The notes beneath the pieces are model-generated. The model had not been told where the DNA came from. It ran no database searches and saw only the letters and a list, made by a program, of their open reading frames with translations. A stretch of DNA of 64,000 nt, taken from NCBI RefSeq assembly GCF_002160325.1, contig NZ_NFKJ01000006.1, forward strand, positions 62,001 through 126,000, read 5' to 3'. How positions within the stretch are numbered: position 1 is the first letter of the stretch; each line of letters starts with the position of its first letter. The DNA comes from Lachnoclostridium sp. An181 (GTDB lineage Bacteria; Bacillota; Clostridia; Lachnospirales; Lachnospiraceae). Position numbers and translations under genes: made by a program. Of the stretch, positions 1-64,000 are shown piece by piece.

Positions 1-8
1 TAAAAAAG

Positions 9-39
9 AAGGGATTGAAATCCAAGTTCTTCAATCCCT
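9..39 (-). terminator. Terminator of the rseP operon
   Basis: Inverted repeat GGGATTGAA / TTCAATCCC. Read on the minus strand it is followed by a T-rich run ending at position 1. It lies directly after the rseP stop codon and so ends the pyrH-to-rseP run. Confidence 0.85.
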
Positions 40-47
40 CCCTATCA

Positions 48-1085
48 TCAGAATAATATTCTCTTTATATCATTAAACATGACAAAGACCATCAACGCCA
101 TCAGCAGGGCAAATCCTGCAAAGTTTATCATACTTTCCTTCTCCTGGCTCCATTTCTTTCCTCTTATCGCCTCCACGATCAAAAACAACAGCCTTCCACC
201 GTCTAAAGCCGGAATCGGCAAAAGATTCATGACTCCCAAGTTTGCGGAGATGAGTATGGCGATATTCATAAATGTAGAGACGACCGCCCCAATCCCATAT
301 ACTTTATTTGCATCATAGGAATCGTCCACCAGATTCACAATCCCAACCGGTCCTGACAACTGATCCACACCAACTGCACCGGTAAACAACATCTTGAGAC
401 TGTCAATGGTTGTGCTGATCCAGTATTTTACCTCATATAACCCATACTGCAGCGCAGTCAATGGATTCGCCTTTGTATTCCCGTTTCCGGAAATCCCAAA
501 CAGATAGCTCCCATCCTCACTTTTTTGTGGCTGAATGGCGACTGTGTCACGCTTTCCATCTCTTTCATATGTCACCTTTACTTCTTTCCCTGCATTCATT
601 TGATTATACACAGTAATCTCACGGAAAATATGGATTGTTTTATTATCCATCTTCACAATCCTGTCACCTTCCTGAAGTCCTGCCTCCCAGGCCGGTGAAT
701 TTTCTACAATCCCCCCTGCTACAGGCTGGTCATAGCCAAGCCATCCAACCAAAATTACGGACAAGAGGAATGCCAGAATAAAATTAGCAGCAGGCCCTGC
801 AAAAATCACAGCCATTCTGGCCCACACGGATTTATTGTTAAAACTGTTCTCCGTCAGATTCTCCACATCCGTATCATCCTCGCCCATAGCGCAGAAACCG
901 CCTATCGGCAGCAACCTGATGGAGTACAAGGTCCCTTTATATTCTTTTCCTATGAGTTTCGGTCCCATTCCGATCGCAAATTCCATGACATCGATGTGGT
1001 TCTTTTTTGCAATAATGAAATGTCCAAACTCATGAATCGTGATGATCGCTGAAAAAATCAGCAGTGCAAATATAATACCCAACAA
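48..1085 (-). CDS. rseP: RIP metalloprotease RseP/RasP (M50 site-2 protease)
   Basis: Membrane-embedded zinc protease that cuts transmembrane substrates such as anti-sigma factors and leftover signal peptides. The 345-residue protein has the zinc motif HEFGH at residues 18-22 inside the first membrane helix. A PDZ domain at about 120-205 includes GIVENSPAWEAGLQEGD. The M50 motif NLLPIPALDGGRLL sits near 285, and membrane segments lie at the C-terminus. Length and order are those of the family. It starts with TTG immediately after the dxr stop codon, with GAAGGTGG upstream, so it is translationally tied to dxr. It is the last gene before a terminator. ispG, which often follows in clostridia, is not visible at this edge. 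Confidence 0.96.
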   Translation of the reverse strand: MLGIIFALLIFSAIITIHEFGHFIIAKKNHIDVMEFAIGMGPKLIGKEYKGTLYSIRLLPIGGFCAMGEDDTDVENLTENSFNNKSVWARMAVIFAGPAANFILAFLLSVILVGWLGYDQPVAGGIVENSPAWEAGLQEGDRIVKMDNKTIHIFREITVYNQMNAGKEVKVTYERDGKRDTVAIQPQKSEDGSYLFGISGNGNTKANPLTALQYGLYEVKYWISTTIDSLKMLFTGAVGVDQLSGPVGIVNLVDDSYDANKVYGIGAVVSTFMNIAILISANLGVMNLLPIPALDGGRLLFLIVEAIRGKKWSQEKESMINFAGFALLMALMVFVMFNDIKRILF

Positions 1086-2228
1086 CTACCACCTTCCTTC
1101 TATATACTCGTAGGTTTCCCTTTCCGCCTCCAATATCTCTTCCACAGAAGGATGAAAGACCGATCTGTGGTTTTCCATACATCGTTGAATAATCTCTGGT
1201 ATTTGAAGATACGAAATCTTTCTGTCAAGAAACAGGCTCACAGCCTTCTCATTCGCTGCATTGAACACTGTGGAAAGTGTACTGTCTTCTCTCCCCGCCT
1301 CATATGCAAGTCTCAGTCCATAGAAGGTATCCATATCCGGTTTCTCAAAATCCAGTTTTCCAATTTTCCAAAAATCCAGTCTGTCACCTGAAAGAAGACG
1401 TCTTTTTGGATAATACAGGGCATACTGGATCGGTAGTTTCATATCCGGTGTTCCAAGCTGGGCCATCACTGCTCCATCCACAAATTCCACCATGGAATGA
1501 ATCACGCTCTGAGGCTGTACCACGACCTGTACATCATCCACAGAAACTCCAAACAGCCACTTTGCCTCTATCACTTCCAGTCCCTTGTTCACCATGGTGG
1601 AGGAGTCGATCGTAATCTTCCTGCCCATACTCCAGTTTGGATGTTTCAGCGCATCCTCCACCTTAATCTTTGTCAATTCTTCTTTTTTCATTCCCCGAAA
1701 CGGACCTCCTGAAGCAGTCAAAAGGATTTTTTTCACTTCACTCCTGTTACTGCCCTGCATGGATTGAAAAATCGCACTGTGCTCACTGTCCACCGGAAGG
1801 ATTGCACTGTCGTACTCTTTTGCAAGCGGCATGATCAAGTGCCCTGCTGTGACAAGAGTCTCCTTGTTTGCAAGTGCAATATCCTTCCCGCGCTGAATGG
1901 CAGCAATGGTAGGGCGAAGCCCAATCATCCCTACAATAGCTGTCACCAGAATTTCCATCCTTTCATCTGTTGCCACTTCTATCAGGCCTTCCATACCCGA
2001 CACGATCTTTACTTCTAAATCTTTGACTTTTTCTTTGAGCTCCCAGGCCCTCTTTTCATCCCACACCGCTGCTTTGGCAGGATGAAATTCGCGGATCTGC
2101 TCTTCCAGAAGTTTGATATTGTTTCCGGCTGCAAGCGCCGTCACTTCAATATCTTTATTTTCTCTCACCACTTCAAGCGTCTGCGTTCCGATCGAACCTG
2201 TGGAACCCAATATTGCTATTTTTTTCAT
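1086..2228 (-). CDS. dxr: 1-deoxy-D-xylulose 5-phosphate reductoisomerase
   Basis: Catalyses the NADPH-dependent conversion of DXP to MEP, the second step of the non-mevalonate isoprenoid pathway, in the cytosol. The 380-residue protein opens with the nucleotide-binding motif ILGSTGSIG. LANKETLVTAG and the metal/substrate segment PVDSEHSAIFQ follow at about 120-155, then LTASGGPFRG, and SMVNKGLEVIEA near 210-225. It lies between cdsA and rseP, so isoprenoid precursor supply, undecaprenyl-PP synthesis (uppS) and phospholipid synthesis (cdsA) share one transcript. The start follows GGGAGAGAG. Confidence 0.97.
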   Translation of the reverse strand: MKKIAILGSTGSIGTQTLEVVRENKDIEVTALAAGNNIKLLEEQIREFHPAKAAVWDEKRAWELKEKVKDLEVKIVSGMEGLIEVATDERMEILVTAIVGMIGLRPTIAAIQRGKDIALANKETLVTAGHLIMPLAKEYDSAILPVDSEHSAIFQSMQGSNRSEVKKILLTASGGPFRGMKKEELTKIKVEDALKHPNWSMGRKITIDSSTMVNKGLEVIEAKWLFGVSVDDVQVVVQPQSVIHSMVEFVDGAVMAQLGTPDMKLPIQYALYYPKRRLLSGDRLDFWKIGKLDFEKPDMDTFYGLRLAYEAGREDSTLSTVFNAANEKAVSLFLDRKISYLQIPEIIQRCMENHRSVFHPSVEEILEAERETYEYIEGRW

Positions 2229-2242
2229 ATCGAACTCTCTCC

Positions 2243-3043
2243 CTATTTGATCAGCGCTGCTGCAAGATAAAATATGATCGGCGCTGTGAAGATCACACTG
2301 TCAAAACGGTCCAGAATACCCCCATGTCCAGGAATCAATCTTCCATAATCTTTGATTGCATGGTTTCTCTTGATCGCAGAGGCAGCCAAATCTCCCACCT
2401 GAGAAATGATAGCTCCGACACCGCAAATCAATGCATAATTCAAAATATTAGCTCCAACATTTGCAAACCGGTTGATACACAACGCATAAATTACTCCTAA
2501 AAGAGCGGCTCCAACGATACCTCCAATACCGCCTTCTACCGATTTTTTCGGGCTGAGTCTTGGAGCCATCTTATGCTTTCCGATCAGCATTCCCACGCAA
2601 TAAGCACATGTATCACATCCCCAGGAACAGAGGAATACAAGCCATACGAGAAATGCTCCCTGTTCCAGATTCCTTGTCTGATAAATATAGGAGAGCATCA
2701 CTGCCACATAAAATATACCAAAAAATACCAACATGACCTGCTCTGCCTTAAATCCCGGGTAAGAAAACACATACACCGCCATCAATGTTATGATACATGC
2801 GATTGTAAGCGGCAGAACATATTCCATCTTTCCAAGCCACAGCAGGACATAATAACCAATGGCTCCTAAATATCCTACGCCGCCCAAAAGCTGATTATGC
2901 ACATTCAAAACGCGGTACAATTCGCTCATCCCGATCATACTGATGATCAAAAGCGTGCCAAACAATAACGGACCTCCGCTTATAACGGTGATCAGCGCAA
3001 TGATCACAAGTATGATCCCGCTGATTAATCTTGTCCTAAACAT
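2243..3043 (-). CDS. cdsA: Phosphatidate cytidylyltransferase (CDP-DAG synthase)
   Basis: Makes CDP-diacylglycerol from CTP and phosphatidic acid, the branch point of phospholipid synthesis. The 266-residue protein has about eight hydrophobic membrane segments. The C-terminal CdsA signature runs from QVGDLAASAIKR to the GHGGILDRFDS region and keeps the conserved D and R residues. The start follows GGAGGAG, 14 bases after the uppS stop codon. The product feeds pgsA, which is encoded in this window at about 12.3-12.9 kb. Confidence 0.96.
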   Translation of the reverse strand: MFRTRLISGIILVIIALITVISGGPLLFGTLLIISMIGMSELYRVLNVHNQLLGGVGYLGAIGYYVLLWLGKMEYVLPLTIACIITLMAVYVFSYPGFKAEQVMLVFFGIFYVAVMLSYIYQTRNLEQGAFLVWLVFLCSWGCDTCAYCVGMLIGKHKMAPRLSPKKSVEGGIGGIVGAALLGVIYALCINRFANVGANILNYALICGVGAIISQVGDLAASAIKRNHAIKDYGRLIPGHGGILDRFDSVIFTAPIIFYLAAALIK

Positions 3044-3044
3044 C

Positions 3045-3752
3045 TTACTCCTCCTTTACGCCGCCATAGCGCCTGTCCCTGTTGTTGTAATGTTCTATCG
3101 CCTTTATCAGCTCTTCTTTTGTAAAATCAGGCCACGGCACATCTGTAAAATAAAACTCTGTATAGGCAAGCTGCCACAAAAGATAATTGGAAAGCCTCAG
3201 TTCCCCGCTTGTTCGGATCAAAAGATCCGGATCCGGAATATCGTGCGTATCCAAATAACTTTCAAAACACTGCTCTGTAATCTCCTCAGGAACAAGTTTC
3301 CCTTCTTTTACGTCCTCTGCCAACTTTCGGACTGCGCGGAGAATCTCATCCCTGCTGCCATAATTGATGGCAATCTGGAAATTCAATCCATCATTGTTCT
3401 TTGACGCTTCCTCAAGTTCCAGGATTCTATTGCGGATATCGTCATCCAGTCCGGTAATGTCTCCGATAACCCTGACTTTCATCCTGTTTTTTTCCGCTGT
3501 CTTCAGACATGTTTTCATATAATTTCTCAAAAGTTTCATCAGAGCATTGACCTCGCCTGCGGGCCTGCTCCAGTTTTCTGTTGAAAATGCATACACCGTA
3601 AGATATTTCACTCCCATCTTATATGCATCCTCACAGATTCTCTCCACATTTTTACTTCCCTGTGCATGGCCGTAATTGCGGGGCATCCCTTTTGCCTTTG
3701 CCCACCGCCCGTTTCCATCCATGATGATCGCTATATGTTGTGGTACATTCAT
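3045..3752 (-). CDS. uppS: Isoprenyl transferase (undecaprenyl-PP synthase type)
   Basis: A cis-prenyltransferase that extends FPP with IPP to undecaprenyl diphosphate, the lipid carrier for peptidoglycan and other wall polymers. The 235-residue protein begins with HIAIIMDGNGRWAKAKG, containing the catalytic Asp and the diphosphate-binding segment. It continues with AFSTENWSRP near 55-65, the Asn and Arg of FQIAINYGSRDE at about 125, and DLLIRTSGELRLSNYLLWQ at 180-200. The length is normal. A GAAGGAGG ribosome binding site precedes the ATG. The neighbours frr and cdsA match the usual clostridial order. Confidence 0.97.
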   Translation of the reverse strand: MNVPQHIAIIMDGNGRWAKAKGMPRNYGHAQGSKNVERICEDAYKMGVKYLTVYAFSTENWSRPAGEVNALMKLLRNYMKTCLKTAEKNRMKVRVIGDITGLDDDIRNRILELEEASKNNDGLNFQIAINYGSRDEILRAVRKLAEDVKEGKLVPEEITEQCFESYLDTHDIPDPDLLIRTSGELRLSNYLLWQLAYTEFYFTDVPWPDFTKEELIKAIEHYNNRDRRYGGVKEE

Positions 3753-3798
3753 CGGAATCCTCCTTCATCTTTTTGCACATTTTTATACGCATTTTAAC

Positions 3799-3855
3799 AT
3801 GAAAGATAAGCAAGGCCAGATGTTTTCCGCTCCTCTAACCTTGCTTATCTTTCAT
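3799..3855. terminator. 17-bp perfect stem between frr and uppS
   Basis: Bases 3799-3815 and 3839-3855 are exact reverse complements around a 23-base loop. The sequence lies just after the frr stop codon. No good T-run follows on the minus strand, so it may be a processing or attenuation hairpin rather than a full terminator. Confidence 0.6.
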
Positions 3856-3869
3856 GGAAAGTTCTTTAA

Positions 3870-4421
3870 TTATACCGTCATAACCTCTTTTGTCTTTTCG
3901 TCCACTGCTTTATCCACTTCTTTGATGTATTTATCTGTCAATTTCTGCAGTTCATCTTCCAAATCTTTGATCTCATCTTCGGAAATATCGCTTCCCTTTA
4001 ATTTTTTAAATGCGTCATTTCCATCTCTTCTGATATTGCGGACAGCAACTTTTGCTGCCTCCCCCTTTTTCTTTACGTCTTTTGCAAGTTCTTTACGGCG
4101 GTCCTCTGTAAGCTCAGGGAACACAAGGCGGATAACCGTACCATCGTTTGTCGGATTGATTCCAAGGTCTGATGTCAGGATTGCTTTCTCAATCTCTTTT
4201 ACCATGCTCTTCTCCCATGGCTGGATCTGGATCATCCGGGCTTCCGGTACAGAAATATTTCCCACCTGCTGGATCGGTGTCGGTGTTCCATAGTAGTTTA
4301 CCATGATTCTGTCCAGCACATGCGGATTTGCACGTCCTGCCCGGATAGTAGAAAGCTCAGAATATAAGCTCTTCAGTGATTTTGTCATTTTTTCGTCGTA
4401 TACTTTCAGTTTTTCGTTCAT
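3870..4421 (-). CDS. frr: Ribosome recycling factor
   Basis: Splits post-termination ribosomes together with EF-G. From the chosen start the protein has 183 residues, close to the family's usual 185. Conserved segments are [14 protein letters not shown] near 22-35, [16 protein letters not shown] near 39-54, and [21 protein letters not shown] near 100-120. A GGAGG sequence about nine bases upstream supports the ATG at 4421. An in-frame ATG five codons earlier has no ribosome binding site. frr follows pyrH with a 19-base gap. Confidence 0.97.
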
Positions 4422-4440
4422 TCTATCTTCCTCCACTTTC

Positions 4441-5136
4441 TTATACAGTCACCTTTGTTCCTGTAAATGTTCCTTTCATAGTCTCCACAATGCTGTTCTC
4501 TTCATTCAATCCGAATACAAGCATTGGCATTTTATTCTCTTTACAGAGAATGGAGGCTGTCATATCCACTGCTGCCAATCCTTGTGCGATCACATCATCG
4601 ATTGTGATCTCATCATATTTTTTTGCGTCCGGATTTACTTTTGGATCGCTGTCATAGATTCCATCGATGGCCTTTGCAAGCAGCATCGCATCTGCCTCAA
4701 TCTCGATCGCCCTGAGCACAGCTCCGGTATCTGTTGAGAAATATGGATGCCCAGTTCCTCCTGCAAGGAAAATCACCTTTCCCTGTTCCAGGGCGGCAAC
4801 AGCCGCATCTTTTGAAAATAATGTAGTAAATGCACCGCACACAAACGGTGTGAAAATTTCTGTATCCATCCCAACATAACGGAAAATATCGGATACATAG
4901 ATACAGTTCATCACTGTGGCAAGCATGCCGATCTGATCTGCCTTTACACGGTCGATCGTCTCACTTGTTCTTCCTCTCCAAAAGTTGCCCCCGCCTGTGA
5001 CGATCGCAACCTGAATCCCGTCATCCACAAGCTCTTTCACCTGTTTTGCAACTGCAATACAGGTAGCCTCATCAAATCCTGTTTTTTTATCTCCTGCCAG
5101 TGCTTCTCCACTCAGTTTCAACAGTACTCTTTTCAT
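4441..5136 (-). CDS. pyrH: UMP kinase
   Basis: Phosphorylates UMP to UDP for pyrimidine nucleotide synthesis. The protein has 231 residues from the chosen start and begins [13 protein letters not shown]. It has [11 protein letters not shown] (UMP/ATP binding) near 45-55, [17 protein letters not shown] near 125-142, and the hexameric kinase core. The ATG at 5136 has AAAGGAGT at the right distance. A longer reading frame begins 12 codons upstream without a ribosome binding site. In many Firmicutes pyrH follows rpsB-tsf directly. Here those genes lie near 18.7-20.5 kb. Confidence 0.96.
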
Positions 5137-5238
5137 ATGTCTGACTCCTTTATTATAACAACAGACAGTCACAGAAAGTGTCTATCGTTTATTCTGTAGA
5201 AATTATAGCATATGTGTAATAAAAAGAAAACAAAAGTT

Positions 5239-6822
5239 TTATGCGCCCCGGATCCCTTTTTCACTGCGCAGTCTATTCATCGCATCGTACACCTTTCCCA
5301 TATCTTTTACATCTGTCATGATCGTTAAAATGTCACTTGCCAGAATCGTCGTATTGCCCCTTGGGATCAGTTCTCTTCCCTCCCTTTTTACAGACACGAG
5401 AAGACAATTTTTCGGCCATGTAATATCCTTTACTTTCACACCGTCAAGTGTTGATCCGTACATCACCGCGTATTCACTCAGCACTTTTTCAGCTCCTTTT
5501 CCCTCCGGCTGTACATATCCCATGGACGCAAGCTGGTTTTTGAGAAGGCTTTCGTATATAGGCTCTGATTTTAAAAGTTCCGCCGTAATATACGCCACAA
5601 TGGAAATCACAGAAAGCGAAAGCATTTGATTGACATTTCCTGTCATCTCAAATATAAGGATGATCCCTGTGAGCGGAGCCCGTACGATCGCAGTAAAATA
5701 ACCTGCCATGGACAAAAGGACAAGATTGTTTACATAATCCATATCCATACCAAACCATTCCACGCCTGCAAGCCCAAAAGTTCCCCCGATCAGCGAACCA
5801 AGCACGAGCATCGGAAAAAAGATGCCGCCCGGCGCTCCGGAGCCAAAACTTACAACAGAAAACAGAAATTTAACTGCAAATACTACTATCACACTGCCCA
5901 GCATCCATTCGTGGTTTGTGAGTGAAATGATCAGGTTGTGGCCGCTTCCGAGAAACTGTGGATTTGCAAACCCAAGTACACCCGCACACAAAAACGGTAC
6001 CATCAGTTTCACACACAGAGGGACTTTTTTCATTTTTTCAAAAATCCCTTTCACTTTCAGAGTTGACCAGTTGTAAACGGCCCCCAAAATTCCAAGCAGG
6101 ATTCCCAAAAGGATCAGCATCCAATAATAGCGATGCGGCAGTACGTTTCCAATTTCAAACTGAAATACCGGTTCAATCCCAATAAAATTGGAGGCTATAA
6201 AGTCCGCACTCAAAGACGCAGTCATCACAGATACAAGCGCAGTCGCGGAAAAGTTTTTGTGTATCTCCTCCAGGGAGAACATCACTCCCGCAAGCGGGGC
6301 GTGAAATGCCGCTGACAGCCCTGCGCTTGCTCCGCATGTGAGCAGAAACTTTTCTTCTGTCATCCCTCTTTTCATGCCTCTGGAAAGCCCCTTTGCCGTC
6401 ATCGCGCCAAGCTGAATGGATGGGCCTTCCCTTCCAAGAGAAAGTCCGCCCAGGAGACACAAAAATCCACCCGCAAATTTTGCCGGAAGAACCTTCCACC
6501 ACGTCTGCTCTAATTTTCCTGTCATCTCTCCTTCCAACTGGGGGATACCGCTGCCCGAGATCATGGGCTCCCATTTTACCAGAACGCTGACCATCACCGC
6601 CATCGCCAAAAGCACCGCTATCCACGCCGCCATTCTCAGCGGATGATCTCCCACCCATTTTATAATTCCCTGCAGCCATGTATCCGCATATGACAGGGCG
6701 ATTCTGTAGGCAAGCACTGTAAGCCCTGCAACAATCCCCACGGCCAATCCTTCTCCTATCATGATCGTGTGGAGCTTTTCTGCCCTTTTTATTGTGTGGG
6801 ATGTATCTTTTTTCTCTTTCAT
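5239..6822 (-). CDS. ClC-type chloride channel/antiporter with C-terminal TrkA-C domain
   Basis: Membrane protein of 527 residues with the ClC selectivity motifs in order: GSGIPQ near 90, GREGPS near 128-133 (the gating Glu), and GSGAPGGIFFP near 327-337. About ten hydrophobic helices are visible. The last 80 or so residues form a TrkA-C (RCK-C) domain with VKVKDITWPKNCLLVSVKR and ILASDILTIMTD, likely a ligand-sensing regulatory module. ClC proteins of this kind exchange chloride for protons or conduct fluoride or chloride. The ion cannot be told from the sequence. The gene stands alone on the minus strand, and the long gap after its start (6823-7165) suggests its own promoter. Confidence 0.93.
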   Translation of the reverse strand: MKEKKDTSHTIKRAEKLHTIMIGEGLAVGIVAGLTVLAYRIALSYADTWLQGIIKWVGDHPLRMAAWIAVLLAMAVMVSVLVKWEPMISGSGIPQLEGEMTGKLEQTWWKVLPAKFAGGFLCLLGGLSLGREGPSIQLGAMTAKGLSRGMKRGMTEEKFLLTCGASAGLSAAFHAPLAGVMFSLEEIHKNFSATALVSVMTASLSADFIASNFIGIEPVFQFEIGNVLPHRYYWMLILLGILLGILGAVYNWSTLKVKGIFEKMKKVPLCVKLMVPFLCAGVLGFANPQFLGSGHNLIISLTNHEWMLGSVIVVFAVKFLFSVVSFGSGAPGGIFFPMLVLGSLIGGTFGLAGVEWFGMDMDYVNNLVLLSMAGYFTAIVRAPLTGIILIFEMTGNVNQMLSLSVISIVAYITAELLKSEPIYESLLKNQLASMGYVQPEGKGAEKVLSEYAVMYGSTLDGVKVKDITWPKNCLLVSVKREGRELIPRGNTTILASDILTIMTDVKDMGKVYDAMNRLRSEKGIRGA

Positions 6823-7165
6823 TTTTTCTTCCTTCTCTCAATCTTTTCTCTTGTCTTTGTCGAAAAATGCCAGATTTAGAATATCCTCATCTGGATTTAA
6901 TCTTTTTTTAAGAAATATTATTTTTCTTTTATAGAAAGAACATATTTTAGACATAATTCAATTATATACTATAACCATGATAGTTGAAAGACAACTATCA
7001 TCCCCCCTCATAAAGTTAAGCTCCAGTTTGGAGCATACACTTTACTCTCATTCCTTTAGATAACTATAAAAACAACGAAACCCGTTAGCCGGAAGGTTAA
7101 CGGGTTTTCGCTGTTTCCCATGATGCAAAAGACCTGCCGGAATCACCATCCCGCAGGCCTTCTTA
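6823..7165. other. Intergenic region with three hairpins
   Basis: No convincing gene is seen. A perfect 10-bp inverted repeat, ATGATAGTTG / CAACTATCAT, lies at 6977-7001 with a 5-base loop. A stem AAACCCGTTAGCC / GGTTAACGGGTTT at about 7078-7108 looks like a terminator. A stem around AGGCCTGC / GCAGGTCTT at 7130-7162, followed on the minus strand by a T-rich stretch, terminates the C69 peptidase gene. The 6977 palindrome could be an operator for the ClC gene or part of a small RNA. Confidence 0.6.
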
Positions 7166-9094
7166 TTAACGGCGTTTCTTGGACATAGCCAATGCAGATA
7201 CTCCTGCCGCTGCCATTACAAGCATCCAGGATACATCTGTTTCATCTCCGGTTTTCACAGATTTCGTCGGTTTTTTGGATACACTCACTGTCGGTTTCTT
7301 TGTGCTGTCTGTTTTCTCCTCATTATCCGGTTTCTGGACTGCAAGCTTTGTCAGATTCTCTTTTGCATTTTTTAACTTCTCGACCATTTCATCAATCTGT
7401 GTCTGATCTGCTGTGATGTCTGCCAACAATTCTTCAGCCTCTGCCGCCGCACTTTTCAGTGCATTATATGATTCTTCTGTATATGCTGCCGCATCAATTT
7501 GGCTCAACAGTTCTTTAACCTCTCCGAGCATCTTTTCCAAGACAGTCTTGTCCACCGGTTCCATCACACGTTCCACACTGTAGTTTGGCATTACATTCTT
7601 TTCCAAAACAGATGGCATGAATTCTCCGGTTTTTCCTTCTGCAATGAACGCTTTCAACTCTGTGCGGATGCTGTCCACATGTTCATATGTTTCCTTCGCG
7701 ATGAGCTTTCCAAGCTCTGTGGCTTTCTCCTGTGCCAAAACCGGACTCTTTTCGTACAATTTTGCCATGTCTTTGTCCACCTGGTCCTGCTGCTCAATGA
7801 GCGCTGACTGATATTTATCAAGATAGGTGCGGACATTTTTCCCGTACAGATCACGGTTGTCATCAGCCAGATTATTTAGATCACAGAATAACCAGTACAT
7901 GGAGCCCGGCACAGATGTCATTTCCTCGTTGTGGTATCCTTCCCATGTCTCTGTGATCATGGCAGCATAGTATGGAAGGTAAAGGGAGTATTCTGCTCTT
8001 GACATCGCGATCCACTCTATGCCAGACATTCCGTCATACATTCCCTCTCTCATCTCCAGCACATGGCACTCTGCCTGGTTGGAATTTCCGATAGGATAAA
8101 TGCCGGCGTCCTTGTTGGAATCAAACTTTGTTCCTTCTCCGCGAAATGCTAAAAATTTCATGATATCCTGTGAGGAAAGTTTCTTGGATGGAGCAAATAA
8201 AAGGTCATATGGCCCAAAGCTGCCGTCTTTGTTCGGCTCAATGCTTATTTCATCTGCTTTCTCTGCGTTCAGATAATATACTCCCTGCCAAAGACGGGTG
8301 AGCTGTCCTCTTCCCGGGTCCTTTGCTCCGTATGTCTTGGCAACATGGATCATGCCGTTTTCTGTCTTCAGAAATCCATTTTCCTCTGCAAGAGACACCA
8401 GTCCGTCAGATACGATCACATTTTCTTTATCATTCACATCAATGGTTCCAAGCAGCATCATGTTTGGAATCGCCGCCACCTTGTCGTCCGGAAGTTTCAC
8501 CGCTGCATACTCGTGTCCGGATACAGTCTCCATATACCACGTCTCATTCGGATCGCTTATCATAATGATATTGCATTCCCCGGTACCATACTTATCAATG
8601 ATATCACCCAAAAGTTCTACTCCATGGCGCGCGCTTTTGGCCTGTCCCAGTAAAATAGTCCCCATGGAAATCTCACAGATTCCATTTGAAACCAGAGGGT
8701 CCGCAGCTTTTGCCTCCTCATTATAATATGTGGACACAGTCGCTGTCACCGCCACTTCATTTTCGTTGATACCCACTTCCGCAAAAGCCTCGTCTCCTTC
8801 ACCCTGTAACGGTGAGTCTTTTGCCAGTGTATACCGATATGTATGTGCCGGATACTCCATGGAAAAACCATAAGAATCCGTAAACATCTCTCCCGGCTCA
8901 TGGTCCTCTGCCGGATGTACTGTATAGATTTTTGTATAATTATTTCCAATATCTTCAGAACGCCCTATATAGGAGGAGCCTGTTTCGGAAACTTCTTTTC
9001 CAACATAAATCCCCATACATGCCGACACATTCATTGTACTTCCTAAAACCACCGCGCCTGTAAGGACAAGAGCGGCAATTGATTTCTTCCACAT
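7166..9094 (-). CDS. Secreted, wall-anchored C69-family peptidase (Ntn hydrolase)
   Basis: The protein has 642 residues from the ATG at 9094, chosen because GGAGG lies eight bases upstream. A signal peptide (residues 1-25) ends in VSA just before Cys26 of CMGIYVGK, the expected N-terminal nucleophile of C69 dipeptidases. The C69 body runs to about residue 500 and includes SRAEYSLYLPYYAAM and GSMYWLFCDLNNLA. A FIVAR-like helical repeat follows at about 515-580, then a Thr/Lys-rich stretch. The sorting-type tail has SVKTGDETD, a hydrophobic helix and KKRR. It probably cleaves dipeptides or short peptides outside the cell. The KTGD tail is shared with the GH89 and GH97 proteins of this window. 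Confidence 0.87.
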   Translation of the reverse strand: MWKKSIAALVLTGAVVLGSTMNVSACMGIYVGKEVSETGSSYIGRSEDIGNNYTKIYTVHPAEDHEPGEMFTDSYGFSMEYPAHTYRYTLAKDSPLQGEGDEAFAEVGINENEVAVTATVSTYYNEEAKAADPLVSNGICEISMGTILLGQAKSARHGVELLGDIIDKYGTGECNIIMISDPNETWYMETVSGHEYAAVKLPDDKVAAIPNMMLLGTIDVNDKENVIVSDGLVSLAEENGFLKTENGMIHVAKTYGAKDPGRGQLTRLWQGVYYLNAEKADEISIEPNKDGSFGPYDLLFAPSKKLSSQDIMKFLAFRGEGTKFDSNKDAGIYPIGNSNQAECHVLEMREGMYDGMSGIEWIAMSRAEYSLYLPYYAAMITETWEGYHNEEMTSVPGSMYWLFCDLNNLADDNRDLYGKNVRTYLDKYQSALIEQQDQVDKDMAKLYEKSPVLAQEKATELGKLIAKETYEHVDSIRTELKAFIAEGKTGEFMPSVLEKNVMPNYSVERVMEPVDKTVLEKMLGEVKELLSQIDAAAYTEESYNALKSAAAEAEELLADITADQTQIDEMVEKLKNAKENLTKLAVQKPDNEEKTDSTKKPTVSVSKKPTKSVKTGDETDVSWMLVMAAAGVSALAMSKKRR

Positions 9095-9194
9095 TTCCTT
9101 TTCCTCCATTCCTTTAATATACATTATTTTGCATAAATATACAAAACATGTATTTGATTATAATCCTCCTTTCGCATTCTGTCAATATAAAATT

Positions 9195-10487
9195 TTATCT
9201 TCCATCGTATTCCCTGATGACACTGCAGACACTCTCCGTGATATCCATGCCTTCCAATTCATCCAGTGCATCCTGCATATGGTACTCTTTTACTTTCTCC
9301 GTCACAATGACAAGCTCTGCACTTTTATTCTTCGAATTCTTTTGTACAACCCTGGCAATGCTTACTTTGTGGCTTCCAAAAACATTCGCGATCCTTGCAA
9401 GCACACCCGGTTCATTTTTTACCTGTATGCGCAAAAAGAAACTGTTTTTTACCTCCTCAAAAGGTTTGATCGGTATCTGTTTATAACAGGTGCAGCCAAT
9501 CCTTCCGCTGCATCCGCTTTCTAAGTTTCGGGCAGTTTCTATCAGGTCGCCCATCACCGCGCTGGCTGTCGGAAACTCTCCTGCTCCACGTCCATAAAAC
9601 ATAGCGTCTCCGACCGCGTCTCCTTCCACATAGACTGCATTAAAAGAATCCCTCACAGATGCCAGAGGATGTCCTTTGTCCAGCATGACAGGGTAAACTC
9701 CCACTTCAATTCCATCCTGTGTATTGTGAGCAATTCCCAGTAGTTTGATCACACAGTCCAACTCTTTTGCATAGGCAATATCCTTCGCCGAAATCTTTGT
9801 AATACCTTCTGTATACACGTCAGCAAACCGTACTCTTGAATGAAATGCGATGGACGCCATGATGGCGACCTTTCTTCCCGCATCATATCCTTTGATGTCC
9901 GCTGTCGGATCTGCCTCTGCGTATCCAAGCTTTGTCGCCATGGCAAGAGCGTCCTCAAACTCCATTCCTTCCTCAAACATTTTGGTCAAAATAAAATTGG
10001 TTGTCCCGTTTACAATTCCCATGATCTCGGTAATCTCATTTCCTGCCAGACACTGTTTTAACGGACGGATGATAGGAATCCCTCCTGCCACCGCGGCTTC
10101 AAACATCAGATCTACCCTGTTCTCTGCAGCAGTTTCCAAAAGTTCCTGTCCATACTCAGCCAAAAGATCCTTGTTTGCGGTCACTACCTGTTTTCCTGCT
10201 TTTAATGCCTCCAGTATCATCGTTTTGGCAGGCTCAATTCCTCCCATAAGCTCCACCACAATCCTAATCTCTTTGTCCTCCAGTATTTCCTTCCAATCAT
10301 CCGTGATCAGAGCCTCGTCTATTCCCTCCCGTTTCTTTCTTTTATTGTGCACCAGGATCTTTGACACTTCCAGCTGTGTTCCGATAAGATTCTCCATCAT
10401 ATCCTTTCTTTTCTTTATAAGTTTGTAGACTCCTCCGCCTACAGTGCCAATCCCGAGCAATGCTATTTTTATCTTTTTATTCTCCAT
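9195..10487 (-). CDS. hom: Homoserine dehydrogenase
   Basis: Reduces aspartate semialdehyde to homoserine for threonine and methionine synthesis. The 430-residue protein starts with the NAD(P)-binding motif LLGIGTVGGGV. VVELMGGIEPAKT near 80 and VTANKDLLAEYG near 100-112 follow, then IMGIVNGTTNFILTKM, and the catalytic region GYAEADPTADIKGYDAGRK near 200. A C-terminal ACT domain (about 350-427) suggests feedback control by threonine. The gene follows the FliB-like gene by 17 bases and is probably the last of a three-gene run. Confidence 0.96.
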   Translation of the reverse strand: MENKKIKIALLGIGTVGGGVYKLIKKRKDMMENLIGTQLEVSKILVHNKRKKREGIDEALITDDWKEILEDKEIRIVVELMGGIEPAKTMILEALKAGKQVVTANKDLLAEYGQELLETAAENRVDLMFEAAVAGGIPIIRPLKQCLAGNEITEIMGIVNGTTNFILTKMFEEGMEFEDALAMATKLGYAEADPTADIKGYDAGRKVAIMASIAFHSRVRFADVYTEGITKISAKDIAYAKELDCVIKLLGIAHNTQDGIEVGVYPVMLDKGHPLASVRDSFNAVYVEGDAVGDAMFYGRGAGEFPTASAVMGDLIETARNLESGCSGRIGCTCYKQIPIKPFEEVKNSFFLRIQVKNEPGVLARIANVFGSHKVSIARVVQKNSKNKSAELVIVTEKVKEYHMQDALDELEGMDITESVCSVIREYDGR

Positions 10488-10504
10488 ATTGTCCCTTCCT
10501 CCTT

Positions 10505-11626
10505 TTAAAGTGCCTCCTGTACTTTTTCAAACTCAAATCTTTCATCCCGGGAAAAAATTTCATCCAGCACAATAAGATTTGGATCGGAATGCTCGATCTC
10601 TCTTGCATACCTCCATGCTGTCCGGATCATCTCATCTTCTGTAAGCTCTCTTTCGTTTTCCAGCCACAGCATCATATTGATCTCCTCTATCCAAAGGGTA
10701 CTGAACACCGCCAGCATAGCCTTTGCATAGATTTCATCATCGTACACTGCCCCGCAAAAATATGTATAAATCCAAAACAGCAAGAGTTTTTCCTGTATTC
10801 TCTCAAAGCTTTCTTTATTTTTTTCTATATATTCCTCTTCAAAGGCCATGCGTATTTTTTTATAGTCCTCTTCTCCGTGATACAGCCTTTTCGTTTTCTC
10901 TATCGTTATCTTCCATTCACTGCGCAGAATTTCCAGTTCCTCGAACAAACTTACACTGCTCTTCATAAACCGGAATCTCCCGGAAATATTGTTTTTTGTT
11001 TCCCATTTTTGTTTTTTACAGCTTTCAATCCTATCGTCAATTTCAAAGAATGTCCCTGCATCCACACAAGTCTGCATCTCTTTTGCCAGAAAAAGGATTG
11101 CCTGCATCTTTTCTTCGGCGCTCCATGTTTCTTCCTGTAAAATTTCTATCATCCATTCCCTGGCATCCTCTAATTTTGTAAACAATAAAAAGTCAAACTC
11201 TTCAAATTCTTCCTCCTCCGGCGTCTCTTCCATCAAAAACTCTACTTTTTCTTCACCTGTCAAGATCAGTTTTGCAGCCACCGGGCAGGACAAAGAAAGT
11301 GAAAACTCTCTTCTTCCTTCAAATTCCTCCACATGTCTTGGATAATTTCTGCACGTCTGACAGAGCATTTTGGGCCCAAGCTCTCCATAGATTTCGCACA
11401 AATTCCGCTCATTTAAAAAGCAGCATCTTCCATCGACCTGGCCAAAACACTCCTCCATCCAGTCAATCGACTTCTTCAGTCTTTTACCAAACTCTCCCGG
11501 CACATGTGCATAAGTTTCCAAGGATTGTTCATCGATTACAATCTGCCATCCCACGCAGCAGGTATCCGGACATTCTCCTGCAATACAAGAAAATCTGTCA
11601 TAATAATTCGGTCTGATCTTTTGCAT
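10505..11626 (-). CDS. FliB-family (flagellin lysine-N-methylase-like) cysteine-cluster protein
   Basis: 373 residues. The N-terminus has the FliB/YkgJ-type cysteine pattern C-x4-C-x3-CC in FSCIAGECPDTCCVGWQI. More cysteines lie at CCFLNERNLCEIYGELG and LCQTCRNYPR, so a metal or Fe-S cluster is likely. The rest is helical and acidic and resembles annotated FliB-like lysine methylases of clostridia. No flagellar gene is near; the neighbours are a histidine phosphatase (2 bases upstream) and hom. Methylation of flagellin is therefore not supported here, and the true substrate is open. Confidence 0.75.
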   Translation of the reverse strand: MQKIRPNYYDRFSCIAGECPDTCCVGWQIVIDEQSLETYAHVPGEFGKRLKKSIDWMEECFGQVDGRCCFLNERNLCEIYGELGPKMLCQTCRNYPRHVEEFEGRREFSLSLSCPVAAKLILTGEEKVEFLMEETPEEEEFEEFDFLLFTKLEDAREWMIEILQEETWSAEEKMQAILFLAKEMQTCVDAGTFFEIDDRIESCKKQKWETKNNISGRFRFMKSSVSLFEELEILRSEWKITIEKTKRLYHGEEDYKKIRMAFEEEYIEKNKESFERIQEKLLLFWIYTYFCGAVYDDEIYAKAMLAVFSTLWIEEINMMLWLENERELTEDEMIRTAWRYAREIEHSDPNLIVLDEIFSRDERFEFEKVQEAL

Positions 11627-11627
11627 A

Positions 11628-12263
11628 TTATCTCTTCCAATCCTCCACTTTTACCTTGTAATACACTACGTTTTCTGAGATGATCCTTGGAACTTTATTT
11701 TTTACCTCGACTTGGCTCACAGCACAGTTTTTTTGAACTCCGATTCCCCAATATTTTTCTAATGGGTCCTCCCGGATAACATTGAGTATTCCTGCAAGCG
11801 CGGCTCCATGTGTAGTAATCAAAATATTGCTGTCTTTGTACTCTTCCTTTTCATATAATTCAGATAAAAAGCTGGACAAGCGTCTTTTTAAGTCTGCAAA
11901 ATTTTCTCCGCCCTCCGGAGCCTCATAAGCAGCAGGATCGTCAAAGAACTTTTGGAAGTCATCCGGCAGCTCCCATCCTTCCTTAGAACAGCATTTCCCC
12001 TCAAAGACTCCAAACGCCATTTCCATAATTCTTTTATCTTCGATGATAGGGACATCCCGGCCTTCCAAAATTAGTTCTGCTGTCTCCTTCGCCCGCTTTA
12101 AAGGACTTGTGTAACATACTGCAAACGGAATATCCGCCAGTCCTTTTTTTGTCTCCCTTGCAAGCTCTCTTCCAAATTCATTGAGCGGGATATCTACCTG
12201 TCCCTGCAGTTTCCTTACTTTATTCCAATCTGTCTCTCCATGTCTTACCAAATATAACTTCAT
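11628..12263 (-). CDS. Histidine phosphatase family protein (phosphoglycerate mutase-like)
   Basis: 211 residues. The phosphohistidine motif LVRHGETDWN is at residues 4-13, with SPLKRAKETAE near 52-62, the acid-base Glu region near 80-90, and the second His in LITTHGAALAG near 148-158. These are the catalytic residues of the 2H-phosphatase/PGM fold. Candidates are a broad phosphatase, alpha-ribazole phosphatase or an adenosylcobalamin-pathway enzyme. With no cobalamin genes near, the general name is safer. The stop codon lies 2 bases before the FliB-like start, so the two are cotranscribed. Confidence 0.88.
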   Translation of the reverse strand: MKLYLVRHGETDWNKVRKLQGQVDIPLNEFGRELARETKKGLADIPFAVCYTSPLKRAKETAELILEGRDVPIIEDKRIMEMAFGVFEGKCCSKEGWELPDDFQKFFDDPAAYEAPEGGENFADLKRRLSSFLSELYEKEEYKDSNILITTHGAALAGILNVIREDPLEKYWGIGVQKNCAVSQVEVKNKVPRIISENVVYYKVKVEDWKR

Positions 12264-12325
12264 TTTTTCTGCCTCCTCGCCTGTTTCATTATACTACTTT
12301 CCTGAAAATAGATGAAAACTTTCTT

Positions 12326-12892
12326 CTATTTTTTCCACTCCTGTTTCATTTTGTAAAACACAGGGATGTAAAATATCAATGTAAGGAACATGATCACCAT
12401 CTCGGCTATAATCAGGTTCCTTGCAAGCCTTCTGTCTATTTCCGGAAATACAACAAGCGCGAGCATCAAAAAGAACAGCGTTGCTGTACAGACCTTTCCA
12501 AACCATTTTGCTCCTTTTAGCTTACATCCATGGCGCATATTCACGACTCCCATCACTGCCATAAACCCTTCTTTCACAACCATCAGGGCTATGAGATACT
12601 TCATTGCCGGATACCGGAATGCAAGACAGACTGCAAGTGCTGCGTGAGTCAGCTTATCTGCCACAGGATCCAGCATCTTGCCAAATTCTGTAATCATATT
12701 GCATCTTCTGGCAACCTGGCCGTCCAGAAAATCTGTGATCGTAGAGACAAGAAGTATCCCGGCCGCCAAATACTGCTCCCCTATCGTATGGGCCTTCAAA
12801 TACACTGTGCAAAACACAGGAATCAACAGGATCCTAAAATATCCCATGCAGTTTGGAATCGAAAACATTTCCTTTTTGTCCGGTATTTTCAT
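12326..12892 (-). CDS. pgsA: CDP-alcohol phosphatidyltransferase, PgsA type
   Basis: Transfers the phosphatidyl group from CDP-diacylglycerol to glycerol 3-phosphate, giving phosphatidylglycerol phosphate. The protein has 188 residues from the ATG at 12892, which follows GGGAGA. The CDP-alcohol signature DG-x2-AR-x8-G-x3-D-x3-D is present as DGQVARR...GKMLDPVADK at about 57-80. Several membrane helices follow. The family also contains cardiolipin and phosphatidylserine synthases. PgsA is the best fit from length and motif, but the substrate is inferred. The substrate CDP-DAG is made by cdsA in this window. Confidence 0.8.
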   Translation of the reverse strand: MKIPDKKEMFSIPNCMGYFRILLIPVFCTVYLKAHTIGEQYLAAGILLVSTITDFLDGQVARRCNMITEFGKMLDPVADKLTHAALAVCLAFRYPAMKYLIALMVVKEGFMAVMGVVNMRHGCKLKGAKWFGKVCTATLFFLMLALVVFPEIDRRLARNLIIAEMVIMFLTLIFYIPVFYKMKQEWKK

Positions 12893-12952
12893 TTCTCCCA
12901 CTCTCCTCTTCTGTTTTTTCCAGCATACCATGTTACCCTGTAAAAAGCAAAA

Positions 12953-12977
12953 GGAACCAGCATACCATGCTGGTTCC
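12953..12977 (-). terminator. Terminator of the GH89 gene
   Basis: Perfect 11-bp stem GGAACCAGCAT / ATGCTGGTTCC with a 3-base loop, followed on the minus strand by TTTTGCTTTTT. It lies 12 bases past the GH89 stop codon. Confidence 0.92.
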
Positions 12978-12988
12978 CAATTTAGTTT

Positions 12989-15900
12989 TTAATTTTTCTT
13001 TCTAAGTTTTGCGCCTGCTATTAGAGCTGCCCCTGCCATTGCAAGGAACAACATGAAAATCGCAGTTTCATCTCCAGTCTTTGCGGATTTTACTGTATCT
13101 TTTTTCGCTGCATCTGACTGTTCCGTCAGATCATTTGTCTTAGATTCAGCTGAATTTGCAACAGCCTCTGCTGTTTGATCTGCGGAAACTGTACTCCTGT
13201 CCAGTTTGACGATCGCATCCCCAAGGTTTTTCTGGGCTGTTCTTACCTGTTCTGCGGACGCCTGCTCGTTTCCTAACACTGCTGCCGCATCAGCATATGC
13301 GTTTCTGAATGCAGCAAATGCCTCTGCCGCATACTCGCCTTCTTTTGCCAGATAGCTCTTGGCTGTTTCGAGCAGCTCCTCCAAAGCCCCCTTATCCGGT
13401 TTCAGTCTCAATGCGCTCGCTGCATCCATGAGTGCTTTCCAGGCATCGTCAACTTCTTTTTGTGTGGAGAGGATATCCCCTGACACATCCCTTGCCGCCT
13501 CAAGGGCTGCCCGGAAGGTGTCCTGTCCTTCCTCCAGATATTTGCTAAGATCCAGCGCACTTGTCCATTCGATCACTTTGTTTAAGTCTGTCATGTCCGC
13601 CATCTTGCGGTTCAGCTCTGCAGTTGCTTTGATGAGCGCCTTCCATGCGTCATCGATCTCATCCTGCATTGCATTCTCATCATCTCTTACATCCTTCGCT
13701 GCATCCAGGGCCTCAAGGAATGCATCCATCTTTTCATTGTCCTCATAGTCGTTCATGTCCAGACTTTCCGCAAATTCAATAGCTTTCTCAAGGTCTGTCT
13801 TGTCGCCTTGTTTGAATTCCAGGTACTGCATGATATTGATGAGTGCTTTCCATGTATCATCCACTTGTTCCTGGGTAACTTTTGTATCACCACTGTTTAC
13901 TTTGTCCAGGATTGTATTTGCAGCTGCAAGTCTTGCCTCGAATTCCTCTGCGATTACCGGGATAACATCTTGTGTGCCTGCTTTCTCTGCCAGCTCAATG
14001 GCATATTCCAGAATTTCTGTGGAGATTTTCTGTGTCTCCTGTTTCGGTGCCATCACACGAATCTCAGCTGCAGACGCATAATTATTGCTGTCTGTAGTAA
14101 GGGATTCCACTGCATAGATGCGGATATTTGTTGCCTCCACAGGACTAAATTTTGCCATCTTCCATCCATTTCCGCTATTCCACGTTCCTTCGCTTACTTT
14201 GGTGTAGTTCTCACCATCCGTGCTCACTTCAATTCTGTACTTCGTGATGATTCCATTTGTGCCCCCTTCTTGTCTTGGGAGCACGCGCACACCGTCCACC
14301 ATCTGTTTTTCTTGTAACTTAAGATCGATCCACAGGTTTTCTCTTTCTGTACCACTCCAAACAGAATGCCAGATTGTGCTTGTATTTCCATCCAGTACAT
14401 TGGATGCCGGTCCCTCACTTCCGGAAACCGCCTGTTCGCTGCCCGCTGTTGCTGTTATACCTTCCACAGGAATATCATAAGTGTCATCCTCTGCCGGATC
14501 TTTTGGGATGGCTGTCACAGAATATTTCTCAAGAATCTCATTTCCAAGTTTCTCAAGATCCAGTCCATTTGGTTTTGTCGGATATTCGTTGTTTGCTCTT
14601 GCCCATTCCCATTCCATCTCGAACCAGTCTTCCAAAGAGAACTCTTTTGACTCCTCGCCTGCCAGCTCTTTTTTGCGTTCTGCAATCCATTTTTCCCAGC
14701 GCGGCTGATAGTAATCTTTCGTAAGTCCTGCCCATTGACGGTTGGAGTAGTCACTTAATCCACCGCTGTTCGCCTGCTCAATACTTCCCCATGTCGTGAT
14801 AAGACTTCTCGCATTCAGCTCATAGAGGTCTTTTGTAAAGTCATCTGAATTTTTTGCCAGTTCTTTGGCAGACTCAATCCAAGTTCCTACCATAAATTCT
14901 TCCTGAGTACCTGTCACTTCCTCCACCTTGGAAATAATCTCAAGAAATGTGTCTGACATCTGCTCAAATTTCTCACCGTCGCCCTCACGAAATGCACTGG
15001 CCATCTTTTTCTGATATTCCTGTGCAGTGTTGGAAAGTACCTGTTCAAGGACGTTTGCCAGATCATACTGATATCCGGCACTGCCTTTCAATTGGTCATA
15101 ATCACTCAGAAGGAGTCTGGCTGCTTCTTCCAAATCTTCTTTGTCATAATCAATGACTGCATTTCCCCATGTGGATGCCGCGCTCACATCCAGTTTCGGC
15201 CTTGCATTCACTACAGATTCCGGAGCTCCCTGGCCTTTCATGTTCAATTGTGGATTGTATACCGTGTCGTTCAAAATCTGCATTGCCTCATAAGCAGATT
15301 CGCTTTCAGCTCCGTATCTCCTTGTCGTATAATCTTTAAACCATTCATCCAGATCTATTTTCTGAAGATTGTCTGCATCGTCAGTCCAGATAGTCTCAAA
15401 GAACAGATCATACAGCACAGGATTATTCCCGGATGCCTCCGGCGTGATGCCAATTCCCTGCATATGTTCAGCCTGGTCGGCCGCCTCTACGACACCATCC
15501 ACAAAATTTTGGATATGTCCGTGAAGTCCAAGACGTCCTCCAAAGTTGTTGAGCATGCAATATACCCATGGCGTATCCATAAATTCTCCTCCGCCATATG
15601 CGTTTGGATCTTGTTCATTCCAGTGAGGAGTCTTCTCAGCATACAGATCCAGTACCAGTGCGTGCTCTCTGTTCCCTTCAAGTCCCTGCAAAAGAGCGGT
15701 TGTCGGATTTCCCTGCCAGGACTGGATGATCCAGACAGCGTCTTTGTCCGCCTGCATCATATTTGCAAGCACTCTTTCTGATATGACAGTCGGATTCATT
15801 CCACCTGTATTTCCACCTTCGTGGAATGGATCTGTTGCATAATAATCGGAAACGTCACCAAATACCTGTTTTTGCACTTTATAGAAAATCTGCGCGTACT

Positions 15901-18175
15901 TGTCAAAAGTTTCACTGTCCGTCTTTAACATACTTGGTCGTTGGAAAGAACACCAAGTTCCCTGCTTAATGACCTGAGCACTTGGATCCTTGTCCGTAAT
16001 ATCAACAGGGACCATACCGCTGTATCCCTGCAGTGCAGGCTGCATACCAAGTTTTCTCATGGCAAGCTGATTCTTCCTGGCAAGATCAGTGCGCTCCACA
16101 AACCAATTGTCATGCACCGGGCCGCCAAATCCGGAGAGATTTGCCATATACGCCCACGCATAATAAGCCGGGCCGGCAATAAAGTCTTTTGCCTCTTCAT
16201 GTGTATAGCCAAGTTCACCTAAAAATCTGCGCCATACTTCCTCCTGTGCTGTTGCATCCAATACAACATTCACACCATTTAGCGCCAGCCAGTCAAGCTC
16301 ATTTCTCCATTCCTCTTCGCCCCAAAATGCCATGGAGTAGGAAAGCGTACAATAATTGTAAGAATAACGAACCGGGAATTTTGTTTCTTTGTGAATGGTT
16401 CCCTGAACCGGAACAATCTCTTTTGGCATTTTCACCTGGTCTCCCACCTGTGAAATATTTACATTACAGAAATATTTCAAATAATGGTTCAGACCAGTTG
16501 CAAGAGATACTCCGTCATTTCCTTTGATATGGATCTTGTCCCCGTTCTGGCTGATGTCAAAATAGTCATAGCCATTGTCCGCATCCGCAAGCTCAAAGGT
16601 AAACCAATCTACATATTCTGCTCCGATCTGCCTTTCTACAATTCCCTGAACTTCTTCTATTGTGTCTTCATTTGTAATGTCCACATCATATGCAGAGCCT
16701 TCAAAATCTTCCACAACTACCTCCGGCGTTTCCATCACCGGCGTTTTGCTCTCTTTTCCAAGAACCCTTACTTCGTTTACCAGAGATTTGGAAGATTCCG
16801 ACTGATATTCGATATACAGCCTTACGATCCTTGCCTCTTTCCCCTTTGCCTGATAGCTTTCTCCCTCTTTTGGACAACTATCTTTGCTTGTCTTTTCTGC
16901 AAGTTTATCAAAATCTCTGCCATCCATACTGGTATAAATAGAATACTGAGAGTATCCAGCCGAAGGCGTAAATACCTGAATTTCATCCAGATTGTAATTT
17001 TTCTCAAGATCAATATCGATGTATGCCGGGTATCTTTCCCCTGACCATACATTGACCGTAGAGCCATCGTTTATGCGGGAAACTGTGCTTTGTCCTGCAT
17101 TCGTATGTACTGGTTTCTTGTACGCAATACTTTCCGTGTCCACAACATCTCCTGCTCCTGCATCTGCAAAGATCTTAAACTCTGCCAAAGCCGGCCACGG
17201 GTCCCCGCCGCTGCTTTTGATGTCTGTGATATTGATGCGCACACTTTTTAAATTTTTCGCAGCATCCAGCTTTAATTCCTGAATATGCCCATCTTTAAGT
17301 CTTGTTGCCTCGACCCCTGCAAACAATGTCTGCCACTGGGTATCTGCACTGCTCTTTCCCAGTACATCAAACGTAAAATGGAAATCATTGCTGTCCGGAT
17401 CCAAAAGCTCAAAGGCCGCCTCCATGGACTGCACCGGATACTCTCTGTCCAATTCCATCTCAATCCATGCTCCGTCCGGAAGTGTGGACATTCCTCCATT
17501 GTTGAACACATACAGCGTATCATAATTCTCGTCCACCAGATTTCCCTTCACTCCTGCATCACCGCCCACAGAAGTAATATTTGCAGAAGAGGCTACATTG
17601 AGTAGATCGGATTCTCCAGTCTCCTCTTCTGCCCATATCTCCACTTCAGCGATCGCCGGCCAGAAACCGCCTACCTGTCCATTGTCTGTTGGATTGGAAA
17701 GTGTAATGTATGTATGTGTAAAATTCAAAGCAGTGTCATACACATACTCATACGTCTCATCAAAAGGATGTCCTTCTTTTACATCGTCCACAACCAAATC
17801 GCTTGTGACATTGTTGAGCGCGTGCGATAGTTTTACGTCCACGCTCCAATTGGGATGTCCCTTTTCAAATTTAACAACAACCTTTTTCACTTTTTTGGTG
17901 TTGTCCATTGGAAGACGTAAGGAAACTTCACTCGGCCATTGTCCGCCGTTTTGTACCCACAGCGTCTCGTCATCTCCGTCCACCATATTTCCCTTTGGAT
18001 ACTGTTCGCTGGCCACTGAAATATCACAGTCTGCAGCAATATTTACCAGGTTGCCATTTTTCCCTTCCTTTTTCTCCGCAGCTGCTGACGGCAGCTGTAT
18101 AGAAGAGATCACCAGTACCAAGGCAAAAAATAGAGCCAATAGTCTTTGTGCCTTGTTATAAATTTTCTTTTTCAC
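12989..18175 (-). CDS. GH89 alpha-N-acetylglucosaminidase, multimodular, wall-anchored
   Basis: Removes terminal alpha-linked GlcNAc, for example from mucin O-glycans or heparan-type chains, outside the cell. The protein has about 1728 residues from a GTG with AAAGGTG seven bases upstream. Order: signal peptide (1-33); three discoidin/CBM32-like domains (about 40-480); NAGLU N-terminal domain (about 495-600); TIM-barrel NAGLU core (about 605-960) with DPFHEGG near 785 and ITPEASGNNP near 912, the two expected catalytic Glu positions; helical NAGLU C-terminal domain to about 1230; a fourth CBM32-like domain (1245-1385); four FIVAR repeats; and a tail SAKTGDET, hydrophobic helix, KLRKKN. Similar modular GH89 enzymes are known from mucin-degrading clostridia. 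The gene is monocistronic with its own terminator. Confidence 0.93.
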   Translation of the reverse strand: MKKKIYNKAQRLLALFFALVLVISSIQLPSAAAEKKEGKNGNLVNIAADCDISVASEQYPKGNMVDGDDETLWVQNGGQWPSEVSLRLPMDNTKKVKKVVVKFEKGHPNWSVDVKLSHALNNVTSDLVVDDVKEGHPFDETYEYVYDTALNFTHTYITLSNPTDNGQVGGFWPAIAEVEIWAEEETGESDLLNVASSANITSVGGDAGVKGNLVDENYDTLYVFNNGGMSTLPDGAWIEMELDREYPVQSMEAAFELLDPDSNDFHFTFDVLGKSSADTQWQTLFAGVEATRLKDGHIQELKLDAAKNLKSVRINITDIKSSGGDPWPALAEFKIFADAGAGDVVDTESIAYKKPVHTNAGQSTVSRINDGSTVNVWSGERYPAYIDIDLEKNYNLDEIQVFTPSAGYSQYSIYTSMDGRDFDKLAEKTSKDSCPKEGESYQAKGKEARIVRLYIEYQSESSKSLVNEVRVLGKESKTPVMETPEVVVEDFEGSAYDVDITNEDTIEEVQGIVERQIGAEYVDWFTFELADADNGYDYFDISQNGDKIHIKGNDGVSLATGLNHYLKYFCNVNISQVGDQVKMPKEIVPVQGTIHKETKFPVRYSYNYCTLSYSMAFWGEEEWRNELDWLALNGVNVVLDATAQEEVWRRFLGELGYTHEEAKDFIAGPAYYAWAYMANLSGFGGPVHDNWFVERTDLARKNQLAMRKLGMQPALQGYSGMVPVDITDKDPSAQVIKQGTWCSFQRPSMLKTDSETFDKYAQIFYKVQKQVFGDVSDYYATDPFHEGGNTGGMNPTVISERVLANMMQADKDAVWIIQSWQGNPTTALLQGLEGNREHALVLDLYAEKTPHWNEQDPNAYGGGEFMDTPWVYCMLNNFGGRLGLHGHIQNFVDGVVEAADQAEHMQGIGITPEASGNNPVLYDLFFETIWTDDADNLQKIDLDEWFKDYTTRRYGAESESAYEAMQILNDTVYNPQLNMKGQGAPESVVNARPKLDVSAASTWGNAVIDYDKEDLEEAARLLLSDYDQLKGSAGYQYDLANVLEQVLSNTAQEYQKKMASAFREGDGEKFEQMSDTFLEIISKVEEVTGTQEEFMVGTWIESAKELAKNSDDFTKDLYELNARSLITTWGSIEQANSGGLSDYSNRQWAGLTKDYYQPRWEKWIAERKKELAGEESKEFSLEDWFEMEWEWARANNEYPTKPNGLDLEKLGNEILEKYSVTAIPKDPAEDDTYDIPVEGITATAGSEQAVSGSEGPASNVLDGNTSTIWHSVWSGTERENLWIDLKLQEKQMVDGVRVLPRQEGGTNGIITKYRIEVSTDGENYTKVSEGTWNSGNGWKMAKFSPVEATNIRIYAVESLTTDSNNYASAAEIRVMAPKQETQKISTEILEYAIELAEKAGTQDVIPVIAEEFEARLAAANTILDKVNSGDTKVTQEQVDDTWKALINIMQYLEFKQGDKTDLEKAIEFAESLDMNDYEDNEKMDAFLEALDAAKDVRDDENAMQDEIDDAWKALIKATAELNRKMADMTDLNKVIEWTSALDLSKYLEEGQDTFRAALEAARDVSGDILSTQKEVDDAWKALMDAASALRLKPDKGALEELLETAKSYLAKEGEYAAEAFAAFRNAYADAAAVLGNEQASAEQVRTAQKNLGDAIVKLDRSTVSADQTAEAVANSAESKTNDLTEQSDAAKKDTVKSAKTGDETAIFMLFLAMAGAALIAGAKLRKKN

Positions 18176-18333
18176 TTCTCTCACCTTTCTTTCTTTTCAT
18201 TTATCTTTTTTCATTGGCCTTTAACTATTATAGATAAACTTTTACACTATATCAATTACTTATTTATCTATTTTATCTTTAATATATATTTTTTTATCTA
18301 TGATGGATTTTGACGATAAATTAAATACACATA

Positions 18334-18624
18334 TCATCCTAACAACTTATTTCCTTTTTCGCATATTTCATAAATTTCATCATACTTTTTTTCTATTAGT
18401 GGTGTGAGCCGTTCTGTCCGTCTTCTCACAACTTTTTTATACAAAAAATAAGGGACTATCCATCCAATGAATCCGGGAATGGCCAGTAATACACACAATA
18501 GGATACGCGGGGGCTGAGCTATAACGGCAAAGGTGGAACCAGCGATAAAAGCGGTTCCTATAATCGCCAGTGCAAATGCATACATGGATGCTCCCCAAGT
18601 TTTGGATTTTTTCCAATGTTTCAA
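18334..18624 (-). CDS. Small two-helix membrane protein, function unknown
   Basis: 96 residues. A basic N-terminus (MKHWKKSKTW) is followed by two hydrophobic segments at about 12-35 and 40-63. The charged C-terminal tail contains KKVVRRRTERL and a Glu/Lys-rich helix ending NKLLG. No family is recognised. It lies alone between the tsf terminator and the GH89 gene, on the same strand as both. Codon use looks ordinary, and the start is the first ATG. Confidence 0.6.
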   Translation of the reverse strand: MKHWKKSKTWGASMYAFALAIIGTAFIAGSTFAVIAQPPRILLCVLLAIPGFIGWIVPYFLYKKVVRRRTERLTPLIEKKYDEIYEICEKGNKLLG

Positions 18625-18675
18625 AATTTCTTTGATATTGGGAACATTCTGTGTTTCTGACGACTTACGGCAAAC

Positions 18676-18717
18676 AAAAAACCCTTGAAAACGCCCGTTT
18701 TACGGGATTTTCAAGGG
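18676..18717 (-). terminator. Terminator of tsf
   Basis: Long stem CCCTTGAAAA...TTTTCAAGGG with an inner CCCGT/ACGGG pairing, followed on the minus strand by TTTTTTG. It lies 27 bases after the tsf stop codon. Confidence 0.92.
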
Positions 18718-18743
18718 CCTCAAGCACCTTACGGCTTATGAAA

Positions 18744-19664
18744 TTACATATTCATCTGTTTTGCAACTTCTTCAGCAAAGTTCTCTTCTTTCTTCTCAAT
18801 ACCTTCGCCTGTCTCAAAACGAACAAATTTCTTAACAGAAAGATTTGCATTGTTCTCTTTTCCGACTTTTTCTACGTACTGAGCTACTGTAAGATCGCTG
18901 TCCTGTACGTAAGCCTGGTCTAAGAGGCAAACTTCTTTCAATTCTTTGTTCAGACGTCCAATGATCATCTTCTCGATGATGTTGTCTGGTTTGTTTGGAT
19001 TTTCCTGTTTTGCCTGAGCAAGAAGGATTTCTTTTTCATGATCCAGATACTCCTGAGACACTTCATCACGGGATACATACTTCGGATACATAGCTGCTAC
19101 CTGCATTGCTACGTTTCTAAGGCATGTTTTGATTTCATCGTTTACAACATCTGTATCAGCCTGTACAAGAACACCGATTCTTCCACCGCCGTGGATGTAG
19201 GATACGACACATCCCTCTGTCTCGATCTTTTCAAATCTTCTGATGCTCAGTTTTTCTCCGATCACTGCGACTTTCTCTGTCAGAGCGTCCGCAACTGTTT
19301 TGCTTGTATCTTCATTCCAAGCCTCTGCCATAAATACATCCATATCTGCCGCATTTGATGCGAGCGCCTGATTTGCAACACCTTCCACGAATTTCTGGAA
19401 CTCTTCATTCTTTGCAACAAAGTCTGTCTCAGAGTTTACTTCTACGATAGCAGCTGTTTTGTCATCTTTTACCACTGCTTTTACAAGACCTTCTGCAGCA
19501 ATTCTGTTCGCTTTTTTCTCAGCTTTTGCCTGACCATTTTTTCTCAAGAATTCTACTGCTGCTTCCATATCTCCGTTTGTCTCGTTCAGCGCCTTTTTGC
19601 AGTCCATCATTCCAGCGCCTGTCATTTCTCTCAATTCTTTTACCATGCTTGCTGTAATTGCCAT
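18744..19664 (-). CDS. tsf: Translation elongation factor Ts
   Basis: Nucleotide exchange factor for EF-Tu. The protein has 306 residues from the ATG at 19664, preceded by GGAGG. The UBA-like N-terminus is VKELREMTGAGMMDCKKAL, the core signature EVNSETDFVAKNEEFQKFV lies near 75-95, and the dimerisation domain follows. Upstream, a TTGTAA (19719-19724) and TATAAT (19695-19700) pair 18 bases apart suggests its own promoter between the rpsB terminator and tsf. Transcription may therefore be partly independent of rpsB. Confidence 0.97.
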   Translation of the reverse strand: MAITASMVKELREMTGAGMMDCKKALNETNGDMEAAVEFLRKNGQAKAEKKANRIAAEGLVKAVVKDDKTAAIVEVNSETDFVAKNEEFQKFVEGVANQALASNAADMDVFMAEAWNEDTSKTVADALTEKVAVIGEKLSIRRFEKIETEGCVVSYIHGGGRIGVLVQADTDVVNDEIKTCLRNVAMQVAAMYPKYVSRDEVSQEYLDHEKEILLAQAKQENPNKPDNIIEKMIIGRLNKELKEVCLLDQAYVQDSDLTVAQYVEKVGKENNANLSVKKFVRFETGEGIEKKEENFAEEVAKQMNM

Positions 19665-19725
19665 GATTTTCTCCTCCATCGATTGATTTTCTCTATTATA
19701 CTCTGCCTTTTGTCACGTTTACAAA

Positions 19726-19760
19726 AATGCTCCAACCTGCATGTTTCAGGCTGAAGCATT
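19726..19760 (-). terminator. Terminator or attenuator between rpsB and tsf
   Basis: Stem AATGCTCCAACCTG / CAGGCTGAAGCATT (two mismatches), followed on the minus strand by TTTTTGT. It would stop or reduce read-through from rpsB into tsf. Confidence 0.85.
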
Positions 19761-19770
19761 CTCATCCCAA

Positions 19771-20532
19771 TTATTCTTCTTCAGCAGCCTCTTCTGTTTC
19801 TACTTCAGTTTCTTCAGTTGCTTCTTCGTATACTTCTTCTACTCCTGTAGCTCCCTGGTTTGCCTCGATGACAGCATCTGCCATTTTAGCTACGATCAAT
19901 TTTACGGCTCTGATAGCATCGTCGTTTCCTGGGATCACGTAATCTAATTCTTCCGGATCGCAGTTTGTATCAGCAATTCCGATCAACGGAATTCCAAGTG
20001 TATGTGCTTCCTGTACGCAGATTCTTTCTTTTTTCGGGTCAACAACAAAGATTGCGTCCGGAATCTTTTTCATCTCTTTGATTCCGCCAAGGTTTTTCTC
20101 AAGTTTCTCCCACTCTTTTTTCAGTGCGATAACTTCTTTCTTTGGCAATACATCAAATGTTCCGTCTTCAGACATTGCCTCGATCTCTTTCAGACGGTTT
20201 ACTCTGCTCTGGATTGTCTTGAAGTTTGTGAGCATACCTCCAAGCCATCTCTCATTTACATAGAACATTCCGCAGCGCTCTGCCTCAGTTTTGATTGCAT
20301 CCTGAGCCTGTTTCTTTGTACCAACGAAAAGGATTGTACCTCCGTCTGCTGCAATGTCAGAGATTGCTTTGTACGCCTCATCTACTTTTCCTACAGATTT
20401 CTGAAGGTCGATGATATAGATACCATTTCTCTCTGTGTAGATATAAGGAGCCATCTTAGGGTTCCATCTTCTTGTCTGATGTCCGAAATGAACACCTGCT
20501 TCCAAAAGCTGTTTCATTGAAATAACGCTCAT
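19771..20532 (-). CDS. rpsB: 30S ribosomal protein S2
   Basis: The protein has 253 residues from the ATG at 20532, which has GGAGG at the right distance. It begins [26 protein letters not shown], the S2 N-terminal signature, and contains the second signature [12 protein letters not shown] near 155-165. The C-terminus is an acidic Glu/Thr-rich tail of about 25 residues, common in clostridial S2. It is the first gene of the rpsB-tsf pair. Confidence 0.98.
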
Positions 20533-20651
20533 TTTTTGTTCCTCCATTTGGTTTTTCTTCCATATGTTTCTTCTCACTCTGCGGAACTGGTTTCTAAAAA
20601 GACTTCAGCACCACCGCAGTATCCACATATGTGTTTTTTCGCAACGGTTGT

Positions 20652-20680
20652 AGTATACCATAAGTTTTTCCTGCATGCAA
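20652..20680 (-). promoter_or_regulatory. Promoter of rpsB
   Basis: TTGCAT (20675-20680) and TATACT (20652-20657) are 17 bases apart on the minus strand, leaving a 5' leader of about 110 bases before rpsB. A leader of this size could hold the usual S2 autoregulatory RNA, but no specific fold was confirmed. A hairpin ACAATAGAAA / TTTCTATTGT (20686-20719) lies just upstream of the promoter. Confidence 0.75.
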
Positions 20681-20735
20681 GCCCAACAATAGAAAATACG
20701 CTTTGCAACTTTCTATTGTCACAACACACACAAAA

Positions 20736-20761
20736 GGGATGTCATATTTTCATGACATCCC
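20736..20761 (-). terminator. Terminator of the NlpC/P60 gene
   Basis: Perfect 10-bp stem GGGATGTCAT / ATGACATCCC with a 6-base loop, followed on the minus strand by TTTTGTGTG. Confidence 0.88.
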
Positions 20762-20781
20762 TGCATATACATTTATTAATC

Positions 20782-21888
20782 TTACCACCATCTGGTAAAC
20801 CAATAGTTACCCCAGACATTTGAAATCTTAACGACTTCGCCTTCTGTTGGCGCGTGAATAACCTGCCCATTTCCAATGTAGATTCCTACATGACCTGGCT
20901 GACAGAATACATCGCCCGGCTGAGGATTGGAAACCCTTGGTCCTGCTCCAAGACTTCCTGAAAATCTCGGAACACTGATACCAGCCTGAGCATACGCATA
21001 TGCGACAAGTCCTGAACAATCAAGTCCCACACCCGGAGTATTTCCGCCCCAAACATACGGGGTTCCAAGACAGCTATAAGCTGCACTGACAATCGCAGCA
21101 GCTACGCTTGTATTTCCACTGCCGCCTGTTGAGCCGCTGTTTCCGCCGCTTGGTTTATTTGCCGGTGGAGCGACTGTAGTGTCATCATTATCGTTGTTAT
21201 CGTTTCTGTTTGTGGAAGAAGTTTCCTTTGCAGTCTGTTCTGCCGCAGCTTTTTCCTCAGCTGCCCTTCTCTCCGCCTCGGCCTGTGCAACAGCTGCCTG
21301 CAGCTGTGCATCCAGATTGCTCACCTGATCTTTTTTTTCTGTCAAAGTCTTATCAAGGGATGCTTTCTGACTGTCATACTCAGCCTGCTGTTTTTCCAGG
21401 TTATTCATCTGCTCTTCTTTTGTCTTTTTTAATTCTTCAATTTGCTCTTTTGTTTCTATGTATTCTTCAAGCTGCTGACGGTCATATTTATGTACGTTCT
21501 GAACATATTCAGCCTGACTTAATGCATCTGCAAAAGATTCTGATTCAAAAATCTTTTCCAAATCTGCCCCAGAGCCGTTCTCATACATGTATTTAATACG
21601 AAGTTTCATATCTTCATACTGCTGATCTGCTTTCTTCTCTGCCGCAGCCAGATCATCTGTAGCTTTTGTAATCTCTTCACCTGTCTTGACCAAATCTTCT
21701 TCCAGACTGTTAATCTTGGAGATCGTCTCATTCAACTGTTTCTGCAAGGAGTCCACCTGACTCTGTGCAGCATCCTTCTGTTGCTGAATACTGTCTACAT
21801 CCGGAGCTGCCAATACCGGCGTAATGACCATAGAGCCGGCAAGAAGAGAAATTACCAGCATCCGTGTAAGCTTGTTCAGTCTATTCAT
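20782..21888 (-). CDS. Secreted coiled-coil NlpC/P60 peptidoglycan hydrolase
   Basis: 368 residues. A signal peptide (1-28, ending VLAA) is followed by a long coiled coil (about 30-205) of the PcsB/CwlO type with MKLRIKYMYENGSGADLEKIFES. A low-complexity Asn/Asp/Thr and Gly/Ser linker (about 215-255) leads to the NlpC/P60 domain (about 258-368). Catalytic Cys is in GLDCSGLVAYAY and His in PGHVGIYIGNGQVIHAP. It probably cleaves the gamma-D-Glu to diamino acid bond during growth or division, with the coiled coil keeping it controlled, perhaps by FtsEX. It is monocistronic with its own terminator. Confidence 0.93.
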   Translation of the reverse strand: MNRLNKLTRMLVISLLAGSMVITPVLAAPDVDSIQQQKDAAQSQVDSLQKQLNETISKINSLEEDLVKTGEEITKATDDLAAAEKKADQQYEDMKLRIKYMYENGSGADLEKIFESESFADALSQAEYVQNVHKYDRQQLEEYIETKEQIEELKKTKEEQMNNLEKQQAEYDSQKASLDKTLTEKKDQVSNLDAQLQAAVAQAEAERRAAEEKAAAEQTAKETSSTNRNDNNDNDDTTVAPPANKPSGGNSGSTGGSGNTSVAAAIVSAAYSCLGTPYVWGGNTPGVGLDCSGLVAYAYAQAGISVPRFSGSLGAGPRVSNPQPGDVFCQPGHVGIYIGNGQVIHAPTEGEVVKISNVWGNYWFTRWW

Positions 21889-22073
21889 TTTTTTCTTTCA
21901 CCTGTCCTTAATAAAATTATCTGTTTCCAAACTATTCTTGGAACGTCCATCCCAAGGATACATGATTCTTCTTAAATTTGCAATAAGAATCTTTAAATAT
22001 TTATTTTTATCAATGCTCTTATTATAATTGGTTTCTTATTTATTTGCAATATTTTTTAATATTTTTGTAACAT

Positions 22074-22940
22074 TTATTTTGTTTCTTCTAAGGAAGGCTC
22101 CGTAATCTTCTGGATAAATAAAACGGTTGCAGTACATAAAGTTGCACAGATTACCGTGAAGATGCCAGCATACATAACATCTGTAAACATCGCATCAAAA
22201 ACTCCAAATTCAGAGAAGATGACAGAAACAAGATTTGCCACAATATGCGCTGCTATCGGTGCTTTGACAGAACCATACTTTTCATAGACAAAAATCATCA
22301 TGGCACTCATGATACCCGCATAAATCATTTGGACCAAATTTCCGTGATATACCGCAAAGATCAGACACGTAATAACAGCCGCCTTTTTGATACTCGCAAC
22401 TTCTTTCAGGCGATTGTAAAACACTCCCCGGAAGACAAGTTCTTCTGATATAGGTACCAGAAAACCATTCCCTATAATCCGGATCCAAAACGCCGAGGAA
22501 TACAGCGCCCTGGCTGTCTGCTGATACTGTTCATCCACAGCGGTCACATTGGCAATGAGCATCAGATTATTTAAAGCAATGCACGCAGCCGCAGCCAGAA
22601 CAATGATTGCACCATACTTCCAAATTTTTTCTTTTTTCGGCTGCGGGATCCCTGCTGCTTTCCGCTTTTTTATATCTCTCAAAAATAAAATAATCATGAC
22701 CGGAATCGTAACCAGCGCAGCCGCAGCCATGATCTCATTTGTATGCGGGAGCAGTTTTTCCATGACCTGCTCTGTAATGGCCATCGCGTCCATGCCTTGT
22801 TCCTGAGCCTTCTGAATCTCCGGCCACATCTGCCCCATATACCACATAGAAAAAGCGGACGTAACAAACCCTGATATCAAATATGCTATCAAAAGCGGGC
22901 CAAACATCCGCAGTATCATTCTCAAACCATTCTTTTGCAT
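22074..22940 (-). CDS. CPBP-family intramembrane glutamic protease
   Basis: 288 residues with about eight membrane helices. The CPBP/Rce1-type motifs are present: EELVFRGVFYNRL near 168-180 (catalytic Glu-Glu and Arg), HGNLVQMIYAG near 203-213, and a final conserved His in APIAAHIVANLVS near 232-244. Family members process prenylated proteins or bacteriocin-type peptides or give bacteriocin self-immunity. No peptide gene is seen nearby, so the substrate is unknown. The start follows AAAGGATTTGAGAA. It is divergent from the ProX-type gene. Confidence 0.9.
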   Translation of the reverse strand: MQKNGLRMILRMFGPLLIAYLISGFVTSAFSMWYMGQMWPEIQKAQEQGMDAMAITEQVMEKLLPHTNEIMAAAALVTIPVMIILFLRDIKKRKAAGIPQPKKEKIWKYGAIIVLAAAACIALNNLMLIANVTAVDEQYQQTARALYSSAFWIRIIGNGFLVPISEELVFRGVFYNRLKEVASIKKAAVITCLIFAVYHGNLVQMIYAGIMSAMMIFVYEKYGSVKAPIAAHIVANLVSVIFSEFGVFDAMFTDVMYAGIFTVICATLCTATVLFIQKITEPSLEETK

Positions 22941-23042
22941 TTCTCAAATCCTTTCCATAAAAAACATTCAATTTCTGTCACTTTTTCTATTGTACTTCTC
23001 CCACCTTCAAGATTCAACTTAAAAAACTATAAACTTTATCGC

Positions 23043-23071
23043 TTTACAGGGAAACAGATTTACACTATAAT
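23043..23071 (+). promoter_or_regulatory. Promoter of the ProX-type gene
   Basis: TTTACA (23043-23048) and TATAAT (23066-23071), 17 bases apart, about 34 bases before the start codon. Confidence 0.75.
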
Positions 23072-23104
23072 CTTGTTATATAAACAAGAAGAGGAGTGAT
23101 CACA

Positions 23105-23593
23105 GTGGCTACAAAGCAAGATGTGTACGATACTTTAGACAAATACGGAATCAAATATGAGGTCGTTGAGCATGAACCGGTTTACACCATGGAAGACATG
23201 GACCGTCTTGGTCTACCGGCTAAAGGAACATTATGTAAAAATCTTTTTTTGCGTGATTCCAAAGGGAAACGGCATTTTCTCGTAACTTTGGATGAGAAGA
23301 AAAGCGTTGATTTGAAAAAGCTTGGCAAAACCCTTGGAGCAGGCAATTTAAGCTTTGCATCTGAAGAAAGACTGGACAAATACCTCGGCTTAAAACAGGG
23401 GGCAGTGACTCCGTTCGGTCTGATGAACGACAAAGATCATGCCGTAGAGTTTTTCATTGACAGCAGTCTTACAAAAGAAAAAAGTCTTGGTATCCATCCT
23501 CTGGAAAACACAGCCACTGTCTTTTTATCCTATAAAGACCTGGATAAATTCTTATGGAATTTGGATGTGGATATCAACAAAATCCGCTTGTAA
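23105..23593 (+). CDS. YbaK/ProX-type aminoacyl-tRNA deacylase
   Basis: 162 residues. Start taken as the GTG at 23105 because GAGGAG lies eight bases upstream; another GTG three codons earlier would overlap that site. The YbaK fold includes CKNLFLRDSKGKRHFLVTL near 45-63 (catalytic Lys region), LGAGNLSFASEERLDKYLG near 80-98, and GAVTPFGLMND near 100-110, as in ProX/PrdX proteins that hydrolyse Ala-tRNAPro. It likely acts in trans on mischarged tRNA. It converges with the AlaX-type gene, another trans-editing enzyme, so two editing factors lie side by side next to argS. Confidence 0.88.
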   Translation: MATKQDVYDTLDKYGIKYEVVEHEPVYTMEDMDRLGLPAKGTLCKNLFLRDSKGKRHFLVTLDEKKSVDLKKLGKTLGAGNLSFASEERLDKYLGLKQGAVTPFGLMNDKDHAVEFFIDSSLTKEKSLGIHPLENTATVFLSYKDLDKFLWNLDVDINKIRL

Positions 23594-23619
23594 ACTTCAA
23601 AAATTTCATGCATAAACTT

Positions 23620-23655
23620 AAGAAGGATGCTGCATTTACTGCGCGCATCCTTCTT
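23620..23655. terminator. Bidirectional terminator between ProX-type gene and alaX
   Basis: Perfect 11-bp stem AAGAAGGATGC / GCATCCTTCTT followed by TTTGTT on the plus strand. It sits between two converging genes. Confidence 0.85.
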
Positions 23656-23661
23656 TTGTTA

Positions 23662-24807
23662 TTATAACTTATCCCACATTTTTTCAATCTGTTCTTTTGT
23701 CCCTTTTAGAGAGCCTTGCACCATGTCCGGCTTTCCGCCCCCTCTTCCTTGAAACATTTCATTCAAATTATTGGCAATCTGCCGTACATCTTTCTCTTTG
23801 CTCCCAATGACGTATTTGTATTCACCGTCTTTTCCGGAAAACACGGCACACATCTTTCCCTTTTTTTCAAGTGCCAGATTCATAAGATTACGCATACCAA
23901 CTGCATCTGTGTCTTCAAAGAAAATCACTTTGTCACAGCCATCCTCCAATTTTTCTACCTTAGATTGAAAAATTTTCTGATTCAGCCCCAAAATTTTTCC
24001 TTTGAGTTCAAAGATCTCTTCTTTTAAACGTTCTACAAAATCTGTAAGCTCCTCCTCTTTTGCGGAAAGCAGAGCGGAGAGCGCCTTCACGGTCGTCTCT
24101 TTTTTATTGTAATCTTCAAGAGCTCTAAAACCACATTTCATGGCTATCCTCACTCCGCCTTTATACTTTTGCATCTGGACAAGCTTGATGATGCCGATTT
24201 CCCCTGTCCTTCTCACGTGTGGCGCACAGCAGGCACACACATCGTATCCTGGTATGGTAACGATCCTTGTCTGCCCTTCAATCTCGATCTTACTTCTATA
24301 TTTTAATGTCTCCAACTCTTTGTCATCCGGATAGGACACGAGAACATCCACATTGGCTGCCACCGCCTCGTTGGCCGCGTACTCCACTTCCCTTAATTCC
24401 TCTGTTGTGAGCACACCGTTGAAATCCAAGGTCACATTCTCCTCTCCCAAATGAAATCCTACATTATTATATCCAAACCTGGAATGCACGATACCGGATA
24501 CAATGTGCTCTCCTGTATGCTGCTGCATTTTGGAAAATCTCTTTTCCCAGTCAATGCTCCCTTCCACTTCCTGGCCCATCTTAAGGGGAGCATCCGTAAA
24601 ATGAAAAATAATCCCATCCTTTTCCTGTACATCCAGCACGCGGACAGAAGAAATCATCCCTGTATCCGCGCCTTGACCTCCGCCTTCCGGGAAAAAAGCA
24701 GTCCTGTCAAGCACGATTTGATATCCCTCTTTTAATGGCATGCAGGACTCCACTTTTGCCGTGAATGTGCTCATATGACTGTCCTGATAAAATAATTTTT
24801 CCGTCAT
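23662..24807 (-). CDS. AlaX-type alanyl-tRNA editing protein with DHHA1 domain
   Basis: Hydrolyses Ser- or Gly-mischarged tRNAAla. The protein has 381 residues from the ATG at 24807, four bases after the argS stop codon. It has the AlaRS editing-domain zinc ligands HTGEH (near 85-90) and C-x3-H in CCAPHVRRTGEIG (near 185-197), preceded by FFPEGGGQGADTG. A coiled region leads into a C-terminal DHHA1 domain with GRGGGKPDMVQGSLKG (near 355-370), so this is the long AlaX-L type. No aminoacylation domain is present. It is cotranscribed behind argS. Confidence 0.92.
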   Translation of the reverse strand: MTEKLFYQDSHMSTFTAKVESCMPLKEGYQIVLDRTAFFPEGGGQGADTGMISSVRVLDVQEKDGIIFHFTDAPLKMGQEVEGSIDWEKRFSKMQQHTGEHIVSGIVHSRFGYNNVGFHLGEENVTLDFNGVLTTEELREVEYAANEAVAANVDVLVSYPDDKELETLKYRSKIEIEGQTRIVTIPGYDVCACCAPHVRRTGEIGIIKLVQMQKYKGGVRIAMKCGFRALEDYNKKETTVKALSALLSAKEEELTDFVERLKEEIFELKGKILGLNQKIFQSKVEKLEDGCDKVIFFEDTDAVGMRNLMNLALEKKGKMCAVFSGKDGEYKYVIGSKEKDVRQIANNLNEMFQGRGGGKPDMVQGSLKGTKEQIEKMWDKL

Positions 24808-24811
24808 GGCC

Positions 24812-26575
24812 TTACATCCTTTCCGGAGCCTCAAATCCCAGCAGTTCAATGCTTGTCTCCAGAATTCTCTTTGTCACAAGCAGAAGGGCAATATATCCCT
24901 TTCTTGTCTCCTCATTCTCCTCGCCGATGATCTTCACCCCATGATAAAAACGGTTGAATGTATTTGCCAGATCATAAATGTAAGCGCAGATTTTGTGAGG
25001 AGCCAGTTCTTCGTGAGCATTTTCGATCACGCTGTTGAATTTTGCATTTTCCAGCATCAGGGCTTTTTCACAGTCTGTCACAGCCTCTTTCACTTTCAGT
25101 CCTTCTAAAGAGCCGCCCATCTCCTCATATTTTGCCAAAATAGATTTGATGCGCACAATCGTATACAAAATATACGGCCCTGTGTTCCCTTCAAAAGATG
25201 TAAATCTGTCCACGTCAAAAATATAATCTTTGGACGCCTGATTTGATAAATCTCCGTATTTTAAAGCTGACAGTCCTACGATTTCTGCTGTCCTTCTTCC
25301 TTCCTCCTCAGAAACTGTGCGGTTTTCTGCAATTTTTTTGTACATCTCCTCATCTATCTCACGGATCAGATTCTCCAACCGCATCACGCCGCCGTCTCTT
25401 GTCTTAAATGGTTTGCCATCCTTTCCATTCATGGTTCCAAATCCTAAAAAGGTAAGTTTGGTATCCTCGCCAACAATACCTGTCTTTTTCGCACAACGGA
25501 ACACCTGGATAAAATGAAGCTCCTGACGCTTATCCACAATATAGATAATCTCATCCGGTTTATACTGCTCTTCTCTCTCCACCAAAGTGGCAAGATCGGT
25601 CGTGTCATAAAGGGCAGCCCCGTCTGATTTCAAGATCATACACGGAGGGATTTCCTTTGTGTCTGTCTCTTCCTTGACATCCACAACAAGCGCGCCGTCA
25701 TCCAGGTGTGCATATCCGTCTTTTTTCATCTTTTCTACCATATCCGGGATATATTTCTGCGCATCGGACTCCCCTTTCCACAGATCAAAAGTTACGTCCA
25801 GTTTTCCATAATTCTTCTTTAAATCTTCCACGGAAATGCGCATGATGTGATCCCAGATAGCACGGTAACCTCTGTGCCCGTTCTGCAACAGGAAGGTTGC
25901 ATGCAAAGCCTCTTCTTTATAATCCGCATGTTCTTTTGCATACGCGCTGGCTGTAGGGTAGATTTCCTCCAGTTCACTGATCGTAAACGGCGCCTCCTCT
26001 GGATACTTACCTGTAAAAGTTTCATCAAAATATGGAAGTTCTGGTTTGCGTTTTTTCAACTCCGTGATGATAAGACCCATCTGATAGCCCCAGTCCCCAA
26101 GATGAACGTCGCTGATCACCTCATGACCGAGAAATCTTGCAGTTCTTTTGATGCTCTCCCCAATCACTGCGGAGCGAAGATGTCCTACATGAAGCGGCTT
26201 TGCCACATTTGGTCCGCCGTAATCCATTAAAATCTTTCTTCTTTCTTTTGCAGCTGCGCCCAATCTCTCATCAGCCTGCATCTGATTCAGATAATCAGCC
26301 ACAAAAGACTTTTTCAATGTAATATTGATAAATCCCGGTTTTACCATCTGTGCAGACTCAATACAGACACTCTCTCCCAGTCTGTCCACTACATCCTGAG
26401 CGATCATAAAAGGCGCTTTTTTATATGCTTTTGCACCTGCCATAGCGCCATTGCACTGATATTCACACAAATCCGGTCTGTTTGACAATGTTACTTTTGC
26501 GTATTCTCCGCTGTATCCAGCCTTTTCAAACGCATTCTCCAATTCTTCTGTCAGGAGTTCTGCCAATTGTTTCAT
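24812..26575 (-). CDS. argS: Arginyl-tRNA synthetase
   Basis: Class I synthetase charging tRNAArg. 587 residues: the N-terminal Add-1-like domain, the HIGH-type motif in NVAKPLHVGHLRSAVIG near 125-140, DWGYQMGLI, a catalytic core, and the C-terminal DALR anticodon domain with GPYILYTIVRI and YIYDLANTFNRFYH near 545-560. The KMSK loop appears as GKPFKTRDGG, the altered form common in ArgRS. Start ATG after TTAGGAGG. No T-box leader fits in the short gap before nfo. A tRNA-Arg gene lies at 30.9 kb in this window. Confidence 0.97.
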   Translation of the reverse strand: MKQLAELLTEELENAFEKAGYSGEYAKVTLSNRPDLCEYQCNGAMAGAKAYKKAPFMIAQDVVDRLGESVCIESAQMVKPGFINITLKKSFVADYLNQMQADERLGAAAKERRKILMDYGGPNVAKPLHVGHLRSAVIGESIKRTARFLGHEVISDVHLGDWGYQMGLIITELKKRKPELPYFDETFTGKYPEEAPFTISELEEIYPTASAYAKEHADYKEEALHATFLLQNGHRGYRAIWDHIMRISVEDLKKNYGKLDVTFDLWKGESDAQKYIPDMVEKMKKDGYAHLDDGALVVDVKEETDTKEIPPCMILKSDGAALYDTTDLATLVEREEQYKPDEIIYIVDKRQELHFIQVFRCAKKTGIVGEDTKLTFLGFGTMNGKDGKPFKTRDGGVMRLENLIREIDEEMYKKIAENRTVSEEEGRRTAEIVGLSALKYGDLSNQASKDYIFDVDRFTSFEGNTGPYILYTIVRIKSILAKYEEMGGSLEGLKVKEAVTDCEKALMLENAKFNSVIENAHEELAPHKICAYIYDLANTFNRFYHGVKIIGEENEETRKGYIALLLVTKRILETSIELLGFEAPERM

Positions 26576-26756
26576 ATATTTTTCATCCTCCTAATCTTTG
26601 GTTTCAATCACTGTTTATCTTTTCTATTCTAGCATAGCCTTGTTCATGCAACAACTCCTTAATTTTAGAAATTCGCCCACTTTTTCTGTTGCAAAATCGA
26701 TCTCCTGCATCTATAATCAAATAACAGTAATCATTATTAAAATTAGGAGGTTTTTT

Positions 26757-27665
26757 ATGATACTTGGTTCTCATGTGGGAATGAGCGGAAAGGAAATGCT
26801 TCTTGGCTCTGCCAAGGAGGCGGTCTCCTACGGCGCAGACACCTTTATGTTCTACACCGGAGCTCCGCAGAACACAAAAAGAAAAGAAATAAATGCTCTT
26901 CGCATTGACGAGGCATGGGAATATATGCGCCTGCACGGCATCAACGACATCATTGTCCACGCCCCGTATATCATCAACCTTGCCAACACGGTGAAACCAG
27001 AGACTTATGAACTGGCAGTGGAATTTCTTACCCTGGAACTTACACGCGCCCAAGCTTGCAAAAGCCGGACTTTGATCCTGCACCCAGGCTCCCATGTAGG
27101 AGCTGGGGAGGATGCCGGGATCGCACAGATCGTAAAAGGTCTCAACAAAGTCCTCACACGCGATATCCAGTGCAACATTGCGCTGGAAACCATGGCCGGG
27201 AAGGGTTCTGAAATCGGAAAAACTTTTGAGCAGCTGGCGCGAATTTACGACGGAGTCATCTTCAATGATAAGCTGCGCGTTTGTTTTGACACCTGCCATA
27301 CAAGCGACAGCGGTTACGACATCATCCATCATTTTGACGATGTCATGGATGAATTTGATCAAATCCTCGGCAAAAACCAGATTGCAGTCTTTCACATCAA
27401 TGACAGCAAAAACGTGCCGGGAGCTGCAAAGGATCGGCATGCAAATATCGGATTCGGAAACATCGGTTTTGACGCCATTTCCTATATCGTTCATCACCCG
27501 GATTTCCAGCACGTTCCGAAAATTTTGGAAACTCCTTATATTCCTTCAGAAAAATTTCCAAAGAAATCTTACGCTCCGTACCGGCATGAAATAGAAATGC
27601 TACGGAAAAACCAGTTTGATCCGGATTTAGCCTCGCATATACGAAATGAACAGGAGAAATTCTAA
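26757..27665 (+). CDS. nfo: Endonuclease IV (AP endonuclease)
   Basis: Zinc-dependent AP endonuclease of base-excision repair. The protein has 302 residues from the ATG at 26757, directly preceded by AGGAGG at 26745-26750. It starts [16 protein letters not shown] and has metal-ligand segments [12 protein letters not shown] near 70-80, [13 protein letters not shown] near 107-119, [13 protein letters not shown] near 143-155, [14 protein letters not shown] near 176-190, HINDSKN near 215-222, RHANIGFG near 230, and ILETPYIP near 260. A longer upstream frame has no ribosome binding site. It is divergent from argS. Confidence 0.97.
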
Positions 27666-27703
27666 AAGATTTCTAAAAAAATGAACTGCGCCTCCTCTTC
27701 CTC

Positions 27704-27752
27704 TTGACTTTTGCTTTTTTTCACTCCATAATTGTATTAAGTAAGTAATACA
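27704..27752 (+). promoter_or_regulatory. Promoter with GntR/YtrA-type operator
   Basis: TTGACT (27704-27709) and CATAAT (27727-27732) are 17 bases apart. The inverted repeat TGTATTA-AGTAAG-TAATACA (27733-27752) begins right after the -10 box and covers the likely transcription start. This is the expected place for autorepression by the GntR protein encoded 38 bases downstream. Confidence 0.82.
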
Positions 27753-27790
27753 GTTGTGGATTATAATTATTAGAAACGAGGTGAGATTTC

Positions 27791-28159
27791 ATGGCATGGG
27801 CTTTAAACAATGACCGCCCTATCTATCTTCAGCTCATGGAGCGCATCCAGACAGACATTGTCTCCGGGAAATATAAACCAGGGGAAAAGCTCCCCTCTGT
27901 CAGGGAACTGGCTCTTGACGCTGCAGTGAATCCCAATACCATGCAAAAAGCGTTGTCAGAGTTGGAAAGGATAGGTCTTGTCTACTCACAGCGTACAAGC
28001 GGACGTTTTATCACGGAGGATGATACAATGTTAAAGGAATTAAAAACATCTCTTGCACATGAACATATTATTGAATTTTTGAAAAAAATGAAACAACTTG
28101 GCTTTCAGGAATCAGAAATGCTGGAATTGATCGAACACACCTTAAAGGAGGGGAAATGA
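27791..28159 (+). CDS. GntR-family (YtrA subfamily) transcriptional regulator
   Basis: 122 residues, typical of the short YtrA class without an effector domain. The winged helix-turn-helix covers about 10-75 with YLQLMERIQTDIVSGKYKPGEKLPSVRELA and AVNPNTMQKALSELERIGLVYS. A short C-terminal helical tail follows. Its stop codon overlaps the ATPase start by four bases (ATGA), so regulator and ABC genes are one operon. It most likely represses that operon through the palindrome at 27733-27752. The inducer is unknown; cell-envelope stress or antibiotics are common for this class. Confidence 0.92.
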   Translation: MAWALNNDRPIYLQLMERIQTDIVSGKYKPGEKLPSVRELALDAAVNPNTMQKALSELERIGLVYSQRTSGRFITEDDTMLKELKTSLAHEHIIEFLKKMKQLGFQESEMLELIEHTLKEGK

Positions 28160-28857
28160 TGGAACCGATATTGGATTGCCAAAATCTTTCTAAAAAATAT
28201 GGAAATTTCTTTGCACTCTCCAATCTGACTCTCTCTCTGGAAAAAGGGCAGATTGTCGGCCTTCTCGGGCCAAACGGCAGCGGAAAAACTACGCTTATCA
28301 AACTTATCAACGGGCTTCTCACGCCAACTTCCGGGCATGTGCTCATCAATCAGATGGATCCTTGCACACAGACAAAAAAAATTGTCTCCTATCTTCCGGA
28401 AAGAGAGTATCTCAATACAAGGATGCGCGTCAAAGAAATCATCTCCTATTTCGATGATTTCTACGATAATTTTGACATGCACCGTGCATACAAAATGCTG
28501 GAAAAACTTCAGATCAATCCATCTGCCCGGCTTCGCACACTTTCCAAAGGCACGAAAGAAAAAGTTCAGTTGATCCTTGTCATGAGCAGAGATGCGGATT
28601 TGTATGTGCTCGACGAGCCTATCGGGGGTGTGGATCCTGCAGCAAGGGATTACATTTTAAACACTATCATTACAAACTATAATGAAAATGCCACAATTCT
28701 CATATCCACGCATCTGATTTCGGATATCGAAAACATTTTGGACCGTGCTGTCTTTATTCAAAATGGAAACCTTGTTCTGAATGAATCTGTGGATGATGTA
28801 CGGATGAAATACGGGAAATCTGTGGATGCATTATTCAGGGAGGTGTTCCAATGTTAA
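28156..28857 (+). CDS. ABC transporter ATP-binding protein
   Basis: 233 residues. Walker A is LLGPNGSGKTTLIKL near 36-50. The signature region is LSKGTKEKVQLILVMSRD (an LSxG variant) near 132-150. Walker B LYVLDEPIGGVDPAA is near 153-167, and the switch His is in ILISTHLISDIE. It belongs to the ABC-2-type exporters linked with YtrA regulators. It overlaps the regulator by 4 bases and the permease by 7. Together the two make an exporter or a bacitracin- or lantibiotic-type resistance pump; the substrate is not known. Confidence 0.93.
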   Translation: MMEPILDCQNLSKKYGNFFALSNLTLSLEKGQIVGLLGPNGSGKTTLIKLINGLLTPTSGHVLINQMDPCTQTKKIVSYLPEREYLNTRMRVKEIISYFDDFYDNFDMHRAYKMLEKLQINPSARLRTLSKGTKEKVQLILVMSRDADLYVLDEPIGGVDPAARDYILNTIITNYNENATILISTHLISDIENILDRAVFIQNGNLVLNESVDDVRMKYGKSVDALFREVFQC

Positions 28858-29678
28858 AAAAATTATTTGTATATGATATGAGAGCGCTCTCCAAGCTGCT
28901 GATCATCGCACACATTCCTCTTATATTGCTGGCATTTCTCCTCCGCTTTACTATCGTGGATGCGCTTTCTCACTTGGAAACCAATGACAGTTTTGCAATC
29001 TTAGCCGGCGCTTTATTGGTTTTATTTTTCTGCTATCTGGCTGTAGTTGCTTTTTTGACAGAAGTTTACTTTGCCTATTATACTTACAAAAACCTTTTTT
29101 CCGATCAGGGCTATCTTACATTGACCCTTCCGGCAACACCGGCGCAACAAGTGGGAGCAAAAGTACTCTCCGGTACAACATGGATTCTGATTGATCAGGT
29201 TGTCATCTATCTCAGCTGTGCAATCTGTATTGCCGGAACCAACACCATGTCACTCATTCTGGATGAAATGCAGAAACTCCCAAAAGATTTCTTTCAAAGT
29301 TTTTTTGGAATGAGTTTTTCTGAGATTATCGCGTACTTTATGGGCAGTACACTGGTCAATGCTATCACTGCCCCATGCATAATTTTGGGTGCACTCTGCC
29401 TTGGACAGCTCTTCAGCAAAAACCGGATTTTGATTGCTGTAGTGACCTATTTTTGTTATTACTTCCTAGTACAGATTGTTGCATCCGGCTATATGGGTTA
29501 TCAAATGGCATCCACCGCAAATTCCGCAGAAATTTTTGCCGGAACTCCTTATGCAACAACACCTTTACCTGGCATGAAGGGTCTATTCATACTATCTACG
29601 ATACTTTGTGCAGCTTTTGGGGTTTTGGGATATTTCTTTTCCAATTGGTGTATGAGAAAAAAAATCAATCTTCATTAA
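28851..29678 (+). CDS. ABC-2-type permease, partner of the preceding ATPase
   Basis: 275 residues with six hydrophobic segments at about 15-37, 44-70, 105-130, 160-185, 190-215 and 245-268. The N-terminus MLKKLFVYDMRALSK is typical of ABC-2 subunits of the GntR-linked modules. The start codon lies inside the end of the ATPase gene. It is the last gene of the operon, followed after 13 bases by a strong bidirectional terminator. Confidence 0.88.
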   Translation: MLKKLFVYDMRALSKLLIIAHIPLILLAFLLRFTIVDALSHLETNDSFAILAGALLVLFFCYLAVVAFLTEVYFAYYTYKNLFSDQGYLTLTLPATPAQQVGAKVLSGTTWILIDQVVIYLSCAICIAGTNTMSLILDEMQKLPKDFFQSFFGMSFSEIIAYFMGSTLVNAITAPCIILGALCLGQLFSKNRILIAVVTYFCYYFLVQIVASGYMGYQMASTANSAEIFAGTPYATTPLPGMKGLFILSTILCAAFGVLGYFFSNWCMRKKINLH

Positions 29679-29691
29679 TATTAAGATTCAA

Positions 29692-29739
29692 AAAGCAGGA
29701 ACTGCGGATCACACAAAATCCGCAGTCCTGCTTTTTTTC
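29692..29739. terminator. Bidirectional terminator, ABC operon / azlCD
   Basis: Stem around AAGCAGGA-CTGCGGAT / ATCCGCAG-TCCTGCTT, followed by seven T on the plus strand and by TTTTTG on the minus strand. It separates converging operons. Confidence 0.92.
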
Positions 29740-30074
29740 TAAAAAACGACCTGTACCAAAAACATATACAATACAGTCCCCACTCCGATGCTCAAAAAAT
29801 TATTCCGTTTCCATACATGCAAAATCACCACCATTGCACAGGCAATCAATTCCGGCAGCCCGTGAGGATTCTTCATCAATGATACTGATTTCAGGCAATA
29901 GATGACAAGCATCCCTATAACAGCCGGTGTCAAAACTCTTCCCAAATACCTCACTATAGGCGGGATCGTCTTACCTTTTGGAAACAATAAAAACGGCACG
30001 ACCCTTGTCCCAAAGGTAGTCAACGCAACTACAACAATAATCAAGAATGACATTCCCACACTTATTGGGAGCAT
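29739..30074 (-). CDS. azlD: AzlD-family branched-chain amino acid export subunit
   Basis: 111 residues, three to four hydrophobic segments, with GTRVVPFLLFPKGK near 22-35 and VRYLGRVLTPAVIGMLVIYCL near 43-63, both typical of AzlD. It overlaps the end of azlC by 13 bases, so the two are translated together. AzlCD pairs export branched-chain amino acids and related analogues such as azaleucine. Confidence 0.9.
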   Translation of the reverse strand: MLPISVGMSFLIIVVVALTTFGTRVVPFLLFPKGKTIPPIVRYLGRVLTPAVIGMLVIYCLKSVSLMKNPHGLPELIACAMVVILHVWKRNNFLSIGVGTVLYMFLVQVVF

Positions 30075-30796
30075 GTTTCTTCCTCCTCTTCTGACTCATA
30101 TTTAATTTCCGTCTTGTCCAACCGGCTTTTCCCGATAAACAGAACAACCACAATACAGAGCATCGTGGGCAAAGCAAAACTATCAGCACCAAAAACCAAA
30201 AGGCAGACAACCGCTGCCACGACTCCAATAACCGCCGGGATACGATTTTGCCTATTCCCCCACTGTTCCACGAAAATGACAAGGAAAAGTGCGGTCATGG
30301 CAAAATCAATCCCTTCGGAATTGAACGGAATCAGAGCTCCCGCCAGTGCCCCTATGATGGACCCCATGATCCAGTAAAGTTGATCCAAAAGCGCAATGGC
30401 AAACAAAAACTTTTCCTCATCCACCTCTTTTGGAACCTTTGTTGTACACAAAAGTGAGTACGTCTCATCCGTCAGTCCGAAAATCATATACCAACGTTTC
30501 TTTCCTATTCGATTAAATTTCTCCAAAAGAGAAATCCCATAAAAAATGTGTCTGATATTCACCATCAATGTCAAAAATATTACCTGAAACAGCGAAATGC
30601 CGGGCACAAAAAAATTCACTGCCAAATATTGTCCAGAGCCAGCATACACAAGAAGGCTCATAAGCCCTGCCCAGAGAAAAGAATATCCTTTTTCCGCATA
30701 CATCACACCAAACGCAATCCCTATGAACAGATACCCTGTGAGCACTGGTACTGTGTACGGAAACGCCTTTCGAAATGCCTTTCCATATCCACCCAT
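30062..30796 (-). CDS. azlC: AzlC-family branched-chain amino acid permease subunit
   Basis: 244 residues from the ATG at 30796, preceded by an AG-rich GAGGG site. An in-frame ATG 11 codons earlier lacks one. The AzlC features are AFPYTVPVLTGYLFIGIAFGVMYAEKGY at about 9-36, the long helix pair GLMSLLVYAGSGQYLAV, and NIRHIFYGISLLEKF near 80-95. About seven membrane helices are present. The last 25 residues are acidic. It acts with AzlD as an exporter. Confidence 0.92.
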   Translation of the reverse strand: MGGYGKAFRKAFPYTVPVLTGYLFIGIAFGVMYAEKGYSFLWAGLMSLLVYAGSGQYLAVNFFVPGISLFQVIFLTLMVNIRHIFYGISLLEKFNRIGKKRWYMIFGLTDETYSLLCTTKVPKEVDEEKFLFAIALLDQLYWIMGSIIGALAGALIPFNSEGIDFAMTALFLVIFVEQWGNRQNRIPAVIGVVAAVVCLLVFGADSFALPTMLCIVVVLFIGKSRLDKTEIKYESEEEEETCSQ

Positions 30797-30947
30797 CTTT
30801 TTCCCTCTTTCTCTTCCGTCAGATTTCACAGAGCGTCAGAAAAAACGCATCTTTAAAAAGCATACTGTTTTCCGCTCTTTTTGTCAAGAAATCAACTTCC
30901 CACTTGTATTTTTCATCATAATGTGATAGTCTTGTAAAGTAGCGTTT

Positions 30948-31019
30948 GTGTCTATAGCTCAGGGGATAGAGCAATGCCCTCCGGAGGCATGTGCGGCGGT
31001 TCGAATCCGTCTAGACACG
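30948..31019 (+). tRNA. tRNA-Arg (anticodon CCG)
   Basis: 72 bases fold as a cloverleaf: acceptor GTGTCTA / TAGACAC, D stem GCTC / GAGC, anticodon stem ATGCC / GGCAT around loop CTCCGGA (anticodon CCG), and T stem GGCGG / CCGTC around TTCGAAT. CCA is not encoded; the discriminator base is G. It reads the CGG codon. A terminator follows at once. Confidence 0.95.
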
Positions 31020-31022
31020 TAT

Positions 31023-31065
31023 AAAGGCTCTGTATCTTATCTATGAGAGATACAGAGCCTTTTTA
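31023..31065 (+). terminator. Terminator of the tRNA-Arg gene
   Basis: Perfect 15-bp stem AAAGGCTCTGTATCT / AGATACAGAGCCTTT ending in TTTTTATA. Confidence 0.95.
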
Positions 31066-31144
31066 TAATCCAGAAATGTTTTTTACTTTCCTGTATTATA
31101 AAAAATTTTGGGAAAGACTGTCCACGTAGTTTTTCTCATAGTTT

Positions 31145-32023
31145 CTACAGAAAAATTCTTCCCTCCTTATGGCTGTAGTAGTACGCATGGGAAGACAACA
31201 CTTCCTCCTCTTCCACCTGAGTCTCATTCACCTCCTGTATCATGCAGTCCAGCTGCGGCCTCATCGGGCTTTTACTCTCCGGAATCACGATCACTTCATG
31301 GATGCTGCTTGGAAGAATATAGAAATTTTCACCAATTCTTTCGTACACCTTCTCCATAACATGCGGATATAAAATACAGCTGGCTCCAAGATTTTTTGTT
31401 TCATTTGACACAATGTACATGTTGTCCACATCATTTTCCGGTGCATCAGTGCCAAGCATCTCAGCAACCGCCTGTTTCATCGTTTTTATTGTACATGGCA
31501 GAAGATGGGGACTGTTTTTCATGGCATCTTCATACAGCTCTTCTTTTTCTACTCCCCAGTACCTGAGATGGTCATTGGTAATCGTGACCGTCGCACTTTC
31601 ATTTTCCTTTGTACTCAGAAGAATATAGAATACAACCGCAAAATCAAGATAAGATACATAGGGTATCCCCTTTAAAAGAGACATGTTTTGCTCCCGGTTG
31701 ATCAGTTTCATGACCGCTCTTTCCCTGACCGCCTCATAGTCTTTCAGATAGTCCATTTCCCACGACTTCCGAAACCGCACCTCATAATACAATTCCAGGA
31801 TATGCCGGATGATCTCGTCCATACTCTCTCCCCTCTGAAACTGCTCATAGTATTCTTCCAGATAAATCGTGGGAGAGATATTGATCTCTTTTTCCTGAAA
31901 GGTAAGCCCCCTCCTCTCTATTCCATTATTTTTAACTACTGTCTGAATCTGCACGTCCACATCTGCCTTCACAGAATGCCTGATGCCCTCTCTTACTGCG
32001 CTTACAAATCTCTGGTAATTCAT
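31145..32023 (-). CDS. DUF5688-family protein, function unknown
   Basis: 292 residues, no signal peptide or membrane helix. The N-terminal half, with GLTFQEKEINISPTIYLEEYYEQF near 35-58, matches the pattern of DUF5688 proteins, which are frequent in Lachnospiraceae in several copies. The C-terminal half has YVSYLDFAVVFYIL, SHLLPCTIKTMKQAV, MYIVSNETKNLGASCILYPHVME and an LPSSIHEVIVIP segment. No catalytic motif is evident. It stands alone between the tRNA and efp. Confidence 0.75.
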   Translation of the reverse strand: MNYQRFVSAVREGIRHSVKADVDVQIQTVVKNNGIERRGLTFQEKEINISPTIYLEEYYEQFQRGESMDEIIRHILELYYEVRFRKSWEMDYLKDYEAVRERAVMKLINREQNMSLLKGIPYVSYLDFAVVFYILLSTKENESATVTITNDHLRYWGVEKEELYEDAMKNSPHLLPCTIKTMKQAVAEMLGTDAPENDVDNMYIVSNETKNLGASCILYPHVMEKVYERIGENFYILPSSIHEVIVIPESKSPMRPQLDCMIQEVNETQVEEEEVLSSHAYYYSHKEGRIFL

Positions 32024-32149
32024 TAAAATCTCCTCTCATTTTCAAGCGCCCGTTTGTGGAAAAATTTGTACGAATGTACTGGAAATTTAAAGTGATTTGA
32101 AATGAATATTATTTTTTAATTATACTCAATCCATCAAGAAAAAGCAAGA

Positions 32150-32192
32150 GAATGTCAGATACAGCAAACATAGATTGCCTCATCTGACATTC
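32150..32192 (-). terminator. Terminator of efp
   Basis: Perfect 11-bp inverted repeat GAATGTCAGAT / ATCTGACATTC with a 21-base loop, followed on the minus strand by TCTTGCTTTTTC. Confidence 0.8.
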
Positions 32193-32216
32193 CCCTTATA
32201 ATCCTTTGCATATTTA

Positions 32217-32774
32217 TTATACGCGGGACAGATATTCTCCTGTACGTGTATCAATCTTCAAAACATCGCCCTGCTCAACAAACAGAGGTACCATGACAGT
32301 TGCACCTGTCTCAACCACTGCAGGTTTAGTAGCTCCTGTAGCTGTATCACCTTTGAATCCCGGCTCTGTCTCTGTAATAGCAAGTTCAACAAACAACGGC
32401 GGTTCTACTGCAAATACATTGCCATTGTGGGAACAGATTTTTACCATCTCATTTTCTTTTACAAATTTCAAAGAATCGCCGATAGCGTCCTCGTTCAATG
32501 CAATCTGGTCATATGTCTCAACATCCATGAAATGGTACAATTCGCCGTCTGAATAGAGATACTGCATGTCTTTTCTTTCGATGTGCGCTTTCGGGAATTT
32601 TTCAGTTGGTCTGAATGTTTTTTCAACCACACCACCGCTGATAATATTTTTTAATTTTGTTCTTACGAATGCAGCGCCCTTTCCCGGCTTTACATGCTGA
32701 AATTCAATTACCTGATAAATATTTCCTTCAATTTCAATGGTAATACCATTTCTGAAATCTCCTGCTGAAATCAT
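32217..32774 (-). CDS. efp: Elongation factor P
   Basis: Relieves ribosome stalling at polyproline stretches. 185 residues in the three KOW/OB domains of EF-P. The tip loop is [17 protein letters not shown] with Lys at position 32, the residue that may be modified in some bacteria. No epmA, epmB, earP or ymfI-like modification gene is seen in this window. The start follows AAGGAGG. The C-terminal signature [24 protein letters not shown] is intact. Confidence 0.97.
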
Positions 32775-33035
32775 CTAAAAATCCTCCTTAATCGTACTTT
32801 ACTACATTCCATAGTAAGCCTTTCCAAGTATATACATACTCTTACCGATAATAATTCTATAATATCTGCCTGGTTTTTTCAACCATTACTTTCAGGATTT
32901 CCTGTTTATTCCCGATTTATCTGGTCTCTTTTTCTATGTGGAACTCACATTTTTATGATTTGTCCGTTCCAATCATGAATAGTTCCACACATTCCAGATA
33001 AACTAACAAAATAACGGAAAGGAGCTGTAAAACAT
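32775..33035. promoter_or_regulatory. efp-ldh divergent region with large imperfect palindrome
   Basis: TGTGGAACT (32937-32945) and AGTTCCACA (32981-32989) are exact reverse complements, with inner ATGATT (32955-32960) and AATCAT (32971-32976) also pairing. The centre lies about 70 bases before the ldh start. It could be an operator or a leader hairpin controlling lactate dehydrogenase. It does not match the usual Rex site. Confidence 0.55.
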
Positions 33036-33983
33036 ATGATCATCGATAAACGAAAAATTGTGATCGTCGGCACTGGCATGGTTGGAATGAGTTATGCGTA
33101 CAGCCTTTTAAATCAATCTCTCTGCGATGAGCTAGTGCTGATTGACATTGATAAAAAGCGCGCCAAAGGAGAGGCTATGGATTTAAACCACGGTCTCGCT
33201 TTCGCTAATTCTAACATGACCATTTTTGCCGGGGAATATAAGGATTGTGCTGACGCGGATATTGTGGTCATTTGCGCTGGTGTTGCACAAAAACCTTCCG
33301 AGACAAGGCTCAACCTTTTAAAACGGAACGCAGAAGTCTTCCGCTCTATCATTGAACCAGTGACATCGTCTGGTTTCAATGGTGTTTTCCTGGTTGCCAC
33401 GAACCCAGTCGATATTATGACCAGAATCACTTGTACACTGTCCGGATTCAATCCAAGACGGGTCCTCGGAAGCGGGACCGCACTTGATACAGCAAGGCTG
33501 CGCTATCTCCTCGGGGAAAAATTAGACGTGGATCCAAGAAATGTCCATGCCTATGTGATAGGGGAACACGGAGACAGTGAATTTGTCCCTTGGAGCCAGG
33601 CGCTCCTGGCAACCACACCTATCCTTAAATTTTGTGGGAACGAAATGTATCCCATTTCAAGAGAGAGTCTTCAAAATATTGAGACGGAAGTGCGCACAGC
33701 AGCCTACAAGATCATCGATGCCAAACAGGCCACTTATTATGGCATTGGAATGGCACTTGCCAGAATCACAAAAGCAATTCTCGGAAACGAACACAGTGTC
33801 CTCACTGTATCTGCCATGTTGCGAGGCGAATATGGACAAAGAGATGTATTTGCAGGTGTTCCTTGTATTATCAATCAAAACGGGATTCAACAGATCTTCC
33901 CACTTTCACTGACCGATGAAGAGCTGAAGAAATTAAAAGACTCCTGCGATACTTTGCAGGAAAATTATGAGGGGATTTTTTAA
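33036..33983 (+). CDS. ldh: L-lactate dehydrogenase
   Basis: Reduces pyruvate to L-lactate with NADH, the fermentative NAD-regenerating step. 315 residues. NAD-binding IVGTGMVGMSYAYSL at 9-23, DLNHG near 52, and the mobile-loop segment ETRLNLLKRNAEVF near 88-101 (substrate Arg). VATNPVDIMT follows near 120, LGSGTALDTARLRYLL near 146-161, and the catalytic His in YVIGEHGDSEFVPWS near 173-187. AAAGGAGCTG precedes the ATG. It is a single gene with a palindromic region upstream and a hairpin downstream. Confidence 0.96.
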   Translation: MIIDKRKIVIVGTGMVGMSYAYSLLNQSLCDELVLIDIDKKRAKGEAMDLNHGLAFANSNMTIFAGEYKDCADADIVVICAGVAQKPSETRLNLLKRNAEVFRSIIEPVTSSGFNGVFLVATNPVDIMTRITCTLSGFNPRRVLGSGTALDTARLRYLLGEKLDVDPRNVHAYVIGEHGDSEFVPWSQALLATTPILKFCGNEMYPISRESLQNIETEVRTAAYKIIDAKQATYYGIGMALARITKAILGNEHSVLTVSAMLRGEYGQRDVFAGVPCIINQNGIQQIFPLSLTDEELKKLKDSCDTLQENYEGIF

Positions 33984-33996
33984 AGTTATGCAAAGT

Positions 33997-34051
33997 GAAC
34001 CGACCTCCCAATCTTTAGATTTCTTGTCTAACTTTTTTGGGAGATCGGTTC
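33997..34051. terminator. Inverted repeat between ldh and the GH97 gene
   Basis: GAACCGACCTCCCAA (33997-34011) pairs with TTGGGAGATCGGTTC (34037-34051) with one mismatch. It lies between converging genes and probably ends both transcripts, although the following T-runs are weak. Confidence 0.65.
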
Positions 34052-34094
34052 AAAGTTCAACACATCCTTTTTATGTCTTACTATTTACTCATTA

Positions 34095-37000
34095 TTATTT
34101 CCTGTTCTTTCTCTTCATTACGCCCATAACTGCTGCGGAACTGATTGCTCCCATGCAAATCAATACGTAAAGAACGGCCAAGGATGTATCTCCTGTTTTT
34201 GCGGATTTTACAGATGCATTTTTATCTGCATGATCTGATGCAGCGCTTGTATCATTCTGTCCGGCATTTGCTTGCTTGCCTTGTGCTGTCTTTAAGATAT
34301 CGTTTTTTTCGGTCTTTCTATCTTCAGATACGGATACCAGTTTTGCAACTGCATCTTTTAAATTTTCTTCTGCCGCTGTCACAGTTTTCTGATCTGCATT
34401 TTCATCAGCAAATACTTCCTGTGCTCTTGCAAGGGCCGTCCTCATCGCTCCAAAGCTTTCTGCCTCATATGCGTCTTCGGAAAGTGCGGATGCCTCATTG
34501 ATCAAAATCTCTAACGCGCTCTTATCCGGTTTCAGTCTCAAGTTTGCCATTGCCTCAAGAAGTCCTCTCCATGCCTGGTTTACTTCCTCCTGCATTGCAT
34601 TTCCATCTTCCAATGTTTCTCTTGCAGCTTTGAGAGCATCTATAAACACCTGTTTTCCATCATCCAAGTAGGAATCCAGTCTTCCCTCGATGTCGGCTGC
34701 CAGGGCAACTACTTTTTCAAGATCCGCTTTGTCCCCTTGTTTGAAAGAAAGATACTGCATTGCTTTGATCAGGTTCTGCCAACATGTATCCACATCTATC
34801 TGTGTGATTCCGGTAACACCTTCATTTACATCTTCAAGCATGTTTTCTGCATCTGCAAGTGCCTGTTCAAAGGTTGCTTTTACAGAGTCGATCACGCCTT
34901 CTGTGTCTGCTTTCTTTGCAAGCTCAATCGCATACTGCAAAATATCCAGCCTTAACTCTTCCGGTTTTTCAGTTGCTGCAATGGCCTGGAATTCAAATAC
35001 ACTTGCATAGGCACTTGTATTGCTGCTGCCTGTGACTTCTAATTTCACATAGCGCCCCTTCGTATTTTCGGGCGCTCTGTCCTTATTTAATCCGGCATTT
35101 GTATTGTCATTCTTATCTACAACAAGCTGCCATGTCTCCTTATCATTGCTTGTATAGATCTTATATGTATAATAACGATCCGCATTTTTATTGTAGAAAT
35201 TTGTGACAAATTGAAGAAGATTATACTCTTCTCCCAAATCAATCACCGCACTTTGCGGATAGTTGCTGCTAGATGCAGCCCAGCGGGTTGAATCATTTCC
35301 ATCGTTGATATAGGATTTGTCATTTTCCGGTTTTTCAATGGAAGTTACTTCCACGGATTTGTTCAACGCTACATTTATATAATCATAGTTGCCTTCACTG
35401 TTTTTCACAGTCATAAATTTGGCGTCCGCCCAGTCTGCCCAGTCATGACTGCTGTTTCCATTCGGATCTGTGGCAAGCACAAGTTCTTTTACACCTGCGA
35501 TCGGAACAGAAATCTTTTGTGGTTCTTTAGATCCGGTGATCACAGTTTCTTTCAATAGTTTCCCATCACCGTAAACATAGAAAGTCATTCCATTACTTTT
35601 ATCTTGCTTTGTGGCATCTACACCGACTGTAGCCTCAAAAAATTCATATCCTTTGTCTGTCAAATCATAGTACAATTCTCCAGGCGCATCCATACCCATA
35701 CCTTTTTCATATGTTTGCGTCTTTCCTCCAATGATCAGGTGCATGTCGCTGCCATCGCGGTTTTTATCCTTTTGAACTTTGTCCATCTTATTTCCTTCAC
35801 CAGTGGATGGATCGTAAGTATCACCATTCCAGGATTTTTCTGAATCATAATCCAAATCACTTACATATGCTGCCAATTCTTTTGTTGCCATCAAATCCTC
35901 TACCAGATTTTTGAGCGCATCTTGGATTTCCTTTGTAGCCGCAGCAATCTCAGACTGCTCTGGCTGTGCATTTTCCAAAAGGGTTTCTCCTTTTTCTACC
36001 GCTTTTTCAAGAACTGCCCAGCTTTCTTTTGTATAATAACCCGGAACCAGATGGTTTGTTTCGGAAATGGCATCCATCAAAGGCACTGTTAAATTATAAG
36101 TATTATATGCCTGATTCAAAATTGCCAATGCCTGTGAGATTTCTTCCTCAGTTGCAGCTGTATTGTCCATGACTGCCTGGGCAGTTTCTTTTTTCTTCTG
36201 TAATACTCTCCATGTTTCTGTTTCATAACCCGGAGTTTCAAGCGCATCGACTGTTCTCAATAAATTTTGAAGCGCTGCTTTATCGTAAGATGGAATTTCA
36301 CTTACATCGCCAAAATCTTCTGCCTTTGTAAGGCGCACAGAGTATCCGTATTTTTCTTTCATGTTATAGATCAAAGTTGTATCTCTGTCAACTAAATATA
36401 CCTCTTTGAGTAAGGTTTGCGTTTCTTTGGAGGAACTGTTAAATCCTGCATTCGGATCTGCATCCGATCCATCAAAATAGATTTCTGCTACATACTGGCC
36501 TTCGTCCAGAAAATCCAACGGGATATTTAAGGTTCTGTCCACTGCCGAGAGACTGCCAATGTACCATCGGCTTGGAATAACTGTTCCATCATTTTTCGTA
36601 TCGGCAAAACTTTGTCTGGCAATTGTTGCATATTCCTGCATCTTGCCTTCCAAATAAAGTGTATTTTTCCACGTGGCTGGCATATTATCAAAGAAGTCTA
36701 CGACAGACTTATCCTTTTCTGGGATTTCCATTGTGTTTGTATACCAAAATAAAAGATTCACACCTGTGCGGAACATCAAAGGAGATGCAAGTGCATACCC
36801 TTTTGTTGCTTTTCCAGGCCAACAAAATGTATGGTCTGCCGGTCCTTGAATGGTTCTGGTAAAAATTGTAGAAATATCTTCCGGAATACTGACATTTCCT
36901 TTCTCCTCGTCCCCATATATACCCTCAGCGGAAAGAAGATTTGGATATGTACGTTCAATTCCTGATGGAACCCATTTATCATGTACGGTTAATACAAGAT

Positions 37001-38573
37001 GATGTCTCGCTGCTGCCTCTACGACTTGCTGCATATATAACTCATCATCCTGGCTGTCGCAATGTACAAATCCTGGCTTGACTCCTGCAACACCCCAGCG
37101 CTCAAAGTATTCAAACAATTCATCCGGAGTGAAACGGTAACGTCCTCCTTCTCCAGACATATCATCTGGGAAAAATCTTGTCCCGTTTACATAGAGAATA
37201 ATACCGACACCTTTTTTGTTCGCATAGTCGCATGCAGCAGGAATATCCAGGTCCACCTGCATGTTCCCTCCATCGCCCAAACTTCCATATTTATTGAATC
37301 CTTGCCCTCTCGTATAAAAACAACCTTCACCGTTTTTTAGAAAAGTATTTTCATATTCTTCCGGTCGTGCAAAATACTGTTCCTTAAGGATTTTATCACT
37401 CTCATACTTATCTGGCTCAAGTTTGGAAGGATCCAGACGTGGGTCACAGTTTGGATCATTTTCCGGGCCCTGCCATCCAGTATCTAAAAGCAAGTAGCGA
37501 TAGCCACGTCTTGCAGCCTCATCCACAGCCTGTTCCAAAAATTCATTGTTCAACGCGTTCGCGTCTCCGCCATTTTTATCACTATGCATCAAACGATTCG
37601 CAGATCCTGCCTCCACCCAATCAGAAAATGCATACGTGTTTTCATCTGCCGGTTCATTGAGAAGCTGGGAAAGCGTTGCATTTCCTGCCAGATCCGTCAA
37701 AGACTCTCCAATGACCATCACTCGCCAAGGAGACACGTCCGGTCCCGCAGGCGCTGTGCAATGTTTGCTTTCCAGGTAAGTTTCATTGGCGCGTACAGTA
37801 ACGTCCCCTCCAAGTTTTACTTTTGCAGTTCTTGGATTGGAACTGTCATTTTCCAATTTCAAGATAGAATAATTGTCCAAATTTGCCTCGCAGATTGTCA
37901 TTGCATACCCGTTTTCATAAGTCAACGTCATCGGACGATAAATATTCCCCCCTAAATTGTCAACCGAGGTCTTGGAGGGTTTTGTTTGATTCTGATCTAT
38001 ATGACGGTACGCATACGTTCCTTCCGGAAAGGCAAACTGCGTCTTTTCATCACTGCTGCCAATTATATAATCTTCTTTACCGTCCGGAACATCCGGCAGA
38101 TCATAGCGAAATGCCACTCCGGTGTCGTAAATACGTGCCTCAACCGTTAAAGTACCATTTTCATTCGTGAGCGGAATAACTGCTTCCTGATACTTGTCTT
38201 CCACGGACGCATAATCGCCCACCACCGGCTCCCATGGCTCATTTTCCACATCTTTAATTTTCACTTCTCCCATGGAGAACCCATTTTCAAAACTTCCAAT
38301 ATCATTTGTATTCATTCCCAGTTTGGATTTTTCCACTAGATTATAGCCATTGAGTGTAACCGTGTAATAAGGCGTTCCATCTTCCAGCCAAATTTTCATG
38401 GATAATCCGTCGTTCTCATCCGGTGATTCCAAAACGATTTCATCTGCTTTTACATTTCTAGCTTCATCATTGGCAGATGAAAATCCATCTGCCGCCATAA
38501 CAGGTGATGTCAACCCTAATCCCATTGCTGCAACAAGCAAAAAGGATATTGATCTTTTGATTCCATTTTTCAT
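34095..38573 (-). CDS. GH97 glycoside hydrolase, multimodular, wall-anchored
   Basis: About 1492 residues from the ATG at 38573, preceded by AAGGAGG. Order: signal peptide ending VMAA (about 1-28); GH97 N-terminal beta domain (about 40-300); TIM-barrel core (about 305-600) with YRYLLLDTGWQG, GVAGVKPGFVHCDSQ near 497 and LSAEGIYGDEE near 548; GH97 C-terminal domain to about 720; two FIVAR repeats; an NPCBM-type domain (about 890-1045); a discoidin/CBM32-type domain (about 1050-1180); three more FIVAR repeats; and a tail SVKSAKTGDTS, hydrophobic helix, KRKNRK. GH97 contains inverting alpha-glucosidases and retaining alpha-galactosidases. The retaining enzymes carry an Asp nucleophile in the VKxDF strand. 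Here that place reads VKPGF, which argues for an inverting enzyme. Substrate remains inferred. Confidence 0.9.
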   Translation of the reverse strand: MKNGIKRSISFLLVAAMGLGLTSPVMAADGFSSANDEARNVKADEIVLESPDENDGLSMKIWLEDGTPYYTVTLNGYNLVEKSKLGMNTNDIGSFENGFSMGEVKIKDVENEPWEPVVGDYASVEDKYQEAVIPLTNENGTLTVEARIYDTGVAFRYDLPDVPDGKEDYIIGSSDEKTQFAFPEGTYAYRHIDQNQTKPSKTSVDNLGGNIYRPMTLTYENGYAMTICEANLDNYSILKLENDSSNPRTAKVKLGGDVTVRANETYLESKHCTAPAGPDVSPWRVMVIGESLTDLAGNATLSQLLNEPADENTYAFSDWVEAGSANRLMHSDKNGGDANALNNEFLEQAVDEAARRGYRYLLLDTGWQGPENDPNCDPRLDPSKLEPDKYESDKILKEQYFARPEEYENTFLKNGEGCFYTRGQGFNKYGSLGDGGNMQVDLDIPAACDYANKKGVGIILYVNGTRFFPDDMSGEGGRYRFTPDELFEYFERWGVAGVKPGFVHCDSQDDELYMQQVVEAAARHHLVLTVHDKWVPSGIERTYPNLLSAEGIYGDEEKGNVSIPEDISTIFTRTIQGPADHTFCWPGKATKGYALASPLMFRTGVNLLFWYTNTMEIPEKDKSVVDFFDNMPATWKNTLYLEGKMQEYATIARQSFADTKNDGTVIPSRWYIGSLSAVDRTLNIPLDFLDEGQYVAEIYFDGSDADPNAGFNSSSKETQTLLKEVYLVDRDTTLIYNMKEKYGYSVRLTKAEDFGDVSEIPSYDKAALQNLLRTVDALETPGYETETWRVLQKKKETAQAVMDNTAATEEEISQALAILNQAYNTYNLTVPLMDAISETNHLVPGYYTKESWAVLEKAVEKGETLLENAQPEQSEIAAATKEIQDALKNLVEDLMATKELAAYVSDLDYDSEKSWNGDTYDPSTGEGNKMDKVQKDKNRDGSDMHLIIGGKTQTYEKGMGMDAPGELYYDLTDKGYEFFEATVGVDATKQDKSNGMTFYVYGDGKLLKETVITGSKEPQKISVPIAGVKELVLATDPNGNSSHDWADWADAKFMTVKNSEGNYDYINVALNKSVEVTSIEKPENDKSYINDGNDSTRWAASSSNYPQSAVIDLGEEYNLLQFVTNFYNKNADRYYTYKIYTSNDKETWQLVVDKNDNTNAGLNKDRAPENTKGRYVKLEVTGSSNTSAYASVFEFQAIAATEKPEELRLDILQYAIELAKKADTEGVIDSVKATFEQALADAENMLEDVNEGVTGITQIDVDTCWQNLIKAMQYLSFKQGDKADLEKVVALAADIEGRLDSYLDDGKQVFIDALKAARETLEDGNAMQEEVNQAWRGLLEAMANLRLKPDKSALEILINEASALSEDAYEAESFGAMRTALARAQEVFADENADQKTVTAAEENLKDAVAKLVSVSEDRKTEKNDILKTAQGKQANAGQNDTSAASDHADKNASVKSAKTGDTSLAVLYVLICMGAISSAAVMGVMKRKNRK

Positions 38574-38642
38574 CTTTTCTTTTTCCTCCTTGTAAAAATT
38601 TTCATTCCTTAAATCCCACTTGCCACCTCCTTTGCGGGACAT

Positions 38643-38890
38643 TACTGCTTTTTATAAAGTTACTATATATTCTATTTTAGTATAATCACAAATTATCTGT
38701 TAATAAATACAATATTTCACTTTGTTATTATAATATTCTATTTATTGATAATATAGTTCAATTTTTTAGCAAAATAATCCAACTTTTCATTTTTAGAAAA
38801 CTATCACCTTCATTTCCTTGACAAAAAAAGGCACAAGAATCTAGTTCCTGTACCTTAAAATAGTTTCTTATATCAAAAATATTTTTTCTT
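38643..38890 (-). terminator. GH97 upstream region and dnaJ-type terminator
   Basis: Strongly AT-rich, no gene seen. The GH97 promoter should lie in 38643-38780. At 38828-38856 an imperfect stem AAGGCACAAGAA / TTCCTGTACCTT is followed on the minus strand by TTTTTTTG and ends the downstream-reading DnaJ-type gene. Confidence 0.7.
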
Positions 38891-39874
38891 TCATGCCACG
38901 TGACTCTTTCTTCCTGTTCCACATGTCTTCTCAAATTCTCTTAATTTCTGCTCTGCCTCTTTGTTTAAGTTTACCGGAACCTGAATCTGGACTGTCACGT
39001 ACTGATCTCCGTGCACATTTGGGTTGCTCATGGAAACAATTCCTTTCCCCCTCAGCCGGATTTTCGTACCGGACTGTGTTCCCTTTTTGATCTTACACAA
39101 CACTTTTCCACTTAATGTCTCCACCATCGTTTCACCGCCAAGCACCGCGGTCACAAATGGGATTGACACACTGGAATACACATCCATGCCTTTTCTCTCA
39201 AATCCAGGTTTAGTGGCAACTGTCACCTTCAAAAACAAATCTCCGGGACTGCCGCCGTTTACTCCCGGCATGCCCTTTCCCCTTAAACGAATACTTTTCC
39301 CTGTGTCAATTCCTGCGGGGATGTGTACCTTCAACGACTGTACACTTCCATCCTCTCTCTGCAGCTGAACCACTTTTTCACATCCAAAGGCAGCCTCGTC
39401 AAATCCAACCGTAATTTCACTTTGGATATCTGATCCCTTTTGCCGGAATGTTTTTCTGCCAAAACCCCGATCAAAATGACTCCCGGATGGTCCTTTTCCG
39501 TGAAAGACATTTCCAAACAGATCATCAAAAATGTCACCCATATCACTGCCTTCAAAATGATACTCACGATATCCGCCGCCCTGATTTCCAAACCCACCAA
39601 AATCTCCATAATTTCCATATCCGCCCTGTGCGCTTGTACCGCTTCCATCAAAAGCTGCATGACCAAATCGGTCATACATTTTTTTCTTTTCCGGGTCACT
39701 CAACACACCATATGCTTCTGTCACTTCTTTAAACCGCTGCTCTGCACTGGCATTGCCGCCGTTTGTATCCGGATGATATTTCTTCGCCAATTTTCTATAA
39801 GCTTTTTTAATCGTATTTTCATCCGCATTTTTATCTACGCCAAGCACTTCGTAATAATCTCTTTTTGCTGTCAT
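38891..39874 (-). CDS. DnaJ-class (CbpA-like) co-chaperone without zinc finger
   Basis: 327 residues from the ATG at 39874. J domain at about 5-70 with [30 protein letters not shown], containing the HPD triad that stimulates DnaK. A Gly/Phe-rich linker follows (about 75-145). Then come two beta-sandwich substrate-binding domains with [19 protein letters not shown] and [17 protein letters not shown]. The four CxxCxGxG repeats of DnaJ type I are absent, so it is type II (CbpA/DnaJ2). It ends [13 protein letters not shown]. It stands apart from any hrcA-grpE-dnaK cluster in this window and probably acts as a second J partner. Confidence 0.9.
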
Positions 39875-39960
39875 ATCCAACACCTTCACTTTCCATTCCC
39901 AAGACAGTGTTTCAAACTGCCAATTCTACAATGTTTCCAAGAAAGGTCCTATTTTGTAAA

Positions 39961-39984
39961 ATTCCTCCGGAAATCCGGAGGAAT
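39961..39984 (-). terminator. Terminator of the degV-type gene
   Basis: Perfect 11-bp stem ATTCCTCCGGA / TCCGGAGGAAT with a 2-base loop, followed on the minus strand by TTTTAC. Confidence 0.85.
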
Positions 39985-40034
39985 GATTTGTTCTATATAT
40001 AATATAACAGCAATAACATTAGGTGTCAAGTAAA

Positions 40035-40904
40035 TTATTTTACTTCTTTTCCATAGAATATAAGCCCTACTACGCCCGGACCTGCATGCGTTCCAATACT
40101 TGGGCTGACATCATTGATGATTACCTTTTTAAAGCCAAGCTGATTCACCAATTCTTTGACATAAACTGCATCTTCCATACAATCCCCATGGACGATCCCT
40201 ACAATTCTGTCTTTCCCATAATTGTCCAGTTCAAGAGCTTGTTCCATGTTGGACACAAGTGCTTTCAATGCTTTCTTTCTGCCCCGCACTGTGCCAGAGG
40301 ACTGCAGTTGCCCTTCTTTTGTCACACATAAAAGCGGCTTGATATTGATCACACTTCCCACGATTGCCGTTGTCTTTGAAATTCTTCCTCCCCTTTGCAG
40401 GTGGTGAAGGTTGTCCACCGTAAACCAGACATTGACATGTTCTCTCTCTGCCATCAAAAGCTCATATGCCTGCTCCAAGCTTTTTCCCTCTTTTTGCAGC
40501 TCCACTGCGCGGTACACAGATACGCCTTCCCCAAGAGATGCATTCAGGGAATCAAACACCAAAATCTTCCTTTCAGGATACTTGTCCATCAGCTGACGAG
40601 CCTCAACCATGACATTGTTGCAGCTGCCGCTAAGAGCGCTTGAAAATGCGATATGCAAAATGTCCTTACCTTCCTTTAATATTGTCTCAAATTTTTCGTG
40701 AATGACCGCCGGATTATTTGCCATTGATTTGGGCAATTCTCCCTTTCTCATGGTTTCATAAAATTCTTTTGGGGACATGTTCTTCTCATCCCCAAATACC
40801 TCTTCACCAAAGGAATAATATTGCGGTATGATCGGAATGTTGTGCTCTGCAATAAATTCCGGCCGCAAATCGGAGTTGGAATCCGTTGTAATCCTATAAT
40901 CCAT
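40035..40904 (-). CDS. DegV-family fatty-acid-binding protein
   Basis: 289 residues from the ATG at 40904, which follows AGGAGAG. The DegV fold begins YRITTDSNSDL and has FSSALSGSCNNVMVEARQL near 85-103, the conserved Ser/Ser fatty-acid carboxylate site, and VNVWFTVDNLHHLQRGGRIS near 150-170. INIKPLLCVTKEGQL follows near 182, and a C-terminal HAGPGVVGLIFYG. DegV/FakB proteins present exogenous fatty acids to the FakA kinase. No fakA is in the window. Confidence 0.93.
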   Translation of the reverse strand: MDYRITTDSNSDLRPEFIAEHNIPIIPQYYSFGEEVFGDEKNMSPKEFYETMRKGELPKSMANNPAVIHEKFETILKEGKDILHIAFSSALSGSCNNVMVEARQLMDKYPERKILVFDSLNASLGEGVSVYRAVELQKEGKSLEQAYELLMAEREHVNVWFTVDNLHHLQRGGRISKTTAIVGSVINIKPLLCVTKEGQLQSSGTVRGRKKALKALVSNMEQALELDNYGKDRIVGIVHGDCMEDAVYVKELVNQLGFKKVIINDVSPSIGTHAGPGVVGLIFYGKEVK

Positions 40905-41047
40905 ATTATCTACTCTCCTGTTCATTTCTTTTTTCTTTTAAAATGATTGTGTTTAGTTCTTTCAATAGTATTGATATGTTTTTCTTGCATCTGATACTCT
41001 AAGACTCTTCTTTTCCCTTCTTCCGGCAAACTGAACCGCTCCATAAA

Positions 41048-42820
41048 CTATCTTACTTCCGTATTTTTTGCACCGGCATACTCTAAGGCCAGCCCAACCG
41101 TTTCCTGATGCAGCCGTTTGACCTCTTGTTCCAGTTCTGCTTTGATCTGTTCCTCCGCTGTTCTGAATCCTGCCGTGCCAATCCCATTGCTTACACCGGT
41201 TCCATAGAATGGCTTGACACTTGTAAGCAAGCTTGCGATTCTTTCTTCATATTCCTTGTTTTCCCTTTTCATCTGACGCAGTTTTCGCACATCACTGATC
41301 GCCTCAGCCATCACCTGAAATCTGGGAGACATCCTTACCCTTGTGTTTTCTCCCTCATATTCTCCCGGATATACGAAAAACATATCTCCAGCCTCAAAAT
41401 ATGGATGTGCGTTATCTTCCAATGGTTTTTCACACCATGCGTCATAGGCCCACTTTAGGAACCCATCCGTCCCGCAGGATTCAGCATACCAGATCGTCCA
41501 TGCAGCCTCTCCTGGGTCACTCATTGAAAAAATTCCGGGATAATCCCCGATCATACTGTAAATACTCGTAAGTTTCCCTTGTGCCCGCCTCTTGACTGTC
41601 ACGTCCCGGAAAAGAGACAGAGGAATCTTATCTTCCTGTATACTGGAGATATGGGGTGTCACAGTAAACAGCCTGTCCCATATTTCTTTGTTGTAGTGTT
41701 CCACAGCGCCACCTACCTTCAATGATTTCCCTTTCTCATTTTGAATACTCTCAATCAAACCCAACGCTGTTTCCATTTCCGTCATCGGCCTCTCATCCAT
41801 GGCAAGTATGATCCGTTCAAACCATCCCTTTTGTTCCAGATGTTTTACAAAATCTTTTAGAAAGGACTCCCAGGCATTTTTCCAGATTTGTGTCCCCGGC
41901 GCTGCCTTTTGTACTTTTTCCTCCCCGTCTTGCGTATACCGCAAAATATTTTCCCACGGAACAATCGAATAGCATTCTATATAAGAGACCTTGACTTCCC
42001 GAAATAAAAATTCTGCCCATTTATCAAAGTCATGATAGTCAAACTTCCATGTCTTCCCCTCTTTTTTCCATTTTACCATGGAAGGATACTCACAATAAGT
42101 CTGGTGATACCAGGGCTCTTCCACAATCGAGGCAGTCCCTGTTTTCCCGCCGTTTTCTATGTAGGGTTTCATCTGGTTTTTCATAATAGACAGATGCTCG
42201 TCGGAAAAGGGAGTAACATGATAGTAATCTGCACTTGCATAAGGATACTGCCATAAATTCAGGTAATAATCCTCCGATTCTTTCAATATCAGATTCAAAA
42301 CCCTGATATTCAAAATCAGCTCCAGTTCCTCGCCGTTTCCAAGAAAAATCTTAATTTTCCCCTTATAAATACCGGGGATTGCGTTTTTTGATACAGTAAC
42401 TGTAATCCAAACCGGCTGTACCACGTTTCCACCTGTTTCTAACATCAGGTTTTCCTCTATATCCGGCCCGTAAATAACATCTGCACTGTAACTCCTATTC
42501 CCCTCAGGCACTTCCGGCAATTCAAATGGACGGGGATTCGGTATCCAGTTGCTGCCTGTATAGGTACTGATATATTTTTGAAAACTAGCTTTCACCAGGA
42601 TTTCTGCTGCTTTTTTCCCTGTTTCATCAACAACCTCTGTAACTGTAATATGCGCCTCTTTGATTCCTCTCTCCGCAAGAAGTATGGCTGCAGCATTTCC
42701 CCTGTCGTTTTTCCACAGCACCATACTATTTTCTGTATTTACATGCTTTGCATACGCATGGTATTGCTTTGGATCTGCCAGCCTTTCTTTTGAAATATAA
42801 GTGCAGCACGCTTTCATCAT
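41048..42820 (-). CDS. Intracellular GH123-like enzyme (probable beta-N-acetylgalactosaminidase)
   Basis: 590 residues from the ATG at 42820 (AAAGGA nine bases upstream), no signal peptide. The N-terminal beta region (about 1-175) has NWIPNPRPFELPEVPEG. The catalytic barrel of the DUF4091/GH123 type follows, with YASADYYHVTPFSDEHLSIMKNQM and ILAMDERPMTEMETA near 340. The adjacent Asp-Glu in MDERP corresponds to the GH123 catalytic pair used in substrate-assisted cleavage. The C-terminal part has GFLKWAYDAWCEKPLED and SPRFQVMAEAISDVRKL. GH123 members remove beta-GalNAc from glycosphingolipid-type glycans. A cytosolic enzyme would act on imported oligosaccharides, complementing the secreted GH89 and GH97. 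Specificity is inferred. Confidence 0.85.
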   Translation of the reverse strand: MMKACCTYISKERLADPKQYHAYAKHVNTENSMVLWKNDRGNAAAILLAERGIKEAHITVTEVVDETGKKAAEILVKASFQKYISTYTGSNWIPNPRPFELPEVPEGNRSYSADVIYGPDIEENLMLETGGNVVQPVWITVTVSKNAIPGIYKGKIKIFLGNGEELELILNIRVLNLILKESEDYYLNLWQYPYASADYYHVTPFSDEHLSIMKNQMKPYIENGGKTGTASIVEEPWYHQTYCEYPSMVKWKKEGKTWKFDYHDFDKWAEFLFREVKVSYIECYSIVPWENILRYTQDGEEKVQKAAPGTQIWKNAWESFLKDFVKHLEQKGWFERIILAMDERPMTEMETALGLIESIQNEKGKSLKVGGAVEHYNKEIWDRLFTVTPHISSIQEDKIPLSLFRDVTVKRRAQGKLTSIYSMIGDYPGIFSMSDPGEAAWTIWYAESCGTDGFLKWAYDAWCEKPLEDNAHPYFEAGDMFFVYPGEYEGENTRVRMSPRFQVMAEAISDVRKLRQMKRENKEYEERIASLLTSVKPFYGTGVSNGIGTAGFRTAEEQIKAELEQEVKRLHQETVGLALEYAGAKNTEVR

Positions 42821-43000
42821 GATATCCATTCCTTTCCCTGAATATAACTAAGCAACACTCTTTGTCCATTAATATCAGTATAAGAGCCGTCAAAGATAAA
42901 TTCAATACTATATCAGCTGCACAATTTATTTATGCAGTATGTAAGTACACTGGCAGGCGTCTTTGCGATCCGTTCCTGCCAATATACATTTTCTCATCAT

Positions 43001-43600
43001 CTATCGTGTCTGCCCGTTTTCCAGCACACGTATATAGTGGTTGGCTTCCCTGAGTATATGATCTGACAGAAACGGAAGAATGATAGAAGAAATCTGACAG
43101 TCCAGGATCCCCTATGTGCCAGCTGCTTTAAAATCGCGGTATTTCAATGTTTCTCTTAATATTCTTTCACTCATGTTATTGGCACGTGAATCCTGCCGGC
43201 ATGCCATTTCAAGAAGTTTTGCATAATCTTTCGAAAAATTGTGGGCTGTTTCGTACAAACTCTGATAGCAAATATTCCTATTTCCAAGCAGCTGCTCTAC
43301 GATTTCACGGTACAACTTGGTTTCCCGGATAATATGCTGGATGAGAAACGGATAGCTGGCAGTAAAAAGCTGCCCGTTGTTTACTTTGCCAAGTATACAC
43401 TCCTTAAAGTGGATGAATTCATTCAGCAGACGGAATGCGCGTTCATCGATTCTCATAACCGACTGAAACAGAGAACGATTTTCATGCCGTATATGACTGC
43501 ATTCCAATTGCCGTGTCATTTCTGTAATTTTGCTGTTAATAGGAATTCCGGTTAATGCCTCTGTCTTCTTTTCGGCAAAAAGGGTAAACTCGGTAACCAT
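43001..43600 (-). pseudogene. Decayed DUF2935 (hemerythrin-like) gene with in-frame TAG
   Basis: One frame runs from 43600 to the TAG at 43001-43003 but is broken by another TAG at 43112-43114. Before it, the protein has EFTLFAEKKTEALTGIPIN, LLNEFIHFKECILGKVNNG and FLIQHIIRETKLYREIVEQL. After it, in the same frame, follow ILDCQISSIILPFLSDHIL and REANHYIRVLENGQTR. This is the repeated C-terminal motif of DUF2935 proteins. The usual N-terminal part is missing (stop codon at 43625-43627), and the second repeat lacks its first helix, so an internal deletion is likely. A stem around TGGCAGG / CCTGCCA lies downstream at about 42953-42981. Confidence 0.8.
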
Positions 43601-43736
43601 CTTGCGCGCAATAAACTTCGCAAATTATTACTTCCCGGCTTTTCCACACGACGCAGTCCGAACTGCTTTATAGCTTATTTTCTCTTTTCCCGATAATCAG
43701 GACACTTTCTGGAGATTTGTTTTGTCTCCCTGCATT

Positions 43737-44147
43737 CTATACATTTACCTGGCAAGCCACTTCTTCTCCTTTTACACAGTTTGTGAAATAACGTCCTTCC
43801 ACACCATCCTGTGTCGGATAAATCTGCGGCGTCATAGATGCCAGAGTTTCCTGTGCAACCTTCCGAACCGGATTCATTCCCTCAAGATCAACTTGTGCTG
43901 TCTGCGGCTCATAATCAAAACGAACACAGTCAAAGTCCGCATAAATTTCTTCGCTTCAGTTTTGGCTGCCCGTAGATACTGTGATTCCAAATTTCGGATG
44001 TTCATAATTTGCAGCCGTTGTACCAAGGTTTATCCATAAAGTTCTGTCCGGGCTTGCACAACCGGTGAAAGTATGTCCCACTTTCTTTTTTCTCAGATCA
44101 ATAGTCAGTGTGTCCCCAAATATTTTTTTGATTTGGTTTCCTGACAC
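43737..44147 (-). pseudogene. Broken gene of unknown function with in-frame TGA
   Basis: From a GTG at 44147 the frame reads QIKKIFGDTLTIDLRKKKVG and TLWINLGTTAANYEHPKFGI to a TGA at about 43957-43959. It then goes on in the same frame with SEEIYADFDCVRFDYEPQTA, EGMNPVRKVAQETLASMTPQ and GRYFTNCVKGEEVACQVNV up to 43737. Upstream of 44147 another frame gives DKIYIDNKTFMRFQEIGSV, which would join smoothly after a frameshift. The family is not recognised. A nonsense mutation of a Trp codon (TGG to TGA) plus a frameshift explains the pattern best. Confidence 0.6.
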
Positions 44148-44274
44148 TTCCTATTTCCTGAAAACGCATAAAGGTTTTATTGTCAATATAAATTTTATCA
44201 CCGACATTGTGGAATGCTGTTTTCGACTTGCGGATCAAATATCGAACCAATCGGCTATGCAAAAAGTTGTTCAT

Positions 44275-45147
44275 TCATAAAAAATTTTTGAGCTCTTTCA
44301 GAAATATCTCCGCCTCTCTGGAAAACACCTGGTTATGTTTCCAAATGATACGCATTGGAGACTCCATAGCTGGATGGATTGGACGGAAACACAAAATACT
44401 GTCGGAGCCTGTGTGTATCAATTTATCAAACCCCAGCGCATATCCAACACCTTCTCTTACGAGGATGGACGCATTAAACAATAGGTCATAAGTTGCTGCT
44501 ACGTTTAATTTTTCTTTATTTTTCCGAAACCAATCCGGCAGTTCACTTGTAATTCCCTGTCTGGAAAGAATCAGCGGAAGTTCCAAAAGCTCGTCCAGTT
44601 CAATCACATTTTTCGCAACCAGCGGACTGTCCTTTCTCATGATCAGCCCCCAGTTATCTCTATACGGAATTTCCAGATGGGCATATTTAGAAACATCCAC
44701 ATTCTGGACAACAACCGCAAAATCCAGCAGCCCCTTATCCAGCCGCTCCGTCACTCTTTCTGCGTTTCCGCTGTATAAATGATACTGAATCTTCGGAAAC
44801 CGCATCTGTACCTCCCGGATCGCTTTTGCTACGTAGGACATTCCTTCAGATTCTGCACAACCAATATAAATATCTCCCCCATCAAAATCATTCATCATTT
44901 CAAACTCTGCCGCTGTTTTGTCAACCATACTCAGGATATCTTCCGCACGTTTATATAATATTTTGCCTTCCTCAGTCAGATGGATATTATAATTTCCCCG
45001 AATAAAGAGTTTTTGTCCCAGTTCTTCCTCCAACCCTTTAAGCTGCCTGGATAAAGTAGGCTGTGTCACATGAAGGTTCTCTGCTGCCCGAGTCATGCTT
45101 CCTTCTTTTGCTGTTTCCATAAAATATCTTAAAACCCTGATCTCCAT
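44275..45147 (-). CDS. LysR-family transcriptional regulator
   Basis: 290 residues from the ATG at 45147, preceded by GGAAGGG. The helix-turn-helix lies at 1-60 with EIRVLRYFMETAKEGSMTRAAENLHVTQPTLSRQLKGLEEELG, followed by the coiled linker and a substrate-binding domain (about 88-290). It is divergent from a sugar O-acetyltransferase gene (183-base gap) and probably controls it and the following genes. Part of the likely regulon is decayed (the FMN-reductase remnant), so the regulator may now serve a reduced operon. Confidence 0.93.
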   Translation of the reverse strand: MEIRVLRYFMETAKEGSMTRAAENLHVTQPTLSRQLKGLEEELGQKLFIRGNYNIHLTEEGKILYKRAEDILSMVDKTAAEFEMMNDFDGGDIYIGCAESEGMSYVAKAIREVQMRFPKIQYHLYSGNAERVTERLDKGLLDFAVVVQNVDVSKYAHLEIPYRDNWGLIMRKDSPLVAKNVIELDELLELPLILSRQGITSELPDWFRKNKEKLNVAATYDLLFNASILVREGVGYALGFDKLIHTGSDSILCFRPIHPAMESPMRIIWKHNQVFSREAEIFLKELKNFL

Positions 45148-45261
45148 TCTCTTTTCCCTTCCTTGTATTCTTTTTACACCGTAAAATTTCAATTAACCTA
45201 TGTCAATCATAGCAGGTACAGATATGCCTTTCAAGAATATCTGGTAATAATAAATAGGTAT

Positions 45262-45290
45262 TCGACATTACTAATGATCTTTTTTATAAT
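45262..45290 (+). promoter_or_regulatory. Promoter of the acetyltransferase operon
   Basis: TCGACA (45262-45267) and TATAAT (45285-45290) with 17-base spacing, in the gap between the divergent LysR gene and the acetyltransferase. This is the expected place for LysR control. Confidence 0.7.
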
Positions 45291-45330
45291 AATCTTGTAA
45301 ATCACAAACAAATGCAAGGAGGAATTTCCC

Positions 45331-45891
45331 ATGGAGACAAAAGAGTTTCTTTCATATATGGACAGCGGAAAGGAAGTAACCGCAGGCTCCGAAGTCCACC
45401 AGTACATGACAGAACTTTCCCAAAAGGCACTCCAAATTACGGCTGATTTAAACAATCGCTATCATACTCCGGAAGAACTTTTGACAATTATGAGAGACCT
45501 GACCGGAAGACATATCGATGAATCCTTTTCCATGTTCCCGCCATTCTATACAGACTGCGGGAAAAACTTGAAAATCGGGAAACACGTTTTCATCAATTCC
45601 GGCTGTAAGTTTCAGGACCAGGGCGGCATCAGCATAGGGGACGGCACACTGATCGGGCATAACGTTGTCCTCGCCACGCTCAATCACAGTCAGGATGCGG
45701 CAAAACGAGGAAACTTACTCCCCGCTCCTATCAAAATCGGAAAGAATGTCTGGATAGGTGCAAACGCAACAATCTGTCCCGGTGTAATTATCGGCGATGG
45801 GGCCATCATTGCCGCCGGAGCTGTAGTCAATAAAGATGTGCCTGATAATACGGTAGTCGGTGGTGTACCGGCAAAACTGATAAAAAAATAA
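45331..45891 (+). CDS. Sugar O-acetyltransferase (maltose/galactoside type)
   Basis: 186 residues, the length of Maa/LacA proteins. The N-terminal helical cap (about 5-60) is followed by a left-handed beta-helix of hexapeptide repeats, with [40 protein letters not shown] and [33 protein letters not shown]. The catalytic His is the one in ATLNH near 115. It transfers acetyl from acetyl-CoA to sugars, often to detoxify unused ones. Start ATG after GGAGG. The next gene, an FMN-reductase remnant, begins 18 bases downstream. Confidence 0.92.
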
Positions 45892-45909
45892 ATATACAGG
45901 AGCAAAGCA

Positions 45910-46111
45910 ATGAATAAAAAAATATTGATCATTTCTACAAGTTCACGCCTGGAGCCGTGCCGTAAGTGGACTGGAGGGCTGGATCGAATGTTTTGATAAG
46001 TCCCATCTTGCCGGCGTTGTTTTTGGAGGCGGCGTTACAAATCCCGGAGAAATCAACGAGAACCATTCAGCTATGAAAAAAGCGTATGAAATGGGAAAAG
46101 AGCTTTCATAA
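45910..46111 (+). pseudogene. NADPH-dependent FMN reductase / flavodoxin-fold gene with internal deletion
   Basis: The ATG at 45910 encodes MNKKILIISTSSR, the phosphate-loop start of the family. The same frame then runs into a stop codon. From about 45950 a different frame reads WSRAVSGLEGWIECFDK, LAGVVFGGGVTNPGE and MKKAYEMGKELS up to the stop at 46111, which is the family's C-terminus. Roughly 110-120 codons of the middle are gone and the two ends are out of frame. Confidence 0.85.
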
Positions 46112-46145
46112 AAAATTTTCTGTTATTTTGAAGGAGTGGCCACAA

Positions 46146-46655
46146 TTGAAAAAGTCATATTTTATGATTCTCACAGCACTCATTTTTCTTCTTTCTTCAT
46201 GTGGGGTTTCTCACCCAGAACAGCAGGAATCCCACTTAAGGGCAGAGCCCTTGTCCAAAGCCAAGGCGTCTGAAAAAACGAAAGGAAATGAAGAAATGGA
46301 AACTAAAAAGATCAAGGTTCAAATTGACAATTTCATTTTTACAGCAACATTAGAAAATAACACTGCCACAAAGGAGCTGATTGATTTGCTGGAAGAGGAA
46401 CCGATTACGATTGAAATGACAGATTATGCAGGTATGGAAAAAGTAGGTCCTCTTGGTGCAACTCTTACTGCCACCAATGAACCTACCACTACTCATTCCG
46501 GTGATATTGTTTTATATAATGGAGATCATATTGTTCTGTTTTATGGCACAAATTCCTGGAGTTATACAAGACTTGGAAAAATAGATGATTTGTCAAACTG
46601 GAAAGAAGCTCTTGGGACCAAAGATATAACCATTGTCCTTTCTTTATCTGATTAA
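46146..46655 (+). CDS. Cyclophilin-like fold lipoprotein
   Basis: 169 residues. Start taken as TTG at 46146, because AAGGAG lies nine bases upstream and the product begins with a lysine-rich signal peptide (KKSYFMILTALIFLLSSC). The lipobox LSSC gives a lipid-anchored Cys. After a polar linker, the C-terminal about 115 residues form the cyclophilin-like domain: VQIDNFIFTATLENNTATKE, MTDYAGMEKVGPLGATL, GDIVLYNGDHIVLFYGTNSW and YTRLGKIDDLSNWKEALGTK. Peptidyl-prolyl isomerase activity is doubtful for this family. It commonly occurs with flavodoxin and reductase genes, consistent with the remnant directly upstream. Confidence 0.85.
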   Translation: MKKSYFMILTALIFLLSSCGVSHPEQQESHLRAEPLSKAKASEKTKGNEEMETKKIKVQIDNFIFTATLENNTATKELIDLLEEEPITIEMTDYAGMEKVGPLGATLTATNEPTTTHSGDIVLYNGDHIVLFYGTNSWSYTRLGKIDDLSNWKEALGTKDITIVLSLSD

Positions 46656-46704
46656 ATCATTCAGTTGTCCCTCTTTCTCTTTTATATTATTCTCAACAGC
46701 ACTT

Positions 46705-46890
46705 TCATGTAGAATTGATGTAATCCGTCAACGTCACATAAAGCGTATCCCGAACTTTGATCCCCTCTTCTCTGACTGATACCACAACTTTACCTGCAAT
46801 TTCCAGATACTTTTCTGATATCTCTTTTACTCCTTTTTGAAATCGGTAATTATCTTCCGCATTCTTAAGACAGTAAATCTTTTCAACAAG
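46705..46890 (-). pseudogene. Isolated fragment of a BglG/LicT-type antiterminator gene
   Basis: The minus strand reads LVEKIYCLKNAEDNYRFQ, VKEISEKYLEIAGKVVVSVR and VRDTLYVTLTDYINST, then TGA. It lines up residue by residue with the start of the first PRD domain of the intact licT at 54.3-55.2 kb (LVEKIYFLKNEEDNHRLQ, VKEISEKYLEIAGKVVTCAR, IKDTLYVTLTDHINSA). The RNA-binding domain and the second PRD are absent. It is a remnant of a second antiterminator gene. Confidence 0.85.
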
Positions 46891-46910
46891 ACAATACTGC
46901 TTTTTTATGC

Positions 46911-47002
46911 AAAAGGCACCCTCTCGGATGCCTTAAACTTGCCTGTTCTTAGGTTCCACTGCTTCAGATCGGACATTGTGTGTCTGGTTCTGGTTCTCTG
47001 GC
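46911..47002. repeat. Repeat copy A, like the bglA 3' flank
   Basis: About 90 bases, roughly 85-90 per cent identical to 50688-50777 by eye. It contains the hairpin AAGGCATCC-GAGA-GGGTGCCTTTT (minus strand, terminator-like) and a stretch containing TTCCACTGCTTCAG. It lies next to the licT-like fragment, so a degraded second beta-glucoside locus may be the source. Confidence 0.85.
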
Positions 47003-47461
47003 TTTACCTTTTGTGTTATACTGTTGAACTTTTCCAGGCTCTTTTGCCTGCTCTGCCTTTCCTTCTGCTTTTTGTTCACACCTACCACCTCAAAGATAGT
47101 ATGCGTAAATACAAAAAATCTATGTGCGAAAAAACAAGATGATATGAAAATCAGTGCAATGCCGGAGCCGACTATGATCCATTGTAATGGCATGACATCT
47201 GCCATGAAATACACACACTCCTGTAAGCAAGGTGTTATTTCGACTTTTGATCCCCCAGGCAATGCACAGAACCCCGCCTGCCATCATTCCTCCAACTCCG
47301 CACATCTCAACTGCTGTCAGATACCAATAAGTATTTCCATAGTCTCTGCTCACAAATAAGCCTGATAAAATTGTTTTCTTTTCATTATTCTTGCTTTCAA
47401 TACTGTTTCTGTTACTGCCTTACCCTCTTGTGTAATCTCAGCTTGGAACAAGGTTCCTAAT
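46933..47461 (-). pseudogene. Broken membrane-protein reading frames
   Basis: Several minus-strand pieces look coding but do not form one gene. TLFQAEITQEGKAVTETVL (47355-47461) ends in a stop codon. SRDYGNTYWYLTAVEMCG plus GGVLCIAWGIKSR lies at about 47220-47360. FMADVMPLQWIIVGSGIAL plus FISSCFFAHRFFVF lies in another frame at about 47100-47210. The last two would make a two-helix membrane protein after one frameshift near 47214. No family is recognised. Confidence 0.45.
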
Positions 47462-47473
47462 ATTATAAAAGTT

Positions 47474-47659
47474 TTATTTTTCAAAAATCAACTCAATCTT
47501 TCTAAGACTGCCATGTGCGTCAATTTCCGTAGGGATAAAACCTACATAAGAATATCCCTGTTCTGCATATTTGTTTATAATTTCTTTTGGTTCAGAAATG
47601 CAAAGAAATAAGACACCTTTTGATTTATATTTCACTTCAACATATTTATACTCTTTCAT
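47474..47659 (-). CDS. DUF4177-like small protein
   Basis: 61 residues from the ATG at 47659, which follows AAAGGTGG. The sequence YKYVEVKYKSKG...INKYAEQGYSYVGFIPTEID...IELIFEK fits the short DUF4177 pattern: an opening beta strand, a helix with a YAEQGY-type turn, and two closing strands. Function unknown. It lies downstream of the GntR-ABC module on the same strand and may be its last gene. Confidence 0.7.
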   Translation of the reverse strand: MKEYKYVEVKYKSKGVLFLCISEPKEIINKYAEQGYSYVGFIPTEIDAHGSLRKIELIFEK

Positions 47660-47710
47660 ATCAGATACCACCTTTCGATTATCCAAATGTTATCCATCCC
47701 CCAACTCCCT

Positions 47711-47827
47711 TTAAATACCTTTTTTAATTTCTTGTTCTTTTTTCTTCTTGCGTTCTTTATATATCTTATTTCTTAATGGAATACCTCCACATAACAGCAA
47801 TACGACAGCTAATATTGTCAAATCCAT
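47711..47827 (-). CDS. Small 38-residue membrane peptide
   Basis: The ATG at 47827 is preceded by GAGGAGGTCGC, a very good ribosome binding site. The product begins MDLTILAVVLLLCGGIPL, one hydrophobic helix, then a Lys/Arg/Glu-rich tail (RNKIYKERKKKKEQEIKKG). It lies 15 bases after the ABC permease gene on the same strand, so it is probably cotranscribed. It could be a small subunit or regulator of the transporter. Confidence 0.7.
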   Translation of the reverse strand: MDLTILAVVLLLCGGIPLRNKIYKERKKKKEQEIKKGI

Positions 47828-47842
47828 AAAGCGACCTCCTCT

Positions 47843-48499
47843 TTAAAGTTCTTTCTTATTCATAATAGAAATACTAATTTTCATAGATACTAATAAAATT
47901 GCCAGAGCAATAATGATTGCAAATATAACTGCCATGCCCATGCTTACTGTTGGTAATGTATTAAATACATTAACTATATCAACATTGAAAATAGCTTTTG
48001 CTCCTTTTACAACCATAATACCGATAATAGCTAAAATTCCGAATGCTCCAATCATAGCAATTCTTCCTTTTTCACCACCAAATTTAAGCTGGAAAGGAAG
48101 CATTATTGCTTGAATTACAATCATGATAGGCAAGATTAGCAACGCAATCATTATTAAATCTGTAATAGTTAATGTCCCTTTAAATACCGTCGCTATCATT
48201 CCTAATATGGTTGCAAAAATCCATGTACCACACCCGGCCAACAACCCAAGGCAATATTTTTCCATTACATAGCTGGTACGGGTAATAGGCAATGTGAATA
48301 AAAATGCATTACCATTATCAAATTCATCATAACTTACTGTACTTAATGTAAACAACGATACAATAAAAATCAAAAAAGCTAACGGAAATGTCACATCATT
48401 TGTAAATACAATCATTCCGATTGCAATCACTAAAATTAACAAAAAGAAATTTTTTTGCAACTTCATTAATTTAAAGTCTTTTACTAACAATCCTTTCAT
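47843..48499 (-). CDS. ABC-2-type permease
   Basis: 218 residues with six hydrophobic segments, starting MKGLLVKDFKLMKLQKNFF and containing TVSYDEFDNGNAFLFTLPITRTSYVMEKYCLG near 54-85, a pattern typical of ABC-2 permeases in YtrA-linked modules. The start overlaps the end of the ATPase gene by four bases. With that ATPase it forms an exporter of unknown substrate. Its base composition is lower in GC than the housekeeping genes. Confidence 0.9.
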   Translation of the reverse strand: MKGLLVKDFKLMKLQKNFFLLILVIAIGMIVFTNDVTFPLAFLIFIVSLFTLSTVSYDEFDNGNAFLFTLPITRTSYVMEKYCLGLLAGCGTWIFATILGMIATVFKGTLTITDLIMIALLILPIMIVIQAIMLPFQLKFGGEKGRIAMIGAFGILAIIGIMVVKGAKAIFNVDIVNVFNTLPTVSMGMAVIFAIIIALAILLVSMKISISIMNKKEL

Positions 48500-49347
48500 T
48501 GCTCGTTCCCCCTTACCATCATGGTAATAACTTCGTCTATTGTGCCTTTTTGAATCGCTATTTTAGGATAGTTCTCCATATAATACTGCTTTTGATTTGT
48601 TAAGCAACTGTATCCATATACTTCTTTTTTTGAACGTAAGATAAACTGTTTATCCAGTTCGCCATATTGTTTCTCATCTACTTTTAACAAAGCGTAATCA
48701 CTCAATAATACGTCCGTATCTTCATGCAGAATGATTTTTCCATCATGTATCATATAAAGATCATCACACAATGACTCTAAATCACTGGATATATGAGAAC
48801 TAATCAAAATGGAACGTTCTTCATCTTTCTCTAAAAATTCTCTTAGCATTTCCAGTAATTCATCTCTTGCGATTACGTCCAAGCCTGCCGTAGGCTCATC
48901 TAATATCAACAATTTTGCGTTATGTGAAATAGCAATCAACACTTTAAGTTTTGCTTTCATCCCTGTTGAAAAATCTTTTATCTTTTTATCCAGAGGTAAT
49001 TGAAATCTCTGAACCTGCTCAATAAAGAAAGACTTGTCGAATTTTGAATACATATTCTGCAATACCGGAATAATATCTTTTATTCTCAAATATCCACTAA
49101 AACCGGAGTCAGACAATACAATCCCTAATTCTTCTTTATCCTTTGTTGTAAAGTCTTTGATGTCTTTCCCAAATATTGTGATATTCCCACCGTCGATTGA
49201 AATCAATCCTAATATTGACTTAAATGTCGTGCTTTTTCCTGCTCCATTTTGCCCGATTAGACCAGTCACACAACCTTGCATAATTTCTAAAGAACAATCA
49301 AGAAAGAAATTATTATAATGCTTTTTTAAATGCTCAATTTTTAACAT
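48496..49347 (-). CDS. ABC transporter ATP-binding protein
   Basis: 283 residues. Walker A GLIGQNGAGKSTTFK near 29-43, Q-loop region LGIVLSDSGF, signature FSTGMKAKLKVLIAISH near 130-146, Walker B LLILDEPTAGLDVIA near 149-163, and switch His in ILISSHISSDLE. The C-terminal about 70 residues form an extra regulatory domain. The start lies 5 bases after the GntR gene. It is paralogous in layout to the ABC module at 28 kb but reads on the other strand. Confidence 0.93.
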   Translation of the reverse strand: MLKIEHLKKHYNNFFLDCSLEIMQGCVTGLIGQNGAGKSTTFKSILGLISIDGGNITIFGKDIKDFTTKDKEELGIVLSDSGFSGYLRIKDIIPVLQNMYSKFDKSFFIEQVQRFQLPLDKKIKDFSTGMKAKLKVLIAISHNAKLLILDEPTAGLDVIARDELLEMLREFLEKDEERSILISSHISSDLESLCDDLYMIHDGKIILHEDTDVLLSDYALLKVDEKQYGELDKQFILRSKKEVYGYSCLTNQKQYYMENYPKIAIQKGTIDEVITMMVRGNEQ

Positions 49348-49352
49348 ATATA

Positions 49353-49724
49353 TTAGCCCTCCAAAATCAACTCAAATAAACTTTTTATATCTTCGTCACT
49401 AATTCCACAACGTCTGCCTTTTTGGATAGCCTGTTCCAAATCAGCTTCCAGTTCTTTTTTCTGTTCTTCCAAAAGAAACTCTGTATTTGTTGCCGCTACA
49501 TATGTCCCTTTGCCATGTACCGTTACAGTAAAACCCTCACTTTCCAAATTATCGTATGCTTTTTTTACGGTTAAAGCACTAATTTTTAATTCTTTGGATA
49601 GAGTACGAACTGACGGAAGATTATCATTTTCCTTTAGTTCTCCGTTGCGTATAAGCATTTTAATCTGGTCTACAATCTGCTCATAAATGGGAACCATTAA
49701 GGAAGTATTGATTATAATTTTCAT
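49353..49724 (-). CDS. GntR-family (YtrA subfamily) transcriptional regulator
   Basis: 123 residues. The winged helix-turn-helix at about 5-75 has MVPIYEQIVDQIKMLIRNGELKENDNLPSVRTLSKELKISALTVKKAYDNLESEGF, with a short helical tail. It is first in the operon with the ATPase, permease and small peptide. A promoter with palindromic operator lies just upstream (49756-49792). Autorepression is inferred from this layout. Confidence 0.92.
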   Translation of the reverse strand: MKIIINTSLMVPIYEQIVDQIKMLIRNGELKENDNLPSVRTLSKELKISALTVKKAYDNLESEGFTVTVHGKGTYVAATNTEFLLEEQKKELEADLEQAIQKGRRCGISDEDIKSLFELILEG

Positions 49725-49755
49725 TTCTATATCTTTCCTCCTTTATCCTGATAAC

Positions 49756-49792
49756 AGTATATAACAGTTTGTAACTGTTTTCAAGTGTTATA
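49756..49792 (-). promoter_or_regulatory. Promoter and operator of the second GntR-ABC operon
   Basis: On the minus strand TTGAAA (49779-49784) and TATACT (49756-49761) are 17 bases apart. The inverted repeat AACAGTT-ACA-AACTGTT (49763-49779) fills the spacer, and a wider TATAACA / TGTTATA pair (49760-49766, 49786-49792) surrounds it. A bound GntR dimer would block RNA polymerase. Confidence 0.85.
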
Positions 49793-49929
49793 TAGTGTTT
49801 ACTTCATTTTTTTAGTAAAAGAAAAACGTATCTGCTAAAAATTGTAAACATGTAAATATGGGTAGCCAGTTAAATTATTGGCTGGAAAAAATACCACGTT
49901 CAAATCGTACAATAAGTTTTAAAAAAATA

Positions 49930-49990
49930 ATTACCGCCCACTCCACCAGAACCTTTTCTATCTTTCCGTTCCTGGCGTAGGGGCGGTAAT
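49930..49990. terminator. Bidirectional terminator after the Ltp gene
   Basis: ATTACCGCCC (49930-49939) pairs with GGGCGGTAAT (49981-49990) around a 41-base loop. T-runs follow on both strands. It serves the Ltp-repeat gene (minus strand). Confidence 0.85.
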
Positions 49991-50014
49991 CATTTTTTTA
50001 TTAATTCCTATTTC

Positions 50015-50608
50015 CTACTGAGGGAGATTTGCTATTGCATAATCAGCCTCCTCTTGTGTAAATTTTTCTCCATACTCTGATATAAGCTGATCTTTTATTG
50101 CTTCAAGTGACATACTCATTGTTTCCTGATATTCTTTTGCTTTTTCTAATGCATTTTTCTTATAATCTGCCTGCAAATTATCTACCGCATACTGAGCAGC
50201 TTCTGCGCTGAATTTTTCTCCATATTCAGAAGTTAATTGATCATAAATTCCTTGTTTTGACATGTGCATTGTATCACTGTATTGTTCCGCTTTTTTCAAA
50301 GCATTTTTGAATTCTGTAGAAACTTCCGGTTCTGCAGTTTGATCTTTCGTTTCTTCTTTGGTTTCTTCCTTCGTTTCGTTTACTTTATCATTATCGCTTT
50401 TGTCCTTATTATCGGAAACCTTTGGCTCTTGTGTAGTTGTGCTGCCTTTTCCACCACCCATTGCAGCACCAATAACTCCAAGAACAACAACTGCAATGAT
50501 GATCCATTTCAATTTTCCCCCTTGTTTCTTTTTACAATTTGGACATACCTTTGCGTCCTTCAGAATATCTGTTTTACAATGTTTACATTTCTTTGTTTCG
50601 TTTTCCAT
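50015..50608 (-). CDS. Zinc-ribbon membrane protein with two Ltp repeats
   Basis: 197 residues. The N-terminal zinc ribbon has two CxxC pairs in CKHCKTDILKDAKVCPNCKKK (7-27). One membrane helix (about 34-52, WIIIAVVVLGVIGAAMGGG) is followed by an acidic Lys/Glu/Thr linker (about 55-95). Two tandem 45-residue Ltp-type repeats follow (about 100-147 and 150-195), each with ALxKAxxYxxTMxMSxxxIxDQLxSEYGEKF. Ltp proteins of phages and bacteria are surface proteins; some block phage DNA entry (superinfection exclusion). That role here is inference. The promoter has a run of 10 G in its spacer, so expression may switch on and off. Ribosome binding site GAGAGG. Confidence 0.85.
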   Translation of the reverse strand: MENETKKCKHCKTDILKDAKVCPNCKKKQGGKLKWIIIAVVVLGVIGAAMGGGKGSTTTQEPKVSDNKDKSDNDKVNETKEETKEETKDQTAEPEVSTEFKNALKKAEQYSDTMHMSKQGIYDQLTSEYGEKFSAEAAQYAVDNLQADYKKNALEKAKEYQETMSMSLEAIKDQLISEYGEKFTQEEADYAIANLPQ

Positions 50609-50636
50609 TTCCTTTTCCTCTCTTTCGTTTTTTTAT

Positions 50637-50667
50637 ATTATACTTTACCCCCCCCCCTAAAAATCAA
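50637..50667 (-). promoter_or_regulatory. Putative phase-variable promoter with G10 spacer tract
   Basis: On the minus strand TTGATT (50662-50667) is followed by a 19-base spacer containing ten G in a row (50648-50657), then TATAAT (50637-50642), with the start codon 28 bases further on. The best spacing is 17. Slippage losing two G would give the optimum, so tract length should tune expression. Confidence 0.75.
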
Positions 50668-50687
50668 GCAGATTTATTATAGAACGT

Positions 50688-50777
50688 AAAAGACACCCTT
50701 TCGGATGTCTTAAACCTGCCTGTTTTTTAGTTCCACTGCTTCAGCTCGAACATTGTGTCTGATTTTGCTTCTCTGGC
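50688..50777. repeat. Repeat copy B, bglA 3' flank with terminator
   Basis: About 90 bases just downstream of the bglA stop codon, matching 46911-47002. On the minus strand the hairpin AAGACATCC-GAAA-GGGTGTCTTTT (50690-50713) would end the bgl operon. Confidence 0.85.
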
Positions 50778-50782
50778 ATTCC

Positions 50783-52243
50783 TTATTCCTCGGTAAACAA
50801 CGACTCTCCATTTGTCCGGATCACATCCTGGTACCAGTAAAAACTGTCCTTTTTATAGCGGTTCAATGTACCACCTTCCTCTTCTTCCCTGTCTACATAG
50901 ACAAATCCATATCGTTTCTGATATCCGTTCAGCCAGCTCAAAAGATCTGTGAAAGACCATGTACAGTATGCAAGTACACGACATCCCTCTTCCACTGCCT
51001 CCCCCAAAGCTTTTAAATGTTCCTGCAGATAGCAGATTCTGTATTCGTCATGGATCTGATCATCTTCTGTCTTCTTGTCAAAAGCTCCAAGCCCGTTTTC
51101 AGAGATAATGATCGGCAGTGCATACCGGCTTGTGATCTCCCTGCAGCAGAACCGAAGACCTGACGGGTCAATACTCCAATCCCAGTCTGTGGTCAACAAG
51201 TAGGGGTTTGCAGGATTTTTATAAATTCCCTGCATACCCACTTCTTGTGCGGAACCTTTGACACCGCTTGTGTTCATTGTTCCGTATGGAGTCACTCCAT
51301 CCATTGGATTGTATTCACACACACAGCTTTGATAATAATTTACTCCCATAAATGTGATCTCAGATGCTGCTTTTCTAAGGATCTCCTCGTCTCCCGGAGC
51401 CATCTTTGGTGCGATTCCTTTTTTCTGTAAATAGGTCATTGCTGCGATCGGATAACGTCCATATGCGTAGACATCCATCCACCAGTAATTTTTCAGATCA
51501 TCGTAATTTGCCTTTGCCATTGCATTGATCGGTTTACAGTCCAATGCATAGGAAGGGGTGTAGGCAAAACTTGCACCGATCTGTCCGGTTCCTCCCATTT
51601 CTCTGTATGCAAGCACTGCTTTTGCATGCGCCATAAATGCATGGTGGTTCACCTGGTAGAACATTTTCTGATCATCGAATTTTCCAGGCGGATGTTGCGC
51701 TGTGAGCCATCCCAGGGAAGTAAAAATATTCTGCTCATTTAATGTGATCCAGTATTTGACCTTATTTCCAAATCTGGAAAACAGTGTTTTTGCATAATTT
51801 ACATAATCATCAATGATCTGGGGACTTTCCCATCCCTGGTAAGCATCCACAAGAGCCTGCGGCAGATCCCAGTGATAAATAGTCACCATTGGCTCAATAT
51901 TGTATTTCAGGCACTCATCAATGATATTTTCGTAAAATGCAATCCCTTCTTCATTCACTGTTCCTGTTCCTTCCGGATAGATCCTTGCCCAGGAAATGGA
52001 AAAACGGTATGTTTTCAGACCCATTTCTGCCATCAGTGTAATATCTTCTTTATATCTGTGATAATGATCTACAGCCACATCTCCTGTGGTTGCCATGTAT
52101 GTTTTTCCCGGAATGCGCACAAAGGTATCCCAGTTTGTCACTCCTTTGCCGCCTTCATTCCATCCTCCTTCGATCTGGTATGCTGCGGAAGCACTTCCCC
52201 AGAGAAAATCTCCCGGAAATCCTTTTGCTTTCATCTGTTCCAT
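50783..52243 (-). CDS. bglA: 6-phospho-beta-glucosidase (GH1)
   Basis: Splits phosphorylated beta-glucosides delivered by the PTS into glucose 6-phosphate and aglycone. 486 residues. GH1 N-terminal signature FPGDFLWGSASAAYQIEGGWNEGG at 9-32, acid-base Glu in WITLNEQN near 170, nucleophile Glu in PIIISENGLGAFD near 380. The C-terminal loop WLNGYQKRYGFVYVD has the Lys and Tyr that bind the 6-phosphate. It follows bglP with a 13-base gap, preceded by AAAGGAGG. Confidence 0.96.
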   Translation of the reverse strand: MEQMKAKGFPGDFLWGSASAAYQIEGGWNEGGKGVTNWDTFVRIPGKTYMATTGDVAVDHYHRYKEDITLMAEMGLKTYRFSISWARIYPEGTGTVNEEGIAFYENIIDECLKYNIEPMVTIYHWDLPQALVDAYQGWESPQIIDDYVNYAKTLFSRFGNKVKYWITLNEQNIFTSLGWLTAQHPPGKFDDQKMFYQVNHHAFMAHAKAVLAYREMGGTGQIGASFAYTPSYALDCKPINAMAKANYDDLKNYWWMDVYAYGRYPIAAMTYLQKKGIAPKMAPGDEEILRKAASEITFMGVNYYQSCVCEYNPMDGVTPYGTMNTSGVKGSAQEVGMQGIYKNPANPYLLTTDWDWSIDPSGLRFCCREITSRYALPIIISENGLGAFDKKTEDDQIHDEYRICYLQEHLKALGEAVEEGCRVLAYCTWSFTDLLSWLNGYQKRYGFVYVDREEEEGGTLNRYKKDSFYWYQDVIRTNGESLFTEE

Positions 52244-52256
52244 GATGTTTCCTCCT

Positions 52257-54161
52257 TTATTTGATAATCAGAATCTCTTCCAGTTCTTTTACTTCTCCTT
52301 CTGCATTTGCAGAGACATCCGCAAACTTATCCGTATTGGAAATAATAATCGGTGTTGTGATATCATATCCTGCTTTTACAATCTCATCTTTGTCAAATTC
52401 CAGAATCACTTCCCCTTTTTTCACCACATCTCCTGACGCTTTTTTCGGATGGAAATAGTTTCCTTCCAGTTCCACAGTGTCCATGCCAATATGGATCAAA
52501 AGTTCCACTCCATCCTCACTGACAAGTCCGGCTGCATGTCCGGTTTCAAACATGACCTGGATTTTCCCGTCAAACGGAGCAACCACCTCGCCTTTTTCCG
52601 GCACGATCGCTGTCCCTTTTCCAAGAATACCCTGGGAAAATGTTGCATCTTTTACTTTCTCTAACGGAATCACTTTTCCCTGCATCGGACTTAGCACATG
52701 AATTTCCTGCCCTTTCAGAATCGGTTTTACATTCAATGTTTCCGGTGTCTCCTCTGTTGTTTCTTCCAATTCATCATCTTCATCCACAATATCTTTAAAT
52801 CCAATGATCATGGTTGCGATAAATGTGACAACTACAGTCAGAAGAATCGTAAGTGCTGCGATCAGCAGACTGACTGCACGGTCTTCCTCCACATACTGCA
52901 CGATCGTCACAATTGCAGGCGTGGCTATTCCAAAGCATTTCATCTGGAAAAATCCTCCGAATAATCCACCCACAGCAGCACCGATACAAGCGCCTAACAT
53001 CGGACGTTTCAATCTGAGTGTGACACCATACAAGGCTGGCTCCGTGATCCCTGCAAACAATGCGGAAAATGCAGAAGAACCGGCAACCTGTTTAAAGTCT
53101 TTATTTTTACTCTTGATGGATACTGCAAGTGACGCTGCCCCCTGTGCCATATTGGAGCAAAGTTCTCCGATACAGATAAAGTTTTCATATCCGGTTGTCG
53201 CGATCATTCCAAGTTTGATCGGTGTAAATGCATGGTGCATACCCGCCATAACTACAAACGGATAAATACCTGCCACAATTCCGATTGCAATGAATCCTAA
53301 CTGGTCATGAACAAAATATACAATATCTGACAGTACATTTCCAAAGATCGCTCCAAGAGGTCCCAGTACGATCAGCGCGATCGGAGCCTCGATCAGAACA
53401 ACTAACATTGGCTTTAAAAAGTTCTTTGTCACAACCGGAGTAATCTTGTCCACCAGTTTCTCTACATATTTCAAAGACCATACAGCAAGGATGATCGGAA
53501 TCACAGAATAAGAATAGGTTGCATAGGTAACCGGTATAAATCCAAGGAATTTTACTACTTTCCCTGCCTCATTTGCTGCGTCCATCATGGAAATAAAATT
53601 CGGATGCAGCATGATCAGTGCGATACTCGCCGCATAGTACATATTGGTTCCAAATTTTTTAGATGCGGAAATCGCGATCAATACAGGCATAAAGAAAAAT
53701 GCGCCGTCTCCCATCACACTCAGCAGATTGTAAGTGTATCCTTCTGTGTCCAACACTCCGATCATCGGAAGGAGCGTCAGCAGCACTTTGATCATAGCAG
53801 CGCCGATGATCGCGGGAATTACCGGAGCCATGACCCCGGAAATGGTATCCATCAGCGCAGATAAAATATTTTTCTTTTCTTTTTTCTCTGGTGCCTTTTT
53901 AGGAACTTCATTGGAAAAATGGCCCAGCTTATTTAACTCTGCAAACACATTTCCAACATCGTTTCCTATGATAATCTGATACTGGCCTGCTTTTTTCATA
54001 ATTCCCATAACACCTTTTGTCTTTTTTACAGCCTCATCGTCCACAATGGACTCATCTTTCAACGTAAATCTCAGCCTTGTCATACAATGCACCAAGCTGA
54101 CCACATTTTCTTTCCCCCCTACACGCTGCAGGATTTTTTTTGCTACACTCTCGTAATCCAT
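52257..54161 (-). CDS. bglP: Beta-glucoside PTS transporter, EIIBCA
   Basis: Imports and phosphorylates beta-glucosides such as cellobiose, arbutin or salicin. 634 residues from the ATG at 54161 (AGAGGTG upstream). EIIB comes first (about 1-85, phosphorylated Cys in LVHCMTRLRFTLKD near 26). EIIC has about ten membrane helices (100-455) and includes GMHHAFTPIKLGMIA and GITEPALYGVTLRLKRP. EIIA (about 480-634) has the active His in LLIHIGMDTVELEG. It lies between licT and bglA, with an antiterminator site in front. A longer frame upstream has no ribosome binding site. Confidence 0.95.
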   Translation of the reverse strand: MDYESVAKKILQRVGGKENVVSLVHCMTRLRFTLKDESIVDDEAVKKTKGVMGIMKKAGQYQIIIGNDVGNVFAELNKLGHFSNEVPKKAPEKKEKKNILSALMDTISGVMAPVIPAIIGAAMIKVLLTLLPMIGVLDTEGYTYNLLSVMGDGAFFFMPVLIAISASKKFGTNMYYAASIALIMLHPNFISMMDAANEAGKVVKFLGFIPVTYATYSYSVIPIILAVWSLKYVEKLVDKITPVVTKNFLKPMLVVLIEAPIALIVLGPLGAIFGNVLSDIVYFVHDQLGFIAIGIVAGIYPFVVMAGMHHAFTPIKLGMIATTGYENFICIGELCSNMAQGAASLAVSIKSKNKDFKQVAGSSAFSALFAGITEPALYGVTLRLKRPMLGACIGAAVGGLFGGFFQMKCFGIATPAIVTIVQYVEEDRAVSLLIAALTILLTVVVTFIATMIIGFKDIVDEDDELEETTEETPETLNVKPILKGQEIHVLSPMQGKVIPLEKVKDATFSQGILGKGTAIVPEKGEVVAPFDGKIQVMFETGHAAGLVSEDGVELLIHIGMDTVELEGNYFHPKKASGDVVKKGEVILEFDKDEIVKAGYDITTPIIISNTDKFADVSANAEGEVKELEEILIIK

Positions 54162-54222
54162 GTTTTCACCTCTTCTGATTGATATAATATATAAAATTTC
54201 CCGGAATTTTCCGGCAAACACA

Positions 54223-54304
54223 AAGACCTGACTACAAAAGCCGCATGTTCCCGGGATATGCGGTTTCTGTAATCAGGTCTTGCTTAACTTAATAATTACA
54301 AACC
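54223..54304 (-). promoter_or_regulatory. LicT-type RAT site and terminator before bglP
   Basis: The 29-base minus-strand segment 54304-54276 (GGTTTGTAATTA...AGCAAGACC) fits the length and pattern of the ribonucleic antiterminator (known form GGATTGTTACTG...GGCAAAACC). Its end overlaps a terminator stem, AAGACCTGATTACA / TGTAGTCAGGTCTT with an inner CCGCAT/ATGCGG (54223-54281). The two folds exclude each other. Confidence 0.9.
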
Positions 54305-54310
54305 TGTGAA

Positions 54311-55159
54311 CTACTCAACTTGTTCATCCAATATTCTTTTGATATGAATCAGCAAATACAATTCTTCATCTATGCTCAATCGATATCCATGCTGTTTTTC
54401 AATAAACTGCGCAACTTTTTCCACACCCGTATATGCCCGGCAATTCTGCACCACCATAACGCGGTAGATTTCTTCCATACTGTCCTGATACACTTCTCCG
54501 TCCATCACTCTCGCGGAAAAAAATTTTAAATGTGTCAGGAATCTCTGATAAGATACGGAATCTTCATGAAAGTCAATCTTAAAATGCATCTTTACGATTT
54601 TGACGATCGCATTGATCAGCTCTGTAATCTTCTGTACATCCGATACTTCGCTTGTCTCAAATTCTGAAGAGACAATGTGCATGGCAATAAACGCAGCCTC
54701 GTCATCTCCGAGATTGATCCCTGTTTTTTTCTCGATCCATCCGATTGCCTTCTGCCCAAGTGCATATTCCTGTGGATAAAATTTTTTGATCTCATGACGC
54801 ATCATATTTTTCAAACTGATTCCATTCTGAAATCTTTCCACTGCGGAATTGATGTGGTCTGTCAAAGTCACATAAAGAGTATCCTTGATTTTCAGATTCT
54901 GCTCTCTGGCACATGTCACCACTTTTCCTGCAATCTCCAGATATTTTTCTGATATTTCTTTGACCACTTCCTGAAGGCGGTGATTATCCTCCTCATTTTT
55001 CAGGAAGTAAATCTTCTCCACAAGGGATTTATCCAGCTCTTCTCCTTTTTTCTTTTTAAAACCGATTCCAGCTCCTGTAATAATGATCTCCCGATCTTGC
55101 TGATCCGTGGACACCACTGCATTTGTATTTAACACCCTGATAATTTTCACTGGTTTCAT
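54311..55159 (-). CDS. licT: BglG/LicT-family transcription antiterminator
   Basis: 282 residues from the ATG at 55159. RNA-binding CAT domain at 1-55 (MKPVKIIRVLNTNAVVSTD...GAGIGFKKKKGEELDKS). PRD1 (about 65-170) has His in TLTDHINSAVERF and FIAMHIVSSEF. PRD2 (about 172-282) has QRFLTHLKFF and LYLLIHIKRIL. It binds the RAT sites at 54.28 and 55.25 kb and lets transcription pass the terminators when beta-glucosides are present. EIIB and HPr phosphorylate PRD histidines to control it. AAGGGGG lies directly against the ATG, so an upstream TTG start at 55198 remains possible. A fragment of a paralogue lies at 46.7-46.9 kb. Confidence 0.94.
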   Translation of the reverse strand: MKPVKIIRVLNTNAVVSTDQQDREIIITGAGIGFKKKKGEELDKSLVEKIYFLKNEEDNHRLQEVVKEISEKYLEIAGKVVTCAREQNLKIKDTLYVTLTDHINSAVERFQNGISLKNMMRHEIKKFYPQEYALGQKAIGWIEKKTGINLGDDEAAFIAMHIVSSEFETSEVSDVQKITELINAIVKIVKMHFKIDFHEDSVSYQRFLTHLKFFSARVMDGEVYQDSMEEIYRVMVVQNCRAYTGVEKVAQFIEKQHGYRLSIDEELYLLIHIKRILDEQVE

Positions 55160-55206
55160 CCCCCTTGTAAGTGGTACACTGCGAAGTATTTCCCGCAAAA
55201 TAAAAA

Positions 55207-55272
55207 ACTGCCTACAATACTATCCATTCAGTATTATAAACAGTCTTGCTTACCCTCACGTAATAACAAACT
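55207..55272 (-). promoter_or_regulatory. Second RAT site and terminator before licT
   Basis: The minus-strand segment 55272-55242 (AGTTTGTTATTACG...AAGCAAGACT) resembles the RAT before bglP, sharing TAAGCAAGAC, with a 2-base longer loop. It overlaps a terminator stem ACTGTTTATAATACT / AGTATTGTAGGCAGT (55207-55244), followed by TTTTTTA. licT therefore controls its own transcript as well. Confidence 0.88.
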
Positions 55273-55286
55273 TAATTTACACGTAT

Positions 55287-55315
55287 ATAGTAACAGCTTG
55301 ACAGGTGTTTGTCTA
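55287..55315 (-). promoter_or_regulatory. Promoter of the licT-bglP-bglA operon
   Basis: TAGACA (55310-55315) and TACTAT (55287-55292), 17 bases apart on the minus strand, about 15 bases before the first RAT site. Confidence 0.7.
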
Positions 55316-55897
55316 CTGAAAATTTCATTTTCATCAAATATGATAATTTTATTCTGCATTTTTTATGCAAAACAGACGACATAAAAGCTTTCATGAAAAC
55401 ACATTCTCCGGAGGAATTTAGTATAACTCCACCTCCTATTCTCAATTTGGACATAAAATCTAATAACCTAGGGGTTAAAACCAGGAACGGCAAGTATCAT
55501 CTCACCGTCCCTGAAAAGGTATTTATAATCTATTTTTGAAAAAATCTATGCTTAGAGTAATCAATCTTACATTGCCTGTCTGATTGTTAAGAGATTTCTT
55601 AAATGTTTTTCCTTTTATTTCCTTTAATCACATACAATTTTTTTCAATCTCTCCCACTAATATCCCTACCAAAAACTCTGTTTTTTCAATCCATTTCCAA
55701 GATACTCACAGTTCAATCATTCCTGCTCACTCTACTCCGAAACCTCTTTTCTCTTTAAAAGGCACACAGTCTCCACATGGCACGAGAGGACAGGAAGTAC
55801 GTCATTTGCCGGGCGGTTCGTCCGACTTGATCCACCGCTGTTTTTGCCCTCTTGATCGTAGGTGGGAACATATCTAAATACAATTCTCCTACCTACT
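55316..55897. other. Junction region between the bgl operon and the foreign island
   Basis: About 580 bases without a supported gene; short ORFs on both strands look like noise. On the minus strand, 55732-55779 encodes CHVETVCLLKRKEVSE and a stop codon, which resembles the HVE[CT]VV end of RlmD/RumA-type 23S rRNA uracil methyltransferases. The rest of such a gene is absent. rumA/rlmD 3' ends are known integration sites for some mobile elements, so this may be one half of a split target gene. Confidence 0.5.
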
Positions 55898-58420
55898 TTA
55901 GCGTTTGACCTGAGTTCGTGTACGAACCCTATGCCGATCTTTAATCCGTACATTTTGTCTCAATTTATTATATAATTCTATATCATCTCTACTTCCATAT
56001 GAAAAAGTGATTGCTAAAGCATAATCTTGTGGTGCTTCTTGTTCTGCATATTTAAATCGCTCTTTCCCTGTAACTAAAATATATATATATGGTTCATTTT
56101 CATCCCATAATAAGTCACTTCCTCCACGAGGACCTTTCCTCCATATACGCTGTTGCAATGTGCTTTTTGATAAATCTCGATACCCAGGTAAAAAAGCTGC
56201 TTTATTTTCATCCGGAAGATTTTCTAAATCTTCCTCCGAGTCTTCCCCAGATTCCTTTTTTGCTTTGTATAAAATCAAATCTCTTTCATCTATTTTTCTG
56301 AACACTTCAAACCACAAATTATTAGTAAGATAATCTTTTCTACTTAGACGAGTAATTGGATTATAAGCCAAACTGATTGCAATGCTTTTTTCTGCTTTAA
56401 CTTTCAAAAATTCTTTTGGAACAGGAATTTTATATAAATGAAAAGATCTCAGCTCCAGTGAATCCTCTGCAAACAATGTCACATGGTTATCATCTGAATA
56501 AAGAAGACTATCATTTGCTTTTCCAAATCCAATTAATCTTAATCTCCGTTCCTGCTTAGGATTATTTTTACCTTTATGAAATACATCGGTTGATGCCTCA
56601 GCCCACGATAACATTTCATCAGTACATCTTGAAGAATTAACAAGGATTGCTCGAATCAAATTGGCAGATGGTTTTTCTTTTATTTGTTCCTGTAGAGCTC
56701 TTTCGATTCTAGCAGCAATATGAGTAACATGTGGTGCTGAGAAACTGGTCCCGCACCACCCCTTAAATATCTTATCATTACCGTTATGTAATGTAGGTTC
56801 TAGCAATTTTTGATCTGTTTTTAACCACCTTGTTTGGCCTCTCATAAATTGAGTAACTGCAAAATTCCCACCATAATCTACCAGTTCAGGTTTTATAGCC
56901 TTATTGACACCTTTACCAATTCGAGTAAATACAGACATGTAATCTTTCTTTCCAACAGAAATACGTCCACTTCTATTAGGAATTGCCTCAGGTTCATCAA
57001 AACGAGTTATTGCTCCCACTGTAACACTAAGAGCCGATGTTGCCGGATCTATTAAACGATGCTCCGGATAGAATAATTGATCTCTGCACTTTTCTAGCAA
57101 TTCATCGCGTGAAGAAAATTCCACAATATTGGGATCTGCAACATTTCCTGCACTTACAATTATTACTATATCTAAATCGCGTGATAATTGATCCAACATT
57201 TCTGCCCACGCAAATTGTCGGCCGCCACAATATAAATGATCACTATCTCCCGCAGATAGATTAAAAACTCTACACCCATATTCTTTATAAAAATATTCAA
57301 TAGCCTCCTTAATCGTTTGTTCCGGTCTCTTATCTATCGAAAAGACAGGGTTTCCATTGTCATTATGCATGATTTTCCCATTGCACAAACGTACTAATGG
57401 TTTAAATACTTTAGACTTCATTCCTACAGTGAAATCTCCATATGCCACTATCCCTGCAACACCAGTCCCATGTCCATTTAAATCTGCTGTGGTATTTTCA
57501 GTATGGTCAAAATCCTCTTCAGCTACTACAATATCACTCAGCAAAGGATTTCCCGTAAATATTCCAGAATCTAATATTGTTGCTAAAGGTGCGCTAGAAT
57601 CCAGCTCATTTTGAATTATTGGTTCATAATCCCATTTATATAGTTCATATGGCTCAGTTACAACGTTACTATATGGTAACTCTACAGATGCAATAATATC
57701 TAAATCTAATAATGCATTTAATGTAAATTCATTAACAGATGCTCTCCCCAGCAGCAAACTGGGAATTTCAAATAAATCCCCCAATAGTTTGCTCCCTTGT
57801 GTCCCTAAAGCTTGTCGCAATTGTGCTTCTGTTTCCATAATCGTTGAGCGATCCCCATTGAACCAAACATCAATGTTAACAACAAACAAACCTTCTGGAA
57901 ACAAAGATGGATTATCCATGTATTTTCTCAAGCGAGTTCCGATACGGTCTTGACGAGAAACGCTTCTAATTGTTTCTATACAATTAAATAAATCTCTCCT
58001 TTGTGCATAAGTCAAAGTTGAAGAATTTTCATCATCGTTTTCCCACAATTTTCTTTCGTAATTAAAAGCATTTAATGCATCTTTATTTTCAAACTGAATA
58101 ACTAGCTTTGTGTTATTAGTATTTATGATATCAATTTCTTCTACTAAGTATAGATTAAATTTTCGCAACATGTTCTCGAGAATTGTTGGTGACATCGCAT
58201 CACCAATAACCTCAAGAACCAATAAATTTTCAGATTTAATGCCCGCATTCATGCGGCTTTTCTTAATAGAATTTATTGCTTCGGACAATTCATTTTTCAA
58301 CTGAACGCCATGAATTTTTCTGTCTCGTGAAGGTGGTTTCGGTGCATTCATATTAGCTGGAAATCTATACTGACGTATGGCATCTTCACGGCTTATTTCA
58401 ATATGATTTAATTTCGCCAT
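55898..58420 (-). CDS. Large subtilisin-like (S8) serine protease, IetS-like
   Basis: 840 residues, no signal peptide, so cytosolic. The N-terminal about 270 residues match no domain I recognise. The S8 domain covers about 275-590 with the full triad: Asp284 in ATILDSGIFTG, His317 in LNGHGTGVAG, Ser559 in GTSFSAPHV, and oxyanion Asn426 in VSAGN. A C-terminal domain of about 250 residues follows, with LLYSDDNHVTLFAEDSLELR and PYIYILVTGKERF. It starts 21 bases after the AAA+ ATPase gene. The pairing of a large S8 protease with a small AAA+ ATPase is that of the ietAS plasmid-maintenance/anti-phage pair. The ATPase presumably controls or feeds the protease. The gene is clearly more AT-rich than the bgl operon, suggesting transfer. 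Confidence 0.85.
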   Translation of the reverse strand: MAKLNHIEISREDAIRQYRFPANMNAPKPPSRDRKIHGVQLKNELSEAINSIKKSRMNAGIKSENLLVLEVIGDAMSPTILENMLRKFNLYLVEEIDIINTNNTKLVIQFENKDALNAFNYERKLWENDDENSSTLTYAQRRDLFNCIETIRSVSRQDRIGTRLRKYMDNPSLFPEGLFVVNIDVWFNGDRSTIMETEAQLRQALGTQGSKLLGDLFEIPSLLLGRASVNEFTLNALLDLDIIASVELPYSNVVTEPYELYKWDYEPIIQNELDSSAPLATILDSGIFTGNPLLSDIVVAEEDFDHTENTTADLNGHGTGVAGIVAYGDFTVGMKSKVFKPLVRLCNGKIMHNDNGNPVFSIDKRPEQTIKEAIEYFYKEYGCRVFNLSAGDSDHLYCGGRQFAWAEMLDQLSRDLDIVIIVSAGNVADPNIVEFSSRDELLEKCRDQLFYPEHRLIDPATSALSVTVGAITRFDEPEAIPNRSGRISVGKKDYMSVFTRIGKGVNKAIKPELVDYGGNFAVTQFMRGQTRWLKTDQKLLEPTLHNGNDKIFKGWCGTSFSAPHVTHIAARIERALQEQIKEKPSANLIRAILVNSSRCTDEMLSWAEASTDVFHKGKNNPKQERRLRLIGFGKANDSLLYSDDNHVTLFAEDSLELRSFHLYKIPVPKEFLKVKAEKSIAISLAYNPITRLSRKDYLTNNLWFEVFRKIDERDLILYKAKKESGEDSEEDLENLPDENKAAFLPGYRDLSKSTLQQRIWRKGPRGGSDLLWDENEPYIYILVTGKERFKYAEQEAPQDYALAITFSYGSRDDIELYNKLRQNVRIKDRHRVRTRTQVKR

Positions 58421-58441
58421 GCCCTTTTCTCCCCCTTATAA

Positions 58442-59434
58442 TTAATACTGTGTCTTTCTCAATGAAACGATTTGCTCTTGTTTTTTTACCGCATATTCAA
58501 TATCCTTTTTGGTGTATATTTTTCTTCCATCAAGAATACACATTTTCATTATGATTTGACAAACTTTTTCAACATCTGAATGAGAAAAAGCACCCAAATT
58601 GTTTACATATTGTTCAAAGACATGTTCTGGTCCTTTAAAACGCTTAAGATTTAAAGAAAACAATTTAATTTTTTCTTCATTTGATGGCATATCAAACTGA
58701 ATTGTTTCATCAAACCTTCTCCATATCGCATAATCTAATGATTGTTCAAAATTAGTTGCAGCGATAATTAATGAACGGCCTTTATAATTATCTATTTGTT
58801 GTAAAAAAGCATTAACTACCCGTTTTATTTCGCCATGTTCTGCTGCATCATTACGACTATGACCTATAGCATCAAATTCATCAAAAAAGATAACCCAGCT
58901 ATCATTTTTGGCGTAATCAAATACTTTTCTAATATTCCCGGCTGTTTCACCAAGATATGAAGAAATAAGCGCATCAAATCTCACATACAGCATAGGGATT
59001 CCAATTTCTCCAGCTATAGCATGGGCTGCTAAAGTTTTTCCACATCCTGGAGGACCATAAAAAAGAACTCTTCTTGTTGGAAATACTCCATTACTCATTA
59101 GAACATCCCAATTATTAAATTCTTTTATAATTTGATCTAACTGCATTGTTTTTTCATCAGTTATTATCAAATCAGAAAAATACTTTTCCGGATAAATAAC
59201 TTCAACCAGCGGTATTTCTTTATCATTGTCCTTCGGTGTATTAGATGAAAAAGAAGACATTGAACGCTTAGGTTGATAATTTCCGTTAAGAATCATTCTT
59301 AAATCATCAGCTAAGATACCATGATTCTTTTTTCTCTCATCCTCAATAATTTCCGAAGCAACTTTATAAAAAGAGTCTTTATCCTCTTGCTTAAAGCTAC
59401 TAAATAATTTCTTTAACAAATCGGCTCTAGCCAT
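58442..59434 (-). CDS. AAA+ ATPase, IetA-like partner of the S8 protease
   Basis: 330 residues. A helical N-terminus (1-90) is followed by an AAA+ module of the FtsH/spastin-like type: Walker A YGPPGCGKT at 126-134, pore-loop-like SYLGET near 159-164, Walker B VIFFDEFDAIG at 181-191, sensor-1 Asn228 in AATNFEQSLD, arginine finger in WRRFDE near 238-243, and a lid domain with GAFSHSDVEKVCQIIM. No protease domain is fused. The partner protease is the next gene. The start follows AAAGGAGT, 48 bases after the Xre gene. Confidence 0.88.
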   Translation of the reverse strand: MARADLLKKLFSSFKQEDKDSFYKVASEIIEDERKKNHGILADDLRMILNGNYQPKRSMSSFSSNTPKDNDKEIPLVEVIYPEKYFSDLIITDEKTMQLDQIIKEFNNWDVLMSNGVFPTRRVLFYGPPGCGKTLAAHAIAGEIGIPMLYVRFDALISSYLGETAGNIRKVFDYAKNDSWVIFFDEFDAIGHSRNDAAEHGEIKRVVNAFLQQIDNYKGRSLIIAATNFEQSLDYAIWRRFDETIQFDMPSNEEKIKLFSLNLKRFKGPEHVFEQYVNNLGAFSHSDVEKVCQIIMKMCILDGRKIYTKKDIEYAVKKQEQIVSLRKTQY

Positions 59435-59482
59435 GATATTACTCCTTTCAAGTTTGCATTTGTTTTTTATATGATTGCACTA

Positions 59483-59695
59483 CTAGAGCTTCTCTAGTTC
59501 AGAAATTAAATTTATATCTACATTTTGGTTTTTGCAGAATTCGAGTAACCTTACCTTTGCTAATTTACTAGGAACTGTATGACCGTTTTCCCACCTATTA
59601 ATAGTAGAAAAACTTATATCTAATTCACGGGCAAATTGTTCTTGTGTCATTTTTAGCTGACTTCGTATCTTTTTAATTATCATACCAAATCCCAT
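59483..59695 (-). CDS. Xre-family repressor of the ATPase/protease operon
   Basis: 70 residues from the ATG at 59695, which has GGAGGTG at good distance. The frame stays open 22 codons further upstream but without a ribosome binding site. The helix-turn-helix at about 5-55 is IIKKIRSQLKMTQEQFARELDISFSTINRWENGHTVPSK, followed by LLEFCKNQNVDINL. As the first gene of the operon, with palindromes in its promoter, it most likely represses its own operon and releases it on infection or stress. ietAS pairs are not usually described with such a regulator. Confidence 0.85.
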   Translation of the reverse strand: MGFGMIIKKIRSQLKMTQEQFARELDISFSTINRWENGHTVPSKLAKVRLLEFCKNQNVDINLISELEKL

Positions 59696-59719
59696 TTCAA
59701 GCACACCTCCACGCTTCAG

Positions 59720-59748
59720 ATTATAGCAAATGCTATAGCATGTTTCAA
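59720..59748 (-). promoter_or_regulatory. Promoter with overlapping palindromic operators
   Basis: TTGAAA (59743-59748) and TATAAT (59720-59725) lie 17 bases apart on the minus strand. The spacer is filled by two overlapping palindromes: TATAGCA-AA-TGCTATA (59722-59737) and ATGCTATAGCAT (59730-59741). A repressor bound here would cover both promoter boxes. Confidence 0.88.
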
Positions 59749-59802
59749 TATTTCTCAACACAATCTGAGTTTAAAAGTAAGTAAAGCTGACCTCTCTTTT
59801 CA

Positions 59803-61374
59803 CTACCTCCCCGCGTCCACCTTCGCCCCAGATTTGAACTCCACCTCAAATCTTTCATCGTAAACCGTGACCTTTTCAATCAACCGCCGCACCAGCAGTT
59901 CATCATACTCCGTGACCTCGGTAGACTGCTGTTCCAGAAACTCCCGCATCTCCCTGATCCGTTGTTTCAGTCCTTCCCGCTCGGCGCTTTCCACCAGAGC
60001 GTTCTGCTTCAATTCCCGCAGCCTGTCAATCTCATCCGCAACGCTGTTATAATCCTTTTTCGAATTCGCCAGTTTCAGAAGTTCCTTCTGCAGGTCCAGC
60101 AGCTTGGTCTCAATCCCTTCCGATGAGGTTTCATCCTCCTGTCGGATCACTGCCTCCACGTTCTCCCGGAGAGTGGCCATCATGCTTTCTCTGTTACCCA
60201 GCGCAAGGTTGATCGCCTGCACCACCGCCGCCTGCAGATCCGCCTCTTGAATGGTTGGTGCATCACAGGCGGTTGGTCCATGTTCCACACGGGTACAGCA
60301 CCGCCACACTGTGGAATGTTTTCCACGGTTATTCCATGCAATCCTCCGGTAAATTTCACCGCACTTGGAACAGTAAACAATGCTGGATAAGGCATACTTG
60401 CTGCTGTAAATCCTCTTTTTCCGGTTGGCTCCGCTATGGAGGTTCGCCCGCCGGATCATTTCCTCCTGCACCTGCATATAAAGGTCACGTGGAATGATGG
60501 GCTCATGGCTGTTTTCCACATAATACTGTGGGACAATCCCCTTGTTCTGCACCCTCTTTTTATTGAGGAAGTCAACAGTATAGGTCTTCTGCAAAAGGGC
60601 GTCTCCGATGTACTTTTCATTCTGCAGGATCTTCTTCAGTGTTTCCGGACGCCACTTCTTTTTCCCAGCCCCAGTAAGAATCCCGTCTGCTTCCAGGCCA
60701 CGCCCGATCTGGAGCAGGCTTGCCCCTTCCAGGTACTCCCGGTAAATCCGCTTTACCACTTCCGCCTCTACAGGCTCTATGATCAGATTTCCTTCCTCAT
60801 CCTTTGTGTAACCCAGAAAACGGCTGTGGTTGACCCGGACCTCTCCGTTCTGGAAGCGGTACTGCAATCCGAGTTTGATGTTCTGGCTCAAAGACTGGCT
60901 TTCCTGCTGTGCCAGGCTCGCCATAATGGTGAGCAGCACCTCACCTTTGGAATCCATGGTATTGATGTTCTCTTTTTCAAAGAAAACCGGGATGTTCTTC
61001 TCCTTCAGTTCCCGAATATATTTCAGGCAATCCAGCGTGTTTCTGGCAAACCGGCTGATGGACTTGGTAATGATCATGTCAATGTTCCCGTCCATGCAGT
61101 CCTGGATCATGCGGTTAAATTCCTCCCGCTTTTTCGTATTCGTTCCGGTGATCCCGTCATCGGCATAAATCCCTGCCAGCTCCCATTCTGGATTCTTCTG
61201 GATAAACTGCGTATAATGTGCCACCTGCACCTCATAGCTGGATGCCTGCTCTTCACTGTCCGTGGAGACCCGGCAATAAGCAGCGACTCTCAGCTTTGGC
61301 CGTTGCCCAACTGCAGCGGTATTTCCTACCCGCTTTCTGGCCGGGATCACAGTAATATTCCTACTCAGTTCCAT
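59803..61374 (-). CDS. Large serine recombinase
   Basis: 523 residues from the ATG at 61374, which overlaps the end of the previous gene. The resolvase domain (about 25-170) begins [16 protein letters not shown] (nucleophile Ser) and has [13 protein letters not shown] and [15 protein letters not shown]. The recombinase domain (about 185-300) includes [14 protein letters not shown]. The zinc-ribbon domain (about 330-375) has [11 protein letters not shown] and [10 protein letters not shown] coiled coil and C-terminal segment follow. It is the third of three adjacent recombinase genes, which together probably integrate and excise the element. Confidence 0.92.
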
Positions 61375-61792
61375 CCATATCCACCTCGCTCTCAATCAAA
61401 CTGTATGCATATGCCGCCTGTTCAAAGGGATCGTCAGAAACCTTTTTCACTGCAGGCATGGTAAAATTGGTAGGGAAGAGGATGTCCTTCTTTCCTTCCA
61501 GTTCCCATATCCGCCCCAATGCCTTTGCCCGGTCCATGCGTATTTCTTCTGCCTTATCGAAGGTTTCTTTGTCGATAATGGCAGGATAGTAATCATCTCC
61601 AAGATACTTCTTATTCCGGAGCATCCTGCCAGCACTTCCGTGGTACAGCTTTAATCCGACTTTCTCGGCGGCGGGCATAAGCGCCATGCCGGAAATATAG
61701 TTCTGAAAAAAATCCCGCACCGTGGCGGCCTGTTCTTCATCGATGACCGCCCGGCCATTTTCAATCCGGTATCCATACGGAATGTGTCTCAT
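61361..61792 (-). CDS. Short recombinase-domain protein
   Basis: 143 residues from the ATG at 61792, which overlaps the stop codon of the preceding recombinase by four bases. It holds only a recombinase-type DNA-binding domain: [69 protein letters not shown]. It has no catalytic resolvase domain. The tight overlap on both sides argues that it is a real third member of the recombinase set and not a broken gene. Confidence 0.85.
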
Positions 61793-63351
61793 GGTTCCAC
61801 CAGCCTTTCTTTCAAGGACAGTCCGCATTTCCATTCAAAAACCACTTCTTTTCTGGACAGTACGGTGATCCGCTCCACGAAGGAAAGGAAAATTTCATCA
61901 TCGAATTCCGTCATCATGGTTCCTTTGGATGTAAACCGGAGCAACCGCTGCAATTCCTCTATTTTGACCATATCTCCATTGACAGAGCGCATCAGCCCAT
62001 CCTTTTCCTGCCGCAGGGCTTCCGCTTCCGCTACAAGTTCATTACTTTCCTTATTAAAAAGAGCAGGCTCCAGATAGCCGCTTGCCATCAGGTTCGTCAG
62101 AACCTGTTTCTGCTCCCTGTTTTTCTCGATTGCCGTTTCCAGTTCTTCAATCTTTAGCAGCCGGGATTGATCATTCAGTCCCCGCAGGCTTTGCAAAAGA
62201 GGACGCAGCACCATCTGATGTCCAAAGACCAGCTTGTTCATCATGGTAACAAACGCCAGTTTCAAAGTATCATCCGTGATGTATTTCTGCGAACAACTTT
62301 CCTTATCTTTCAGATGATTGGCACAAGCCCAGGCCACATACTGGCCGCTGGGTTTATAATGCATCCGTCTCTTATATTTGCCGCCGCATTCTCCACAACA
62401 GATCCGGCCAGAAAAGCCGTACCGGTTCTGGTATCTCCCAGTGTCATGGCCATTTCCTTTTTCACGCCCCCGCTGTTTCAAAACCGCATTGGCCAGTTCA
62501 AACTCTTCCTTTCTGATGATTGCTTCATGGTGGTCCTGCATCAGGTACTGGTCAAGTTCTCCCCGGTTCTGATGGCGGTTAAAGCTGCTGTCCGTATAGG
62601 TCTTCTGGAACAGGACGTCACCCGTATATTTTTCATTCCCGATGATGGCGTTGACGGTACCCGGCGTCCAATGTCCGCCCTTCTTGGTAGCAACGCCCCG
62701 CTCATTCAGTTCCTCCGCAATCTCGTGGGTACTTTTCCCCGCAAGCGTGTCCGCAAAGATCTGTTTCACGATCTCCGCTTGCCCCGGTACGATCACCATC
62801 TCCCCGTCCACATTGTCATAACCATATGGGGGATAGGAAATGATGAAGGTTCCATTCTGAAAGCGCCGCTTGATACCCCACTTCTCATTTTCAGAAATGG
62901 ACACCGACTCGCTTTCTGCCAGACTGCTTAAAATGGAAAGCATTAATTCACTCTCCATGGAGCCCGTGTTTAGATTTTCTTTTTCAAAATAGATGTAGAT
63001 CTTTAAGTCCAGCAACTTCCGCACCAGTTCCAGACAGTCCGTGGTATTTCTGGCAAAACGGCTGATGGATTTGGTAATGACGAAGTCAATCGTTCCTCTC
63101 TCGCAGGCGGCAACCATCGCCAGCAACCCATCCCGCTTTTCTTTTTTCGTACCGGAAATGCCTTCGTCATAGTAAAGTCCGGCAAACTCCCACTCATCAT
63201 TGGATTTGATGTAACTCTCATAGTGAGCCTTCTGCGCTGCCAGACTAACAAGCTGTTCATCTCTGGCTGTAGATACCCGGCAGTAGGCCGCCACTCTAAG
63301 TTTTCTCTTTTCGAGGGGCATATTTTCTTCAATTTTTGTGATCCGTTTCAT
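61789..63351 (-). CDS. Large serine recombinase
   Basis: 520 residues from the ATG at 63351 (GAGAGGTGAGAGG upstream). Resolvase domain (about 15-160) with [28 protein letters not shown] and [18 protein letters not shown]. The recombinase domain (about 180-300) has PPYGYDNVDGEMVIVPGQAEIV and NEKYTGDVLFQKTY. The zinc ribbon is CCGECGGKYKRRM...CANHLKDKESC (about 340-385), and a coiled coil lies at 415-465. It differs clearly from the recombinase at 59.8 kb, so the pair is not a recent duplication. Confidence 0.92.
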   Translation of the reverse strand: MKRITKIEENMPLEKRKLRVAAYCRVSTARDEQLVSLAAQKAHYESYIKSNDEWEFAGLYYDEGISGTKKEKRDGLLAMVAACERGTIDFVITKSISRFARNTTDCLELVRKLLDLKIYIYFEKENLNTGSMESELMLSILSSLAESESVSISENEKWGIKRRFQNGTFIISYPPYGYDNVDGEMVIVPGQAEIVKQIFADTLAGKSTHEIAEELNERGVATKKGGHWTPGTVNAIIGNEKYTGDVLFQKTYTDSSFNRHQNRGELDQYLMQDHHEAIIRKEEFELANAVLKQRGREKGNGHDTGRYQNRYGFSGRICCGECGGKYKRRMHYKPSGQYVAWACANHLKDKESCSQKYITDDTLKLAFVTMMNKLVFGHQMVLRPLLQSLRGLNDQSRLLKIEELETAIEKNREQKQVLTNLMASGYLEPALFNKESNELVAEAEALRQEKDGLMRSVNGDMVKIEELQRLLRFTSKGTMMTEFDDEIFLSFVERITVLSRKEVVFEWKCGLSLKERLVEP

Positions 63352-63411
63352 CCTCTCACCTCTCTTTCGGTACGGACATATTCGCTCTGACACCTGCAAA
63401 TAGCAAGTCAT

Positions 63412-63630
63412 TTAGGGCATAATCCGAGCCAGATAGGGAGAGAATGATTGGCGGTTTTTCGCCGTAATTTTGTCTAATTCACCCTCAGAAATCAGCTCCG
63501 CCTCCCGCAGCTTTTCCAGCAGTTTTTGCGCCATGTAATAGTCAAATTCCCTTTGCAGCTCCTCATCTGTGAATAGTTTCCTCTCTGCTGTCTGATTCTG
63601 AAAACCAGCCGTCACCTTCGTTACCTGCAT
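63412..63630 (-). CDS. SHOCT-domain protein of the mobile element
   Basis: 72 residues. The C-terminal half has the short helical SHOCT pattern AQKLLEKLREAELISEGELDKITAKNRQSFSPYL. The N-terminus is TKVTAGFQNQTAERKLFTDEEL. Such genes commonly precede serine recombinase genes in Firmicutes prophages and integrative elements. It ends 60 bases before the first recombinase start. Function unknown. Confidence 0.75.
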   Translation of the reverse strand: MQVTKVTAGFQNQTAERKLFTDEELQREFDYYMAQKLLEKLREAELISEGELDKITAKNRQSFSPYLARIMP

Positions 63631-63717
63631 GGTATTCCTCCTATCCGAAGGATGCCTCCTTCAAAATACGGAGATTTCTACAGCGTTTTGAGGGGGTATT
63701 ACAGACAAAAAAATAAA

Positions 63718-63754
63718 GCCCGCAGGCCATGCATCTATCGCACAGCCCACGGGC
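63718..63754 (-). terminator. Terminator of the SH3-domain gene
   Basis: Stem GCCCG-CA-GGC / GCC-CA-CGGGC with a 2-base internal mismatch, followed on the minus strand by TTTATTTTTTT. Confidence 0.85.
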
Positions 63755-63775
63755 CTCCTGTTCTTTCCGTTTTAT

Positions 63776-64000
63776 TTAAAGCCGTTTACAGTAATCCAGG
63801 GAAATCCAACCAGCGCCGCTCTTGAGTTTTCCCCAGCCATTAGTCGATCCGGTGCCGGATTTCACCTCGGTAATCGTGAACACACCCTTACCCGTAAATT
63901 TGCCTGTCTTACCATAGTTGGTTCCGGGGCCTTTCCGGATATTCAGATCTGTAATAGTCACCTGCACCCTGAAAGAGCCACCGGAACTACCAGAACCAGC
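63776..64000 (-). CDS. 3' end of an SH3-domain protein, probably an endolysin/amidase
   Basis: Partial; it begins beyond the right edge. The visible 74 codons encode a Gly/Ser linker (AGSGSSGGS) and one bacterial SH3 domain (TITDLNIRKGPGTNYGKTGKF, GWGKLKSGAGWISLDYCKRL). This layout is typical of the C-terminus of phage-type N-acetylmuramoyl-L-alanine amidases. With the recombinases next door it marks the lysis-integration end of a prophage or a related element. The catalytic domain is not visible. Confidence 0.75.
   Translation of the reverse strand, partial: AGSGSSGGSFRVQVTITDLNIRKGPGTNYGKTGKFTGKGVFTITEVKSGTGSTNGWGKLKSGAGWISLDYCKRL

Follow-up and report, generated by a model that had tools for sequence, protein, structure and literature searches.

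The three genes next to a group of serine recombinases in Lachnoclostridium sp. An181 raise the question of which system they encode and of how the protease among them might be kept in check. They lie in the stretch analysed here (the window), which comprises 64,000 nt of the assembly GCF_002160325.1 (contig NZ_NFKJ01000006.1, positions 62,001-126,000 of the forward strand). The three co-directional open reading frames were as described in the original prediction: on the minus strand, xre (59483..59695) encodes a 70-residue helix-turn-helix protein, ietA (58442..59434) a 330-residue AAA ATPase and ietS (55898..58420) an 840-residue S8 (subtilisin-like) protease. The genes are separated by 48 nt (xre-ietA) and 21 nt (ietA-ietS) and form an operon-like unit behind a near-consensus promoter. 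No match at Rfam gathering scores was found between positions 54000 and 64000.

The resemblance to ietAS noticed in the original prediction was borne out by the defence-profile search that it had proposed. The PADLOC IetA model (PDLC02196, E 4e-95) covered residues 6-319 of the 330 of the ATPase and the IetS model (PDLC02198, E 1.7e-103) residues 1-838 of the 840 of the protease. Because both models cover nearly the full proteins, the pair is assigned by profile to IetAS, a known toxin-antitoxin/defence pair, with the ATPase as predicted antitoxin/unfoldase partner and the protease as predicted toxin/effector. As in ietA/ietS of Agrobacterium pTiC58, listed as anti-phage by PADLOC and named IteA/IteS by NCBIfam, the AAA ATPase gene is directly upstream of the S8 peptidase gene on the same strand, and the Walker motifs and the catalytic triad are intact. 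The window pair differs in having xre, together with a conserved operator-like site, in front of it and in its location on a tailed prophage. Moreover, it falls far below the curated cut-offs of the equivalogs that define the narrow NCBIfam subtype (250.8 bits against 510 for IteA, 101.7 bits against 900 for IteS), and an IetAS activity is therefore carried over here from distant relatives. We know of no experiment on the IetAS clade of the window.

IetA belongs to the classical clade of AAA ATPases. The Walker A (GPPGCGKT) and Walker B (FFDEFD) motifs were present as foreseen, together with an invariant arginine pair, R239/R240, which we take to be the residues meant by the label 'arginine finger'; the motif SSYLGET resembles a pore loop. 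The structure model (pLDDT 81.8) matched proteasomal Rpt and p97 ATPases, as did the sequence. In IetS, Pfam PF00082 covers residues 281-631, and Asp284, His317 and Ser559, described earlier as intact, were identical, along with N426, in 11/11 aligned proteins (that of the window counted). No hydrophobic stretch was seen in the first 40 residues, so the protease is probably cytosolic. Its terminal regions had been called unrecognised, which holds for Pfam, where they had no match, but not for PADLOC; since the IetS profile extends over residues 1-838, these regions are family-wide and not unique to this protein. The structure model of IetS, built from 11 sequences, was poor (mean pLDDT 42.7), and a Foldseek comparison of this low-confidence model with the PDB found nothing at E 0.001. 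Ferredoxin-like, propeptide-type domains were hinted at by the succession of predicted elements at about residues 60-155 and 180-250, candidates that were discarded. The comparison of residues 158-262 with families and the PDB revealed no inhibitor domain, and no convincing solved relative was found for the C-terminal 241 residues. The plasmid-borne homologues of IetS among the matches listed were 22-29% identical.

The 'mobile element' that carries ietAS is, judged by its gene content, a tailed prophage. Beyond the integrase-type recombinases the gene order is endolysin, holin, tail, head, portal and terminase, and 10/10 scanned neighbour proteins matched phage families (terminase, portal, head protease, major head, adaptor, major tail, tape measure, Dit, holin and endolysin), ietAS being contiguous with virion structural, lysis and integrase genes. 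The recombinase trio, on the minus strand, consists of a 530-residue serine recombinase of the integrase type (59803..61395; PHROG 95 integrase, E 8.8e-145; Pfam Resolvase/Recombinase), a small recombinase-domain protein of 157 residues (61361..61834; Pfam Recombinase, E 2.4e-5), which occupies the same place in related loci, and a second integrase-type serine recombinase of 540 residues (61789..63411; PHROG 95 integrase, E 1.6e-147). It is adjoined on the same strand by the gene of a 72-residue SHOCT-domain protein (63412..63630; Pfam SHOCT_2, E 7.5e-13), and the endolysin gene (63776..64000, minus strand; PHROG endolysin, E 1.2e-90) extends past the window (L063:15776-16717). Serine recombinases are thus present beside the operon, at 59803-63411, as had been noted; they are integrase-type genes of the prophage carrying the module and not an unusual local addition. 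The same trio precedes xre-ietAS in four more loci (L037, L039, L052 and L057), and phage-family matches were obtained for 6/6 scanned neighbours in L039, L052 and L057.

The module is placed between these recombinases and the prophage end at about 55771. The terminal stretch (55771..55889), next to the presumed attachment site, is 119 bp long and shares 87% identity with the corresponding end of a prophage of Eubacterium sp. An11, with no match beyond. A search for an empty attachment site led to the An11 locus, which carries a recombinase-like ORF and in which the host match stops at 55370; the second prophage end lies off the contig. Among 50,697 phage records no match covered 80% of IetS and three records had a partial match, so that phage-borne copies are those seen in prophages and IMG/VR contigs. 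The search of viral contigs with IetS alone found no relative, and that with the IetA alignment gave three loci.

The first gene of the unit starts at an ATG behind GGAGG, which gives 70 residues, the mechanical ORF of 92 residues beginning at a GTG further up; the protein matches Pfam HTH_3 (E 2.3e-12). Upstream, on the minus strand, a promoter-like TTGAAA-17-TATAAT (11 of 12 positions; 59720..59748) contains the operator-like site TGCTATAGCATTTGCTATA (59722..59740), which takes up the -10 box and the greater part of the spacer. This promoter-like site scored best of 18 in 55200-60200, a region whose shuffles average 18.7 such sites, and its TTG is nearly invariant in related loci. A survey of homologous loci, likewise suggested in the original prediction, found an Xre homologue as first gene in 14 loci, window included. 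The promoter site TGCTATAGCATNTGCTATA was exact in 10 of 13 non-redundant xre loci (L037, a near copy of the window, being left out) and had 2-3 mismatches in the other three, with diverged flanks. A conserved palindromic site that overlaps the gene's own promoter is the arrangement of an autorepressor module, and it is inferred that Xre binds the predicted operator-like site and represses its own promoter. The xre gene had been regarded as an unusual local addition, a description that does not stand, as it is common to most of the clade and to other defence-type operons.

The two large genes were paired, with ietA directly upstream of ietS, in 16/17 loci of one rescanned set and in 7/7 of an earlier one. 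The incomplete cases were L152, with a piece of IetS without IetA, L046, with IetA and only a short piece of IetS, and L048, with IetA and no IetS detected in the 1.7 kb downstream. Xre distances correlated with those of IetA (r 0.82, n 12, permutation p 2e-4) and of IetS (r 0.88, n 10), and the correlation between Rec1 and IetA was weak (r 0.57, n 6, p 0.022) and is not relied on. The correlations include L037 but neither L050, where ietA is cut off, nor L044, whose xre is frameshifted; the tree was likewise made without L050.

Taken together, xre-ietA-ietS is probably a toxin-antitoxin/defence module of the IetAS type that the tailed prophage carries as cargo, placed between its integrases and its end. 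Xre would bind its site and repress the promoter, and consequently all three proteins would be held at a low, self-limited level. IetA, an ATPase of the threading type, would keep IetS inactive. Loss or outcompetition of IetA, or interference with it by an incoming phage, would release IetS to cut a host or phage protein, and growth or infection would stop. The prophage might gain by the exclusion of competing phages, by its own retention, or by both. The restraint of IetS by IetA, the trigger and the target are likewise inferred. Experiments on SgiAT (PMC5006074) and on A132/T133 (PMC8562856) are in line with the suggestion that the ATPase holds the protease back, as far as the accessible parts of both reports go, but no evidence was found for its second half, a direct restraint by Xre: some IetAS loci within the clade have no Xre, and in L044 xre is frameshifted with ietA and ietS open. 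According to the accessible text, SgiAT of Salmonella genomic island 1 combines an AAA ATPase antitoxin with a subtilisin-like toxin on an integrative element, and this behaviour was demonstrated; it differs from the window in lying on an island instead of a prophage, and that text mentions no Xre first gene (PMC5006074). The mycoplasma pair A132/T133 is also an AAA ATPase antitoxin with a subtilisin-like protease toxin, in which loss of the ATPase gene alone was reported to be lethal, but it is chromosomal, and no Xre is mentioned in the part of the report at hand (PMC8562856).

It may be asked whether the unit serves the prophage only as an addiction module, retaining it by killing cured cells with no anti-phage role. 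The ietAS genes of the window do sit on a mobile element, the pTiC58 pair is described in a cited title as a plasmid stabiliser, and SgiAT is described in the available text as an island stabiliser (PMC5006074). Such an exclusive role is nevertheless unlikely: PADLOC files the family among defence proteins, NCBIfam names it anti-phage, and SgiAT under its own promoter did not kill plasmid-free cells, as stated in the same portion of that report (PMC5006074). Moreover, some related loci adjoin R-M genes, and relatives of Xre precede R-M and BREX genes. A type I methyltransferase follows xre-ietAS in L042 and L056, and Vsr with a cytosine methyltransferase in L057.

A further reading, in which Xre is the lysogeny (CI-type) repressor of the prophage itself and ietAS merely uses its promoter, draws on the position of xre next to the integrases and on its similarity to families of phage repressors and regulators (best E 1.8e-12), and it is very improbable. 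With 70 residues Xre is too short for the second domain of a CI-type protein. At <=2 mismatches the assembly as a whole contains the operator-like site only once, so that on the available sequence no second phage promoter shares it, and in L056 the xre-site pair precedes an ietAS located behind rumA, the stretch examined showing no integrase. That the protease and the ATPase serve together in ordinary intracellular processing or quality control is hardly credible in spite of the proteasomal/p97 type of IetA, since relatives of IetS were found in only 9/392 genomes of the order and 19/398 of the phylum (E 1e-25, the genome of the window counted in both), both proteins match IetAS profiles and the window copy is on a prophage.

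With the cargo module as the preferred reading, what was already known is the IetAS pair; prophage carriage, the conserved Xre promoter site and the occurrence of Xre relatives before other defence-type genes are added here. A phage-borne form of IetAS with a defined 19-bp control site makes it possible to test directly, by reporter, how the dose of such a toxic protease is controlled. Small relatives of this Xre recur before unrelated defence genes, in some cases with an almost identical site, and this suggests a shared solution for moving toxic defence systems between cells. CapW is related to the BrxR-type defence regulators. The latter resemble the present Xre in being one regulator family near diverse defence systems, but they are described in the accessible text as WYL-domain proteins, whereas Xre is a bare 70-residue helix-turn-helix protein (PMC9122601).

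It is tempting to speculate that promoter, site and xre form a portable control cassette to which various unrelated anti-phage systems have been joined, an idea that we regard as tentative and somewhat more doubtful than not. If it is true, one family of tiny autorepressors would set the level at which many defence systems are made and would permit their safe entry into a new host. Among loci with Xre relatives before defence-type genes, the site with <=3 mismatches was found in 5/24, compared with 0/182 control regions; this control replaced an earlier background (31/2920 random 120-mers with <=3 mismatches), which was not clean because it was drawn from loci holding true sites. The methyltransferases downstream of Xre relatives need not be defence genes. 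The exact 19-bp pattern occurred in 17 viral stretches, four with Xre directly downstream (L068, L071, L073 and L074) and 13 without, nine of the latter being one repeated coding stretch, and the pattern alone is therefore not diagnostic. At <=1 mismatch it was present in 19/392 genomes of the order, the reversed control pattern in 7/392; the matches in four of the 19 (G000, G145, G109 and G237) are xre loci analysed here.

The idea of one site shared by all members of the Xre family is disfavoured by Ruminococcus phage NatCom_38182, in which an Xre 41% identical to that of the window precedes two cytosine methyltransferases, because the best upstream match there has 7 mismatches. More remote relatives within this Xre family precede further defence-type genes. 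At 0-4 mismatches the site was found with two far-apart IetAS clades, with type I R-M, type II methyltransferase and GHKL-ATPase genes, and the distant IetAS locus L138 has it with 3 mismatches. Several site-bearing loci directly follow serine recombinases or adjoin rumA, which would fit a position at the ends of elements.

The minus-strand genes xre (59695-59483; 70 aa, Pfam HTH_3), ietA (59434-58442; 330 aa, Pfam AAA domain) and ietS (58420-55898; 840 aa, Pfam S8 domain) follow one another in this order, with intergenic gaps of 48 nt between xre and ietA and 21 nt between ietA and ietS. The PADLOC profiles matched the two larger proteins near end-to-end, IetA with E 4e-95 (residues 6-319 of 330) and IetS with E 1.7e-103 (residues 1-838 of 840), so that the original assignment to IetAS is confirmed; the original observation of three open reading frames with intact S8 and Walker A motifs holds as well. 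Since the scores against the NCBIfam equivalogs IteA/IteS were far under the cut-offs, the pair is, by these profiles, a member of the IetAS family and not of the IteA/IteS subtype. Earlier accounts of IetAS reportedly include an Agrobacterium paper and a 2020 anti-phage screen; IetAS and prophage are named together in published papers. As a protein system xre-ietA-ietS is ordinary, and the greater interest lies in a regulated phage-borne cassette with a control unit resembling that of other defence operons.

The S8 residues D284, H317, N426 and S559 of IetS were identical in all 11 aligned proteins. Walker A was present in 17/17 aligned IetA proteins and the S-S-[YF]-L-G-E-T motif, taken as the pore loop, in 16/17, being missing from the distant L089 (L-numbers denote comparison loci from other genomes or viral contigs). 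The structure model of IetA (pLDDT 81.8) and sequence searches gave matches to proteasomal and p97-type ATPases, which thread substrates. The C-terminal end of IetA (gene 58442-59434) is also conserved, as RKTxY, or RRTQY in L040, in 12 of the 17 aligned proteins, and is possibly a docking tail.

It was found that ietA lies directly 5' of ietS in 16 of the 17 loci of one survey set and in 7/7 of an earlier set. L152 carries an IetS piece without IetA; among Deltaproteobacteria MAGs, L046 has IetA with a short IetS piece only, L048 has no IetS within 1.7 kb downstream of IetA, and the L047 contig stops 84 nt past ietA. IetS is interrupted, with IetA open, in L049 (10751-13273, in-frame stop) and in L040 (2840-5348, frame change).

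Upstream of xre there are two integrase-type serine recombinases (59803-61395 and 61789-63411) flanking a small recombinase-domain protein (61361-61834), then a SHOCT protein. The recombinases beside xre-ietA-ietS, noted originally, are reinterpreted as prophage integrase-type genes. Of the proteins encoded farther on, 10/10 scanned past the window edge, as far as the contig end, matched phage families; endolysin, holin, Dit, tape measure, major tail protein, head-tail adaptor, major head protein, head protease, portal and terminase are encoded there. DNA similar to the recombinase trio occurred in 121 of 50,697 phage records, with at least 80% of the trio covered in one only; phage IMGVR 15682261 and Streptococcus phage Javan102 have it at the record end, which is not so in others.

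Eubacterium sp. An11 carries a prophage (L037) that shares 95.5% identity with the window over 8055 bp, reaching the ietS end. Past ietS this prophage contains three extra genes, then 119 bp shared (87%) with window 55771-55889, beyond which no further match between the two was found. This comparison would hence place the prophage end near 55771 and ietAS in a variable cargo stretch of the prophage. The extra genes (L037:13884-16220, ietS to phage end), absent from the window, encode a radical SAM protein and two proteins without NCBIfam match. The recombinases have a GC content of 0.48-0.51, and ietAS has a lower one of 0.31-0.37. A second stretch, window 46712-46881, has 73% identity over 171 bp to an antiterminator-like gene region of An11, which suggests another such gene in the window, presumably of BglG/LicT type.

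An Xre homologue directly 5' of ietA was found in 14 loci (window, L037-L044, L050, L052, L053, L056 and L057). The full recombinase trio precedes xre-ietAS in five of them (window, L037, L039, L052, L057); in L040 xre-ietAS follows one recombinase at the contig start, and the remaining loci showed no recombinase in the available sequence, of which L041 has little. In a 40-row tree of IetA, 13/18 members of the window's clade have Xre vs 2/22 of the others (L089, L138). The distribution requires five changes, at least four of them forced by well-supported branches; shuffled labels gave as few as five in 0/500 trials, a clustering that near-copies favour. Xre is absent from L045 (Cohnella) and L046-L049. 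In L044 (Desulforadius tongensis) site and gene have decayed jointly, xre being frameshifted (L044:1100-1294) and the predicted Xre-binding site carrying three mismatches, with ietA and ietS still open. The Xre gene, originally regarded as an unusual addition, is, judging from these loci, an old yet dispensable partner of IetAS. Its absence from some loci, and its decay in L044 with ietA and ietS open, argue against Xre as the antitoxin.

In the relatives SgiAT (PMC5006074) and mycoplasma A132/T133 (PMC8562856), the protease is reported to act as toxin and the ATPase as antitoxin. For xre-ietA-ietS itself, the sequences show the gene content, unbroken catalytic motifs, the conserved site, a location in a prophage and a correlated divergence of Xre with IetA and IetS. 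If the toxin-antitoxin logic is carried over to xre-ietA-ietS, the operon would repress itself via Xre, IetA would by analogy restrain the IetS protease, and IetS may be released against its putative target upon infection or loss as the presumed trigger.

The predicted operator is a 19-bp palindrome (59722-59740, minus strand), common to the DNA 5' of xre in otherwise diverged loci as TTG-N5-[TGCTATAGCATNTGCTATA]-NT, with a mean commonest-base frequency of 0.95 within the 19 bp vs 0.56 in the flanks. Among 13 non-redundant xre-ietAS loci it was exact in 10, with two mismatches in L038 and L053 and three in L044. The site coincides in part with the spacer and the -10 box of a promoter-like sequence (TTGAAA-17-TATAAT) and occurs once in the assembly at ≤2 mismatches. 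Among the papers listed on XRE regulators and defence or on site and operon (PMC9122601 being one), titles and abstract beginnings gave no account of it.

Used as a query, the Xre alignment found 15 viral loci and 17 loci in 17/295 genomes of the order; 24 of the 32 were kept, once the members of the window clade (L084-L086, L099, L100), near-copies (L088, L095) and L097, which is without upstream DNA, had been set aside. The site was close upstream at ≤3 mismatches in 5/24 (L087 with none, L104 and L105 with one, L102 with two, L089 with three) and at ≤4 in 8/24 (adding L101, L103, L111); it was unrecognisable in the remaining 16, the best upstream match having 5-9 mismatches. In 182 control regions from these loci, each 5' of a longer ORF, ≤3 mismatches never occurred and four occurred once, at the L111 gene itself.

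Downstream of Xre, PADLOC matches were found, as a raw count, in 14 of the 17 loci scanned (L096, L098, L102, L103, L110, L111 and L114 being left out of the 24), the weakest with E 2.3e-12. They comprise IetAS (L089), candidate PDC-S05 (L090), BREX BrxC as third gene downstream (L091), methyltransferases (L092, L094), MzaB (L093), HsdM (L101), type II methyltransferase (L104), type I restriction enzyme (L105), PD-Lambda-5 (L106), methyltransferase with MzaB (L107), type II restriction enzyme (L108), type III methyltransferase (L115) and, matched weakly by the GHKL-ATPase protein of L087, a type II restriction enzyme; with the limit set at 1e-15, the downstream proteins of L109, L112 and L113 gave none. 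In L087 (6001-11044) a serine recombinase is directly followed by the exact site, xre and two further genes; the product of one is 769 aa long and has two GHKL/histidine-kinase-type ATPase domains, and that of the other is 455 aa long, with no match in family searches. In L056 xre-ietAS is followed by a type I methyltransferase, and in L101 and L102 xre by an HsdM-like gene; rumA adjoins all three loci, above the NCBIfam cut-off in 3/3.
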